This document shows positions 1 through 64,000 of a DNA stretch of 64,000 bases, piece after piece; the stretch's first letter is position 1, and the number at the start of each line of letters is the position of its first letter. Made by a program: the position numbers and the translations under genes. Origin of the DNA: Paramacrobiotus metropolitanus (Eukaryota; Tardigrada; Eutardigrada; Parachela; Macrobiotidae); the NCBI RefSeq assembly GCF_019649055.1, contig NW_026570276.1:186001-250000 (forward strand), read 5' to 3'. The notes beneath the pieces were generated by a model. The model had not been told where the DNA came from and did not search any database. It saw only the letters and a list, made by a program, of their open reading frames with translations.

Positions 1-940
1 TGTCCTTTAACTAGGCAAAATTTGGATAACACGTCAGTTCTCTGACCTCGTTTTGTTGCTCGACAATTTGCTGAACGACAAACCGGTATTTCTGAATAAT
101 GCAGCCTGCGAAGAATTGCTTTTCGAAAACTTTGGTGCCCGAAGTTTTCTGAAACTATTTTGTTGACTAACAGCTTACCTATCGGTCTGGTTTCTAGGTT
201 TCTTGGCCTTTTGGGTGTTTTTTCTTGGATTTCTTGGCTCGCCTTGGTTTCCTAGCTTGCCTTAGGTCCTCATGTTCCTCTTTTGTTCCGTTCCGCTACC
301 TATATCGGTTAATGTTTTCATTATGGCTGCGTGCGCGGATAAACACGGGTGTTGGCTGCGTGCACGGGTAATTAATTTAGTCTTATTTTTTAAAAAGTAT
401 TTACTAATAATTTAACGCTTTATTTTCTTTATTTGGTTTTTTACATAATCACTATAGAAATTTCTGACAAAATCCATACATTTTTAACAAAAATACAGGT
501 AAGTAGTAGCCGGTTCCATTCGAGAAAAAAAATGTTCATGCTTTCTCCATCCAGAAGATGTCCTCAGGATGGGTCTTTTTTTATTTTTTATGTTTCTTAT
601 ACTTTCTTGTGTATGCTTAAGGTTTTCTTATGTTTGGTTACGATTTCTCATGTTTTATTAAGTCAGCAGATTGTCGTCAGCAAATTGCCAGGGTTCAGTA
701 AACTGTCGTTTAACAACCTGTCGATCATCGGATCATCGTTTTATCGAAATGTCGGGTAAACATTTTGTCGGTCAACAATAAGTCGTCATCACGTTTAAGT
801 CAGCAAGATCGAGATAGCGGTCAGGAAATTCAGCAACGGTCACCGACGAACCATCAAACATCGCTTTATTGTGGTACAGGTGGATTACATAAACCACTTC
901 ACTGGTGCCCGCTGAGAAATTGTCGTTGAACGGTTGCAGC
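1..940. other. AT-rich stretch without a supported gene
   Basis: I see no exon with convincing protein character here. Around 324-380 a GC-rich phrase containing GGCTGCGTGC and a CACGGGT core occurs twice. It returns at 1487-1600 and, on the other strand, around 2050-2125, so it belongs to a short dispersed repeat. From about 670 to 800 there is a run of degenerate TGTCG-containing phrases. No function is assigned. Confidence 0.5.
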
Positions 941-947
941 AAGGTGT

Positions 948-1241
948 ATGGTGTACAATGTATATCCCTTATACCCCGTCCCCGTGGTTGTAGTATTAAA
1001 TTCATGGTTCGAAAATTTAAATTTCACTGCAGCAGTTTTTACTACAGATGCAAATACAATGTTATCTACGGGAACGGAAAACCATGAAGAAGGATATGCA
1101 AAACAATCTGATCGTTCTCAAAAGGAGCCAAAGGATACCGTGACAGCAGCTCACCCGTCTAGTCCGATTGGCGGTGAATGGACATGGCGCGAACATTGTG
1201 TTCAAATAATCATCGGCCTCCTTGTCTGTGCTGGCATCGGT
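948..1241 (+). CDS. possible exon with a membrane segment, hypothetical
   Basis: The frame is open for about 290 nt. It reads a hydrophilic, charged stretch with one N-x-T site, followed by a short hydrophobic helix (IIIGLLVCAGIG). A good splice donor, GTAAGC, follows at about 1242, directly after the helix. Composition and the donor are the only evidence: no partner exon or family was recognised. The start is unknown because an upstream exon may exist. Beyond the donor the frame runs into a simple tandem repeat, which argues that the coding part ends at the donor. Confidence 0.28.
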
Positions 1242-1286
1242 AAGCCGATACCAAAATTGCCGATACCAAAATTTCCGATACCATAA
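1240..1286 (+). repeat. short tandem repeat, about 16-bp unit x3
   Basis: Three near-identical units built on CCGATACCAAAATT lie directly after a putative splice donor. Read through, they would give a Pro-Ile-Pro-Lys repeat, but this is more likely intronic. Confidence 0.6.
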
Positions 1287-1289
1287 ATC

Positions 1290-3700
1290 CGATCCTCCGC
1301 TACCGCTCTAGCGGACGAAAATGGGTAGCTAAAAAAAGTAGTTAAATAAGTTAAATCGGTAGAAGTAAATCGGTAGTTAAAATTTAAACGGTGCTACACT
1401 TTCTGGAGCATTCCAAAAAGTGGATTTGTGATTTTACACACTACGCGATTGGTTTTTGAATAGGATTGCGCTTCGGTTAATTATTCATTATGGCTGCGTG
1501 CATGGGTAAACACGGACGTTGGCTGTGTGCACGCGTGACCTTTTTGAGTCCGCACGGGCGCCGGCTCCGTGCACGGAAATCGTCAGTGGGTGCACGGGAT
1601 TTTAGTTTTTACATTCACATTGGGATATTTATCGAATATTTTTAAATTTTATTTTCAAAATTTCCTATAATTTCATAGCTTTTTTCACAATTTATCCAAC
1701 ATAGATTGACTTTTCAGCCCTTTTTTTTGAGACATATTGTGCCATAACCGAGGTGCTGTCAGAAAAAATAAAGCTTAGGGGTCGGGCCTCTGTCAGTTCT
1801 ACCGGTGCAGAAATTTAATTGGGCGATGTTCATGGCTTCGAATGTTCTTCAGGCGTTTCGCGTCATTTCCGGTTCGTATGTTACCGTTCCTGGGTCAAGC
1901 CCGCAATGACCACCACCCGCAAACATACGTGGTGTCACTGCGATAGCAAAGATTCACCGTATTCAATGCCCTTCTCTTTTCAGCACCGTTCCATGGCCCC
2001 CTTCACCTCGATTGTGCCTGATTTAAGTTCAATAAATGACCTTTAGGCGCATGGTTTGGCGCACGCAGCCAAACCACGTGCAAACACCTGTGCACGTACG
2101 CAACCAGCACCGTGTTTTCCCGTGCACGTAGACATCGACCTTAATTATTTGCAATTACGCTTTCACTTTCTAACTAACTTTTTGCTAAAAGATCGGAGAA
2201 AAATTCCGCTACGCTAAGGAAAAGATCGGAGAAAACTTCCGCGGTGCTAAGGATTTCGTCGCTTTGCCCGATAAACAGTTTCCTGATCCGCTGCGCTATG
2301 ATAATTGTAGAATTTTTCCTACAGTATATCTCTTTTTACGATGGAACCATCGGAGTTGTCGGACAGAGTGGAAGCCTCCGATGGCTTATCAGACCAGCTC
2401 GGGTTTAAACTTATTTTCGGCTAAAACGATCACTAGGCTGCATTCGTCAATTAAATGACAATTAACGAGTTAATTGATGTTAATGTTAGCTGGAGGACAT
2501 GCGCTCCCGCTCTGTCTCCTTTCGCCGTGTGTTGCGAGTTACGTGAGTCTGTTGGTGGCGCTGCGCGTCGCCGTGGCGCTTAGATCAAAGCGGCCGTCGT
2601 CATGCACGGGCATGCTGTTTGCACTTGGTACTGTTCGTGTACCCGCATTGCATGGTTCTGCAGTTCTCACTGCTGTCTGTCTTTGCTCCTTCGATATCGT
2701 GTGCGCGCGAGTGATCTCTGTTCTTTTACCACCCGCCTCACCCTGCTGTTTTCTTCTGCTGTTATTTCGCACTTGCTCAACTGTTATTCGCACTTGCTCA
2801 ATAAAGGGGCCTTCGGTTGCGCAGGGCACTGGTCGCTCTCTTCTGCCGACCCCCGGTCGGCCGGCTTCTCGCTGACCCACGGTCACCGCACACAGCCGAT
2901 CACAGAGAGCACCAGCCTCCCAGCAGCCGGGGCTCCAGTGCCCCCAGTGGAGTCCGGAAGCGGTAACATTAAGCCGACGTTTCTACAAAGTTACAACCTT
3001 ACAATTCCAACTAAAACAACAACAAAAAATAGTTGAAAAACTGCAGAGTTCATTCAGCGCATGCCAACATCTCTTTTCTCGTTTACGTAATAAAAGATGT
3101 CCTTTACCAAATAAAACAGTTAAAAAAATTAACATGTTTTGTACGGGAAAAAAGTGGGCTACCGATCATTCCGTTTTCATTTCGGCCGTAATTCACTTCG
3201 CCCGCCATTTACTTTGACCGACGCTTACTTCGGCGTGCGGAAATTTCGGCCATCATTCAACGATTCAATGGACTATAATCAGCAAAATGCAAACCTACTA
3301 TTAGCTAATAGTCAGGTGTTACGACAAATGGTTTGTGAGGTACAAATCCGTCACAGGAGGAACTGTGTTTAAATGGAAATGCTAGACATCGCTATTTGCT
3401 GATGCATTCGCCCGCCGTCGCGGGGTGGTAGGGTGGGTTGCATTCAGTCATCGATTTTTGCTTTTGATCGGATCAAGATAGCCTTCTTGCATATTTTATA
3501 ACATAATCTAATTCTGGTCTGTGTTATTTCTTTTTAGTTTTCGGGATGGCGATATCCTGGCGTACGAAGGAGCGCTTTCCTGGTTCGGGATGAGCTTTTC
3601 TCCCGTGCCGCGATGAAGCGTCCTTCTCGGAAAATGAGCCATGGGCTGTCTTCATGCGGACTTCTCTCTATCCGCTTTCTATTTAAATACCGCCGAAAAC
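1290..3700. other. repeat-rich stretch without a supported gene
   Basis: The stretch contains dispersed GTGCACGG-type phrases (1487-1600, about 2050-2125). A 34-bp direct duplication begins AAGATCGGAGAAAA at about 2190-2256. A less AT-rich block at 2470-3000 has overlapping open frames on both strands but no recognisable domain or codon preference. Phrases of the type TTTCGGCCATAATTCA at 3179-3260 recur near 6920-7000. No gene is supported. Confidence 0.5.
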
Positions 3701-3709
3701 GACAGATTT

Positions 3710-4852
3710 CTCAGCAGTATGCGTTGCCCATACAGTACAGCGGGCGTTGCCGATGCTGACTAGGGTGTTTGCTGTAAATGGCAATGCCCATAGACATTCT
3801 GTAGCATAAAAAAGTTTTATTTTGTTTTAATCAGCCAAACAGGAATACGTAAATGCAATAACTTTATGAAACAGTTCAAAAAAGTACTTTAAACTGGGGT
3901 TTAGAAGTGGTCAACACATTGACCGCTGGTCAGCAAACAAAAAATAAAAACTACCAAAACTCGTTTCCATGTACCTATTTCGACAACTTCTACGATAGAA
4001 TATACAGAGAATAAATTGTGTTAACGCCATTTCTTTGCCATAGTTTTTATTACCACTGTATATTGTAATACTGGCATTATACTGCACAAAATTACTCTTT
4101 AAGTAGTGTAGCATCACAACTGCTTAATTTCTGGCACGCGTAGTTGCCTTTATGATGCCTGCATCGTCCGCGGTTGCACTTTTCCTGGATTTGGCTGCAT
4201 GTGCCAGTATCAAAAAGAGGCGGGGATGGTGCGGCTCCAGTGGTGATAGGCGCCCAACGCCGCCCGTTCAGATACGAGCGGTCACTAGCAGTTGGAAACG
4301 CACTAGTAGCCCGAAGCAACCCGTAAGGCTGCCGCAAAGGTCAAAATCACCAATGTGCACATTAGTTTGAGGACCCGTGTGGTTTGCAAGTGCCAAAGGC
4401 TCGTCAGAATTAAAATTCCCATGTTTTTTCGAAGCTACCCGGCTCCCAAGTTACTTATGCATCGCTAGCGTAGGTAGTAACGCGGCACAGCGCACAGTGC
4501 TGTGCTGCCATTTTATATAGTTCCATACTCTATTTCCTTGAACATTTTACTGTCAGGAGACAGACAAGTTTTGAGACGATTGTGTTTTTACGCCGACCGC
4601 CATGGTTGCTGATCAGAAAAACGCTTTTTGTCGACCACCGGAACCGTGTGGCGCATGTATGTATGAACAAACCGGCAGCAACTTGATTCGATTACGTAAT
4701 AAGTAGCTGCTGCCGAAATTACACCCGTTCGTGTACTTAAAACCCTTCGTGGGAAATGGTGTTGGCACGCAACACATGTTTTTGAAGGACTGTGGTCTTC
4801 TATTGTGCAACTTACAAAACTCGTGTTAACCTTTGTGGATAAAGGATTGTCA
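3710..4852 (+). pseudogene. decayed Cys-rich secreted-type gene, copy A of an inverted pair
   Basis: This block matches, in inverted orientation, 18840-19850 along its whole length. The matching stretches include 3865-3930, 4130-4360 and the end at 4640-4830. Two pieces of reading frame remain. At 4112-4246 a frame carries six closely spaced Cys (C-x7-C-x4-C-x4-C-x6-C-x-C) and ends in TGA. At 4640-4830 a frame contains the conserved phrase KPFVGNGVG and ends just after a CGLLLC stretch, interrupted upstream by an in-frame TAG near 4705. The equivalent minus-strand frame at 19 kb reads PFMGNGVG. The family was not recognised; an extracellular disulphide-rich protein is likely from the Cys pattern. 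Because frames break in both copies, at least this copy is probably dead. Confidence 0.45.
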
Positions 4853-7800
4853 TTTGTACCTTGTTGATTTATCTTCGGTTTGATTGTTCATTCAAAAACT
4901 AGTTAATTAGCAAGACTTAAAATGAAAAAATAAGAAAACATAATTACATAAGAACCAAAGGAAACATATGAAAAACATAAGAACCGAAAGAAAGCGTAAG
5001 AAATCAGAAAAAAATAAGAAAACATGAAAAATAAGAAACCGTATTAATACACAAGAATAACATGAAAATAACAAAAAGAAAACATAAAAATACATCCATT
5101 TAGATTTCATGGATTATCGAGATTTGAAATGTACAGTTTTCGAAATGAATGAACACCGTTGCGTACAGCAACTACCGTGAGCAACCCATGCAGGCAGCAG
5201 GTTCGGTAGTTTTGGAAGTCGTTCAATCTCTTCAGACTATAACTCAAAGAACAAATGCAGAAAGAAATTTTGTTTTGAGAAATAGAAAGTTCGGGTAAAA
5301 CGTAAAACGCGGAACGAGATGTCATCGATTTACGCTTTCTGCCTTTAAAATAGTCGTCTATGGAGCAGTTTGCCATACACTTGTAGGCTTAGCTAATTCA
5401 TTAAATCATGTAACGGAACGCATGGAATTTGTGTACCACAATAGCACGAGAATACTGGTTACGCGGTTTTTCAGTTTGCCAGTGATTGCAGTGAATAAAG
5501 GTTTCCCGGTTGGTTGGGTTTGTATTTTAATAGTATGAACTGATCGTGCCCAAAGTGGCTATGCGGGAGTGACTATAGCCCACTCCCGTTATATTAACTG
5601 AAACCCCCACATTTCATGACTTACTGTTACCGAATATCAGGAAAGTATTCCCTCGCATCTCCAAACCGTCTCCGTGTTTATTTACACAGCAATCCAAGCG
5701 ATTCATCTGGCTACGCCATGCGAGGAATTTCTCTTACAAATTGGTTGCAGGCTACGGTTGTAGGAAGTTAACTATTTTAGAATGAACTGAGAGAGACGTA
5801 GCCTTACCGGGCCACTTCCCCACTTACCTATCTGCAGATATTAACTTTTGCGCTGAAAGTAGCTACGCAATACGCACTATCCTATATCTTAAATCGACAT
5901 TACTGTACCTAAAATTTTTCTAGCTTCACGTCGGTCTTTATAGTGCTAGCATCAAGGTGCAATTCCCTAGCAAATTAGTTGAGCGAGACAAAAACAATTT
6001 TTTGGCAACGTAGTAGTGTTACTAGTGTAGTAACCGGTAGCATAATCATTCTTTTGATGTACTCGTATCTTGAACTGCACGCAACTCAAAGCCGCGTTAT
6101 ACGACTTGCCAAGCCTGTTTAGCGTTTATAAGAGGCGCTCTAGCGTCAACGAAAATCAGAAATTTCGGGATGCCGTCGCTGGGTGGCTTGCCGTGTTGCG
6201 CACACTCGTGGCTGTGAGCAGTGATTTGAAGGGTAGTACTAATTAATGTTACTGGTAGTGGTAGTGGTAGTGGTAGCATGTAATCGCTCTGAGGCGCAGG
6301 TCTGAAATTTACTTTAAACTAGGAAAATGCGTCGATTGGTTCATTGGCAGACCGGAACGCAGCGTTTCTTTTTCTCGTAGCTTAGCAGCGCGTCCCAAGT
6401 TTTGGCCTTCTGCATAAATTTTTGATTTTTTTCGTCTGCTTAAACATAAAGTGTAGAACAAACAGATTTCTTTCACTTACGCTCTAAAAGCAAAGCTGGC
6501 TAAGTAGGAAAGAAAACTATAAAACGCCCTTTGCGAATTTATGGTTGGCGCTCTGAAATCTTATTTTACACTGGCACAGTGGCTAACTATGCAAGTGTTG
6601 CCACGGGCCTAATTTTTTAAACGCGTGCATGCAAAACGGTTTTTAAATCGCTGCAATATTAGGCATTATACTTAACTTATCAGCAACATTCTGTAAGCGA
6701 TATCAGAATTACAAATTACTTTCTGCGCAGGAAAGTTCCGACAAATACTGGCACACAAAATGGTTACCCTGAAACGAGCAATTTCGATCTGATAAAAAAG
6801 TTCCCTTTTTATGTGATGAGGTCACTTCCTCGTATATTGCATGCGGCATGGAAGGACGCAGCGGTCAAAAAGAGTTCTGCGCATTTTATCGTGCATTTTT
6901 CGCGCGTCATTGTCGTGTTACATTCGGCCACATGCGATCGCTTCGGTTAGCCCTCATTTCGACTGTTGCTAATTTCGGCCATAACTCAATTCGGCGACTG
7001 CTCTTCCGTGTGACAAATTTTAGCTTATTTATCTTTTCTGGTGTTTTCTAATTCTTTCTTACATTTTCATGTTTTTCCGAAAAAGCTTAGGTTTCTCAGC
7101 TTGGGTTTTTAGCAGAAATCTAGGTAACAGACAACAGGGATCGTCGGAATGGAAGCGAGAGTGAGTGCCAGCGGAAATGCAGTGTGACCGAACTGGATGC
7201 TAGTAAATTATGTCATACAAGGAAATAACAATAACGTCATATAAGGAAGTAAAATGACGTCATACGAGGAAGCAAAAAATGCCGCCATATAATGCAGTCT
7301 TTGGATGAATTTGCACCAGTTCGGCCTCGGAAAACTTCGCACCTGTAACGTGAGCAAAAGGAAAAAAGAGGCAGGCAGGGTGGGACCCGTCTGTGGTGCA
7401 GTTTCGTTAGGCGACAACAATAATGAAACAAAAAGACCCCGTTGACTCACAGTAGCTCTTGTGGCGTAACTAGAGACCAGAGTGGCGTACACCGTAATCA
7501 TCGATTCGTGGCATTGGGCGGCAAATAGTTCGAACTTCGAACGCCCTGGTGCATGACGCCAGGTGCGCTAGTTAAGGGGGTGGCCTTATAGCGGGAGTGC
7601 CACAAATTCGGTAATTACGGTATGTACATGCTTTTCAATTGGTCTACCGATCACTTACGAATTGATATTTGGCCGCTTATACTTTGGCTGTGCCCATTTC
7701 GATCGAAGTTTTCAGCACCACCTCCTTGTGTGACGTCATTTCTTACTTCCGTAACCGACAGACAGACAGACACTTTTTAATTTTGGCTGAATTAGAGAAC

Positions 7801-9060
7801 CATCGCTGCGCTCCGGTCGAAACCTGCTGGGGAATTTCACGAGAATTATATGTGCCAGGTATCGTTCCTTTACTTTACCAAAACGTCTTTATTTCCTTTA
7901 ATTTATTTTTTAAATGTCCAAGTTCTTAGCTACAAGAAAACAGGGCACATTAAGGCACATTCTTAATTTGACGCACATTAATGAGCTCTGTTCAAGGTAA
8001 CTGTTTTTTTGCAGTTTTTCCATTCAAAAATGGAGATATTCATGTCTGTATCCCGGACAATTTCCGACTCAATCCAGTTTTTAAAAAACAATTTGTGAAA
8101 AAGTTCAACGTACTGTGAGATTTTGTTTTAATTTTCTTGGGTATACCAGACCAACATTTTGTTCAACCACCCGGTAAAACACCCGTTCGCACATAAGGTG
8201 GAACAACAAATTTTGTAAATTCCATAACTGCCACAGCGCCTCTTCGTGTGCCCGGCTGCAGTTAACCGATATCATAATGATTTCCCGATAACACTACTAC
8301 TTGTGGCAGTATCGTAATCGCTACCCCTACCAGTACCACTAACATTAATTAGTACTACTCGTGATTTGAATACTCACTTCGTCTTTCATTTTAATGCATG
8401 GAAAAGAACATTACTTTCCTATGGGAATGGTACATACCGAGTTGTTCGTATAATTATGCGGAGCCAAATTCTTTGATCGTACCGACTCTCTTTGTTAAGC
8501 GTGAGACACCGCCTCAGCGTGCGCATTTTTAGCAGGTTAGCTGCGTGTCGGAACACGCAGGCGGCTTTTGTGACGTGCGCTTTGGTATTTTAAGTGGCAC
8601 ATTTTTAGTGCATATTTTGCTCAATACAGATTGTGAGACGCGAACTGTTGAATTAACAGTTTAACACACAGTTCCTAATGTTAGTACAGCTACACTACAA
8701 ACAATCAGATAGGAAAGCCTACTGGCTATTTTGATCCAAAAAACCATACAAGTAAGACATCACATTCTACAAGCATGGATATGATTTATGTTTCCTTATT
8801 TTAGTTAATTTTTTAACATTCCTAAATACAGAGATGAAAGGAAAACCAAATTCGGGTGAGATTGAGCCAGCGGCCCATCCCCAATAATTCATAAACAAAA
8901 AAGCCCACTGGAAAGCATTATAAATGCTACCGTCACCTTGTGCAGACGCACGTTCCATCGAATTCTCCAAATAAATAAATCTCTGCTTATCTTTGGTTAA
9001 TTAAGCATAATGCTGTCTTAACAAAAACACCTGCCCATTCCGAAGAAGAAAAACAAGCAG
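4853..9060. other. long gene-poor stretch with dispersed repeats
   Basis: No convincing exon was seen in over 4 kb. Features are an A-rich tract at 4910-5100, a GGTAGT-type microsatellite at 6248-6278, and a related sequence in inverted orientation at 8300-8360. There is also a CAGA run at 7760-7772. The short open frames here lack domains, signal peptides or splice sites that connect to one another. Confidence 0.5.
6233..8356. repeat. possible terminal inverted repeats of a 2.1-kb element
   Basis: A phrase AGTACTAATTAATGTTA followed by a GGTAGTGG-like tail at 6233-6276 recurs inverted at about 8310-8356. Both copies lie beside GTGATTTGAA or its complement. The interior has no coding signal, so if this is a DNA transposon it is non-autonomous or badly decayed. 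No target-site duplication was identified. Confidence 0.25.
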
Positions 9061-9130
9061 CTACGCATTCAAAGCATTCGAGATCTATGCACACGTAGTT
9101 GTCCAACCACTAACCAAATGGTGGCTCTGC

Positions 9131-10409
9131 TTAAATGACGTGCAGATACGCTTCCTGCATGATCCACTCGTCGAGACGATCGTTGATGCGGAACCAGCAT
9201 TCGTACAGGCCGGCATCCTTCCATGTGGCGCTGTCGATCTTCATCGTCGAGCTGCACCTACCCTCTTCGTCGGCGCTGAACTCAAAACGCCCATTAAATC
9301 CCCACCACGACATGGCCTTATCGGCGACTTCCGAAATTGATTTGGCAACAAGTAAGTAATTTCCAGCGCGCCACAGGAAGCGAGTTCGTAGACGTCCGGG
9401 GAGAAAGTTGAAGCGCACTGCGCAGACCATCTCCGCTGGGTCGCCGTAGCGGACGGTGACGTTTTTCATCGGCAGATTGAAGACGTTGTGGCGGAAGAGG
9501 GTCGCGCTGACCCAGTAGCGCTGTGTCACCACATACTGGCTCCCGTTGAAGTGCTGGCATTCGTACAGTCCTGTGGCCGCGTACGTAAAGTTTGGCAGCG
9601 CAATGGAAAACGCACCAGTAGTCCGATCGTGCATTGCGCCATGCATAATAAATTCCGCCGGATTGTGATCTTTCGTCAAGTTGCAACAATGATTCACTTC
9701 CTGGAACCCTTCACTGACGACCTCGATGTCTCGAATAAGAGGAACCTGCCAATCGTTGCGGGCGTACGCCGGCGGTTTCCGGATGTCATAAACCTGTTAG
9801 CAAAGTCGACAATTAACACAAACGCATTATTATTTGTAGCTTGCAACAACGATATCAGGAGATTAAAGCCAAGAAAATCCCAACTGCGGACGATCGCCTA
9901 AAGAAAGGCCAATCAAAACGGCAAGATTTCACGACGAAGCGAATCTGACCGTGGAAAGCAAACAAGCTTGTTCACCCCGTAACAGTAACAGGACACATAA
10001 CAAAAAATTTCTCGCGTAATATTAAAGTCTTGATATCCCAGATACGCACCCTTTGCGTGTTGTAACTGTTGTTGGTGTTGTTGCAGGGAATCAGCAGTGT
10101 GCCACCCTCCGGCGCTCGAATAACCTCAGTCCCCGGCGGCCATTCCGCGATCGGGTATCCCTGGGACGACGGACCACGGCCGTAACCCTGCAGATGCATG
10201 GTTCCGCTCCCGTTACGTTGTTTGGCTTCGTTCAAGATCTGGTTCACTACGACAAAAAATAGGGCTAAATGGAAGCAGAATGAGCGCAGCTGGTCGCAAC
10301 TGCATGGTCCCTTCACCTTAGTTACACGAAGCTGCGGTGATACTTTGTACGACACATACTGACATAAAATACCGATAATATCTAAATACAGCGGATGCAA
10401 GGAAAACAC
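9131..10409 (-). CDS. secreted protein with two immunoglobulin domains (Ig gene 1)
   Basis: There are two exons: about 10409-10050 and 9793-9131, joined in phase 0 (donor GTGCGT at 10049-10044, acceptor CAG ending at 9794). Exon 1 carries a hydrophobic leader (LALFFVVVNQIL) and the first strand Cys of Ig domain 1 (GGTLLIPC). Exon 2 completes domain 1 (TGLYEC) and holds domain 2 (AEMVC paired with AGLYEC). An extra HCC pair probably adds disulphides, and there are several N-x-S/T sites. It ends directly after domain 2 without a membrane anchor, so it should be secreted. It is paralogous to the plus-strand gene at 56.9 kb, with the same intron position and phase. The N terminus is odd: the ATG that matches the paralogue start (at 10305) is one base out of frame with the leader. 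The frame-compatible ATG at 10409 gives a longer, unusual N terminus. Recognition or adhesion is a guess from the fold. Confidence 0.8.
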
Positions 10410-11036
10410 AGCTACGTTTTCCGAAATAAAATAAGTTCTAGAGATAGAAGGGAGATATCATATTCATGTCGGAGGAAAGTGAATAACACAAACTAAACAA
10501 GGCAAACTAACGATTAACTAATCAGCCGTATTAAATTCGTGATTCTCGCCGGGACTGCAGACTGGCAGTGTGTCATTTTGACGTCACTAACAAACAGGGA
10601 TTTTACGGTACGTCAACAGGAGAACTACGCATTCGCTCTGTTTCTGTTCGTGTGCTATCATATGGGCGGTGGTGTAATACCGTGGCCACAGCACTGCCAC
10701 TTAATTTAAGGAAACTGTAAACATTTTTATCACACATTCGTCGCCTCGTTTGCAGAGAATAGTTTTCTGTATATTTTTATGTATCTGCCCAATTAACAAA
10801 GAGCAAAGTTTACGAACGCGCGCTATTTAAAAAGTGCCGGGATGAGCGCTTGTTGTTACGGGCCCACGATGACTTCCCGGCGTAGCTTAGGCGTACGGCT
10901 CCCAACCGCCACAGGGCGCCATCCGGGCGAGAATCGTCAATTCGCAGTTTCGATTTTCGATTACCAAAAAATATAACGTTAATGGGAGCAACATCCGGTT
11001 GCAGGAATAATAAGCCTCAATTCTCAATACTGTATT

Positions 11037-11125
11037 GTCGAGTCAACGCGCCACCTTTTTTTACAGTGAGTCATATCCGAGTAGCATGTTAAGTCACTGT
11101 AAAAAAAGGTGGCAAGTTGACTCGA
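11037..11125. repeat. foldback with 33-bp arms
   Basis: The arms at 11037-11069 and 11093-11125 are complementary except at two adjacent positions, around a short loop. Each arm contains a seven-base T or A run next to CCACC/GGTGG. This would form a stable hairpin in RNA or single-stranded DNA and looks like a small MITE-type element. Confidence 0.75.
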
Positions 11126-11247
11126 CAACACAGAAATCTGAGAAAATTCCGCCGTGCCCACTGTCCATACCCAGTGGCGTTACGTGGTTAATAATTTGGG
11201 CATGGCCCGCCCCAAACGATGAAGTCATTGGACATTCAAGAAACCGG

Positions 11248-11369
11248 GTGGGAGCGTGGCCAGCGCACACGGATCGTCGGTTACTTTGATCTCGAAGTAC
11301 AAAGGAGCCGATACTCATGTGCGCGGCCCGGCCCCTGAAGCGTTCCTTAAACCTGTGGAAAATACAGTA
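11248..11369 (+). repeat. dispersed repeat, copy 1
   Basis: By eye this is roughly 80 percent similar to 50167-50282 in the same orientation. Both begin near GCGTGGCCAGCG, share GTGTGCGCGGCCCGGCC or a close variant, and end in AAAATACAGTA. I see no conserved open frame or Pol III boxes. Its class is unknown. Confidence 0.6.
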
Positions 11370-12231
11370 CTAATATGGTCGTAATGCATTGCATGACCTT
11401 GCGTTCCAATTTCACCCGCTCTGTTTTCAGCTGCTTTCTCGTTGCACCCACACTTTGTCGCCTTTATTTTGGCATCGTAATAATTTATGATTAATTCTAC
11501 TGAATGTCGTGTAACGTTACATGGTTGAAACAAATTTGTGAGTGCGAAGAGAGGACATGACGATAAAACGTCAGACAGCAGTATACAAGCGGAATCCGCC
11601 TGGGCAGGCGACCGGGCGCCGTAAAACGCATTTAATCAAGGGAGCAGACAGAAATTCGTTAGACACACGCTCTGTCTAACTCTGTACTCTTGATTAAAAG
11701 CGGTGCCCGTTTTACGGTTTACGGCGGACTTCGCCGACTCACTAGTGATTACACAGTTACAAACTGGTGCTACTATTAGAGTTGCCCGAAAGTGTACAAG
11801 CTTGTCCGGTAATTTCTGACAAATCAATACAGCGAAGTTTACAAATTCACGACGTAGTGTAGTGGAAACGGTCATAGCGCAAACTCCGCGCTAAATATCT
11901 GCTGCTTACACCTTTACGTAGGAAATTACCGGACAAGATTGTACATCATTAGATGCTATAACTTAATTTGTAATTGTGCAGTACGGAAAATGACTGGTTC
12001 AACCTAACAGTGACTGAACAACCGGGGAAATGAAGCATGAATCGTCAATCATGCTGTTCAAAGCTAGATTCGGAATTCTCATTCCTCTTGTGCGCGACGG
12101 TTCTTTCACGTGTTAGGTCCACGCAGACTTACTGCACATTCCGACACACACGAATGGCGTATGCGCAATATCGTGCCGGGAGAAAGGAAACAACGAAGTT
12201 GCCTTAACAAAAATGTAACATTTCTACTTAC

Positions 12232-12337
12232 ATTTTTCCACAGTTAGACCTTTCTGTCCCTGAGCTGGACAAGTGCCGATGCCAAGTACGCAGAAGGCCA
12301 GCACAACCACGACAGCAACCACGAGAAGAAGTCCCAT
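12232..12337 (-). CDS. first exon of a small secreted Cys-containing protein
   Basis: Starting at the ATG at 12337, 35 codons encode a strong signal peptide (GLLLVVAVVVVLAFC), then a short tail with Cys and a Gln/Lys-rich end. A consensus donor GTAAGT follows at 12231-12226, in phase 1. The phrase LAFCVLGIGTCPAQG resembles the two internal repeats of the plus-strand gene at 49735, so the two are probably paralogues. Downstream exons were not identified. The product is presumably exported; its function is unknown. Confidence 0.5.
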
Positions 12338-12653
12338 TATCGAAGATTAGTCAGGATGGAAATGATACAACGGGAACAAAACAAACTCGAGTGCCTGATA
12401 GTATCAGAAAATGTTAAGTTTTATCAGGCACAACGAAAATTATGAGCACAACGACAACGCACAAGTTCAATCAGGCACAAATTTATCAGGCACAATGACA
12501 ACGCACAGTTCAACGCACAGGCTGCAGGCACAACCGCACAAGTTCAATTCGTGATGCGCAGCGGAGTGGCAGCCGCCATAGATGTTGACGTACGGTAATT
12601 AAGCATGTAGTCTACTCCAACTGGAGGGGCGGAGCCCCAGTCAAACGGATGAA

Positions 12654-13004
12654 ATGAACCGGTTCAATTCGTCAGTTGCTCCAGTAGGGGCGTTCCCACC
12701 AGTTTCAGTGAAGTATACCACTTGCTTAACACGCGAAGATCGTTGCACTTCAGGCGTCCTGTTACAGTATACTGCAGCCATCACTCTACAGAGCATGTTA
12801 CGCTTCTTGATCAATTACGGGACTACGCTGGCTTCTGGGCATCTCTTATGGTTAGCTGCCTGTCTTGTAAATCTAGCAAAAAATAACAACAAAGAAATCC
12901 TACAACAGGAAAATCTCTTCTATTTTACGCACGAAGCTTTAGCTGCTGAGATTTTGAGTGATTTGGGCTGCCGTGAGGAAATCAGTTGCATTTTGCGTTC
13001 GTAA
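12654..13004 (+). CDS. hypothetical open frame, 116 codons
   Basis: This frame stays open for 351 nt in an AT-rich neighbourhood and contains a fairly hydrophobic middle with helical character. There is no recognised domain, signal peptide, splice partner or paralogue in this window. It could be a chance frame. Confidence 0.2.
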   Translation: MNRFNSSVAPVGAFPPVSVKYTTCLTREDRCTSGVLLQYTAAITLQSMLRFLINYGTTLASGHLLWLAACLVNLAKNNNKEILQQENLFYFTHEALAAEILSDLGCREEISCILRS

Positions 13005-13305
13005 TCACCTTTCCGTTCATCCGACCGCTGTTGTTTTAGAGATCCGAAATATCCGAGTATAACATGACGGTTTAGTATTTTTTATAGAATGCTTATAATT
13101 TCCTATCTATCATAAAGATAGAGAATTGTCTCACCTGTATCGAAAAACCTTAAAACCAAAAATGTCTAGGTATACCTGATTTCTTGCCGGTAATTTTTGC
13201 GCATTCTCATTTTTTCGTAGCAACTTTGAGCACCATTGTACGGCAACAGTAACTGTTAGTTAGCACATAAATTTTTGTTCGAAATCTAAAAGTGAACACC
13301 GATAT

Positions 13306-13565
13306 TCACGCAGACCCTGACCAGTATACTTGCATATGGCGAAAAAGCCATTCTTTGCTCGGTTTCATCTTCGAAATAAATCCTGGTATCTTACGGAAAC
13401 CTTCTCTGATGTAAAGTTTCCAATGATAAACGTTTCCCCCATTTATCTCCGCATTTTGATACGGTTTCGCTCGCAGAAACTGACGATACAAGACGTGCGA
13501 ACAGTTGCACGGAAGATGTTGTACGGTTGTGCCTGACCGGCGTCCTTGTCTCTTGTGTATGTAGA
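13306..13565 (-). pseudogene. truncated, frame-broken partial copy of the 13.9-kb gene
   Basis: The minus strand repeats the 3' part of the neighbouring gene. YRQFLRAKPY is followed by recognisable equivalents of its tail, and the upstream part (GACGCCGGTCAGG) also matches. The frames are scrambled: the upstream and downstream halves read in different frames and a stop interrupts. It lies about 0.5 kb beyond the better copy in the same orientation, with a perfect hairpin between the two. This is a partial tandem duplication that decayed. Confidence 0.6.
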
Positions 13566-13587
13566 GGCAGGTTTACTGTCAAGGCTC

Positions 13588-13647
13588 TGCCGCTCTACAT
13601 TAGTGCAGACAGACGGTGCTGTCTGTCTGCACTAATGTAGAGCGGCA
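13588..13647. repeat. perfect hairpin, 27-bp arms
   Basis: The arms at 13588-13614 and 13621-13647 are exact complements around the six-base loop GGTGCT. Perfection over 27 bp suggests recent origin or selection. It sits between a partial gene copy and its source. Confidence 0.9.
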
Positions 13648-13929
13648 ATGGTCGAGTCTAATTGTCATAATTTCTCGCCAATACTGAGTATAATAAAAAT
13701 AGTACAGAAATTTATCGGATTTATACCTAATTCCACGCCGGTAATTTTTGTGTGTTTTCGTGTTTTCGTTGCAGATACTCTGTATGTGCGAAATTGTACA
13801 AAGCATAAAATGGTAGTTAAAACGTAATTTGTGTACGAGAACTAAACACGAAAACCAGAAGCAATATTCTATATGCATAGAAGGCATGAATATATAAACA
13901 TAGAACACATTCTATGTTTAATACCTTCG

Positions 13930-14968
13930 TTAAAGCAAATTTTTATACCCTACGGAAACCTCCTTTGATGCAAAGTTCCCAGTGACCAACACCTCACCTT
14001 CCTTCTTCGGCGCATTCAGGTACGGTTTGGCTCGCAGAAACTGACGATACCAGACATGCGAACAGTTGCACGGAGGATGTTGTACCTGACCGGCGTCCTT
14101 GCCCGCTAACCAGTGACACTTCTTAGCGCCATCTTCCGATTCCCGCATGGATAGATGAACCTGCTGCTGGCTATCATCCAGCCGTAAACTCTGCAAATTC
14201 TCCAGACTGAACGTGTACGGCTCTAGGGACTGGATGACGGCTGACGCAATCTGGATCATGCGGATCTGCGGCAAATAGTCAAAATCGTGTTTCTTGATCA
14301 CCAGTCCACAGAAGCGCTGAATAACCAGTCGCACTAATAGGGTATGGTTCCCAGTTGGCGCACTTTAGAGATGGCCATCTTGGTCGAACACTATATCGTC
14401 AAACTGACCAGCTGCTGGCGAACCGGGTCGACGACGTCAGCGTGCACGGGGTCTGTCACGTTGTCCCGTTCATCCAGCTTGAGGGTCACCGCGCGATTGG
14501 GACTGACGGCCTTCAACTGGTTCGTCATGGCAGTCAGAAAGGTGCGGTTGTGATACGAGCACGACAGCTCGATGAACGTTCGAGACATTGGTCGCAGGAG
14601 AAATTGGTTAGGACTAGTCTTGTTACACGAGTAGCGTCCTGGATTGCAGAGATAACTGGTGGGCGATGCACCGTATGCTGTGCATTCTTCCCACGTCAAC
14701 GCATCTGTGCGAAACGGGAAGACTAGTGCGGACGGTGCTGGGGTTGCCGGCGAAGCAGTAGTGGCTTGTGACGGTTGGAGGTTGCAATCGGTTTCCAGTT
14801 CATCACGTGCGGTTTTGAGAAAAAAACGTTTTGCTTGCTACGAAGCCTTGGTATTTTACCGAATAGTGCAAATGTACAGAGTAGCACGTCACGGATTGCC
14901 TTACCTGCTAACGTAAGTGAGCTTTGCAAAATGCCGGTAACAGCCAGGAAAAAAGCTAATCGCGCCAT
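13930..14968 (-). pseudogene. unrecognised secreted protein gene with a frame break
   Basis: Exon 1 (14968-14905) encodes a signal peptide (RLAFFLAVTGILQ) and ends at donor GTAAGG in phase 1. Exon 2 begins at 14704 after TTCGCACAG, and the frames join cleanly. Exon 2 reads a Cys- and Asn-rich ectodomain (EECTAYG, CNPGRYSC, ELSCSYHNRT) to about 14391. The coding character then continues in another frame from about 14405 (DDIVFDQDGHL), is interrupted by TAA near 14367, and carries on to 13930 with more Cys (KKCHW, PPCNC). So the gene has one frameshift and one stop about 40 nt apart. A sequencing error, a very small undetected intron or a recent pseudogene would all fit. The family was not recognised; the product would be extracellular. 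Confidence 0.5.
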
Positions 14969-14989
14969 TCGGAATTGATCTTTTGCTGT

Positions 14990-16888
14990 GGTTCGATGAA
15001 TGAATGTACAACAAACAAATAAATCTTAGCGTATTTCCGGTAGTGGTAGATAAAAAGCTGGTTTAGGATGGCATAATTAGCGACACAAATTAAACGCTGT
15101 TACGGTTATCGGAAAATATATGTAGATTTAATAATTCGACGTCGCTGTCTTAGTTTAAGCTAATGACTCCGCGGCGCACATCTACTCCAGTCTTAGAACA
15201 AACGTTGTGCTTCCTCCCCACATCTAATCGTAATTACTGCCCTACGCAGTACACAGAAACTGAGCCGCCCGCAACATTAACAACCTTTGAAACTTCTCAG
15301 GCTGTAAATCTGATTTGGCGAGCTGATGATCCATCGATCATATGTAGCCAACAACGGAAACTATCAGCAGTGTTATACGGACCTTAACCGTGGTGCATAT
15401 TAAAGCGATATAATCCAAAGGTATGCGAGTACGGGTCACTATGCGCTGTGTTCTCATTGTCGCTGCATTAAGTGATAAGTACTTATATGTAATTAAATTT
15501 GATACTTATTATTGTTATTATTCATTTGAATGCAGTTATTTTCGAAAAAATTAATGTTACTAAAAGCATCCAGTTACCAAAAGGATCACGTGTTTAGGCT
15601 CAACTTGGGACAGCCATAGATGTTACAGCGGAAGCGGGCCAGTGCTTACATTGCTCTGACTTTATTTAGTTTTTAATTTTTTTGTTTGTTCTTACATAAA
15701 TCTTACGTATGGTACCATCTGACGCCTTACAAACTGCAGTTATATTTGTCTACACTCTCCCCATTCTGATAAATCCGAAACTGTAAATTGCACTGATGAC
15801 TTTAGATCCTTTTTCCACCTGCAGTCAGTACAAGCAGCTACAAGCTGACCCGTCGAAGCGCAGAGTAGACAAATGGAACAGAGGCTCGAGTCTCAGTATC
15901 CATCTTCTCCACTGCTCAGAATCTGACGACCGTAAATCACAGCAGCATTGGTGACCTTACTGTACCAACCGGCACCTGCACAGCTGCATGCACGCTGAAT
16001 TAGGTACGGTGACTATTTACTTTGTGCGATGCTAGACAGTGTTATCGATGGAGAACTATGTACAGTTTGCAGAACGCTTCCGGCTCGTGTGAGTATTTGC
16101 GGTTTCTCATGGGTGGTAATGTTACAGAGTCGGCTTTATGTATCGAGCAAATCGGTGGCTGTCGGTGGCTGCTAATGCAGAATTCTTGCAATTTTTTATA
16201 AATATCAGTTTATATGCCATTATTCTTTGCGGTCGTTTTAGTGAAATGCTATGATAAGTGAATGAGCGATGGTCGTTTAGGTGAAACAACCGAAATATTG
16301 AATTCCTCAAACCGATTCCCTCCGGTACTTTTCTTGCGATTATAAAGTAAATCGTAAATGCCCTTTACGAAGTATATATTTAAAATTTTTAAAAATGCTT
16401 GAACAGTAGCGCTGGTAAAATCAATTGAAAACCTGTCCTGTGTAAAAATCAAACGTCAAAATGTTCGCTATAGAGAAAAAGCTTCAAAATAAAGCTTCCA
16501 CGGAAGTGAAACTTCAAAATCCTGAGATCGCATAAATTTCTGTGACATTCTGTGCATAGGAATTCAAGGTCAGTGCTAAACTGTTAGGATTATATTTTGC
16601 TTATTCAACGAAGCGACAACATTTCGCACCACTGGTTCGCACACGGTATCATCTTTTATTCGTCGCGTAATAAAATGGCAATTTGAATGAATAAGTTACA
16701 TTACACATCGCACATATATAAATTCTGCCACATCTCAGCAAAATGCATCATGCATTGGCCAAACACTGAAAACCGCAAGCGGACTAAACTCTGAGTTCAC
16801 AACTGTGCAAAGGCTCAATAATTCAACCAGCTTTGTGATTATTATGCCGATACGTATAAATTGGTTGTAAACGAACTGACTACTAGTC
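14990..16888. other. no supported gene
   Basis: This is AT-rich sequence between the secreted-protein gene ending its leader exon at 14968 and the proprotein gene that ends at 16889. Short open frames exist on both strands, but I see no domain or linked splice sites. Confidence 0.45.
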
Positions 16889-18078
16889 TTAAGGAAAATC
16901 TTGGAAGTCATAACCAATTGCTCGGACGTCGGCATCATCACTGCTCCCGCTACCGGCCTCGGCGCCTCCGGTGTTCGTCCCGGTAGTCCCGGCAGACGCT
17001 CCCGACAAAGCTGGAATACAACATTTTTATGGGATTTTGTCGTTGTGCGCTTGTTTCAACCGTGGTCTTTCCGCCCATATTGCGCGCATAAACACGTGCG
17101 TAAACCATTTTTTTTGTAAGCGAGCGGTTTGTTTTTAGGTAGGAATGAGCTAGAGATCGATTCATGGCTTAATTGCACGGTATGCTTTATTAAGTGGTCC
17201 AGAATTATAGATTATATATTGCCTAAATTCTGCTACGGTTGCTCACATTAATTTTAAAATGTCGGTCTCACCTTGTAAAAGGGGAAGAATTTGGGCCAGC
17301 TGAGACATCAAGTCCCCTCCGCCGTCCGGTGGCGGTGGAGGAGGGTCACCACCATCCTGTTTCTCGGGATCGGGCGGTGCCGCTCCAGACGACGAAGGAT
17401 TCAGCATTTTCAGTAGTTGTAAAATCAGCAAGATATTCTTTAACATTTGCGCCAGATCGGGGGACTGCCGCTTCTTCCGCTCAATAAGCGCTAGCAACAA
17501 AAAATCCTTCATGTTCAACTCAATTCTGTCTGTTGTGAGAATTTTATATACCAAAAAGCGAAATGAAATGCATCACTTTACTGTTGTTTGGGAAACAAAA
17601 CCGATCATGTAAAAGTCAATTAAACTGGCCAAATAATCAAATGTCAGAACAAGCGTACTTACGAAACGCTGTTGAAGGTTCTCAGTTTCAGTTAAAAATT
17701 TATAAGAAATGTTAAGACACTGAACCTGACTGGTGAGTTGAGACAATCACACACATTACAGTATACAGTACAATTACGTACATTAAAAAACACAAAAATG
17801 CGCGTCAAAGTGAAATTTCTACTTGATATGTACACGAAGCAGAATTATCTCAAACATTACACGAAGTAGAATTATCTCAAACATGATAATATTATCAGAC
17901 AATAGCAATGGCACCATTAACAGTGGGCGCGCTAATTTTCCCACGTACCTTCATGGTGGGAACCGGCCAGCGCCGATTTCAGAACCAATGCCGCATGATC
18001 TACCGGTAATCCCTGAACGGAATAGGACAGCAGGAAGATCGTGGTACAGCATGCATAGAATATCTTGGAGGTATGCAT
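16889..18078 (-). CDS. secreted proprotein with basic cleavage site and Pro-rich hinge, member 1
   Basis: Three exons join in matching phase 1: 18078-17949, 17529-17272 and 17010-16889 (donors GTACGT and GTGAGA; acceptors AACAG and TCCAG), giving about 169 aa. It starts with a signal peptide (TTIFLLSYSVQG). A charged pro-region ends in the basic site ERKKR before Gln, typical of furin-like cleavage. The mature part has a hydrophobic helix (KNILLILQLLKML), a Pro/Gly/Asp hinge with six consecutive Pro, then a second hydrophobic helix (SQLAQILPLLQ). The last exon encodes a Gly/Ser/Thr/Ala tail ending DFQDFP. The family is unrecognised. It shares its architecture with the divergent gene at 20312. 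The helix-hinge-helix form could insert in membranes or self-assemble, but that is inference only. Confidence 0.75.
17831..17886 (+). repeat. 27-bp direct tandem repeat
   Basis: Two adjacent units starting ACACGAAGCAGAATTATC differ at about two positions. They lie in intron 1 of the minus-strand proprotein gene. Confidence 0.7.
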
Positions 18079-18839
18079 GGCAGCAGTCTGGTTCCGAAAG
18101 TGGAAGGCAAAACAATGCAAGATGGCCGATGCCACATGGGCGATATGTATATCTGTATAACATATGTATCAGCATAACCCGGAATATATTGTATAAGCTA
18201 AACAAACACGTTGGTGTTTGGGTTTTAAGAAAGGCAAACTAAGGTACCCTCTACCCTGCGGGGGTTTGAAAACTGAACTTCGACCACGTTTTTATTATTA
18301 TGACGGTGCCTGCCTTTCCTATATATGGCTAGATATTTGGTGATTTGTGTACGTAAGAAAACTTGACCTTTGTATACTTTTTTGTGGTCCTCATCAGGAA
18401 AAAAGTATTACTTCTAAAGTGCTAATTCTAAATTATTAATTCTAAACTATTCTAAAGTATTAATTCTAAAAAGTATTAATTTGCAAAACAGTAATAATTG
18501 CTGTTTTGCATTAATTCTTCTACAGTATTAACCCGTTGACGGGCATTGGTGTCTGGAAACGACAAGAGGTTTTTGATTTTTTTCCCAGCGATCGGCAACA
18601 GTTATTCGTTGTCCCATAACGTATTAAGCAAAATGGGACCTTAAAACAGCAATAAAAACACAATTTGAACTTGTGTCTTAAGTTAATTAAGAACAATAGG
18701 TGCGCGAAAATCGCTAATTTTGAACTTTCTGACCTCTCGTAGGTCTTGCTGATTAACTAATTAGTGGATGAATAATTAAACCCGAGATAAATCAACAAGG
18801 TATAACTGGCAACCCTTTATTCAAAAATGTCTTACACAG

Positions 18840-19850
18840 AATCTAAAAGTTGAACCATAGATGACCACAGTCCCTCAAAAACGTGTGTCGTCTGCCAACA
18901 CCATTGCCCATGAAGGGTTGTGAATACACGGGGGGGTGCACTTTCGACAGATTATTTTCATTACGTAAACAGAGTAAGTTACTGTCGGTTCGGACGCAAA
19001 ACATGCGCCATGTGGTTTTGGTTGTCGAAAGCTGGCAGAAAATGGGGTTGCTGAACGGCACCCCGGGCGGTCGGAATGGTGGTCCTGATGCGTTAGTCCT
19101 GACTGTAATTTTACCGCCAGTGTACGTAGCACTGTAATTGGCTGCACAACCCTGCACTCTGCTGCTCTCTGCCTTCGATACGAGTACCGAATACCGCTTG
19201 GGCAAGCGAAGCAGCGCAGATTTAAAGAAACATGCGAATTTTCAGTTTTGACCAGTCTCGGGCGACTGCAAGCTGTAATGACCACCTTAGTGATGTTGAC
19301 CTTTGCGATAGCTTTATGTAGGTTACATCCGGCCGATAATGTGTTAGAAAAAGTGCGAATGACCACTAATATTTGGTTCGGCGCCAATCGCCTTTGCAGC
19401 TGGATTATACCCGCCGCTTTCCCCATTCCCACCACTGCGGCTATACCAGGAAACGTGCAAGTCCGAATGGTGCACGCAGTGTAAAGGCGGCTCGGCGTGT
19501 TTAAAAAATAAAATGCAGCAAGTGCAATGTTAAATTGCACAAAGGCTTCTTGAAGTGCCGTATGAGAGAGTGATGAAAGTTTGCAAAGGAATATTGTCAG
19601 CATCGCTTGTTTTCTATATTGTTTTGTATGTGTAGTAGTGGTCAAAATGCAAGGAAACGCTTTTAGCAGTTTTAAATTTTACTGACCAGTGGTCAAATTG
19701 TTGACCACTTCTATACTCCTGTTTTAAAGTACTTTTTTTGAGCTATTTAATGAAACCTTTGTTTTAACTCTATCCCTATTAGACTAATTATTACAAAATT
19801 AGGCGTTTTTATGCTGTAGACCGTCCATGGGCATTGGCGTTGGCAAACGA
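18840..19850 (-). pseudogene. Cys-rich secreted-type gene, copy B of an inverted pair
   Basis: This is the inverted partner of 3710-4852. On the minus strand an open frame from 19645 down to about 19150 and a second frame from about 19205 to 18843 overlap. Their protein characters complement each other: LRCFACPSG in the first, then GCAANYSA, FCQLS, FCVRTDSNLLC and a conserved PFMGNGVG end in the second. A frameshift near 19150-19200 would separate them. An LxCxxC opening and a Cys-rich close recall Ly6/three-finger proteins only weakly. Copy B retains longer frames than copy A. It lies between the two divergent proprotein genes, and its flank at 19680-19850 also matches 3710-3935, so the duplicated unit is larger than the coding part. 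Confidence 0.4.
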
Positions 19851-20311
19851 CATAGTCACCACCGCTGACCTATGGTCAGCACAAGCTCGCAAAAAATTCC
19901 CATTCTTAATTGAATTTTTTCATTGGGAAATCCCGATTTTCAATAGAAAACGCGCACTCCTTCGGGTACCGCCCGCTGGAGGGTTAAGACGTAAATATTC
20001 TGAAAGACTAGCTGTATTATACTCTTACGTAGCATCTTCCTGTCTATCGCAGATCATTAATATTAACATACACCGCAGCCTTAGCGTCTGCGATTTCACG
20101 AAAGACAAAACCGAAATTTGCATAGAAGCACGTTCCACACTTGATAAGAACCCAGCCGTAAGCAAGTCACCTGGTAATACCGCTGACGCGAAAGGAGGCC
20201 AATCTGATCTGCGTCAGTCTTCAACCGGTCGAGAATTTCTTTAATTTTATTTCTATGGTAATATTCACCTGTTGCGCCGTCAACGATCGGGGTGCAGCGG
20301 ACGTTTACACG

Positions 20312-21056
20312 ATGCCGAAAACGTCCAGGATCATCACCCTTGTGATCTTGTTATCAGTGCTCGCAGAGTCCGTCCGGTGTATTCCCTGTTCGTCTCGGGA
20401 CGAACATGCCGCGAATATTCTTTCAGCTGTCGAAGGTATTTTATTAAACAGTTTTCACCTTTAATAGCAGCGAAGTTGTCCATTTATTTAAAAATTAGGA
20501 AATTTCAGAAAAACAAATGTACGAATCAGCTGATAATTATTACAGCTCTCATATCTTTAATACACCTATATATTTATATTTATACACGACGTTTGCGATG
20601 GAATGCCTTTCAGTGAATAAGAAATTCAAAACATAAAGTGAGCAAATTAATCAGAAATTTGGAAGGTTTATTCGGAGAATTCGAAACTGATTTAAAAAAA
20701 TTGTTTGAAAACGAAACAGTATTACTGTATTTTTATAAATTTTCGTTAATTGGTTTTTTTAATTATAATGGTCTTATCTTGTCTAATGGCCTTATCTGAC
20801 AGATTCTCCAGATGCGGCACATTCCCGATTCAAACGCCAAGCCGACATTATGTCGCTGCTCATGCTGTCCCTGCTGATGCCGCATCTGACCGGTGCCGCC
20901 GGTGGCGCCGCCTCTCCGCCGCCGTCCCCGGATGATGGTCCCACACCGCCGACCACACCGGCCACTGTTCCACCGCCTCCTGACGACGGCGGGTTTGATT
21001 TACAGCAAATGATGCAGATGATGCTCATTGCCCGCTTCATCAGCGGACTGGGTTGA
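20312..21056 (+). CDS. secreted proprotein with basic cleavage site and Pro-rich hinge, member 2
   Basis: Two exons, 20312-20435 and 20803-21056, join in phase 1 (donor GTATTT, acceptor TCTGACAG), giving about 125 aa. The signal peptide is IITLVILLSVLAESVRC. A short pro-region ends RFKR before Gln, a furin-type site. The mature region opens with a hydrophobic Met/Leu helix (SLLMLSLLM), runs through a Pro/Thr/Asp hinge (TPPTTPATVPPPPDDGG) and closes with another Met-rich hydrophobic helix (QQMMQMMLIARF). Intron 1 has the same position relative to the pro-region and the same GAA-G phase-1 boundary as the minus-strand gene at 18 kb, so they are paralogues arranged head to head. It lacks the Gly/Ser tail exon of member 1. 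Function unknown. Confidence 0.75.
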
Positions 21057-22850
21057 AGCCGATCGAAGCCTTGTTTAACATGGAAATTTCCCAACAATCG
21101 TCAAGTACCGGAAGTATACGACTGGAACTACCCTTTTCGTGTTTCACTATTGTGATGAAAAATTGGAATGATTGTGTCATCTATATATGTGCATGAGACT
21201 GCGGGAAAGAATTTAGAGAAGTTATGCATTGTGAATTTGTGATCGGAAGTCGAATATTATTGCACAATGCGCTTACCGTATCTGCATTAATTTCAGTGCA
21301 CATTGCACAGCGCAGCAATGCATTTTGTCAGATATCGAGCACAATTGCTAAAATTCTGTGAAAATTCAGCAAAGAAAAATAAATCATACTGGATGTACGA
21401 TGTACGATTGTTAATTTATCTAATGTTATTTAATGTTAGCTACATTAGCCTACATACTGTATATTGATATATATAAGGCATCGCAATCAATGATCGGTGC
21501 GTAGATAATTCCACAGAAAAAAAATAGTAACCCGCTCCTTCCCGTACTTATTATTACAAGTTAGATTAAAATTCAGACCTTTTATCATAGATTCTTGATG
21601 TTAAAGTTATTGCTAGTTATGTTCAAATTACGGAGCCATAAAATTGTACACTGCGTCCGTACACGTGTTGAAACATTCACAAGATACGAGTACAGTACTT
21701 AAGTATCCATGCATAAAGAAGCTTGCGATTAATACAGGCATTTTAATGTTGAAGAATGCGGGTTTTGTTTCCGGTCATGTTTTACTTCTCAGGACCTGAC
21801 AAGTTACAATGACCCATCGTCATATGGACTCATACCGTACACTTATGTACAATATGTCACTTCCGTACCGGTACATATTCCGACTGCACGAGTGTTGCGG
21901 ATGCTGAAAATAATGTTAGTTAATTCGGTAATGCATAAAATAGGTTAAACTGCAGACAAATATTTGGTTGAAAAATCTCGTTTTAACATTTTAGGTTTGG
22001 AAAACCTGATCGTAGCCATGCACCACAAATACTTATAAAAATAAGTGATACATTTATTTATTGTATAGTTTAGTACAAAATTGTTCGTGTATACGAGATT
22101 TACAAGGCAGTATACGTTGAAACATACGTTTATCACTGGTAAAAAAATTGAATTCGCATTCGTAAAATACGTAATCAAACTCATAATTCTGAAGCATAGG
22201 TTCGAAGTTTTATGCCATTGATGCATTACGCATTGCAGCAATTATTTTGCATTTACGAATTTCAAGTTTCGATCACGGGTTTAAGATATTGCTTGAAGCC
22301 TTACAGTGCATTTATTCCTTTTGTTGATATAATTTTAAAGAATTCCTGATCCAACGAAGTCCGTATATCTATACATATACGTATATCTGTATATGTAGTC
22401 AACTGATATAACATCATGATCATTGCTTCTTTTTACTCACCTATGCTTTAAACTTTGTTAAAGTACATGTTGTACGTAGCTCGGATAAACGGTACGTGAC
22501 TTCATGCGTATAATAGATCAAATTTTGAAAGTAGTTTCGTACAATTAGGTTAACAATGATTACATAATAATATTATAATAGACTATCTATTATTATTAAT
22601 ATTATTCCTTTTTAATATCGCATTTATGAGCTTAAGAATAAAATCATTACAATATCGACGATATTATACAGTAATATTGTATACCATCAGACATCAGCTA
22701 TTAACATAATCAATTTTACAGTATTGCAGAAGTGATGGGCAAACAGTACAAATGCGTATCGTAGTACAAGTTTACAGCCAAAAATGTTGATATGTGCATC
22801 CCAGTATGTATCCATAATTTTTCTCTTCCATAATCCTTATTAAGATCGAT

Positions 22851-22890
22851 CCAGTGTACCGGCATTATGATCATAATGCCGGTACACTGG
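22851..22890. repeat. perfect 40-bp palindrome
   Basis: Beginning CCAGTGTACCGGCATTATGA, the sequence is followed immediately by its exact complement with no loop. Such loop-free palindromes are unstable on copying and so are usually young or selected. Confidence 0.9.
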
Positions 22891-22942
22891 GATCGATCGA
22901 TCGACACCTGCAGTCTCGCAGTCTCGAGACTGCAGGTGTATA

Positions 22943-23014
22943 ATGGTCTCGCAGATATGGTTATGAGATATCTATATACCATGGTATACCACATAACTGT
23001 ATCTGCGAGACCAT
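22943..23014. repeat. inverted repeat with 23-bp arms
   Basis: The arms at 22943-22965 and 22992-23014 share ATGGTCTCGCAGATA and differ at about two inner positions. Between them lies the short palindromic stretch ATATACCATGGTATA. A CAGTCTCGAGACTG palindrome sits about 25 bp upstream. Confidence 0.8.
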
Positions 23015-23505
23015 GCTACGTATCTTTAAATGGACCGGTTCCTGCATTTATCGCCAAACAAACTGCGGTTAGAAAAATTATCGAAACCCCGGCCGTGAGA
23101 AAGAAAAATAAAATTTTAAATTTAGCCACCATGACTAACCATAATATGAAGATAGCAGTACATATGACTGTACGTATATGAATCGGTACTTGAGATTTTC
23201 GCTCCGACCAGGGCATTTTCCGAGTGCGCTTGCCAAATCAGCTGTACTTGTTTATAGTTTTAAACTTGGCGGTCCGGACAACAGTTCAAGGTTAACGATA
23301 CCGCGGTCGTTAAATTGAAATTCCGCATTCGGCGCAGAAAATTTTACCGTCCTCGACAAAACATCGCGCCTGAGCATTCCTGTACAATCTTAACTTCCTT
23401 AATTCTTAAAAATCGCCGGCTGTACACGTGCACTATCGCGAATGTCGTGTGACCTTGGCGCATTTGACAAGGATAAGAAACAGTTGCTTTTAGATTTCAG
23501 GTCAC

Positions 23506-23934
23506 ATGGATGCTGCTGCTGGCGTCAAAGCGCACCCTATGCCAATTAATGTTGTTCACTGTGAAAGATGTGATAATTGTCGTTCGTGGCCGGCACGAAT
23601 ATGCGGCTGTAATAACACCGCACTAAATTTAGCGGTTTTCCTCTGTATATGTATGTGGGCGCGCATCACGTGCGGCGTTGAACTCGCACGCAACTTGCCA
23701 CTTGATTTATCGTTCAACAGAACAAATGTTGATGTGCGATTACCAATGCAACGGAGTCGGAAAGACTACGGCGTTTATTTACGGCAAAAAGAAAGCCCAG
23801 AGCTTAGAAATTATAATCAACACGAAAATAAAATCATAACAGTGCGGATGTCATGGCGATCCTGTTCGCCATCGTGTACGTGCGTTCCGTACTTCCGCAT
23901 GGCAGGATTGATACGCTGGATTAATACGTCTTGA
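23506..23934 (+). CDS. hypothetical open frame, 142 codons
   Basis: The frame contains a Cys-rich start (HCERCDNCRSW), a hydrophobic segment (LAVFLCICMWA) and a basic stretch (MQRSRKDYG). A CAG acceptor-like site lies just before the ATG. There is no known domain and no paralogue here. It may be an exon of a secreted or membrane protein, or chance. Confidence 0.2.
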   Translation: MDAAAGVKAHPMPINVVHCERCDNCRSWPARICGCNNTALNLAVFLCICMWARITCGVELARNLPLDLSFNRTNVDVRLPMQRSRKDYGVYLRQKESPELRNYNQHENKIITVRMSWRSCSPSCTCVPYFRMAGLIRWINTS

Positions 23935-26900
23935 ATCTCTACACGTCATTCCGCCCTCCAACCAATCAGCGCGCGCGGTCTTTGTTCTCCGCGCCGCCTG
24001 TTGTCAGTAGCTAGACAGGATGCGTCATGCCGCCTGTATAGCACGAGCGGGCGAATCATGTGCGCTCCACATGAGAGAGACAGAGAGAAACGAGAGAGAG
24101 CGAGGCCAACAAATCATAATAAACGCTGGCGTTCATCGGATATAGAAATCAGCTGTTTTCTTTCTTTGCTGCGATATAACCCGTATAAACCACGTACAGA
24201 AGTTTGTGCTGCGTGTATTAAACTGCCTTTCAATACGCTTTGGATCAGTATTCAAATTCTGCATGTGTGTATATTTTTGCTGCTACTGCTATATTTTGTA
24301 CGTATAACCCAAGCCAAAGAAAATTTTCTGCCCTGGTCGAGGCTGTACAGTTTTTCCTCGGTGCCCTGCTCTACTCTTCTCCCACACTGGCATTATATTT
24401 ATATTGATATATCTTTCTGGATGCTTGGACAGAATTTTTTTGCTTCGCCCCACACCGTTTAATTTCGCCCATTTATTTGCTTTTACATTTTAACGGGTAA
24501 GTGCAGCCATTACTTTCCATACAAGGCACGGCTCATACAACGCTGGTGTATTTTCCATGACGCTGTTATTAATTTTGTATGACGCATTATTTTATAAATT
24601 TTTGATAATGGAATATTGCTGGTTAATAGCAAAGTTCTTCATTTATTTTTTTAAATTTTCCAGCATCACGGTAACCGAAAAATGATTATTTTCTTGCTGG
24701 AATGCGAATATTGATGTTTAAAATAAACTGAATTAAATGATTGCTGTGTGGATTATTTATTTATGATGTTGATTTATTGCTTAATATTTTTGCAATCTTT
24801 GCAACGTAGATGTTATTACTGAGAAGACATTTGTAGGTAGCAAAAACTCGTGCGTTGTAAGTTGTGGTTTTTGTTCCTTGTAATTTTTGCAGCTGCAAGT
24901 TGCAGCTTTGCAAAGAAAGGCGAACGCTTTGATCATTGAACTAAGGCCGGGGGCGGAGCTTGCGTTTCAATGGCAAATGGCCGAATGGGCGATGCAACAC
25001 AAAGCAGAATGGTGCTGTATGAATGCGCGCAGGTCTGCATATTGCGCAGTGCGCATTTTCCGCGGTTTAGCAGAAATTACCCAATATTTCAATGGAACCG
25101 TACTACCTACAACGGCTGATTATTTTCGACGAGTTAAGGTCATGTTGTTGTTTTGGTTGTAAACCGGGCCAGCGTCAACACTTCGCGTAGTGGCTGCGGT
25201 TTTGGTCATGTGCAGCACAGGATGTTTGTTGATAATAATATGGGGAAAATCACACTCTGCATGTCATTATTCTGATAAGACGCAGGTTACGTGAACGTCA
25301 GCTTAAAAACTGTACAGTGTACTGTACGATAAAGAGGAAACAAAGACGCGTGTGGTCGGCTGAGCGATGAGTCATTCATAGTGCTTTGAATTAAAATTCG
25401 GTTAACGCGCGCAATGACATTGTCATTGTGTGCGCTGTTCATGGAATGTTATCAGGCTGGTGATCTTCGCGGAAAACCCGTACAACGGGGGAAACACTGC
25501 GTTCGCGGTTGAATTCGCTCGTGACCAGGAATAGTGTTGACAGTGCATTCCTAATAGAATGATGTAATTGTCGTTTGAATAAAGAGTTTATTTTGTTGAT
25601 AACCAAAACATGGCGTTATGTAAGCAGATGCGGTTCAGTTCGATTCACATCTATATTCAGTGGTCAACACAGTGTTAAGTTTATCAGGTCACGTGATCAG
25701 AAGTTAAATTTATTCTTAAATTGCGGTCCAACGAAAACATGCTTTTAAATAAGTTACAAGAATTTATTAAAGTTTTCGTTAGAATAAAACTAAATAAAAC
25801 CCAAATTAAATAAAATCGATCTTTAATGAGACAAAAAACTGCTTCTAGAAAAAACAGGAAAAAAACGTCTAGTTCATGCCATGGTGATCGAGCAAAATGG
25901 ATGAGCGCGTGCAGGTTCATCGAATGAGTCCAACTTCCATGTTTTGGTACAAAGTCCATTTTGATAAAGGGCAATTTATCGCAGATCGTGATGCATAACG
26001 GACATCGGGTTTATACCGCGTTGCCATAGCATACAGTACGTACACGCTTTCGAAACTTCAACGTTTGCAAACTCCATTTCGTAATTATTTATCAAATATA
26101 TCTATACAAGAAAGAATAATGCTTCATTTTTTAACCGAAATAAATTATCAAGGGCTGGCGATAGAAAAATATAAAACTGAAAAATTATTGACGTATTTTT
26201 ATAGCCTTTAATTCAGTCTAACTTTAATAAAGCTAAGAAAAATGGAAATGATTTAGTAAACAATTAATAACACGATCAATAAATAAATAAAATTCAGTAT
26301 TTTGATAACTGCATAAAGATTACAATTAATTACGCTATTGATAATTCAGAATAAATTGTTTGGAAGGAATCTGGAGTGAAATTTGTTATTTATTACCCCA
26401 CCGGAAGCGGATTTGCCGGTATACATGCAGTAATTAAAATTTATTTTCGCTCATCCTATGATTCAGCGAACCGGTTATTATCAGCTTGGTGCAATAATAA
26501 TAATGGCACACGTGAATCATCTGTAATTTTCGCTGACAATTAATGGCCACTCTGGATGTGCTTTGTTCACGATGCGTCGATGAGCTCATCGATCGAGATG
26601 CTGCTAATGCTGGCACAGCTACAATACATTCAATACGCTGCAGCCTGTGCCAGCCTAATAACAAGGCACGCCATCGATCGGCCCGTATTGTTCGGTTTGG
26701 CCTGAGCTGCGGTGCCGATGTTGCGCTGGTTATCTGAACGCAGAGCAATAGCCGCAGCATTTTGAGCTGTATACACAGGATTCGTGCCGTATTATCCTGT
26801 TTTCCCGTCATTTACGCCGTGGCCTACATTACTGTGGGGTGTGGGAAGAGTTTTTCCCGTTTCAAAATAGGCCGTTTTTTCCGCTTGTTTTTATGCAGTT

Positions 26901-27418
26901 TTACTTGCTGGCGTTGACATTTCTTCCGTATATTTCATCATTTGATCAATAAACCAGGTAACTACGGTGACAACCCTGTTTGGCTGCGACAGTATATCAG
27001 ACTGACTTACAGGAAATTCCGCGCGTGCTAGTAGGTTTCCAAGTCACAGTTCGATTTGTGCTCATCATGTTATTCATTTTAGAAGCTACATTTTGCTTGG
27101 AGACAAAAACGATGAGCCATCCGTGATTAGCAAAAAATTAATCTGATGAAATCGTGACAATAATTGCGTAGAGTAAAAAAGCGTTGAGCACACAATGAGC
27201 GCAGCACTCATCGGTTCCGCTGCATAAGCGCATTTCCCTGTACGGTGATGATCGAGTTGACTGACCGATTGCTTTTCTTGCAGAGCTTTGTTATTCAGCT
27301 GCATTCGCCCCATCTGCCGCCTTTCTTTGTTACACTGACCTTGCCTTGAGAATTGATATTATTGTCAACATCACACCGCCTCTTTTTCCCCCTGATTGCA
27401 AACACAATTTTAAATCGC
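23935..27418. other. mostly non-coding stretch
   Basis: An open frame at 24887-25162 follows a good acceptor (TTTTTGCAG at about 24890) and reads a Trp/Ala-rich helix, but it has no partner exon and is not called. From 25180 to 27418 I see only AT-rich sequence that includes the presumed upstream region of the gene starting at 27419. Confidence 0.4.
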
Positions 27419-30187
27419 ATGATGGCCTCCATGTTGGGAAACGTGCTGGATTATCTGCGCACCAAGACGGCCGCGGATGGTGACGAGAAACGGCCGTTGA
27501 GCCCGCGCCCGCAGGAGGTGCCCATGACGACAGCTGACGCTGCGGCTGCGGATGAAGAAGACACCGAATGGGTGTACGATATTGAGGATCAGGATGACTG
27601 GCAGATTGTCCGGAAGATGGACGAGGAGATCCCCGAGCGGGAGGTGGATGAGGATGAGCTGGAGCTGCAGGATGAAGGTGAGGATTGTGCAGTAGCGAGG
27701 TGGAGGTTGGGGCGAACGGGGACACGCATGTGAAATGTGAATGCTGTGTGGGCAGGCACGTGGGCACGCGGTGGCTGTTCCGGTGACATCCGGTTTCTGT
27801 ACTCGTGCCACGGGATTTTTACCATAGAAATAAATAGCTAACAAACCAGTTCAAATATTTATATTATGGATTTTTTGCCAATAATTTTGTTTAATGTTAT
27901 TGCGCGTTAAATTGTCTACGAAAAAATTTGATCAAGGATTTTTTGTCAATAATTTTATTTTCCCAGGGATATTTATAATTTTATTGTGCGTTAAGTAGAT
28001 AAATTGTGTGTTAAATTGCTAACGACAAGAACATTTGTTTTTGTAAATGAATTTAGTGTGTAATTTTTGCAAGGAGATTTATTGTTCATCAAATGACCAA
28101 GCATTGTATGAACTTACTCACAAGTCACAACCATGTTGCGGCTTACATATACTAGAAAATTGGTAACGCAGAATGTAAAATTAAGACACAGGCACAGAGA
28201 AAAAATAAATTGTATATTTTCTTACAAATATTTAAGTGTGTATCGTTTTTGATAAATTTTCAAAATTCTGTTGACTTTGCTTGAATTAATTAACCCTATC
28301 TAATTAATTTTTCTGTGGATTTCTGTTTATCTACTGAAAGTTTTAATATTAGAATAATTTACAAAAAGCAATATTTGAATAAATTATTTTTGTGGATTTT
28401 ATTTTCCTCAGCTTAATTGCAATTTTGTACGGTGTTTTTCTTGCCGGAAACCAGATAGGTGCGGCCCGGTAATGGGTCTTTTTAAAGTTAAATCCATTAT
28501 ACCGTTGAACTTCAAGCGTTCTATTTTAATAATATTATCAGGATTTTTGATGGATGGCGCTGCTTGAATGGCACGATCACTTTGGGCCTGAGTGGCACAT
28601 TGCCGCGGCAATATTTCCTGTTTGGCAAGCGCTTAATCACTCTTTTGACAATATCAAACATGTTTTTGGCTGCCGGTTCTAATTTTGAAAATTAATGCCC
28701 CTTCGGATTTACCTGTTAAGCCAGTTGATCAGAATAATACTTTTCATATTACGTAACCGACGCTGCATTGTATTTTGCATTTGTTGATTTCTATCTTCTT
28801 TTCATGTGGTAAATTCCCGCGCGTCAGCGGAAAAGACAGGAAAACTGGATAAATTAAAACTTTCATGTTTGTGCACCAGGAAATAATATTATGGTACAAT
28901 TGCTGCATTCCGAAATAATTTAGAGAATAAAATATTTTAGAGCTTTCCAGCATTCCAGAAAATATCGTACAAATTTTCGAATTTACTAATTTTTTATTAT
29001 GAATTCAAGATCAGCGCAAACGAATTAAAATCAGAGCAGCAGACTGTAATAAACAAAATTTTCCGGCAGTAAGTCCTGTTAATTAAAGAATTATTACGTT
29101 TGTCCAAACGAAGTGACTAACCGTACAACGCTTTATTTTCTAATAAAAATGATGTTATCAAAAAATTATAATTTTATAGTAATTGATACTAGAAACAGAG
29201 ATTCACATTCACATGTACTTCCGGTCACTTATTCCGCGTTTTAATGACATAGTCAGCCGCAGGTCAATAATATGCAGTGAAAATACACAAAATGTGATTC
29301 CATATAGTGTGTACTCGTATTTCGTAATGATGTACTGGTTTTGCAATTTAATTGAAAAAATCTAGTTACATACTTAAAATTTAGAAAAATAATTTGAAAT
29401 AAGTGGTACTAAATACAATATTTTAATCCCAATCATTTAAATTCTATTGCAACTTTGAAATGGTTGAGAAAACCGTAATTATTGTAGCCGGGTAAATGGG
29501 CAACTAACCGCGTGGTTGTGACCGGTGTGCTTTTCTTTGCCGTACAGTGGCCGGGATGGACAATCTGGAGAACTGGCCGGGTTGCCGGGTGTTGGCGGGC
29601 GGTAACGGGCGTGTGCCCAGCTGCCTGAAGAGCTGGTACCTGGCGCCCCGCCCTGCTTCACCCGCTCCGCCCCCTCCCCCCACACTAACCCCCTGGAGAA
29701 CTTACTCATTGAGCATCCCTCCATGTCAGTGTATCTCTCTCCGATTGCAGCCACCCACACCCGCCACCAGACCCTCTACCGCTCCGCCCCGCCATTAATC
29801 ATGGAGGAGACCCTGCAGCCGCCCGCCCCGGCGGCCGGCGGGGTAACCCGCACCCCCAGCCCCCCGCGGGCGACGGTGGACGAGGACGGGCTGGCGCCGG
29901 TGTACCAGCGCCCCCTGTCGCACAAGCGCAAACGCCGTCTGCGGGCGGCGGCGCGGGCCCAGGCCCTGCCGGCGGGGTCCGCCGCTCCGGAGCGCCGCGA
30001 ACTGGCCGTGTTGAACCGGATGAATGAGGAGATGCTGAAACAGGGGCAGAATGAGGAGAAGGAGCGCCGGACGGTCAAGCTGCATCTGGGGAAGAACGCC
30101 CTGCAGCGCAGTAATCTGGTGGAGAACAGTCAGCCGCCTAAGAAGGTCGGTGGTGTACGTGAAGGAAATTACCGTTGTTTACATTAA
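27419..30187 (+). CDS. TP53INP/DOR family autophagy regulator
   Basis: Exon 1 is 27419-27677 and ends in phase 1 at donor GTGAGG. Exon 2 starts at 29548 after GTACAG. Family members shuttle between nucleus and autophagosome and bind LC3/GABARAP. Exon 1 shows the LIR as DDWQIV inside an acidic stretch. Exon 2 shows the family signature SWYLAP...PPCFT, then ENLLIEHPSMSVY, which matches the vertebrate motif as I know it, and a basic C-terminal NALQRSNL segment like the family's NSLRRQNL. Between SWYLAP and PPCFT the frame shifts by one base inside a four-C run at 29646-29649. Five C would restore the family's exact spacing, so a missing base in the assembly is the simplest explanation. The real C terminus (a QPxPRQ-like end) was not found and may be in a later exon; the frame as given stops at 30187. 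Start: ATG 27419, 27422 or 27431. Confidence 0.8.
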
Positions 30188-32234
30188 TGTCCCCCCTGCA
30201 ATCAAGCGGATCAATTTACCTTCTCTGAAATTTATTGCGCTTTATAGCCATGACGTTGACGTCGATATTGGCATCATATTGCGTGGAATTGTGTACGTAA
30301 CCGCCGCACCTGTGCTTCTTGGGGAAAAAATGACAGAAAAATGTGGAATGAATTTTCTTCATATTTTATCTCGTTTATCTCCTGATGCGCCCGCTTATCG
30401 CGTGACCTTTCTCCTCCTCATTGTGACCGGTTCTTTGGGTTTATTTTCTTCTGTGTGGACGTCGTTCTCGGGGAAAAAATGCTACAAAAATACCGCTGAT
30501 CTCGCGTGTCGTCGAAAAAATGGAAATATGAAATCCGCGGACATATCGCTGTACTGGGATAATCACCGGATGCGCTGCGTCTTCATGATCTGATCGATCC
30601 TCGGCAAGGAAGAAAAATCTGGAAAAATTATAGCTTTATTTTCCGTTTTCCCTGTTTTTCCCTTGTTTTTCGCCTCTGATACTGATCGTTTTCATTTCCA
30701 TTTAGAAAAAGATTAGAAATTTTGACAAATTTTATTTTTTAAAATATTATATACGAGTCGGTAGTGTTTGCGGGAATTTCGTCGGTATTTGTTTTCCTCT
30801 GTTTTTTTTTTAAACAAAAAATTTATTTAAATAACTGCCAGTTTTTATAATTGCGTCGTTTGCGTTGGTTACTGTGGGGATTTTATTTTTGGTGCTTTTA
30901 TTTTCTTTCGGTGTACATGTATTGTGGTGACAAGTTTCCTACACTGGGTCTGTGGTTTTGTTGTGTAATATAGCGCGAAAATTGGTTAGCTCATTGATTT
31001 CAATTTTCAACCGTTATATAAGTTCCAAAGTGCCATTATACGTTGCTGTGTGCATGTGTGTATAATACGGTAAAAGTGTATAAAGAATCGTGTGGTTACA
31101 CTCGACTGCAGCTTGTTTGATTTCTTGCTTCCATTCAGCGCGTTGGGACATTTTCTATATATTATTCTGTTAGCTTTGCTGTGGTGTGTGTACATTTGCG
31201 AAGCATTGCATCTGTCGGGTGTTTGATAATAATTCGCTGAGGAAAAACACTGCTGCAATAATTGCTACTTTGACAGACAGCCAACCGTCGAAAGAGCGCG
31301 ATCGGAGTTGGCGTAACGCAACCTGTTGGCGAGAATAAGGAAAAAAAACCAGCTGGTTTTATTTTGAATTTCTATACGCGGGAATCTGAATGTGGGCATT
31401 GTGTTCCGCTTGCAAAATGAGAATAACTGGAAATTCTGGAATTAAATACGTCAACAAGAATGTCGTGTTTACCACGTGCAAATTGTCAGAAAAAAGTAGA
31501 TTTATTAAAATCGAAAAGAGAAATTAAGTTTTCAATTATATTTTCAGTTGATAATTTTAAGACCGTTTGATCAGCACTGAAAACAAATTTTATTTAATTA
31601 AGAAAAGAAAGTTACCCGGTTTTAACAAATCACCGGTTAGAAAAATTCTTACTAATCAATCATTCACACCGTGCAAGAATTTTCACTACAAAATATCAAA
31701 ATAATTAAATACATATTAAAGCAAGCAAAGTTAACCTATTAAAATAAGAAAACGAAATAAAAATCATTAAACAATTAATGCAATTAAATTTAATACTCTG
31801 AAGACTGAAGGTACTTAATAAAGTTTAATCGGTTCATCATTCATCACATACATACGCATATTGCGAAATCACCCTCTGTACATCAGCGAAACACAACGAA
31901 TCGAATTAATAAATCAAATTAATTATTGAATTAAATCTGCTACATTTTTCAAAATTTCCGTAATTTCTTCGAGGCATTCGTATGATCGTATTAAAATGCA
32001 TTTTATTTTATGCATTAAAATGCATTTTATTTAGGAACAACAACCATTATTTTACCATCCAAACAGATGCAACAGTACAAGTAAAATCGAATAAAACATC
32101 ACACTTCATTAGTAACAACCTGGTAAAAAGAAAGGCGAAATTATTAGGATAAACAACCGAATTTCCGGCTGTCTTTCTAACCGAATCTCGCTGAGCTCAA
32201 CAACATCCAACACCAGCCAATTTTCCGCCAATTC
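30188..32234. other. AT-rich intergenic stretch
   Basis: No exon was recognised, although the last exon of the upstream TP53INP-type gene could hide here. At 31990-32031 a 21-bp AT-rich phrase with TTAAAATGCATTTTATT occurs twice in tandem. Read on the minus strand, its AATAAA-like copies could serve as polyadenylation signals for the BtpA-like gene that ends at 32235. Confidence 0.4.
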
Positions 32235-35125
32235 TCACACATAATCGGTCAAGGCCGGTTTCCGGTGCGAGTGCTTTTCCGCCTTAACCAGCGTCTCCCG
32301 CAGCTCGCGGATGTTGTCCATGAATTTCTTAACGCGGCCCTCATCCACGTCGTTGTACCACAGGCCGCCCTTCTTGAACTCCGATCCCACAATCATCCCG
32401 TGACAATTATTGGCGAAGGCGTGCAGGGTGTCGGCCGTGACACCCGAGCCCAGCAGCACCGGGATGTCCACTTTTTTCATCGTCACTGTCAATTTTGCAG
32501 ATACAACATCAAATTACCGAATTTAATAGGACAAATTTCTTTGGCACAAAAATAACAATTGCATTTTATCTGCTGGAAAACTAAAACTAACCCATAAACA
32601 ATTGTACGAATTATGAGATAAATAGCTCAAAATATTAAGCAACAGTTATTGCAGAATAAAAATTATAAAATCAATAATAAACAAATTAAATTTTTATTCA
32701 TAGGCGTTTACTGCAAATTCATACCGTGTCATCACGTATTTAACTATTTCTTTATGCACTGCTGGACTGTAAAGCTTAAAAGCGTGTCAAGAAAGGAAAG
32801 AAACATGCAAACCCGTTATTTTCACGGAAATTCAAGTGTACTGTATAAAAAAATATTAAGCGGAAATATACGAGTGCGATAAAAGAAAAATCCGAAATCG
32901 GTAAGATTTTCGAAAATTAAGTACTATTTTAATTGCGTTTATTCCAAAGGATGCGCAAAGTGCAATATAAAATCCGCATTATAAATAAAATATTATTAAC
33001 TATAAATTAAATAATTTTTACAATAGGTTTATTATGTAAACGATCCGCCAAGTGCACCATAAAATCCGTCGTTATTACGTAATGATGTCTTTCTAAGATT
33101 TACGTAAGTATCCAGAAAAACATCCCAAAAAGAAGCCGGAACGAAATTCTCGTTACGCGTTAGCGACAAAAGGATCGGAAATGAAAAACTGCTACAGCAA
33201 CGCATGATGCAAGCCAAACTGGGAAGGGCGCATCAAGGGGCTCGCATCTTACCAGCTGCCTCCTAAAAATACAAACAGACCGTCAGCGCCGCGCCATTAA
33301 CACTCTAACAGGCCGCGTCTGCGCCTTGCCAACATGCCAACGAATGTCAACAGCCAGCGCACCTGGGGATCTGCCGCTTTGCCCGTCCTTTCGCCGCTGA
33401 TGATCACGCCGTCAGCGAGAAAAAACTCCGCCGCATGCGCCACATCCTGCACTTTCAGGTCGGCGGTGATGGCATGGGCGCTGCACAAGGGAAAAGATAT
33501 TTGTTCAAAACGCATCTAGCTTTACATAAAGAAACCGCGCAGCACAACCATAGCTTAAAAAACAGCGGCAATACTTTACATAAATTTTAAAAATAGTTTT
33601 ATTCCTTCTGTATTTTATCTATTTGTACAATTAAGATGAACAACGCGAAATTAGTTTTTTTATTTAACAGATTTTTTCAGATATTACGTACTAATAATTA
33701 AGAATTTTGGGCGAATAGAAAACCTTCACTAAGATTGAAAAATCGGAGAAAAAATTGGCAAAGTCAACAGCCGTATTACACCCAGTCATACGGTACTAAG
33801 TACGTTCCACTGTGACTACGCTGCACATTAATTTCGAACAACTGTTCTGTACACAATGTACTGCGCCATTTAAAGTGTGGTTTTCATAGTTTACTGATTA
33901 GCCAGTGTACTACGATAGCTCACACTTCCATAGCCTGCCAGAAACTGAAACGAAGTAATTTAGTTTTTACAATGAGAATTTCAGTGAAAATATGTAGCGC
34001 CCTTTCTTAAAATTTAATGTCATCACTCTGTCTGAGTAAAAAGAGAATTTCTTTAAAAAAACCTGTCCGTAAATTATCTCATATGTACAGTACTCGAGTA
34101 ATCACTAAAATAGCACAAATTAAATTCGAAAAATACGACAAATAAAATGGAAACATGATAGGATGACAGGATAGTTAGAAGGAAAAATATTTTCAAAAAA
34201 AGATATATTCATGAAAAGTTGCCTCCGTAAATTATTTAAAAATCACTAAAATAACACAAATTCAATTCGAACGTTAATACGACAAATAACAGTACAATGA
34301 CTTCTCTTAAAAAAATAAGTGAAAAATTCAAGTCTAAAAGTTTGGGGAATAATAATCATTTGAAATAAAATAACTAAAAATTGTACAAATTTTGAAGACA
34401 TGGTGAAAACGTTCGGTAACTAAAATGTACTGGCGTACTTGTGGTGCTTTCTAATATCGGCGAAAATCTTGACGCTCTCCGCTCCGATGGTCTTGCGGAA
34501 GCGCAGCAGTTCCCCCGCACAGGCATCCACAATGCCCTGATCCCCCACGGAGCTGAAGACGAATCCCTCCGCTCGGATAAAATTCAAATCACACGCCTGC
34601 GCCACGGCCATCGCTTCCAAATTGGCCTCCGCCAGAATCTGCACACCCATCGGCATCTGCGGGAACTTGCGCCGCACCTCCGCACACACCCGCGTCATGC
34701 AGGCGGTCGTCTCCGGTGACAGCCGTTCCTGTTTCAGATAGGGGATATCGTTGGTGTTCTCGAAAATCAACCCATCCTGCAACGAAAGACAAAATTCTCA
34801 GAATAAAGACGAAAATGGCCAAATCATTCCGGCGCGATGCAAGATATCCATGTAGCCGATAACGGGTAAACTACACCAGATACCAGGATTTATAGTAGTG
34901 CAGCCGGGTTTTATTTGGTGCCTTCGCCAGACCTACCAAGCCGTGTTTCACATACTTCTCTGCGTCGCTGCACGCGTGCGCGATGATGTCGTCGAGGGAT
35001 TTCGAGTGCAAAGGGGATCCGGGAAGAGCGTCAACATGGACAGCACCGATAATCACCGTATCATCGCGTCCAAACAGCTTCTCGAAGGCCTTCAAGGGGT
35101 CTTCGCTTCTGGGATTCGCAGACAT
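32235..35125 (-). CDS. BtpA-family TIM-barrel protein, copy A
   Basis: Five exons, 35125-34937, 34776-34439, 33480-33363, 33262-33253 and 32485-32235, sum to 906 nt, an intact 301-aa frame. Family motifs appear in order: IIGAVHVDALPGSP (strand 1), DGLIFENTNDIPY, GVQILAEANLEAMAVAQA, FIRAEGFVF followed by DQG, DGVIISGERTGKAADP, and PVLLGSGVT with MIVGSEFKKGG near the C terminus. BtpA was named for photosystem I biogenesis in cyanobacteria. Animal homologues (C. elegans F13E9.13 type) have no settled function; a metabolic or nucleotide-related TIM-barrel role is inference. The fourth exon is only 10 nt. No signal peptide is obvious and the start MSANPRSED looks cytosolic. It is followed in the same orientation by copy B upstream at 36-39.5 kb, which has identical intron positions. 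Confidence 0.9.
33253..33262 (-). other. 10-nt microexon of BtpA-like copy A
   Basis: On the minus strand the sequence GAGGCAGCTG is flanked by TTTTTAG and GTAAGA. Splicing it in adds Glu-Ala-Ala plus one base and turns the phase-0 donor of exon 3 into the phase 1 needed by exon 5. Without it the frame is lost. The paralogue has the same microexon. Confidence 0.9.
34070..34300. repeat. degenerate direct repeat inside intron 2 of copy A
   Basis: The phrases CCGTAAATTAT, AATCACTAAAATAGCACAAA and TACGACAAATA occur twice in the same order about 160 bp apart, with point differences. Confidence 0.6.
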
Positions 35126-35996
35126 TCTGGCTGCAGCAGCAACGAATCAGCAACAAGATTACAAGAAAACCGAAAGACGAAAAATAGGACCTACAAACTC
35201 GCAAGATGAACGAATATACAGTATACTCCCTGGTAATTTAAGTTTACTACTAATACACTTTTGTACTACGTAGATAAGTAACCATAAATGATAAGTAACA
35301 AAATTGTAAATTTTCTAGAAACTGACAAACTGTTGCAAACTCGGATAGACAAAGAGGAAAAGCCCGAAGTGCAGTTTTCCGTTCTGCGGAAAACGCAGTG
35401 GCAGTTTGTAACGCAGTGGCAGTTTCCGGTGAGCACATGGAAACAGCGAGATGCGCCATATATCGAAGCGGACACCTTTTCCAGTTTTTCTGATTTTTGA
35501 ATTTATTTAAAGAGTAAGCTATGTTATTAATTTATGAACGCACGTATACTTATTTAATTTTATTTCATACGTAAAATTCAGTTCATAGGTCATATCACGG
35601 AAAAATGTGAAAAAAACCGGTTCTGAAGCGAGTATTGCGCAATTTGGTCGAGATTTCCCTAATAAAATGAGGACATTTTAAACATACTGTACCTAATCAG
35701 GCTAATCTAGAGCGGTTTAAAAAGTGATATTCCAATGAATACTCAAAACACGTTCAAAAATTCGTATCGTCTCTTTTTGCATTTTATTCAACAAGAAATA
35801 TTTTGGACCAACCAGCGTAAAAGTGTAACACATGTTTTGTGAAAAAAAAATCATATCGTTAAACAAAGTAATTCCACAAAACCGTCAAAATATAAAAACA
35901 CAAAAGGGCACCATTGTTCAAGAACACAGGATAAAATCCACATCGGCATAAATGATGCAGGAGGAATAAATGCCGTCCATTTAAGCAATGAGTCGC
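35126..35996. other. spacer between the two BtpA-like genes
   Basis: The spacer is about 870 bp, probably the promoter of copy A and the 3' end of copy B. At 35375-35430 there is a small GTTTTCCG/CGGAAAAC stem and a doubled ACGCAGTGGCAGTTT. A TTTATT (AATAAA on the minus strand) near 35783 is a candidate poly(A) signal for copy B. Confidence 0.4.
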
Positions 35997-38316
35997 TCAA
36001 ATAAAATCCGAGGTGGAAGGCTTTCGGTGCGATGGCGTCTCCTGTTTCGCCATGCTTTCCCTGAGCTTTTTCAGGGTTTCCATGAAGCTGCGGATGCGCT
36101 GCTCGTCCACGGAATTGTACCACTTCCCGCCCTCTTTAAAGTCCGATCCCACGATCATCCCGTGGCAGTGATTGGCGAAGGCGTGCAGATTGTCGCGCGT
36201 CACTCCGGATCCCAATAATACCGGCAAATGGCTCGTTTTCATGGCGTCTGCAAAATGCATTACACTGTCGGACAGAAAATAAATCCGTCTCGATCCGTTG
36301 TCAATTTCTCAGACGCCTTTTTTAAATTATTTCGCATTAGTTTTTTTTTGGAGAATATTCATTAATACTTCGAAAATTAACTTAATAATATTTGCCAATA
36401 ATTTGTTCTGAAAATGAGAAAAAATGGACAACGGATCTGCATGTTACAAAATCTTTTACGAAAAATTCAAATACCGACCTCAATTTTTAAGATACATTTT
36501 TAAATGATTTATCATAAGTACTTTTTGGGAGAACACGTATTAATTTTTTCCAGATTAATCATTTATCATTTAATCTGCTGTTTTTAAAATGTCCATGCCG
36601 GGCAGCGAGGCACAGCCAAGGCAAACGATGTTGCAAAATTTCTTACCGGCTGCTTCCTATAAAAAGAAAACATGAATAAACTGACCGGAAATGAAGAACT
36701 GATATGACCTGCTATGACAGGGTCAGGATGCGAGTACCACACCTGTGGGTCGGCCGCCTGGCCGGTGCTTTTTCCCGTGATAATCACACCGTCAGCCGCG
36801 AAGAATTCCGCCGCGTGCGCCACATCGTGCACCGTCAAGTCAGCCGTGATGGCGTGCGAGCTGTGCAGAGAAATACCTTGACTTCATTTTCATGTTAGCA
36901 AAATCATATACGACGAGTAGATAGTACCAGGTACTCCTCAAAAACCACGAACAGATTGTGGAGGGGAAAAACAATAAACACTAAGGCAAAAACGCGAATT
37001 CATGCGATTGAAACACTTGCAGCACAAGTTTCAACAAGCCATTCGCCTGTTTCATAAACCACTGCACTACACACAACACATGGTAACTCGAAAATCCAGT
37101 AAATGGATCACATATACAAAATAAAACAGGTAACAGATTACGACTTCGGAATAACAAAAAAAAAAACTAAAATAGGATACTAATACACGTGTACATGCAT
37201 ATCTATCTATTTTCAAAAATTTATAAAGCAGATTAGGTTAACAGTACACTATTAGTCTATTACTACTTTCTTTAAAACCAAATTATAATCTACAAAAGTT
37301 TTCCACACTAAATTTAATTAAAAAACTGCAAGCGCGTCCTGCAAACATCAATGCAAAACAAAATGAAAATAATTATTTGGTTAATATCAGTAATCAGTGC
37401 AGCAAAACCGCGTGCTAAACTATCAAAGTACAAATAAATACTGCAGTACTTCAAAGGAAATTCGTCTACAATTTCTTCTTTCTGGGAGAAACAAAAATTA
37501 TGATCGAATGAATATATTGAAACGAGTAACGGCGCTCCGTAAAGCTCGTAGAAATTAGTACAATCAGAATTACAAGTATCTGGACAAAACTGGTACCTGT
37601 GCTTTTCTTGATGTCAGCAAATATTTTGACTTTCTCCGCACCGATATTCTTCCGAAACCGCAGCAATTCACCCGCACACGCATCCATGAAGCCCTCATCC
37701 GCAATGGCACTGAAGACGAATCCTTCCGCGCGGATAAAATCCAGATCACAGGCGTGCGCCACAGCCATGGCTTCCAAATTTCCCCCCGCCAAGATCTGCA
37801 CACCCAGCGGAATGCGGGGAAAACGCTGGCGTAACTCCGCACACACTCGCGTCATACTGGCTGTCGTCTCGGGCGTCAGTTTGTCTTTTTTCACGTAGGG
37901 AATATCGTGGGTGTTCTCGATAATCAGTCCGTCCTGGGGAAATAAACCAGCTACAAACGGAAAACCAGCAGACAACATCAGTACACTTTATGCAACGAAA
38001 CACAACTAATTCCCTGTATGAACAAACAGGGTAGCGCATTGACGATACAGAGAACATAGCGGAAGGTGACCGTGTTTAGACCAGCATATCAACATTTGCA
38101 ACACTTTCGTACCATTTCATGCTTTAGATATTTCTCTGCATCGTCGCAGGCATGATCGATGATTCTCGCCAAGGACTGAGAGTGCTTAGGAGTGCCGGGA
38201 AGAGCGGGAACATGAACGGCCCCAATTACTGCAGCGATGTCGCGGCCGAACAGTGTGCGAAAATCTCGCAGCGCTGCTGCGGAATAAGAGGACATTATCC
38301 AGCTCGTTAGTCGCAT
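35997..38316 (-). CDS. BtpA-family TIM-barrel protein, copy B
   Basis: Exons are 38316-38113 (or from the inner ATG at 38295), 37933-37597, 36860-36743, 36656-36647 (microexon) and 36247-35997. Exons 3 to 5 match copy A exactly in length (118, 10, 251 nt). Motifs are VIGAVHVPALPGTP, DGLIIENTHDIPY, GVQILAGGNLEAMAVAHA, FIRAEGFVFSAIADEG, DGVIITGKSTGQAADP and PVLLGSGVT. Exon 2 is 337 nt instead of 338: one A is missing in the A-run encoding IKKKH at about 37609-37613, which puts exon 3 out of frame as assembled. The duplicated exon 2 at 38.8 kb has the full A-run there. The gene is therefore either lightly broken or affected by a homopolymer error. Same intron layout as copy A, so a tandem paralogue. 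Confidence 0.8.
36647..36656 (-). other. 10-nt microexon of BtpA-like copy B
   Basis: On the minus strand GAAGCAGCCG is flanked by TTTATAG and GTAAGA. It encodes the same Glu-Ala-Ala-plus-one-base as the microexon of copy A, with synonymous third-position changes, and likewise is needed to keep frame. Confidence 0.9.
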
Positions 38317-38538
38317 TTTCTATCAAGCAGAGCGCAAGTACAATTCATCCAGAGGTTTTATTAGCATGAGTGTAAATGTGTTATAGCAGAAAAATCAGAC
38401 ATAGGAATGACAGGACGATCAGAAACGCATAACAAAATGGCAGTACGAAGTTCGAACTCCGACGTTTCCGGTTTCGCTTTTGAGTTTTGCAAACACTTGC
38501 ATTGTGGCGTACCGAGGCGAAGAATGGGATAAAGTAGA
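37333..38538. repeat. tandem duplication, unit 1 (1206 bp)
   Basis: Unit 1 is followed head to tail by unit 2 at 38539-39743. The two look identical except for lengths of two homopolymer runs. The unit holds exons 1 and 2 of BtpA-like copy B, the intron between them and flanks. Both unit ends are followed by CG, a two-base microhomology at the junction. Confidence 0.9.
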
Positions 38539-39743
38539 CGCGTCCTGCAAACATCAATGCAAAACAAAATGAAAATAATTATTTGGTTAATATCAGTAAT
38601 CAGTGCAGCAAAACCGCGTGCTAAACTATCAAAGTACAAATAAATACTGCAGTACTTCAAAGGAAATTCGTCTACAATTTCTTCTTTCTGGGAGAAACAA
38701 AAATTATGATCGAATGAATATATTGAAACGAGTAACGGCGCTCCGTAAAGCTCGTAGAAATTAGTACAATCAGAATTACAAGTATCTGGACAAAACTGGT
38801 ACCTGTGCTTTTTCTTGATGTCAGCAAATATTTTGACTTTCTCCGCACCGATATTCTTCCGAAACCGCAGCAATTCACCCGCACACGCATCCATGAAGCC
38901 CTCATCCGCAATGGCACTGAAGACGAATCCTTCCGCGCGGATAAAATCCAGATCACAGGCGTGCGCCACAGCCATGGCTTCCAAATTTCCCCCCGCCAAG
39001 ATCTGCACACCCAGCGGAATGCGGGGAAAACGCTGGCGTAACTCCGCACACACTCGCGTCATACTGGCTGTCGTCTCGGGCGTCAGTTTGTCTTTTCACG
39101 TAGGGAATATCGTGGGTGTTCTCGATAATCAGTCCGTCCTGGGGAAATAAACCAGCTACAAACGGAAAACCAGCAGACAACATCAGTACACTTTATGCAA
39201 CGAAACACAACTAATTCCCTGTATGAACAAACAGGGTAGCGCATTGACGATACAGAGAACATAGCGGAAGGTGACCGTGTTTAGACCAGCATATCAACAT
39301 TTGCAACACTTTCGTACCATTTCATGCTTTAGATATTTCTCTGCATCGTCGCAGGCATGATCGATGATTCTCGCCAAGGACTGAGAGTGCTTAGGAGTGC
39401 CGGGAAGAGCGGGAACATGAACGGCCCCAATTACTGCAGCGATGTCGCGGCCGAACAGTGTGCGAAAATCTCGCAGCGCTGCTGCGGAATAAGAGGACAT
39501 TATCCAGCTCGTTAGTCGCATTTTCTATCAAGCAGAGCGCAAGTACAATTCATCCAGAGGTTTTATTAGCATGAGTGTAAATGTGTTATAGCAGAAAAAT
39601 CAGACATAGGAATGACAGGACGATCAGAAACGCATAACAAAATGGCAGTACGAAGTTCGAACTCCGACGTTTCCGGTTTCGCTTTTGAGTTTTGCAAACA
39701 CTTGCATTGTGGCGTACCGAGGCGAAGAATGGGATAAAGTAGA
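38539..39743. repeat. tandem duplication, unit 2 (1205 bp)
   Basis: It repeats 37333-38538. Differences seen are one extra A in the IKKKH-coding run and two fewer A in the KKDK-coding run, both read on the minus strand. Confidence 0.9.
38803..39521 (-). pseudogene. duplicated exons 1-2 of BtpA-like copy B
   Basis: Exon 1' (39521-39318) and exon 2' (39138-38803) repeat copy B's first two exons with intact splice sites, but no exons 3 to 5 follow before copy B itself. Exon 2' is 336 nt: two A are missing in the run encoding KKDK at about 39095-39098, shifting the frame after DIPYVK. Its other A-run, IKKKH, is correct, the mirror image of copy B. It may be a true partial duplication, used as alternative first exons or dead, or an assembly duplication of one locus. 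Confidence 0.75.
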
Positions 39744-40211
39744 CGTGACTGGCTGCCTTGTTACGTCACTGTACCGTACAGAAAGAACACCATACAGAAG
39801 TGAACGAGTAGGTAGTACTTACCAAAGAAACGTCAGTTCAAACTTCAAAGTTTAAACCTCATGTACATGTTGAATAATTTATTATGATTGCTCTATCTTT
39901 TTGAAGTTAGAATAAAAAAAGGATCACAAAATTTAGATATGAAAAAACTGGCAAAGTGCACTGATTTGCACCACGTCGATCACGATGATGAGGAATAAAA
40001 TTACTGTACGTCTTAATCTTGCCGGAAAGCAGCGTCATAGTATGTACATTACTACATACACGAGTAAACTGTAAAAGTACGACATGTACGGTGCTAATAA
40101 TTTTATAATAATAGTAAAATCAATTATACGATCAAGTAAGTGATAATTATTTCTACGTATCAGTTGGCTAGTACAATACCATGTACATCATTGCAAATCT
40201 GCATGTACTGA

Positions 40212-40253
40212 TGTACATGTTATCACACTAGGGCTAGTGTGATACCATGTACA
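40212..40253. repeat. hairpin, 20-bp arms, 2-nt loop
   Basis: The arms around TATCACACTAG/CTAGTGTGATA are complementary with a single mismatch. Confidence 0.85.
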
Positions 40254-40266
40254 ATACTAATATAGA

Positions 40267-40301
40267 TACCACAATCGGCTAGTGACTAGCCGATTGTGGT
40301 A
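40267..40301. repeat. hairpin, 17-bp perfect arms, 1-nt loop
   Basis: TACCACAATCGGCTAGT, then G, then its exact complement. It starts 13 bp after the preceding hairpin. Confidence 0.9.
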
Positions 40302-41517
40302 TTAATTATTTTATTATTAATTATTCTGATTATATTAATTATTATATTAATTATTCTGATAAAGTATGCGAATTAAAGAAATTACTATTTATATAAACAG
40401 ATTAAGTACGTTGTGCCTGTATTTTTTATTTGGCGGTACAGTATTAAGGTAGTTACAAAAACAATTGTAAGTACATTGTACATACGTACTGGTATACGGA
40501 TTGCGGACTGTGCAGTCCGTATTAAATTTACTATTAATTTTATGTGGTTGACTACTTGACGTACAATTTCCATAACAGTACTGTGTATAGATATTATTTG
40601 CGTAGCCATTGACCAAGCCGGAAACGAACTTTGTATATAATAATGTAATTGTTGTACGAGTACTTTAACGTAAGTACTTTCCGAACAAAGCAAAGTAATT
40701 ATATTCCGGTTCTTATAGTTACAAAATCAGAATTATTAGTATGTTTAATGGGCAGTAGCCACCACGATAACAATGAGTGCGAGCGCCGGTACACTACTTA
40801 ATAGTTAAAATTTAAACATTAAAAAACACCAAAATCTCTATCTTCTCTTGGATTAAAAGGTAACGTGCTCAAGACAGCCGTGGCAGCCGTGGCATTATTA
40901 GTTAGTTACTAAATTATTGCTACACGAGTATTATGTTATTTTGCTTTTTAATTTCATGGTTTTTTGGCGGCAGTTATGCTTCCGGTCAAGTGCGCTCGTA
41001 CAAAGGACGATACGTAGACACGTCTGTGTACGCACCGTCGAATCAGCGTACGGCACTGCCGCAGTGTTTTGGCTCGCAAGCAAATTATTCATTGAGCATT
41101 GGAAACTCTTGTTCGTCCGGGTTTTTGGCTGGGCTCGTTAGCCATTTATTATTTTAGCCATACCATATCGACGCGATGATGGCCCGCAGCGGCGAATAAA
41201 TGCATCTCTTTTTTATTACTACCCCTGCCGCGCGTACTGCCTCACGTGTCGTCCTATAGTGTGCTTGAATATTGTGTGTTCAGTGTTGTAGTCAATGTAG
41301 TGTGTTTAGTATTCATCTATCTTTAGCTTGTCTCCAACACGGTGCGTCCTTTCTGTTTGCATTAATAATTCTCAAGGAACCTGTCTGAAATCACGCTGAT
41401 CAAGTGATCGTTGATGTCCTTGGAATAAATCACAACGCTTAAACTATTTGGATAGAATAAGTCTGTGTCCCAGTTTTGGACGTCTTGTGCGTGTGCCTGG
41501 TGTATTGATGTGTCAGC

Positions 41518-44500
41518 ATGGTCGGCTATTCAGTGAACGCGGCCACGGGAGTCCCGGCTGAGACGGCGCTGGGCTTCAGCAACGAGGCGTACCTGCAGGA
41601 TGATGTGGTGGAGATGGTCGGTCTCCCGGTGGTCCCCCGCCGCAATTCAGCGCAGACCATCGTGCAGCCGCCACAGCTGCCCCCTGTCCCGCCGCGGCAG
41701 CGCTACTTCACCACGTCCACTTCGTCGTTCGGTGCGTGCGTTGCAGCATCAGCTGTATAATTTATTCTTGATGGTGTTTACGTAATTTAGGTCGTATTGG
41801 GCTTTTCCTTGGTTTGACTGATTTTGTCGCAGACTCGTGTTGCTTTAGGTCGCGCGAACAGTAATAATGTGACGCGGCAAAATTCTCGATAAAAATTATA
41901 AAAAAGTTTTTTTCTGAGCATTATGATGCCATTATCCGAATTTTTTAGTTATTGTATTTTTATTAAGTAAGTAATTTTTTATTAGCAGTTTTTATTCAGT
42001 TAATTTTACTGTTTGAACTGTTCGAATTTTTTTTTAGATTTAATAAATTTAATTCCTTTTAATTTTTTCAATGTTGAACTAACATTAAAATCAACGATAT
42101 TTTGTAAAATCGCAGATCATGTTTGCTGTCAGGATATTCGGACTTCGCTTTCATTAAAAATCCTGTTAAATACATCCTGTTACATCTGCTCTTCCCAATT
42201 TTTAGTCTGCATTTAGCAAAGCATATTTCGCGTCTTCCTGAAATGTTTCTAAATATTTTTTGGTATAAATATTTTCATGTGAAATGCAAATACTGTATTT
42301 TCATGTGAATATTTTTCGGTAGAAATATTTTCATGTGAGCGTGTAACAAACGATCAACAGGTTGCTGGCTGAATTATCAAAGAAAGGGATTAGCATTAAT
42401 CGGCAAAAATTTTTAATAAGAAAATGTGGTTCTTCCCTGAACGTTTGCTTTAACTTTCGACTGCTACTCCATACGCCGTTTGTTTATTGTAATAATGTTC
42501 ATTTATTTAACACATTTTAAATTTTAGCGCCTTTGACATTTGGCGTTTTAATTTCAGACATTTTCTTGGATAATTTATGTTAAAATATTTTGTAGGGAGG
42601 TAAATGGCTGCAAAACACGGATGTAAGGCATCTACAGAAACCTTTCGTCAGCAATAATAATTAGCGGGGTTAATTGCATCACACCGGGAATGATTGTCCA
42701 TTTTTCCAAGTGGTTTTCGGGGTGGTTAGCACTTGATGGTGTAGTAACAAAATCGTGCTTGTTAAATGCTTTAACGGGAAGTGGACGGCAAAACGTATAC
42801 ACCGCGTATCTGAATCAGCAGATTTCGTCAGCGCAAAGCATTACACGGCAGTTTGTTTGCGCCAAAACGCTGTTTTCTCCGCATATTGACAGAATATTGG
42901 TAATTTTTTATTGGATAATGATAATACAGTAAATTTGCAGGTAGTTTGTCCGTTTTTATCGGCTAACATCTTAATTGGTAATAAAAACTTGACTGGTTCG
43001 GCTGTCGTCGTGCGCTTGAACTGGTTTTGCGCCCGCGGCGACAAACCACCTTGTTTCTCCTTACGAGCCGCTGGTAATTAATAATTTCCAGTCCCTTTCC
43101 ATGTGAAGGCCGATAGTTTCTCAGCAGGGAAAAGTTTTATACACTGTAGTCGATTAATTCTGGTTATTTTATTCTGAATTCAGGTGAATTATTTTTTGAT
43201 TATTATTTATTCTAGTAATTATACTTGCAGAGTTGTGTGCGTGTTTTCGTGTTTTTTTATGGGGTTGACAGCGTTACTTCCGGCAACAGTTATTTTGTTT
43301 CACCTCTCTAATGAAAGAATTTTTGCTGATTAAAAATCCGCTGATCAGATAGTTTTGTGGCGCGTTACAACGGCGTATTGATTTGATCTCCAATCCTATT
43401 TTTCGAAATGCCGTATCGCCGAGGTATTGTAATCCATTCAGCAAACGAATTATTTCTTTCAAATAAAATGTTTGCATGTACTTATTTGGAAATTTATTTT
43501 GTGCAGTAATTCGAGAAACTGTGAAAATTAAAAATCTTAGTGATTGTCGGGTGTTAAGTTTATTAAAAGGATTTAAAAATTATTATATGATCATAAAATT
43601 ATTATATGATTATTAAAAATTATTATCGATCTTACATAACGCATTGCCGGCATTTATGAGTGTGTAATATGCCGCCTTTTCTTTGTGATTTCAACCAGCT
43701 TCCTGTTTGAATGTTTTCCAGCTTTTTTAACTGATGCGATGCGAAGCTACGTAGCTAGCGGATGCATCATGCATGTAATTCCGATCTCCGCACATCACGT
43801 GGCGAAGCACGGGACTTGCTGTTTTTTACGTATGAGTCGGTATGACTAATTAATTTTTTATCATTTATTAAAATAAAATTCAGATTTTTATACAGAATTT
43901 ATTTACGGATGGTTAGATGAATTTTTTGGTTTCTATTTTCGAAAAAGAGTACAATTTATAAATCATTTTTTTGACGATTAAAAATTGTAAAAGCAGACAG
44001 TACATGATGGGATGATTCGGTGAAACATTGTACTCGCAACGTTCTCCCTTCCGGCGTCGCTCACAAAAATTATCGAAATTTGCAGCGATATCCGCGTCAT
44101 TATTTAAAATTAACGACCTGTCTCGCCTATAATTCCAATGTAGCAAAATTCCATTGTTATTATGACATTTTTTCTCCATCCCTTGACGCCTGACACCTGT
44201 TGATGCCTTGCAGAGAGTGACACACCCGGCGAGCCGGACTGGCCGGTCCCGGACGCCGGCCCGCCCCCGGGCCGCAGTCTCAGCCTATCCCTGGACAACG
44301 AGATGACCCTCGTCCACCGCGCCTCCCCCAAAATCTCCTCCGCCCTCGATCCCTTATTCATCCCCTTCTCCCCCACTCTGGAAGAGTCCCCGGGCGTCCA
44401 GAAACTCCCCCCGACCACCGGGACCACGTCCCGCAAGACCTCCACCATCTCCAACGCCCGCAAGAACAGCCTCATTAGCCAGATGTCGGGGACGCCGCTC

Positions 44501-47500
44501 CCCAGCAGCGGGCGGGATGCGGAGAGCGGCGGCGGGTATTCCAACGACGCCTTCCACAGTGATGATGATAAATCGATGAGTCTACGGGACGCCGGAAGTT
44601 ACGACGCCTTTCACGTCCTCCCGGCGCACGTCGACCATGAACTGCCGCCGGTGGAGATTGTGGAGGATGTGTCGACGGCGGCGCGCATGCCCAATGATAT
44701 TCCCATTATTGACGCGTTGGTGGTGGAGGTCCCGATTGGGAAGGAGAAGCTGAAGGGGTTGATCCTGCAGATATTTGTCCCGTTCATCCTGGCCGGGTTC
44801 GGGATGGTGGGCGCGGGGATCCTGCTGGATCAGGCCAATAGTTGGACGGTGTTCGTGGAGATTAGTGAGATTCTGATTATGGTGCCGGCGCTGCTGGGGT
44901 TGAAAGGGAATCTGGAGATGACGCTGGCGTCACGACTATCCACGCAGGTAATTACAAGGATAAATTACTGTAATAACGATTGAAAATGGGTTACAATGAA
45001 ACTGGTTTGCATTGAATTTTAAAAATTATTGTCTCAATAAATTTTCTTATGTACCGTTTTTCTTATTTAGCGTTCTGCGTTCATATATTTTTCCAGTCAT
45101 ATCTGTTTTTCCTTTACGCCGCTTGAGTTGACTTTAATTTGAATTATATTACTTTAGAGCATCAATTTTACTGATAAGGAATTTTGGAAAATAATTATTT
45201 AATTGAATTTCCTTTCGGATTTTCGGCTTTTTGCTCGCTGCTGTCAGTCTGCGGTGAACAAATTCTCACAATTCTTTTTATTATATTTTCCCGCTGATTA
45301 TGACGGTAGATTATATATGTCAATTGACACATCATTTTCTTGCGTTTCAAACCGTTTTAAATTTGAGATAAAGGATGGAATATGGATCGCATGAAATGTG
45401 ATTGTTATTTGTGAATTGTAGGTGAATATTGGGGGCTTTGAGAGTCCTCGGCGGAAATGGCGGATTATCGGGTGCAATATGGCGCTCAACCAGGTCCTGT
45501 CGACCGGGGTGGGCTTTTTGGCGTCCATGTTGGCGGTGATTATGTACGCGATTAATCACGGCGGGGAGGTGAAGACGAGGAATGTTATCTTGATGGTGGG
45601 CACCGCGATGCTGTCCGCGTGCTCCACCAGTATCCTTCAAGGTGAGCCACAAGTTTTTCCTACAAGAAACCACAGAATTTCTGGCTATAAATATACTTCA
45701 CCTTATAAAAATTTTATGTTGATATAAAATTTTTTTTCTGCATACGCAAATTTATTCCTTCGCACCGTGACATTTTTCTCTATATTAAAATTGTTATTTG
45801 CATAGGAAAATGTATTTTTACATGGAAAATTTAACATCTTGCATGCAACATTTTTTTGCCGCATGCATTTTTATGCTAACGAAAGTTCGGCAGGAATTAT
45901 TAATAGCGCTTGGAAAAGAAATTTTTGGCTTGAGTTTAACGTGTACGCAGAATCGGGTAATCATAATTCATAACTAGTTTGGCGAGATTCCGAATTCCGA
46001 TAACCGCGTTTATTGCAACGCCCATTATTCCTTGACCTGAAGAATGTTGGTTAATTTTCGGTGTGTGTTGTTTGTGTTTACAGATACGGTGATGATTAGT
46101 ACTGTTTTATTTGCCAAGCGCTTTCGACTGAATCCCGACAACATCGCCACACCGGTGGCCGGCACCATTGGCGACGTGCTGACGCTGAGCATTTTGGCGG
46201 GATTTAGCTATCTCTTCTACAGTGCCTTTGGTACGTTTTTCTTTATACTTTTCTCGCTATTGGTGTAGAAATATCAGATTCAATTTAAACTAACTAATTC
46301 ATTTTGTGTAATTTTATTGTTTCGTTAACTTTCAAACACGTTTAAATTGCTTTTGTTGATTTAGGTTAAATTTGGTGAACGAAAATATTTAAATAAATAA
46401 CCTCGGATTAATGAATTTTTTAAATAATTTAAATGCTTTTTTAGTTTTCTTTAATTTTGGTTGATAAATATTAATCCGATTACGTTTCTCTTGTTGATCG
46501 AAGTTAAATTTCAAAATATAAGCAAATAACAAATAAATCAAACAAATAAATCATCAGTGGCAACTAGCAAGGTAAAATTAACGTTAGCTTTACTGGAATT
46601 TATTTACACGCAGAATGTAGCAGTAATGTTGTGAAATTAAGTAATAGCAATCGATTGCTTCAATCGCGTACGCCTCCCAAAAACTAAATGGCAACAATTC
46701 GGATATCTCCAATATCTGGAATGCATGGTATCAACAACGTATTTTTACTGCGTTTTGGAATATTGGTTATATAGGTTGAACCCACAGTTAGCGAGATGTA
46801 AGCGTCTAAAGTTAATAGCATACAAGTCTGGAGAAATCCGCCTGAAATTCGTGGAGGCCTTTGATTTCATAACATTGCAAGCAGTTTTGCCAGCCGCCCG
46901 GGGAGGCGTACGCGGTTGAGGCAATCGACTACCATTAATTGGCGGGGTTTTATTGTAGAAACGTCGTACTGGCTGGTGGGGCCGGTGGTGGCCATGTGCT
47001 GTCTGGTGTGCCTGGTGCCGTTGTGGGCGTGGCTGGCTGCTAAGGAGCCCACCACGCGGCACGTGCTGGTGCACGGGTGGGTGCCGGTGATTATGGCCAT
47101 GATTATCAGCAGTTGTTCCGGTATTATTCTGGAGAAGGTGGTCAGCACCGGCACGTACTTCACCGGCTTGGCCGTCTTCCAGCCTCTTATCAACGGTAAA
47201 TTAGTCGAGAAATTCAGAAAAAAGTCCTGAAAAACTAATCTAATTGTAAAAATATCAGAAAGTTGGATCATCTGTTCAGTGGTAATTTGTTTTTACATAT
47301 AAACCATTTTTATTAAAATTATAAACTAGCGTTGGCAGATCGCCAAATTATTATATGTGAGTGATAATAAAAAAAATGTATGGTTTTCTTACGTAATTTT
47401 AGAGTTGGCTCCCTGTTACGATTTACCATACATATTACACATGAGGTTACGAATACAAATAAGCAGAAGTAAATAAAAATAAGTGAACAAAAATAAGCCC

Positions 47501-48687
47501 AGTAGTTTTAAAAATTGGTCAAATTTTTTAAGGATTCATATAGTAGAATAATTAATAACGCAAATTCTTATTAATCTATTAAAACGTTCAAAGCAGAATG
47601 TGTATTATTTTAGAATAAAAATTAAAATAGCGGTAATAATTAGTTGGTTAACTGCAGGCGTGGGAGGGAATTTAGTGTCGGTGCAGAGCAGCCGCATCGC
47701 CACGTACCTGCACCTGGCCTACAAGACACCGGGCCACGTCCCGCCCGGCTACCGCTACTGCGCCAGCCCCTGCAACACCTTCTGCTCGCGCTCCAACGTC
47801 AACGCCCGCACCGCCCGACTCCTGCTCATGTTTGTCGTTCCCGGGCATCTGGTCTTTCTCTTCGTCGTCACCTTCGCCAAGGACGCCTCCGCGGTCATCT
47901 CGCTGCGCTTCGCCGTCGTCTTCATCATTATGGCCCTCATCCAGGTGTCCATGCTGCTCTACCTCTCCGATGTCCTCACGCATTTCGCCTGGAAACGTGG
48001 ATTAGGTACTTCGCTCAAATTTAATTGTGTGAAAATTATCAAAAAATTTGAATTTAAATTACTGCTACTTAAATTAAGATAATCAGTTATAAATAAACTA
48101 AAATAAATTGTAATTATTCATTGTTAAAATTTCATTTTGCTTAATTGTTCAAGAACTTCAGTTTCAGTGTGGATTTTAGATTTCAGTTCAGATTTTATTC
48201 ATAATACTAATAACAGGTAAAATCATTAGTGTTTTTAATGCGTACTTGTTATTCATTTGGAAAATTCCTGGATTACACAATTTACACATAAACTTAATGG
48301 GAATCTTATTTTATTTTAATGCGGTTTCCCATGATTATTTTATATGGGGATTTTTCTTCGTCTAGTGAGCTCTCTTAAATGAGTTTATTTATTATTTTTA
48401 GCGACATTTTTTAAATCGGTAATTGATTTAGTGCATATACCTTCCATTTTGTTGCTTATTTATTACTTGAAGTGAGTTTAGATTATTAATTTTATTATTG
48501 ATCTACTTGTCCGCCTTATGTATCACCATCCGCAGTATTATTGACGGTATGACTTGGTGCTTTTGCAGATCCGGATAACCAGACGATTCCGTATCTGACG
48601 GCGCTGGGCGATCTGACCGGCACCGGTCTGCTGGCCTTGGCCTACTTTTTACTGTACATTACGGGCAAGAGCGCCGAGGTTCATTGA
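41518..48687 (+). CDS. SLC41-type magnesium transporter (MgtE-like), complete
   Basis: Seven exons, 41518-41731, 44214-44947, 45422-45641, 46084-46230, 46959-47195, 47658-48005 and 48569-48687, total 2019 nt, 672 aa, with consistent phases (phase 1 except intron 2, phase 0). SLC41 proteins move Mg2+ across the plasma membrane and have two MgtE-type repeats. A long, Ser/Pro-rich, acidic cytosolic N terminus (about 250 residues, longer than in vertebrate SLC41A1) precedes membrane helix 1 ([18 protein letters not shown]). Strong family signatures follow: [27 protein letters not shown] and LTLSILAG in repeat 1; [30 protein letters not shown] and [20 protein letters not shown] in repeat 2. The last exon ends soon after the final helix. 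A poly(A) signal AATAAA is at 48946-48951. No lesion seen. Confidence 0.95.
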
Positions 48688-49734
48688 GTTTGATGACTCT
48701 TTTTGTTTTCTTCCTTCCTTCCACCGTTTGATGGAACAAATTTTTTTCCCCATACTGTGCTTTCCGCCGGTGTGAGACCAGATGTTTTTTGGAAAGCATG
48801 CCAATTAATTTCACGGCGTGCGAAAGCGCGCAGCTGTGACAAGTACAGTCGATGTCGACTGATGTGTGTGTCGGTGTCCGTGTGTGTTTTAACAGTTTAT
48901 TATTTTTTCATGTTTTTCCCCGGTGATGAGGATGTATTGCCAAGAAATAAAGCTCTTTTTTTGCGAGTCTGTATGCTTGAAATTGGCGTATTTATATTAA
49001 CTGATATCTGGAAATATTTAAACAAATTTTTGAATTATTATGTATTCGGTGGCATCGTTCTAACTGGAACTTCAATCGCATTATATACATTGGCGAGCTT
49101 CGCTCAATCAAAACACTCAGACGAGGAATTTGCCCCCAATAACATGAGATGGGACTGTGTACAAAACACTCGTAATATTCCCACGCATTTTTTCCAGACT
49201 TGCAAATGGTAAACGGTGAAACACAAACAAGTTGAACGACTCTCGCCCGTACTTTGAAACATTTTCTTGCCGATCTGGGGCGATCTCCTCCTGCCGCTTT
49301 TCCTGGCATTGTTTAAACAGCGCGAGTTCGCACATTATTCTGCTTTTTTAATGCGGCAATCACATGAAAATTAATAGGACACTAAGCTCTACCAATTGGG
49401 CGACACATACCTGATAAAAAAGTGTGCCCTATAAATTGTGCGGCGATGCCAAGGGCCGTGGTATTATAGAACGCCTACGTGCGACCGTTTTCGCGTGTTA
49501 AGTACATGGCGCATGCGCATTTCCCCTTTTGGCGCACTGCGAAAATTCCTGTAGTTAGTGATATCAAAATGACACACTGCCAGTCTGCAGTCCCGGCGAG
49601 AATCACGAATTACTTATCTTATCATTCGACACGTGGTCTCATTTTCTTCCCGAGTGAATTTGTAGAAATTTTTAGCTGTTAATGTTTTATTTATTTTACT
49701 GTTTTATCATTTTAATCCCACCCAATCTGCGATA
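48688..49734. other. 3' UTR of SLC41 and spacer
   Basis: The AATAAA at 48946-48951 lies about 260 nt after the stop. An open frame across 48703-49212 has no domain and overlaps this UTR, so it is not called. The rest has no recognised element. Confidence 0.5.
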
Positions 49735-49916
49735 ATGAGTAATTTTCTCGTCATTGCTGCCGTGGTTCTCCTGGCCTCCTGCGTGCAGGGGAATTTCGCC
49801 TGTTCGGCTCAGAAGAACGGGAAGCCTATCGTGGTTATGCTGGCTTTCTGCGTACAGAACAGCTTTGGCTGTTCGACTAAGACCAACGGACGCCCTGTGG
49901 ACAGAAGTACGTTTGG
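49735..49916 (+). CDS. first exon of small secreted protein with an internal repeat
   Basis: The ATG at 49735 opens a signal peptide (FLVIAAVVLLASCVQG), then two copies of a roughly 20-residue unit: SCVQGNFACSAQKNGKP and FCVQNSFGCSTKTNGRP. The donor GTACGT at 49917 ends the exon; reading through instead gives a stop at 50013. The Cys-x-x-x-x-x-x-Cys spacing is kept in both units. The unit resembles the single one in the minus-strand exon at 12232-12337, so this copy seems to have doubled its mature part. The later exon was not identified. Product exported, function unknown. Confidence 0.5.
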
Positions 49917-50166
49917 TAGTTTCGCAGGTTTTGAAGAGCAACTATGTTCTCTAATCGTCCCGGCAAAAAATGTCGCGCATACAGCTTTCATTACACTCTG
50001 TACATGTGCATGACTGTGACGAACCACCGCAGAGCTAGGGTCGCCGGTTGCTAATCATCGATGGTGTGATAGGGTGCGGTGAAAACGCGTTGAAATTTTT
50101 CAGTAATTTTGAACTAGCTACAACGCTGATAAGTATTACTGTATTTTCAGAAGTTTAAGGTACATG

Positions 50167-50282
50167 GTGGGGGCGTGGCCAGCGTAGCCGGACCGCCGGT
50201 CGGCTTTGATCTCAAAGGGGCCGACAACTCGTGTGCGCGGCCCGGCCCCTGGGGCGTTCCTTAAACTTGTGAAAATACAGTA
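50167..50282 (+). repeat. dispersed repeat, copy 2
   Basis: Same family as 11248-11369, same orientation. It lies about 250 bp after the small secreted-protein exon, but the first copy has the opposite orientation relative to its neighbouring secreted gene, so the two are not one duplicated block. Confidence 0.6.
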
Positions 50283-51424
50283 AAAGATTCACCGTCGATG
50301 CGGTGAGGATCTTGAAATTACACCGTGGTGTATTTCACCGCACTGTGCCCGAGCACCGCGGAGCGCACCAGTCGCGCTGTCTCTGTATACAGCTGGTATA
50401 TTATGTCTGAAAAACTGTGAAGTGGAAGAAACAGAATTTTTGTAAAATAGTTGTGCAATCTGCAATCACGACGATCGTGTCTTCCCTTTTGATGCGTGTT
50501 CGAGCAAATATAGTGCAACAAAGCCCAAAATGCAGGCAATTTTACCGAAAAAATTTGATTTCCTGATTGATTGATTGATTTATTTTCGAGTAGCCAAGCC
50601 CGTAAACGGGCACTCTCACATATTCTTATCCGTTGAAGAACATCAAATATGCTAGGCTAGTCAAGTTCACCTAGGCTGCACATCTTCTACTAGAAAAACG
50701 CACGTTGGCATGCATTGGTAGACCTGAGCACGAGGTGGAGGTATAGATCCGCACAAGAAAAACCACATTGTGGGTTGACGGAAAAAGCACGTCTTATGAA
50801 TTCTCACATGCTGCAAGGTTGTAGTGCTACTGCTCACGTCCCAGTTTCCTGGAAATTGCATTTAATTAATAAGTATCGTTTTGAAAGACGTTTTCAAAAA
50901 AGCGGAGAAGCTAAGTTTGCGGTGGGATATTCATTCAGGTATTAAGCATTTTCTAGTATTAAGCTTACGGACTTCTTAAATAAAACCCCGGTTTATCTCA
51001 CTTACATAAGAAGGCTGCGGAAGAGCAGATGTTCAGGCTGTTAAGGGAAGTAAATGTACGCAGTACATGGTATCAAATTCGTGTAGATGCGCGAAAACTT
51101 TCACTTTCGCGCACTCCACAGTGGTCTGGGGTTGTTAACAGTGCGGTGCGGTGTATAGTGTACACTGGTGTAGCTTCGGTGCGGTTTTTTACAAGAAATC
51201 GCACCTAGCTTTTCGGACTAAAGCGAAAAACCCCACCAGACGGTGTGACGAAATCGAAAATCGCACCGCAATTTTTGACACCGCACCGATGTAGCGCACG
51301 ACCGAAACGTAGCAGGAATACATTATAAATAGCTTACAATCCTTACATTAAAAGTTTCAGACCGTTTCCGGTACCGGTGCTTTATACGAAGTTTACGGTT
51401 ATCGTATTTAGCTGTATTTTATTT

Positions 51425-51541
51425 CTTAGAGACAAGCAGCAAATTGGAGCAGTAGTAAATAGATGTTACGAAATGGATGGTACAAAAAACCAAGTTAGAG
51501 CAGTAGTAAAATGAATGTTACGAAATGGATGGTACAAAAAA
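51425..51541 (+). repeat. tandem duplication, about 58-bp unit
   Basis: Both units contain GAGCAGTAGTAAA and GTTACGAAATGGATGGTAC, with small differences. Confidence 0.7.
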
Positions 51542-54187
51542 AACCTTTAATCAGTAAAACCACGCAGGCAAATGGGCATTTGGCTGTTCTTACTTCTTAG
51601 AACCACCTAATTCTTGCCAGGCTAATATTTCAAGGCAAGTAAACCGGGACATAGCACAAAATTTGTTTGCATGCACCAAAATTTTTTGCTGTTTACGCTC
51701 AAAAACACTTTTTGGCACTGACTCCGGGAAACAATTTTTGAAAAACAATCTTACGGGTAACAGTCGCAAATTTCGAAAATCCTAGCAGGCAGTAATCGAC
51801 CGAAGCGAAGCGAAGGTCCTCTATGTTCAAACAAACGGGACTTTTTGTCGGTCATGTCGGTCACGCATAATTCTATCCGTCGGTCACGCACGAACATATT
51901 AAAATTTAGCGCGAAGTATGGCCAAGTTCATAATAACGACAAATTACAGCAGCATCCGAGTTATTTTACACCCAAGCCTGTAGGGGCGCATGGTAACAAT
52001 TCGTTTTTGGGGCCTCTTCTACCCTTTTGGTTCAAATAGTACCTAAACTACCGCAGTAAAATGTGCACTCCTTTTCACCTCGTTTTTATAGCCACCCCTT
52101 TTTCGCACCATGTTTTTTTATAGGCAACTTTTATTAGCATTTAATTAGATATATATTCAGTTGTTGGTTTTTATAGCCACCCGTTTTATTTTTTAGCTAA
52201 ACGTATGTTAAGTTTTTCTGCATTTCGAGGCAATAATAGTGATATTCATGACCTTTTAGTAGGGGAATTATCATTTTAATAAAACCGTTCGGATTTTCGA
52301 CACAGATTTCACTTCACTCGTCATCTGCATTTTTTTAGCTTTGCTCCCTCGGTCACTTACTTCCGCTTTGATGCGAATGTTGGCGATGTCGTTAACTGTG
52401 ACAGTTTCTTCCATTTTTCCTCAGCGAGCGGGTGGTAGTAGGTTGTGACCACTGCATATTTGTCGCTTATCCGTAGGGCTTTTACTCTCACATCCACTGG
52501 TGGACGCTGTCAGTGGGACAGTGGGACACCTTTCGATTACATTTTGTTCAGTGCGGAAGAAGTGCTTTCTGCACCTGAGCGATCACGAGCGTCTACGGTC
52601 ACTTTCGGCTCCGTATGTAACGCACACATTATACTCGTACTGATTATACTGTAGGTACAACACTGTATCTGATACAGTGTATCACATTACGAGTGTTATC
52701 GTGTTGATCAGAAACGCACTTAGCTGCAAAAGGGTGACTGTAAAAAAATAAGGTGCTTATAAAAAATTAAATAATTGTAAAAAGAATGCTCATAATGAAC
52801 GGGGTGCGGAAAAGGGTGGCTATAGTGTCACCCTTTCTTAGTTTCTGGCATTTGAAGATGTGCATGCGGGAAAACTTTGACGAGTTTTGCGGTTTCAATA
52901 AACTCCTTATTTTAAGATGCTTTTAATTGTAAATTGTTCAGAACCGGTATAATTTGCGGATGGATGGCTGTGTCGGATGCCGACGGATGGCTGTGCCGGT
53001 TTAGGCTTGCTGGACGACAGTTTCAAAATTGTATGTTTTAGGAAACTTCAGCGCGTATAATTTAGTTGCTTTTATTTGCCGCACGCGTCACATGGCACAG
53101 CGAGCAGCGTGATCTTTACGTACGAGTTACCACACACATTCTAATGGAGCGGGCAAAGAAGTCAAAAAATTTTTAGAAGAACATCTGCATGGCGGCATGC
53201 TTACATTTAGTAATTCGAGCACTGGTAGAAAGGGCATCAGTACTAAAAAAGCACACAACAGCTGCCTTAAGCAGTCAGTACTAAAGGCTTCTGTGCCCCT
53301 CCCTTTTTATATACGAATGTGGCGGTGGGTGTGACCGACGGACGGATACCAAAGGTTACCGAAGATGTGAGTATGTACCGCCACCGCGCAAGCGTGCATT
53401 TGATAGCAAAGTCAACTGCGCATATGCGCGTTTAGTGGCGGTGACCGACGGACGGACACCACGTTTTCCATACTGTACTAGTCGCTAAACACAGAAGACC
53501 TTCGCTACGCTTCGGTCGATTACGAATTTATGATATCTTCGATTGCCGGGTGGTGAACCGGAGTATCTGTACGTCAACGCGGTTACCCATACGCATCGGT
53601 GTGGCTGTTCTTAGAAACCACACCGCCTGTACCTTTTTTTTCATTTTGCACCGCAATGTTTTCAAATTGCATGCCAGTGCAATGACTGATGATTTCTAAT
53701 TTCTATTTCTATCCGTTACGAAAGCCCGTTACGGAAGTTCGGTACGGATGTTTGTTACCGAAATGCGTTAGTTTGGGAAGCTGGTAACGGAAGTAAGATC
53801 TATGACGTCATGCACCTAACCGCGGAGATGTCATTGTTGGGTGTCGCGATGTAGCGACACAGCGGTTACCACAACTTCGGTTTTTGTCCGTTGCGGAAGT
53901 TTGCTACGGAAGTAACGCTAGAAACTTACGCTATGTCACCGTATTCAACCGCTATGATAGCATTGCTGGATGCCGTGTGGTTGCGGGTCTATTCAAAATG
54001 CTGTTTTACTGTATGTCCGTTGACTAAGCGATGTCTTCGATCGAACGACCTCAACTCCGATGTCCATATACAGTCAATACATCTGCATAGTGTACAGGAG
54101 TGACCAAATGATCAACAAGTGACCAAATGATTAACAATCATTTGCTACAGAATGTCATAAAACAAAACCAAAAAGTGTGTGGAGTAG

Positions 54188-54423
54188 GGTTGTTAACGGT
54201 GCCGTTTTTTACCAGTGCACTCGTTGAATATAGAGTACTTTCGCTACGCTTAAGGCCTATTAATTTTTTTAATGTTCTTCTGACAAGGCCTATTAATTTA
54301 AGGCCACCGGTGGAGCTCGGTGCAGTTTTTCTTAAGGTTGCACCGACACCATTTTCAAAAAATTTCACCGGGATTTTTCGGATTTCACCGGCGAACCGGT
54401 AAAAAATTTCACCGTTAACAACC
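54188..54423. mobile_element. 236-bp MITE-like element
   Basis: Terminal inverted repeats of about 26 bp (54188-54213 and 54398-54423) share GGTTGTTAACGGTG and a TTTTTTACC inner end, with about three mismatches. The interior has no coding capacity. A related left end (GGTTGTTAACAGTGCGG) occurs at about 51132. The transposase family and target duplication were not determined. Confidence 0.5.
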
Positions 54424-54650
54424 TTGCATATACAGTGCAAATGCCCTTGGACACTCATCGACTACCGGTAATCGTCCTTCCCTAGGTTGTTCGGTCGCTG
54501 TCAGATCAAAGTTCAAACCGGTCATTCGTTACTGTAGAATTATATATTAAGAACAGCGTCTAAGAATAGATAATTTCGGCAAGTTTAAAAGTAGCAGTAT
54601 CCCCGTGACAATAATGTCTGCTAGGCAAGGCAAGCAAAGCGCTGTACGAG

Positions 54651-54720
54651 ATACAAGCACTTTACATACAGAGTACACCGCACCGGTGTTCTCGGTGCGG
54701 TGTATGTAAAGTGCTTGTAT
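54651..54720. repeat. nested foldback
   Basis: Outer arms ATACAAGCACTTTACATAC and ATGTAAAGTGCTTGTAT enclose an inner ACACCGCACC/GGTGCGGTGT stem. Confidence 0.8.
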
Positions 54721-56748
54721 GAGCTCTACCATCATATTATTACTTAAGTAACCAATAATATTATGGGTGTTAGTTAGTAATCTCTATATAATAATCGCGT
54801 AAGCCTTAATCTTTGTTGAGTTCGCCAGCTCGACGCACTGATCCAAACCACCCTGACTATATATCATTCGATAGCCCTTAATGTGTAGATTAGCCATCAC
54901 AAATCAGTTTTGGAATAAAATTTAGAGTTGAAAGAAAACTGTCAAAAAGTTTAACATACAAAGCTTATGAAAAAAGCTAAGAACCCACCACTGCTAAGCC
55001 GAGCACCCCACCACTGCCTCAACAGCCAACACGCATTTTTTACCGCTGCATTTGAATGGAACTCCATGTTGCATAGTGCATACAGCTTATATTCCATCGC
55101 TCTAAGTTTGTAGTCTGTAATGTTCCCATCAAGATTTAGTTTTGAAAAATAAAATTGAACAAAAATGGCCGAGAAGATTCTACGAATGTTGGACGGTTCC
55201 ATAGTGTGTTTTCAGTAGCTGCTCTCCGCAGTGGTTCACTTTGTTTTCGCGCAGTTCTACTGTAAAGCGCCTTCCCGGGCGGGCGCGATTGCCTTTCTTG
55301 CTGATCTGTCTGTGATTTCAGAAAGCCGAATTTTCCGAATTTTTCGTTTTCCGTAAAAATACTGTCCCAGAAAGGCCAGATTGGCATCTTAAGGTTTTCT
55401 TCAAAACAACAGCAGTGTGTGATCCCGACGGTGCAGCTGTACAACCTAAATCGTATTCGATTTATAGGTTAAACGGGTGTGGACTGTGGAGGAGCTGGAT
55501 TGTGGCGTGAAATGTGAATTGCAAAAAATAAGGTGGAATACACACAATGAAATTTTTCTGTCATATTTATTTAAGGTGGTTTACGAGCTGTGTTCTGTAG
55601 TTAAAAGAATAGAAAAAGTTGACTATTATTGTATGAGTATCTTTTACGGATACAACGGAGTTGAACGGACAATCGTGGTGTGTTAGTGGTCAAATAGGGA
55701 TTTAGAATCAGCTACGTATAAACTGCTATTGGATAGTCTGCAGCTTAAAGTAAAAACGGAAAGGGAGAACAAGTTCTGATAATTATCAATTAGCGAGTCC
55801 CTGTGCTGGCTGTTCAGCAACTCACGAATATCAACTGATTGGTGACCGATCTGGAAACAAAGAAATAGATCGGAAAATTGATAATAATTAAAAATAATTG
55901 ATAATAATTAGTCATCGCTGCAGTTAAAGGGATAGGTAAACTTTCCAATATCCTGTAACAACCCGTCCATGGGGTGGGACGGTATTTACTGTTGTAAATA
56001 CTGACTGCTACACGGGAAAACAGCTGTGTTGTGTGATGTTTACCAAATGCGCATTATTAGCTTTTGTAAATTTCTTTAACTTTATTTATTTACAGTTTTA
56101 ACAGCAGATAAAAATTCAAATAGTACTGTTAAGTATTTTTTATATTGTAAACCGAAGGCGGAGCCGCAGGCTACGCCGAGCTGCGGCGCAAGCCGAGCTC
56201 GCGGAGCAGCAAGCGAGGCATCCCGTTTCTACGAATAAGACAACTTCCAGTGTCCGTGGTTCTAAAATTACCGTAATGACTAATGAGTAACAATTTTGTA
56301 GGATTGAGTATCATTTTTGTAGCTGCAAAATGAAATTTAAAAATACGAACTGAAAAAAATGAAAATATGAATTGGGTACTACTTACTTAAATTAGTGTTT
56401 ACTGCCGAATATTTTTTAGTATCTAACTAAATTTTTTTGGAAATAATAACAAATTAGTACACCAATAATTATTAACCATACGTTTTTTGGCATTTGTCCA
56501 TTTGCTGTGAGTTTGTGCTTGCATAACTGCGATCGATTGTCTGGCAAAATTATCGAAAATATGCAATTTCATTAAATAATTTTTATTTAAACATACAGTC
56601 CTGGGCAGTATGTACAGCATTTAATCCGACTTGAATGTCGGATTCATTATAAGAATTAGGTGTACCCTATATTTCGCTCGAAAATAACCTAGAAATGATA
56701 CTCCCTTAAATCACATAAGCCAGGTACTTAATCTGTAGTTCATTTCTT

Positions 56749-56775
56749 CCGCGCAATTTGCGCGGGGTCTACTAG
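56749..56775 (+). mobile_element. Helitron-like 3' terminus
   Basis: A hairpin CCGCGCA-ATT-TGCGCGG (56749-56765) is followed after six bases by CTAG and then T. This is the arrangement typical of Helitron 3' ends (short GC stem, about ten bases, CTRR, host T). The 5' end is not fixed; the GC-rich stretch beginning near 56150 may belong to the same element. Confidence 0.35.
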
Positions 56776-56870
56776 TAACATTATAATGATTAGTTTAGTA
56801 TTATTATGGTTGTACGCATCTGTAGTACTACGTCGTATTCGTACGGTCGTACCCTAAATAGTCATACAAA

Positions 56871-58198
56871 ATGTCACCGCAGCGTCACCGTCAATGCCCG
56901 CCTCCAAGGAGAGCAAGAAACATGCAGCTGTCACCTGTTGCGTTTACTTTCATTATTTTAACCATACATTTCTGTTTAGTGAACCAGCTTTTGAACGAAG
57001 CCAAACAACTCAACGACAAAGGCATCATGCACCTGCACGGCTATGGGAGCGGTCCGTCGACGCGGAATTATCCAATATCGGAATGGCCGCCACACACGGA
57101 GATCATTCGAGCGCCAGAAGGCGGCACACTTTTCGTTCCTTGTAGCAACGCGAACAAGAAGCAAGTATGTACACGTACAAGACATTATCATCAGTCAGTG
57201 CATTCTTGTTCGCTTTCAGAACATACCGGTAGCTACTAGAAAGCGTCGTTCTAGAACGGGTGCACTTAAAAGTAGACTTGGACGACTTCGTACCGTGCCA
57301 TAGATTATGTAAATCTTAAAACGAGATAGGAGTCGCAATATGTAATTGAAAGAGCCGTCTTTCTAATGCGTCAAGGAACATCAAACAAATTTTCGCCCTA
57401 AAACGTTTATACAATGTGCCAGACAGTAATATTACAAGTTACAAACCGGTTCGGGTTTGCGAAGTTATTTTCACATTGTCGGTTTCCATCAGACTTGTTC
57501 AAGTAAACGACTGCCGGCTTTACACACAGGTGTCCCATATCGCGATTCCGCCGGCCTTCACATACAACGGAGAGCATTTCACTATCAAAAATGCGGAAAT
57601 TACAAGAGAATCGTCCGAGGAAATGAAGTTTTGTTGCAACTGTACCAAAGAAATTTGTACCGGTGAACACCTTGGGTCGAGGCTGCGGGTGTCCGGGTAT
57701 GATCCGGCGACGGGTGCGTTTTCCATCGCGTTGGAGCGCTTCACGTACGCCCACACCGGCCTGTACGAGTGCCTGCACTCTAACGGGAGCCAGCTGGTGG
57801 TGACACGGCGCTACTGGGTCACTCCGCGACACATTCGCTACCACGTCTTCGATCCGCCGATGCAGAACGTCACCGTCCGCTACGGCGACCCAGCTAAGAT
57901 AGTCTGCCCGGTTCGCTTCAATTACCTGCCCGGCGACCTGACGGCCCGCTTTTTGTGGCGCAAGGGAAGATACTTGCTTTTGGTTAAGTCCATCCCGCAA
58001 GTTAAAGATAGCGCCAGGTCGCCGTATGGTTTCAGTGGACACTTTGAGTTCGACAGAGGCGAACGGTGCGGATGCAATTCCATAATGAAGATAAATAATG
58101 TCACAAGGGAACACGCCGGTGTGTACGAATGCTGGTTCCGCATCAACGATCGTCTGGATGAATGGATTATGCAAGAAGCTCATCTGCTTGTCATTTAA
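56871..58198 (+). CDS. secreted protein with two immunoglobulin domains (Ig gene 2)
   Basis: Exon 1 (start ATG 56871, or more likely 56922, to 57164) and exon 2 (57530-58198) join in phase 0 (donor GTATGT, acceptor CACACAG). From 56922 the product is about 303 aa. It has a signal peptide (LSPVAFTFIILTIHFCLV) and domain 1 split by the intron (GGTLFVPC in exon 1, TGLYEC in exon 2). A Cys cluster KFCCNC follows, then domain 2 (KIVCPVRF paired with AGVYEC), with N-x-T sites. It stops at HLLVI with no anchor. The paralogue at 9.1-10.4 kb on the other strand shares intron position, both Cys pairs and the end WIMQEAxLxVI. Unlike gene 1, the leader here is in frame with its ATG. Likely an extracellular recognition protein; ligand unknown. 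Confidence 0.85.
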
Positions 58199-60020
58199 CC
58201 GAAACCACCATTTAGCTAGCGGTTTGGTAGCTGCGCGTACACACATCTTGCACGCAGCTGTTTCTGGCAGGTAACTTCTTATGTGTGGAATAGTTAGGCA
58301 TTCTGTTTTTATTCTCCAGATTTCAGGAACGAAGGAAGTCGGAATAATTAGATCTTTTGTTCGCAAAATGTGTTAGATACCTCGTTAGAAAGTGGTTTTG
58401 CGATAAATTTCGATGGCTCTGTTCTCTCTCGATTTTTTTGAAATGGATGAATGGATTTGGTGCTGGTTCAATCCAAGCCGAACTTATGCACGTTGCAGTA
58501 TTTATTGTACAATGTACATGGTAATGTTAATAAGGACCTTAACGCGAGGGTTAGGCAAACAGCAGCCTGTAAACAAAACGTGTATCGTTGAACTGCAATC
58601 GAACGCTTCGAAGTTTTGTTACCCCCTAAGCGGATCGATTGCGTAAAAAGGCTTTTCCCAAAAAGTGCCCATTACAGCTTCTCGAAAAAATTTTTATAGA
58701 TTTTAAAATTGATTTTAAAAATTTTGAAACGCTATATCTTTTTCCCGCGTTAAGCTGCACTTCTCAAACTTCGGCACTTTCGTGTTAGTACCCAACCTGT
58801 TATCCTGGATAGCACTTCGTTGAATTATGTACAATAGTATTAATGCAGTAGCGAAACAAACATAAAATATGAAAATTATAAACAATATGTGACTGACGCT
58901 ACCAAGGAAGCCGACCTGACCGGCTCACACTAGGCTGCGCACGCCAGTGAGAGACAGAGCGTAGGGAAGACACAGCGCTGTAGCTTCAATCGGTCAGAAC
59001 AGTGCAGCTGCGTAACTCAGATCCGTCTCAGGGGATAATACTTGCCAGTCGTGCTAGAGGTCTGAAAATGTTTTGTTTACGTTTGAAGTCAAGAATCCAT
59101 TGTTTTGGAGCCGGATTTTTTTTGAAGTGTGGGTTACACATTGTTTAGCTGGATACATGCTCCAAAACATTTGATGACTTTTTGTAATTATTTGCCTAAC
59201 CTTCACCTTAAGAAAAAGCATTTTTATTTTTTGTGGAGTGTGGTACTTGCATTGCGAGTTTTTTTGGATCAAACCAAGCTTGCATGTCGGGTTGTCTGTA
59301 CCTATACTGTGCTAGGACGAGCTACCTTGGAGGCTTGGCCCGATCAAAGGCATAATATGCGCGACCATAAAGTGCCCGTGTACGCATACCCTGGGCAGTG
59401 GGCACGTGGGTGTTTAACACGTCTTGCCACCCAGGGATGACAGCGCATCGAACTCAGCACGTGAAGCAGCACGCACATCTGTTTATGAGACGGGAACCTG
59501 GCAAGGTTCACGTCGTAAAATCGGAGTTGACGTAACTCCGTCTACCAAACAAATCTGTCGATGCTATAAGCGCCTACGCTATGGAAAGCGAAAATATGGC
59601 GTGATTGCTAGAGATTTATGACAAGACTAAATTCGAAAGAATTTCAGAATGTGCAACTCCGCATTGCTGACTACAGCAAGCGCACGTAATCGTCACACTG
59701 TGCGGTGGCACGGAGAACACCAAGGCACTGCCACGCGTAAGGCGGGCGTGCAGCAAAACACAACAGACTGCCAAGCGAGGGTGTACGTTAAGTACGCCTG
59801 CGCTCATATGCCTCTGGGAGGGATGCTGAGCTCCGTTCCCTCCCTTCCAGCACTTCCAGTTCCTTGGGAATCCTTGACGGCTCGTCTGTATGGTTAAAAA
59901 AAACATCGAGATTCATTCTCCTTTTATCATCACAAAATTCCATCTTACATGTGAATAAAGAGATCTCGTAAACAAAAGTAAACAATAAAAAATATCAACA
60001 AAATTCGTAATCAAGAAGAC
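58199..60020. other. no supported gene
   Basis: Short open frames occur on both strands. At 59440-59760 the plus strand has faint protein-like phrases broken by stops (for example GCTAGAGAT and a later GGTGGCACGG), too decayed to name. No repeats of note until the octamer-rich region begins at about 60039. Confidence 0.4.
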
Positions 60021-60497
60021 TAGGATCCTCTGACTCGTAAAGGTCACTGGGTCCTGTCAACCGTAATCCGCTTTGGCCCATTCCGCTCTGTGAGCAATCT
60101 TTTCATCACAAATGAGGTCCGATTTTAGGAATAAGTGCGTATCGATGTACGACTTTAGGAATACTGCTTCTTCATCTTTGGATTCTTTGCGTATCAACGT
60201 ACATCTTTCGTAATACTGAGATGCTTCAAAGGTCATGGAGGGACGTCCGAAGACAAGCTTGATTGCTTCCTCCTGGTAAGGTCATTCTCCTTTCATTTGA
60301 TGACTCGTTTGGGCAGTGGCGATCCCAAGGTCATCCTTTCTCTTCTGATGTGCGACGCATTTGGCAGCGACGATCCCAAAAGGTCATCCTTTTTCCATAA
60401 TGAAATCAGTGTTAAAGGTCCTGGAGGAACTTAGCCGATGTTTTTGGCTTTCAAACAATTCTGCTTGCCTCCCTTGTAAAGGTCATCCTTCTGCTTT

Positions 60498-60734
60498 TCA
60501 TTTCTTCAGTCGCACATCCTTTCTCTTTTCTAAGTGCAGAAGAGGGCTGGTGTGACGCCGTAACCTTCTTCCATTGACTCGCACTTCTTCTTCCTCCCTT
60601 ACCAGTTTAGAGCGCCGGTTAACTGCCGTAACTTCTCTCTTGAGGCCGACATATTTTGTCGCCGTAACCTCGTTATCTGACAAGTTCTTCCCATTCTTAC
60701 TCTTTCTCTTTTTCACCCTTGTGGCTTCTGACAT
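60498..60734 (-). CDS. hypothetical Lys/Arg-rich frame, 78 codons
   Basis: A highly basic frame (VKKRKSKNGK, LVREEEEVRVNGRR) lies downstream of the unknown coding block on the same strand. It overlaps four copies of the repeated GTTACGGC motif, two of which read as EVTA in this frame. It may be the tail of the same element or chance in a purine-rich strand. Confidence 0.25.
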   Translation of the reverse strand: MSEATRVKKRKSKNGKNLSDNEVTATKYVGLKREVTAVNRRSKLVREEEEVRVNGRRLRRHTSPLLHLEKRKDVRLKK

Positions 60735-60858
60735 TCCGCTGGAGTGTGCCGACTAAGCAGGCCGCAACTACACCCCGAAAGTGACGTTAAGTTAAAATGA
60801 GGAAGGCCGGTTGTCGCCGTAACTTTTCCTTTTTTAAGGGCCGGTAAACCACCGTAAC
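60557..60858 (+). repeat. cluster of GCCGTAAC motifs
   Basis: GCCGTAAC starts at 60557, 60625, 60661 and 60816, with the variant ACCGTAAC at 60851, all on the same strand. Several copies are near a CCGGTTAAC or GGCCGGT phrase. Confidence 0.7.
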
Positions 60859-61024
60859 TGCCCAACCGTGATCGCATTGATCTCCTGAAACAAAACTCTG
60901 CAAACAACAATACACGAACGATATGACAGTTCGCTACGTTACGTCCTTCCGCCCTGATACTGTACCCTCACTACCGTTTTCTGTTCTGCCGACTGATGGC
61001 CGTAAATAGCACATCAGCGGTGCC

Positions 61025-61498
61025 CTAAAGGTCATAACTCATCACTTGAACCATTGTCGCGGTTCCAATCGAAACGTCGTCGTTCTTTTTCGTTACGATT
61101 GGACGCCGATCTCGAGGTTCCCTTTCCCTCTCTTGCAGCACGTCTCCTTCGCCCCGGCTGCTAGCGCTACTGTTTCGATTTCGATTGCGCCGACGCTGAA
61201 TGCGTATCAAGTGTTCCCGGGCGTCAATCGTTCGCGCTTTCAATATTTCGTCGTGCGGATTGTCGCATAACCTTTGACACAGGTCGACATAATCCATATG
61301 CAGCTGTCCGCGTTTGCCCGTATCATTGTTCTGAGGACGTTGCTCAAGTTCTGGACGATGACTGCTCTTGTTAGCGCTGGTCTCTTGGATGAAATCGTAA
61401 ACGAAGTCAGACGGTTGGATGAACTTCGTCCCCATCGTGCGTCTTATCCGTTCCGCGCATTGATGAGCGTACATTTGTGCCTGACGTCGAAGGTTCAT
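61025..61498 (-). CDS. unknown element, third open frame (157 codons)
   Basis: A well-formed frame with a helical, charged start (YAHQCAERIRR), a middle FVYDFIQETSANKS and an Arg/Asn/Ser-rich tail (RRRNRNRNSSASS). It overlaps the 3' end of the preceding frame by 92 nt in the +1 frame. A TGA two codons before its ATG rules out a simple extension upstream. It could be made by frameshifting, re-initiation, or be the original continuation of the upstream frame after an indel. No family recognised. Confidence 0.45.
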   Translation of the reverse strand: MNLRRQAQMYAHQCAERIRRTMGTKFIQPSDFVYDFIQETSANKSSHRPELEQRPQNNDTGKRGQLHMDYVDLCQRLCDNPHDEILKARTIDAREHLIRIQRRRNRNRNSSASSRGEGDVLQEREREPRDRRPIVTKKNDDVSIGTATMVQVMSYDL

Positions 61499-62255
61499 CG
61501 TTCATTCCCCGCTGGCAATCTTTCAGCTGCTTCCACACCGCTTCAGAGGAGTTAAAGTTTGCAATGGGCTTTCCCAGCTTTATAACCTGCGCGGTTAATG
61601 CCGGCGGAATCTCCGTTCCTCTTTGAGCGCTCTTTCGTAGCTGATGATGCGTCTCATAATGCCACAATCTTGCTGCCAGAATCTTTTGAATGGTGACCAT
61701 ATGGTTTGGCGGGGAATCCGGTTGAACTGACAATCCTAAAACAGATCTTCCTGCGAGGAGTCGTAACGCCGGGTTCACATGTCGAAACACGAACTCATGT
61801 ACGCCTATCACTTGCGTATCCACCGTGTTTCTTGTAAGGGTTAAAGTCCCGTGACCTTTCTCGTGACCTTTCTCGCGAGCGGTCTGATGACCTTTCATAT
61901 CCGCGATATCTGTCATCCCTTGGAGGCGATTGTGGACGTGTGAACTCATCCTTCTTAAAATTTCTGAGAGCTTGGATGACGTCCATTCCTGCTTTCGGAA
62001 GGCGCGCATCTTATCAATCCGTTCTTCGATCGCGATTTTGATGACCTGCGATGGTCTGCCTCCTTTAGACAAGTTGACCTTTTCCGCTAGGAATATTTTG
62101 TGCTCGTCCTTCGTTACTGAGAGTGGATCTTGTAGGATGACGTCAGTCTGCTGTATCAGTGCTTGTCTGATCACAGCCGCTTCTTCTTCATCAGGTCTCT
62201 TCAGTATTGCAAGCGGAACTGGTACTCCCAAGTCCACCGTGACCTTTTGCTGCAT
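61407..62255 (-). CDS. unknown element, second open frame (282 codons)
   Basis: It begins two codons after the TAG that ends the first frame and is in the same frame, so the two may be one interrupted protein. The N-terminal part (VDLGVPVPLAILKRPDEEEA, then EERIDKMRAFRK) looks globular. Around 61990-61800 this frame reads EKGHEKGHG, while an overlapping frame reads a Ser/Arg-rich tail that looks more like natural protein. Coding character returns to this frame afterwards (HMVTIQKILAARLWHYE). Either an indel pair or real overlap is present. No domain assigned. Confidence 0.45.
   Translation of the reverse strand: MQQKVTVDLGVPVPLAILKRPDEEEAAVIRQALIQQTDVILQDPLSVTKDEHKIFLAEKVNLSKGGRPSQVIKIAIEERIDKMRAFRKQEWTSSKLSEILRRMSSHVHNRLQGMTDIADMKGHQTAREKGHEKGHGTLTLTRNTVDTQVIGVHEFVFRHVNPALRLLAGRSVLGLSVQPDSPPNHMVTIQKILAARLWHYETHHQLRKSAQRGTEIPPALTAQVIKLGKPIANFNSSEAVWKQLKDCQRGMNDEPSTSGTNVRSSMRGTDKTHDGDEVHPTV
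61795..61986 (-). CDS. overlapping Ser/Arg-rich frame
   Basis: The frame reads ALRNFKKDEFTRPQSPPR, then several RSRERS units, then a TGA stop. It overlaps the 282-codon frame entirely. The basic, disordered character resembles nucleic-acid-binding tails of capsid or Gag-like proteins. The original product may have switched to this frame near 61990. Confidence 0.3.
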   Translation of the reverse strand: MDVIQALRNFKKDEFTRPQSPPRDDRYRGYERSSDRSRERSRERSRDFNPYKKHGGYASDRRT

Positions 62256-62258
62256 CGG

Positions 62259-62735
62259 CTAAATCCTTCTCTGCCGCAGCTTTCTGTCGCTCTTCCAAGC
62301 GCTTTCTTGTTCGCCCTTCTCTTGCACCATTCTCATTGTATCTTCTACGAATTTCTTTCTGAACGCATCCGCTTCCGCATCTTTCGGAGGTTCAGGGGTG
62401 ATATCCCACCCCGGTCTGCGTCCGACCCACATTTGGTATTTATCTTCGAGGATCATCCGATCTTCCGGTGACAATTTCTTCCATGTTTCTCCCAGGACTA
62501 AATGTCGAAAGACATCAAGGTTGCCGCGTGTCGCTTCCTTAGGAATTACCAAGATCTGATTCGGCATCGGCACGGCGATCACGCAACCCCAGTATGCATA
62601 ACGCTCATTTGACAAAGCGTTATTACGCTTGTAGTCAGGACAATTCTCGTTGTAGTTCATCAACGGATCCCCGGTAACCTTTTTCGCCGGCTGCCACTTC
62701 TTTACCGTTTTGCTTGGTTGGCTCGGTTCAGCCAT
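62259..62735 (-). CDS. unknown element, first open frame (158 codons)
   Basis: It starts at ATG 62735 (MAEPSQPSK) and contains TGDPLMN, an aromatic stretch ERYAYWGCVIAVPM, and a helical, charged C-terminal half (WKKLSPEDRMILEDKYQMW). It ends at a TAG followed by the in-frame 282-codon frame. TGDPL recurs in the outer segment (TGDPLQN at about 63295), suggesting an internal protein repeat. No known domain recognised. Upstream in the same frame, protein-like phrases (VIHTVENGSVRKDGKGH, VENGHVRKII) continue beyond a TAG and a TGA. Confidence 0.45.
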   Translation of the reverse strand: MAEPSQPSKTVKKWQPAKKVTGDPLMNYNENCPDYKRNNALSNERYAYWGCVIAVPMPNQILVIPKEATRGNLDVFRHLVLGETWKKLSPEDRMILEDKYQMWVGRRPGWDITPEPPKDAEADAFRKKFVEDTMRMVQEKGEQESAWKSDRKLRQRRI

Positions 62736-62738
62736 TTT

Positions 62739-63215
62739 CGCCGTTCAACCTGCAATCTCAAACACTGTAAGTCCTATGATCTTTCTTACATGACCGTTCT
62801 CAACGCCTATTTTACGACTATAGTAATTAGGCTATTTTGGGTGCTGAGCTGAGACCTTTCCACTGCTTTTCTGATGTCCTTTGCCATCCTTTCTGACTGA
62901 GCCATTCTCAACAGTATGGATGACCTTTCCCATCTTAGCCCATTCGCTAAGTATTATAACCACTTCGCTAATTCAACTCTTCTTGCAGCGTGTGTTTCGA
63001 AAGTAATTCAGGCTATGCGGTGCGCTCGTTTGGTTCTCTTCTGACTTCTTTCTCTCGTGTGGTGGACCTTCCCCTCACACTTTGCACTTTCTCTTTACGC
63101 TTTTGCGATCCAATCGAAACGGTCAATTCCGTTTCTCTTTCCAATTCTGATCGTATTATCTTTCACGAGACTGTCCAGTGCATTCTGGATCCTGATCCGA
63201 TCTCCTCTCATATTT
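62739..63215 (-). pseudogene. unknown element, frame-broken middle segment
   Basis: From 63215 to about 63100 the protein-like frame is one base off from the outer segment (IQNALDSLVKD, GIDRFDWIAKA, then TAA). From about 62970 it moves into the frame of the 158-codon ORF (VVIILSEW, then KMGKVIHTVENG). Stops of all three kinds occur, so this middle part is decayed or mis-sequenced. Confidence 0.4.
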
Positions 63216-64000
63216 TCCAGGCCCGAATCGTATTGACGGCCACGTAGTTAGCGATATCTTCAATCGTAACCCCGTTTGTTCCTCCGATATTCTGTAAGGG
63301 GTCGCCGGTTAAGACATTCTTCCATGCCTGGCCATTTGGCTTCACTCTCTGCTTCCGTTGCTCTTCCGGCAGAGGCATGTAATGGATTGGTATGTTGGTG
63401 TTGGTATAACGTACTCCATTTTTTCCTTATTTGTATGCCCTTTTCATGATTTGGTTAACCTGCGTTCTGCTGATTCCATCATCGCTGACGGCCCTTGTGA
63501 TATCCGCTTTATTCATTTCTCTCGTTGGAGCTGCACCGATTGCGGCGTAGATCGTCATCAACGGGACGTTATTTTCATCCAACTATTCGACCGTCATATA
63601 GGCCGGTTTGCCTCCAATCATCTTTTCCTCCAAGAGTTCAAAAGGCGGTATCGTTCTCTTCTTTCCGAGGAGTGGCATTAGCTTCGCCGAATCCGTTGCG
63701 GTTGAACTTGACGCAACTGGCGCCTTATGTGACTAAGGCATTTTCTCCTGGCTCGAGCTCGGGTGACCTTCCGCCCCGGCTGAACTTCCCGCTAAAGTCG
63801 GATGACCTTTAGCTGTTTCCGCAGTGCCATGACCTTTCAGACTTTACACTGATTTTTCGTGTGCAGTTTTCAACGGCGTTAAAGATGATGTCGTTCTGTG
63901 GATCTGTCGAACGTCCGTTGCTGTTGGCAATATCTTTTCAACGCTAGCTCCTTCGGTGACCTTTTTGCTTCGCACTAGGGCAATTGCCTCTTGGACTGAT
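63210..64000 (-). pseudogene. unknown element, outer segment with TAA/TAG only, cut by window end
   Basis: One frame runs from 63999 to 63208 without an indel, with natural-looking protein throughout (KKRTIPPFELLEEKMIGG, DITRAVSDDGISRTQ, IPIHYMPLPEEQ). It is crossed by four stops: TAA at 63846-63844, TAG at 63735-63733, TAG at 63585-63583 and TAA at 63429-63427. No TGA occurs until 63210, where coding character jumps frame. CAA/CAG also occur as Gln. Gln-codon decay by C-to-T change, or stop-codon reassignment, would both give this. The family is unknown and the 5' end lies outside the window. Confidence 0.45.

Follow-up and report, generated by a model that had tools for sequence, protein, structure and literature searches.

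Does the joining of exon 3 to exon 5 in two tandem BtpA-like genes of the tardigrade Paramacrobiotus metropolitanus require a coding exon of only 10 nucleotides (nt)? The question was raised by a sequence-only reading of the window (the whole stretch of 64,000 nt that was analysed), and the required 10-nt microexon is supported here as the best gene model by homologue spacing, intron comparison and enumeration of the possible models. The segments 33262-33253 and 36656-36647 very probably constitute a constitutive 10-nt coding microexon which would predate the duplication of copies A and B and would have been kept by selection on both frame and protein.

Gene copies in the window

The following features were assigned to copy A:

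34937..35125, minus strand, exon 1 (189 nt, starts with ATG)
34439..34776, minus strand, exon 2 (338 nt)
33363..33480, minus strand, exon 3 (118 nt, phase 0 end after ...ADPQ)
33263..33362, minus strand, intron 3 (100 nt, GTGCGC...TTTTTAG)
33253..33262, minus strand, predicted 10-nt microexon GAGGCAGCTG (Glu-Ala-Ala plus G)
32486..33252, minus strand, intron 4 (767 nt, GTAAGA...GACAG)
32235..32485, minus strand, exon 5 (251 nt including the stop codon; GSGVT motif)

The five exons joined gave a single open frame of 906 nt, the length originally counted, which encodes 301 amino acids. The predicted product matched the Pfam BtpA profile PF03437 with 216.8 bits (E value of 4.3e-64; the curated cut-off for membership is 30 bits) and covered profile positions 4-252 of 254. 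By profile score it belongs to the BtpA/SgcQ family, with a putative role as an enzyme and a fold which we take to be TIM-barrel-like.

Copy B was organized in a similar manner:

38113..38295, minus strand, exon 1 (183 nt)
37597..37933, minus strand, exon 2 (337 nt in the assembly, with one A missing and the frame lost)
36743..36860, minus strand, exon 3 (118 nt)
36657..36742, minus strand, intron 3 (86 nt)
36647..36656, minus strand, predicted 10-nt microexon GAAGCAGCCG (Glu-Ala-Ala plus G)
36248..36646, minus strand, intron 4 (399 nt, GTAAGA...TTTTGCAG)
35997..36247, minus strand, exon 5 (251 nt including the stop codon)

The missing A lies near 37604, toward the 3' end of exon 2, and the spliced copy B is 899 nt in length as assembled. 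Given this frameshift, the coding status of copy B is unproved and the microexon is supported in frame by its exons 3-5 only. The proposal of two tandem paralogues needing the exon thus holds for copy A and, in copy B, for these three exons. In addition, a third and partial copy had been missed:

about 39745-38539, minus strand, partial copy C (near-perfect duplicate of the 5' half of copy B)

Copy C takes in the upstream region of copy B and continues through exon 1, intron 1 and exon 2 into intron 2; since the duplicate stops before exon 3, it carries no microexon. No substitutions were found between copies B and C, which differ in two poly-A lengths, each of them frame-breaking. This would reflect either an assembly error or a very recent duplication. 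A search for the BtpA family gave three matches to the first exon, three to the second and two to the last. With copy B frameshifted as assembled and copy C present, the picture of two intact tandem genes was too strong, and counts of functional copies are affected by the poly-A lengths that break the frame between copies B and C.

The 10-nt segments and their splice signals

Both 10-nt segments are preceded by AG and followed by GT, as first described, and encode the same three residues plus one base; GAGGCAGCTG and GAAGCAGCCG differ at two positions, both of them synonymous third positions. The frame is in phase 0 at the end of exon 3 and in phase 1 after the 10 nt, in agreement with the initial proposal. 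Microexons being defined as internal exons of 15 nt or less, the length in both copies is 10 nt, and the segments are internal to the coding region, between TTTTTAG and GTAAGA in copy A and between TTTATAG and GTAAGA in copy B. When compared with CAGGTAAGT, the microexon donor agreed at 7/9 positions in both copies, as against 5 or 6 for each of the six remaining donors, an advantage of one base. The exon 5 acceptors were poor in pyrimidines (7/15 and 8/15).

Vertebrate neural microexons of the nSR100 programme are very short internal exons that are alternatively spliced, their inclusion varying between neurons and other cell types, with a UGC close upstream of the acceptor and a length that is usually, not absolutely, a multiple of three. 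The BtpA exon shares with them its very short length and internal position; it differs in that it is required for the frame and has 10 nt, that is, 3n+1. In intron 3 of copy A the only TGC is located 99 nt before the 3' end, and intron 3 of copy B has none, so the upstream UGC signal of the neural type is absent.

In this regard, it must be considered whether the microexon is real but regulated, its inclusion yielding the enzyme and its skipping a protein cut before GSGVT, in the manner of an on/off switch. Skipping does yield an early stop within the last exon in both copies: without the 10 nt, copy A reads ...ADPQ followed at once by a stop codon, and copy B reads ...ADPQTP and stops two codons on. 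Likewise, the intron 3 donors, GTGCGC in copy A and GTGTGG in copy B, agree at 6/9 positions and are no better than those of the other introns. Nevertheless, the lack of a TGC near the acceptor in both copies, a microexon donor with the closest consensus match of any in the gene, and the absence of any evident use for a protein cut before GSGVT make such regulation very unlikely.

Homologue spacing, gene models and conservation

The constitutive microexon was compared with prokaryotic homologues and with other ways of joining exons 3 and 5. The homologue search matched at least 592 stretches, at least 517 of which encode relatives, and the best 80 of these were aligned. The distance from T208 to L230 was 23 residues in all 80 of these best homologues, and it is likewise 23 residues in copies A and B when the microexon is included, a spacing that calls for exactly 10 nt between exons 3 and 5. 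An alignment-free count gave the same TG-to-P distance as in copy A in 74/80 homologues. Among the six exceptions, two have RTA in place of RTG, in two a further TG immediately precedes P, and the last two lack the P...GSG pattern. A pattern scan based on a single protein returned 31 pattern matches with no relative among them. A smaller profile was built from nine plasmid BtpA genes, taken from the 40 listed of 191 matching records.

Enumeration of GT-AG models showed that 218 of 1,913 (11%) were open in copy A and 293 of 1,930 (15%) in copy B. Among the open models, that with the microexon ranked first in both copies, with both the 9-protein and the 80-protein prokaryotic BtpA profiles. When GC donors were allowed, it remained first of 1,290 proteins in copy B, and in copy A, among 1,432 proteins, it was 11th with the 9-protein profile and 2nd with the 80-protein profile, 10 and 1 other open products, respectively, scoring higher. 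Because of this lower rank, frame and protein score are weak by themselves and conservation is needed. We rejected either of them alone as proof, other open models being close or, with GC donors, higher.

These models bear on the possibility that there is no microexon at all, exon 3 being joined directly to exon 5 through shifted sites, and the conserved block acting as an intronic splicing enhancer or a recursive splice site. In copy B, 11 direct GT-AG joins are open, such as that of exon 3 extended to 36741 and joined onto 36264, and in copy A a GC donor allows at least one (exon 3 extended to 33359). However, no GT-AG join of this kind is open in copy A, and none has equal geometry in the two copies. 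Moreover, the best products score lower than those with the microexon (94.4 vs. 97.5 in copy A and 98.4 vs. 100.7 in copy B) and direct joining alters a spacing that is constant in all of the best 80 of at least 517 homologues. Direct joining is thus highly improbable.

Further evidence for the constitutive microexon comes from the comparison between copies. At more than 40 nt from the intron ends, there were two stop-free AG-N10-GT cassettes in copy A and one in copy B, and when the stop-free 3n+1 cassettes of 7-60 nt were compared, EAA was the sole peptide common to both. In 5,000 pairs of dinucleotide shuffles, with cassettes of 7-30 nt, a shared peptide of at least three residues was never obtained and one of at least two residues was obtained 35 times. 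The best ungapped similarity between the introns of the two copies was the microexon with its flanks (24/29 identical, score of 19), a value reached by 1/600 shuffles. A second similarity (score of 17, 6/600 shuffles) is out of order between the copies. The TAGGARGCNGCNGGTAAGA pattern had two matches in 169.8 Mb, both at these two cassettes, and none when read backwards. Of other searches, COX1 gave no match, the myosin head family 90 and lipocalin two; one of the latter two, an open frame resembling FABP, had ReP1-NCXSQ as its best hit when compared with solved structures (242 hits), and no tardigrade heat-soluble protein was named among the 60 hits listed, which speaks neither for nor against a tardigrade.

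The sequence-only reading had taken the synonymous differences within the 10 nt to imply selection. This is too strong for the 10 nt alone, for which the probability that both changes fall on the three third positions is 0.067 and that of 8/10 identical bases, at the identity of four-fold sites (45/77), is 0.14; for the block of 29 nt the latter probability is 0.005. Identity between copies A and B in exons 2, 3 and 5 was 0.79, 0.86 and 0.53 by codon position, the differences lying mostly at third positions, as under purifying selection. Gene conversion as the source of the common cassette was rejected, since the flanking introns show only short, weak or out-of-order similarity and 32/77 four-fold sites differ. 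Finally, the gene copies might be decaying, with a frame restored by a chance AG...GT cassette. The 11 and 15% of open models, the frameshift in copy B and the incomplete copy C might speak for this, but its probability is negligible given the matching cassette and peptide in both copies (0/5,000 shuffles) and the predominance of third-position differences in exons 2, 3 and 5.

Proposed recognition and relation to known microexons

From the sequence, frames, conservation and spacing observed, we infer that the 10 nt are spliced in constitutively, along with the route and order of intron removal. The microexon would contribute Glu-Ala-Ala together with the base that opens the following codon, ahead of the strand with the GSGVT motif. 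An exon of 10 nt is probably too short for its two splice sites to be occupied simultaneously, so that the flanking introns would be recognised as units and removed successively, possibly helped by the shortness of the intron upstream (100 nt in copy A, 86 nt in copy B), its pyrimidine-rich acceptor and the GTAAGA donor. Skipping would cause a frameshift and the loss of everything from the GSGVT motif on, and selection would therefore hold inclusion high.

In Yu et al. (2022, PMC8831610), plant microexons are described as internal exons of 1-15 nt, conserved across species and mostly unannotated in references, whose omission leads to frameshifts or early stops; about 50% of them are multiples of 3, as are about 80% of human neural microexons. 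As far as that account goes, the BtpA exon resembles those of plants in being very short, internal and conserved and in the loss of frame when it is omitted, but it is located in a tardigrade genome and in another protein family, and is predicted from sequence. With bacterial and archaeal BtpA/SgcQ (PF03437) the tardigrade gene shares the profile match and the equal spacing around the microexon; in contrast, it has four introns, and the nine plasmid genes are annotated as uninterrupted coding sequences.

Full-text searches of a collection of papers for microexons in tardigrades, BtpA in tardigrades and the BtpA family in animals found none, and those for BtpA together with exons returned nothing on topic, as judged by titles and abstract openings. 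For P. metropolitanus, a transcriptome study of males and females has been published (PMC11191345). The BtpA exon would be another microexon of an already known type. It seems unlikely that animal BtpA genes in general have an obligatory 3n+1 microexon of ancient origin, long retained within a metabolic barrel enzyme, of which this exon would be a case, and that it marks a wider unannotated constitutive set in tardigrades that relies on intron definition and no neural programme.

Gene models without the 10 nt would be truncated or shifted ahead of the GSGVT motif, and the genes would appear degenerate. The locus may also serve as a test case: its exon is probably too small to be recognised by exon definition and can be compared between two old paralogues, in an animal outside the usual models.

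Gene models of the BtpA cluster

The sequence-only reading had described two tandem BtpA-family paralogues, and this stood for copy A, which is open; copy B is out of frame as assembled, and a third, partial copy (C) upstream of B had been overlooked. The predicted features are as follows.

35125-34937, 34776-34439, 33480-33363, 33262-33253 and 32485-32235, minus strand: exons 1-5 of copy A, predicted spliced model
38295-38113, 37933-37597, 36860-36743, 36656-36647 and 36247-35997, minus strand: exons 1-5 of copy B, predicted model with the layout of A
about 39745-38539, minus strand: copy C, partial, a duplicate of the 5' half of B

Spliced with its microexon (exon 4), copy A consisted of 906 nt in one open frame (301 aa), and a profile search of its product against Pfam BtpA scored 216.8 bits. 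Exon 4 was 10 nt long in A and B (GAGGCAGCTG and GAAGCAGCCG, respectively) and encoded Glu-Ala-Ala plus one base, with two differences between the copies, both synonymous. The earlier description of the predicted exon and of the exact open frame in A was thus correct.

Copy B as assembled measured 899 nt; towards the 3' end of exon 2 it lacks a single A that copy C has, and its frame is lost there. Copy C contains B's upstream region, exons 1 and 2 and part of intron 2 (source in B about 38540-37333). Over about 1.2 kb, B and C showed zero substitutions and only two poly-A length differences (C two bases short at one, B one base short at the other), each of which disrupts the frame of one copy. 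This near-identity suggests either a mistake in assembling long reads or a tandem duplication that happened very recently. The published Paramacrobiotus sp. TYO assembly was obtained from Nanopore reads with Canu and has a G+C content of 43.46% (PMC8277472), and the P. metropolitanus genome is described as a Canu assembly (PMC11191345); the G+C content of the window is 40-44%.

The BtpA family search of the genome gave eight matches, all inside the A/B/C cluster (three to the first exon, three to the second and two to the last). In some bacterial and archaeal relatives (loci L004, L006, L007, L008 and L009), TenA, Zn-dependent hydrolase or sugar kinase genes adjoin the BtpA gene, which is a possible hint at the function of the family. 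The window also holds two open frames matching immunoglobulin-domain families, at 9131-9697 (minus strand, above the curated cut-off for ig) and 57416-58198 (plus strand, above that for V-set).

Requirement for the 10-nt exon and competing splice models

Exon 3 closes in phase 0 and exon 5, which encodes the GSGVT motif just after the microexon, opens with two bases of a codon. In addition, T208-L230 spans 23 residues in A and B with the microexon and in 80/80 aligned prokaryotic homologues (the best 80 of at least 517 relatives). An alignment-free count found the TG-to-P distance of A in 74 of the 80, the other six failing through missing or surplus anchor letters. Therefore, homology calls for exactly 10 nt between exon 3 and exon 5, as had been proposed. 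When the microexon was left out, the truncation foreseen did occur, after ...ADPQ in A and ...ADPQTP in B.

Open frames by themselves are cheap: enumeration gave 218 open GT-AG models of 1,913 for A and 293 of 1,930 for B. Among them, the 10-nt model ranked first in both copies with profiles of 9 and of 80 proteins; with GC donors allowed, it was first of 1,290 distinct proteins in B and 11th or 2nd of 1,432 in A. None of the enumerated direct GT-AG joins of exon 3 to exon 5 was open in A, 11 were open in B, and none was common to both. Fourteen models had the same geometry in A and B. Only two of these had a similar cassette (8/10 bases), both containing the 10-nt exon, one with the reported exon 3 end and the other with the donor moved 45 nt upstream; the next-best pair agreed at 3/10 bases.

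In dinucleotide-shuffled pairs of both copies' introns, a shared stop-free cassette peptide of at least three residues appeared in 0/5,000, and one of at least two residues in 35/5,000. The top ungapped A/B intron similarity (24/29, score 19, attained in 1/600 shuffles) was the microexon with its acceptor and donor. The pattern TAGGARGCNGCNGGTAAGA had two matches in 169.8 Mb, both being the two microexons, and none when read backwards. The synonymous differences alone, from which selection had been deduced, are a weak argument (P 0.067).

A second A/B intron similarity (22/27, score 17, attained in 6/600 shuffles) lies at 33194-33168 in A, 3' of the microexon, and at 36704-36678 in B, 5' of it (minus strand), with no further match in the window at up to 7 mismatches.

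Structural position, splicing and age of the microexon

A single solved structure, 5ey5_A (LBCATS-a by name; E 1.6e-5), aligned to the C-terminal part of the product. Taken as a TrpA-type TIM barrel, this structure would place the microexon residues at the start of the helix preceding the GSGVT strand.

The intron upstream of the microexon is short (100 nt in A, 86 nt in B). The microexon donor matched CAGGTAAGT at 7/9 positions in both copies, compared with 5 or 6 for the remaining six donors. In the acceptor tract of the microexon, 11 and 12 of 15 bases were pyrimidines (7 to 12 in the other acceptors). According to PMC8831610, splice sites are stronger in human constitutive microexons, and the two sites of a microexon cannot be used simultaneously; the introns on either side therefore compete, with one of them excised later. 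From these features we infer that the microexon would be included through stepwise excision of its two flanking introns and used constitutively. A neural-type programme seems unlikely, since no UGC was found close to the acceptor in either copy. Elsewhere in the assembly (G000:C37:796716-797616, a contig region, minus strand), three adjacent myosin head matches cover nearly the same profile stretch (87-118, 91-115 and 91-117) and are perhaps mutually exclusive exons.

Within the collection of full texts searched, no publication combined tardigrades with microexons or with BtpA. Plant microexons are described as very short, conserved, frame-critical and mostly missing from reference annotations (PMC8831610). 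The BtpA microexon would be a rarer sort of a kind already known, because about 80% of human microexons are multiples of 3 (PMC8831610) whereas this one is 3n+1 and obligatory in the model.

In exons 2, 3 and 5, A and B were identical at 45/77 four-fold sites; by codon position, their identity was 0.79 (first), 0.86 (second) and 0.53 (third). The A/B duplication is therefore old and the proteins have been under selection; most likely, the microexon was already present when the copies arose.
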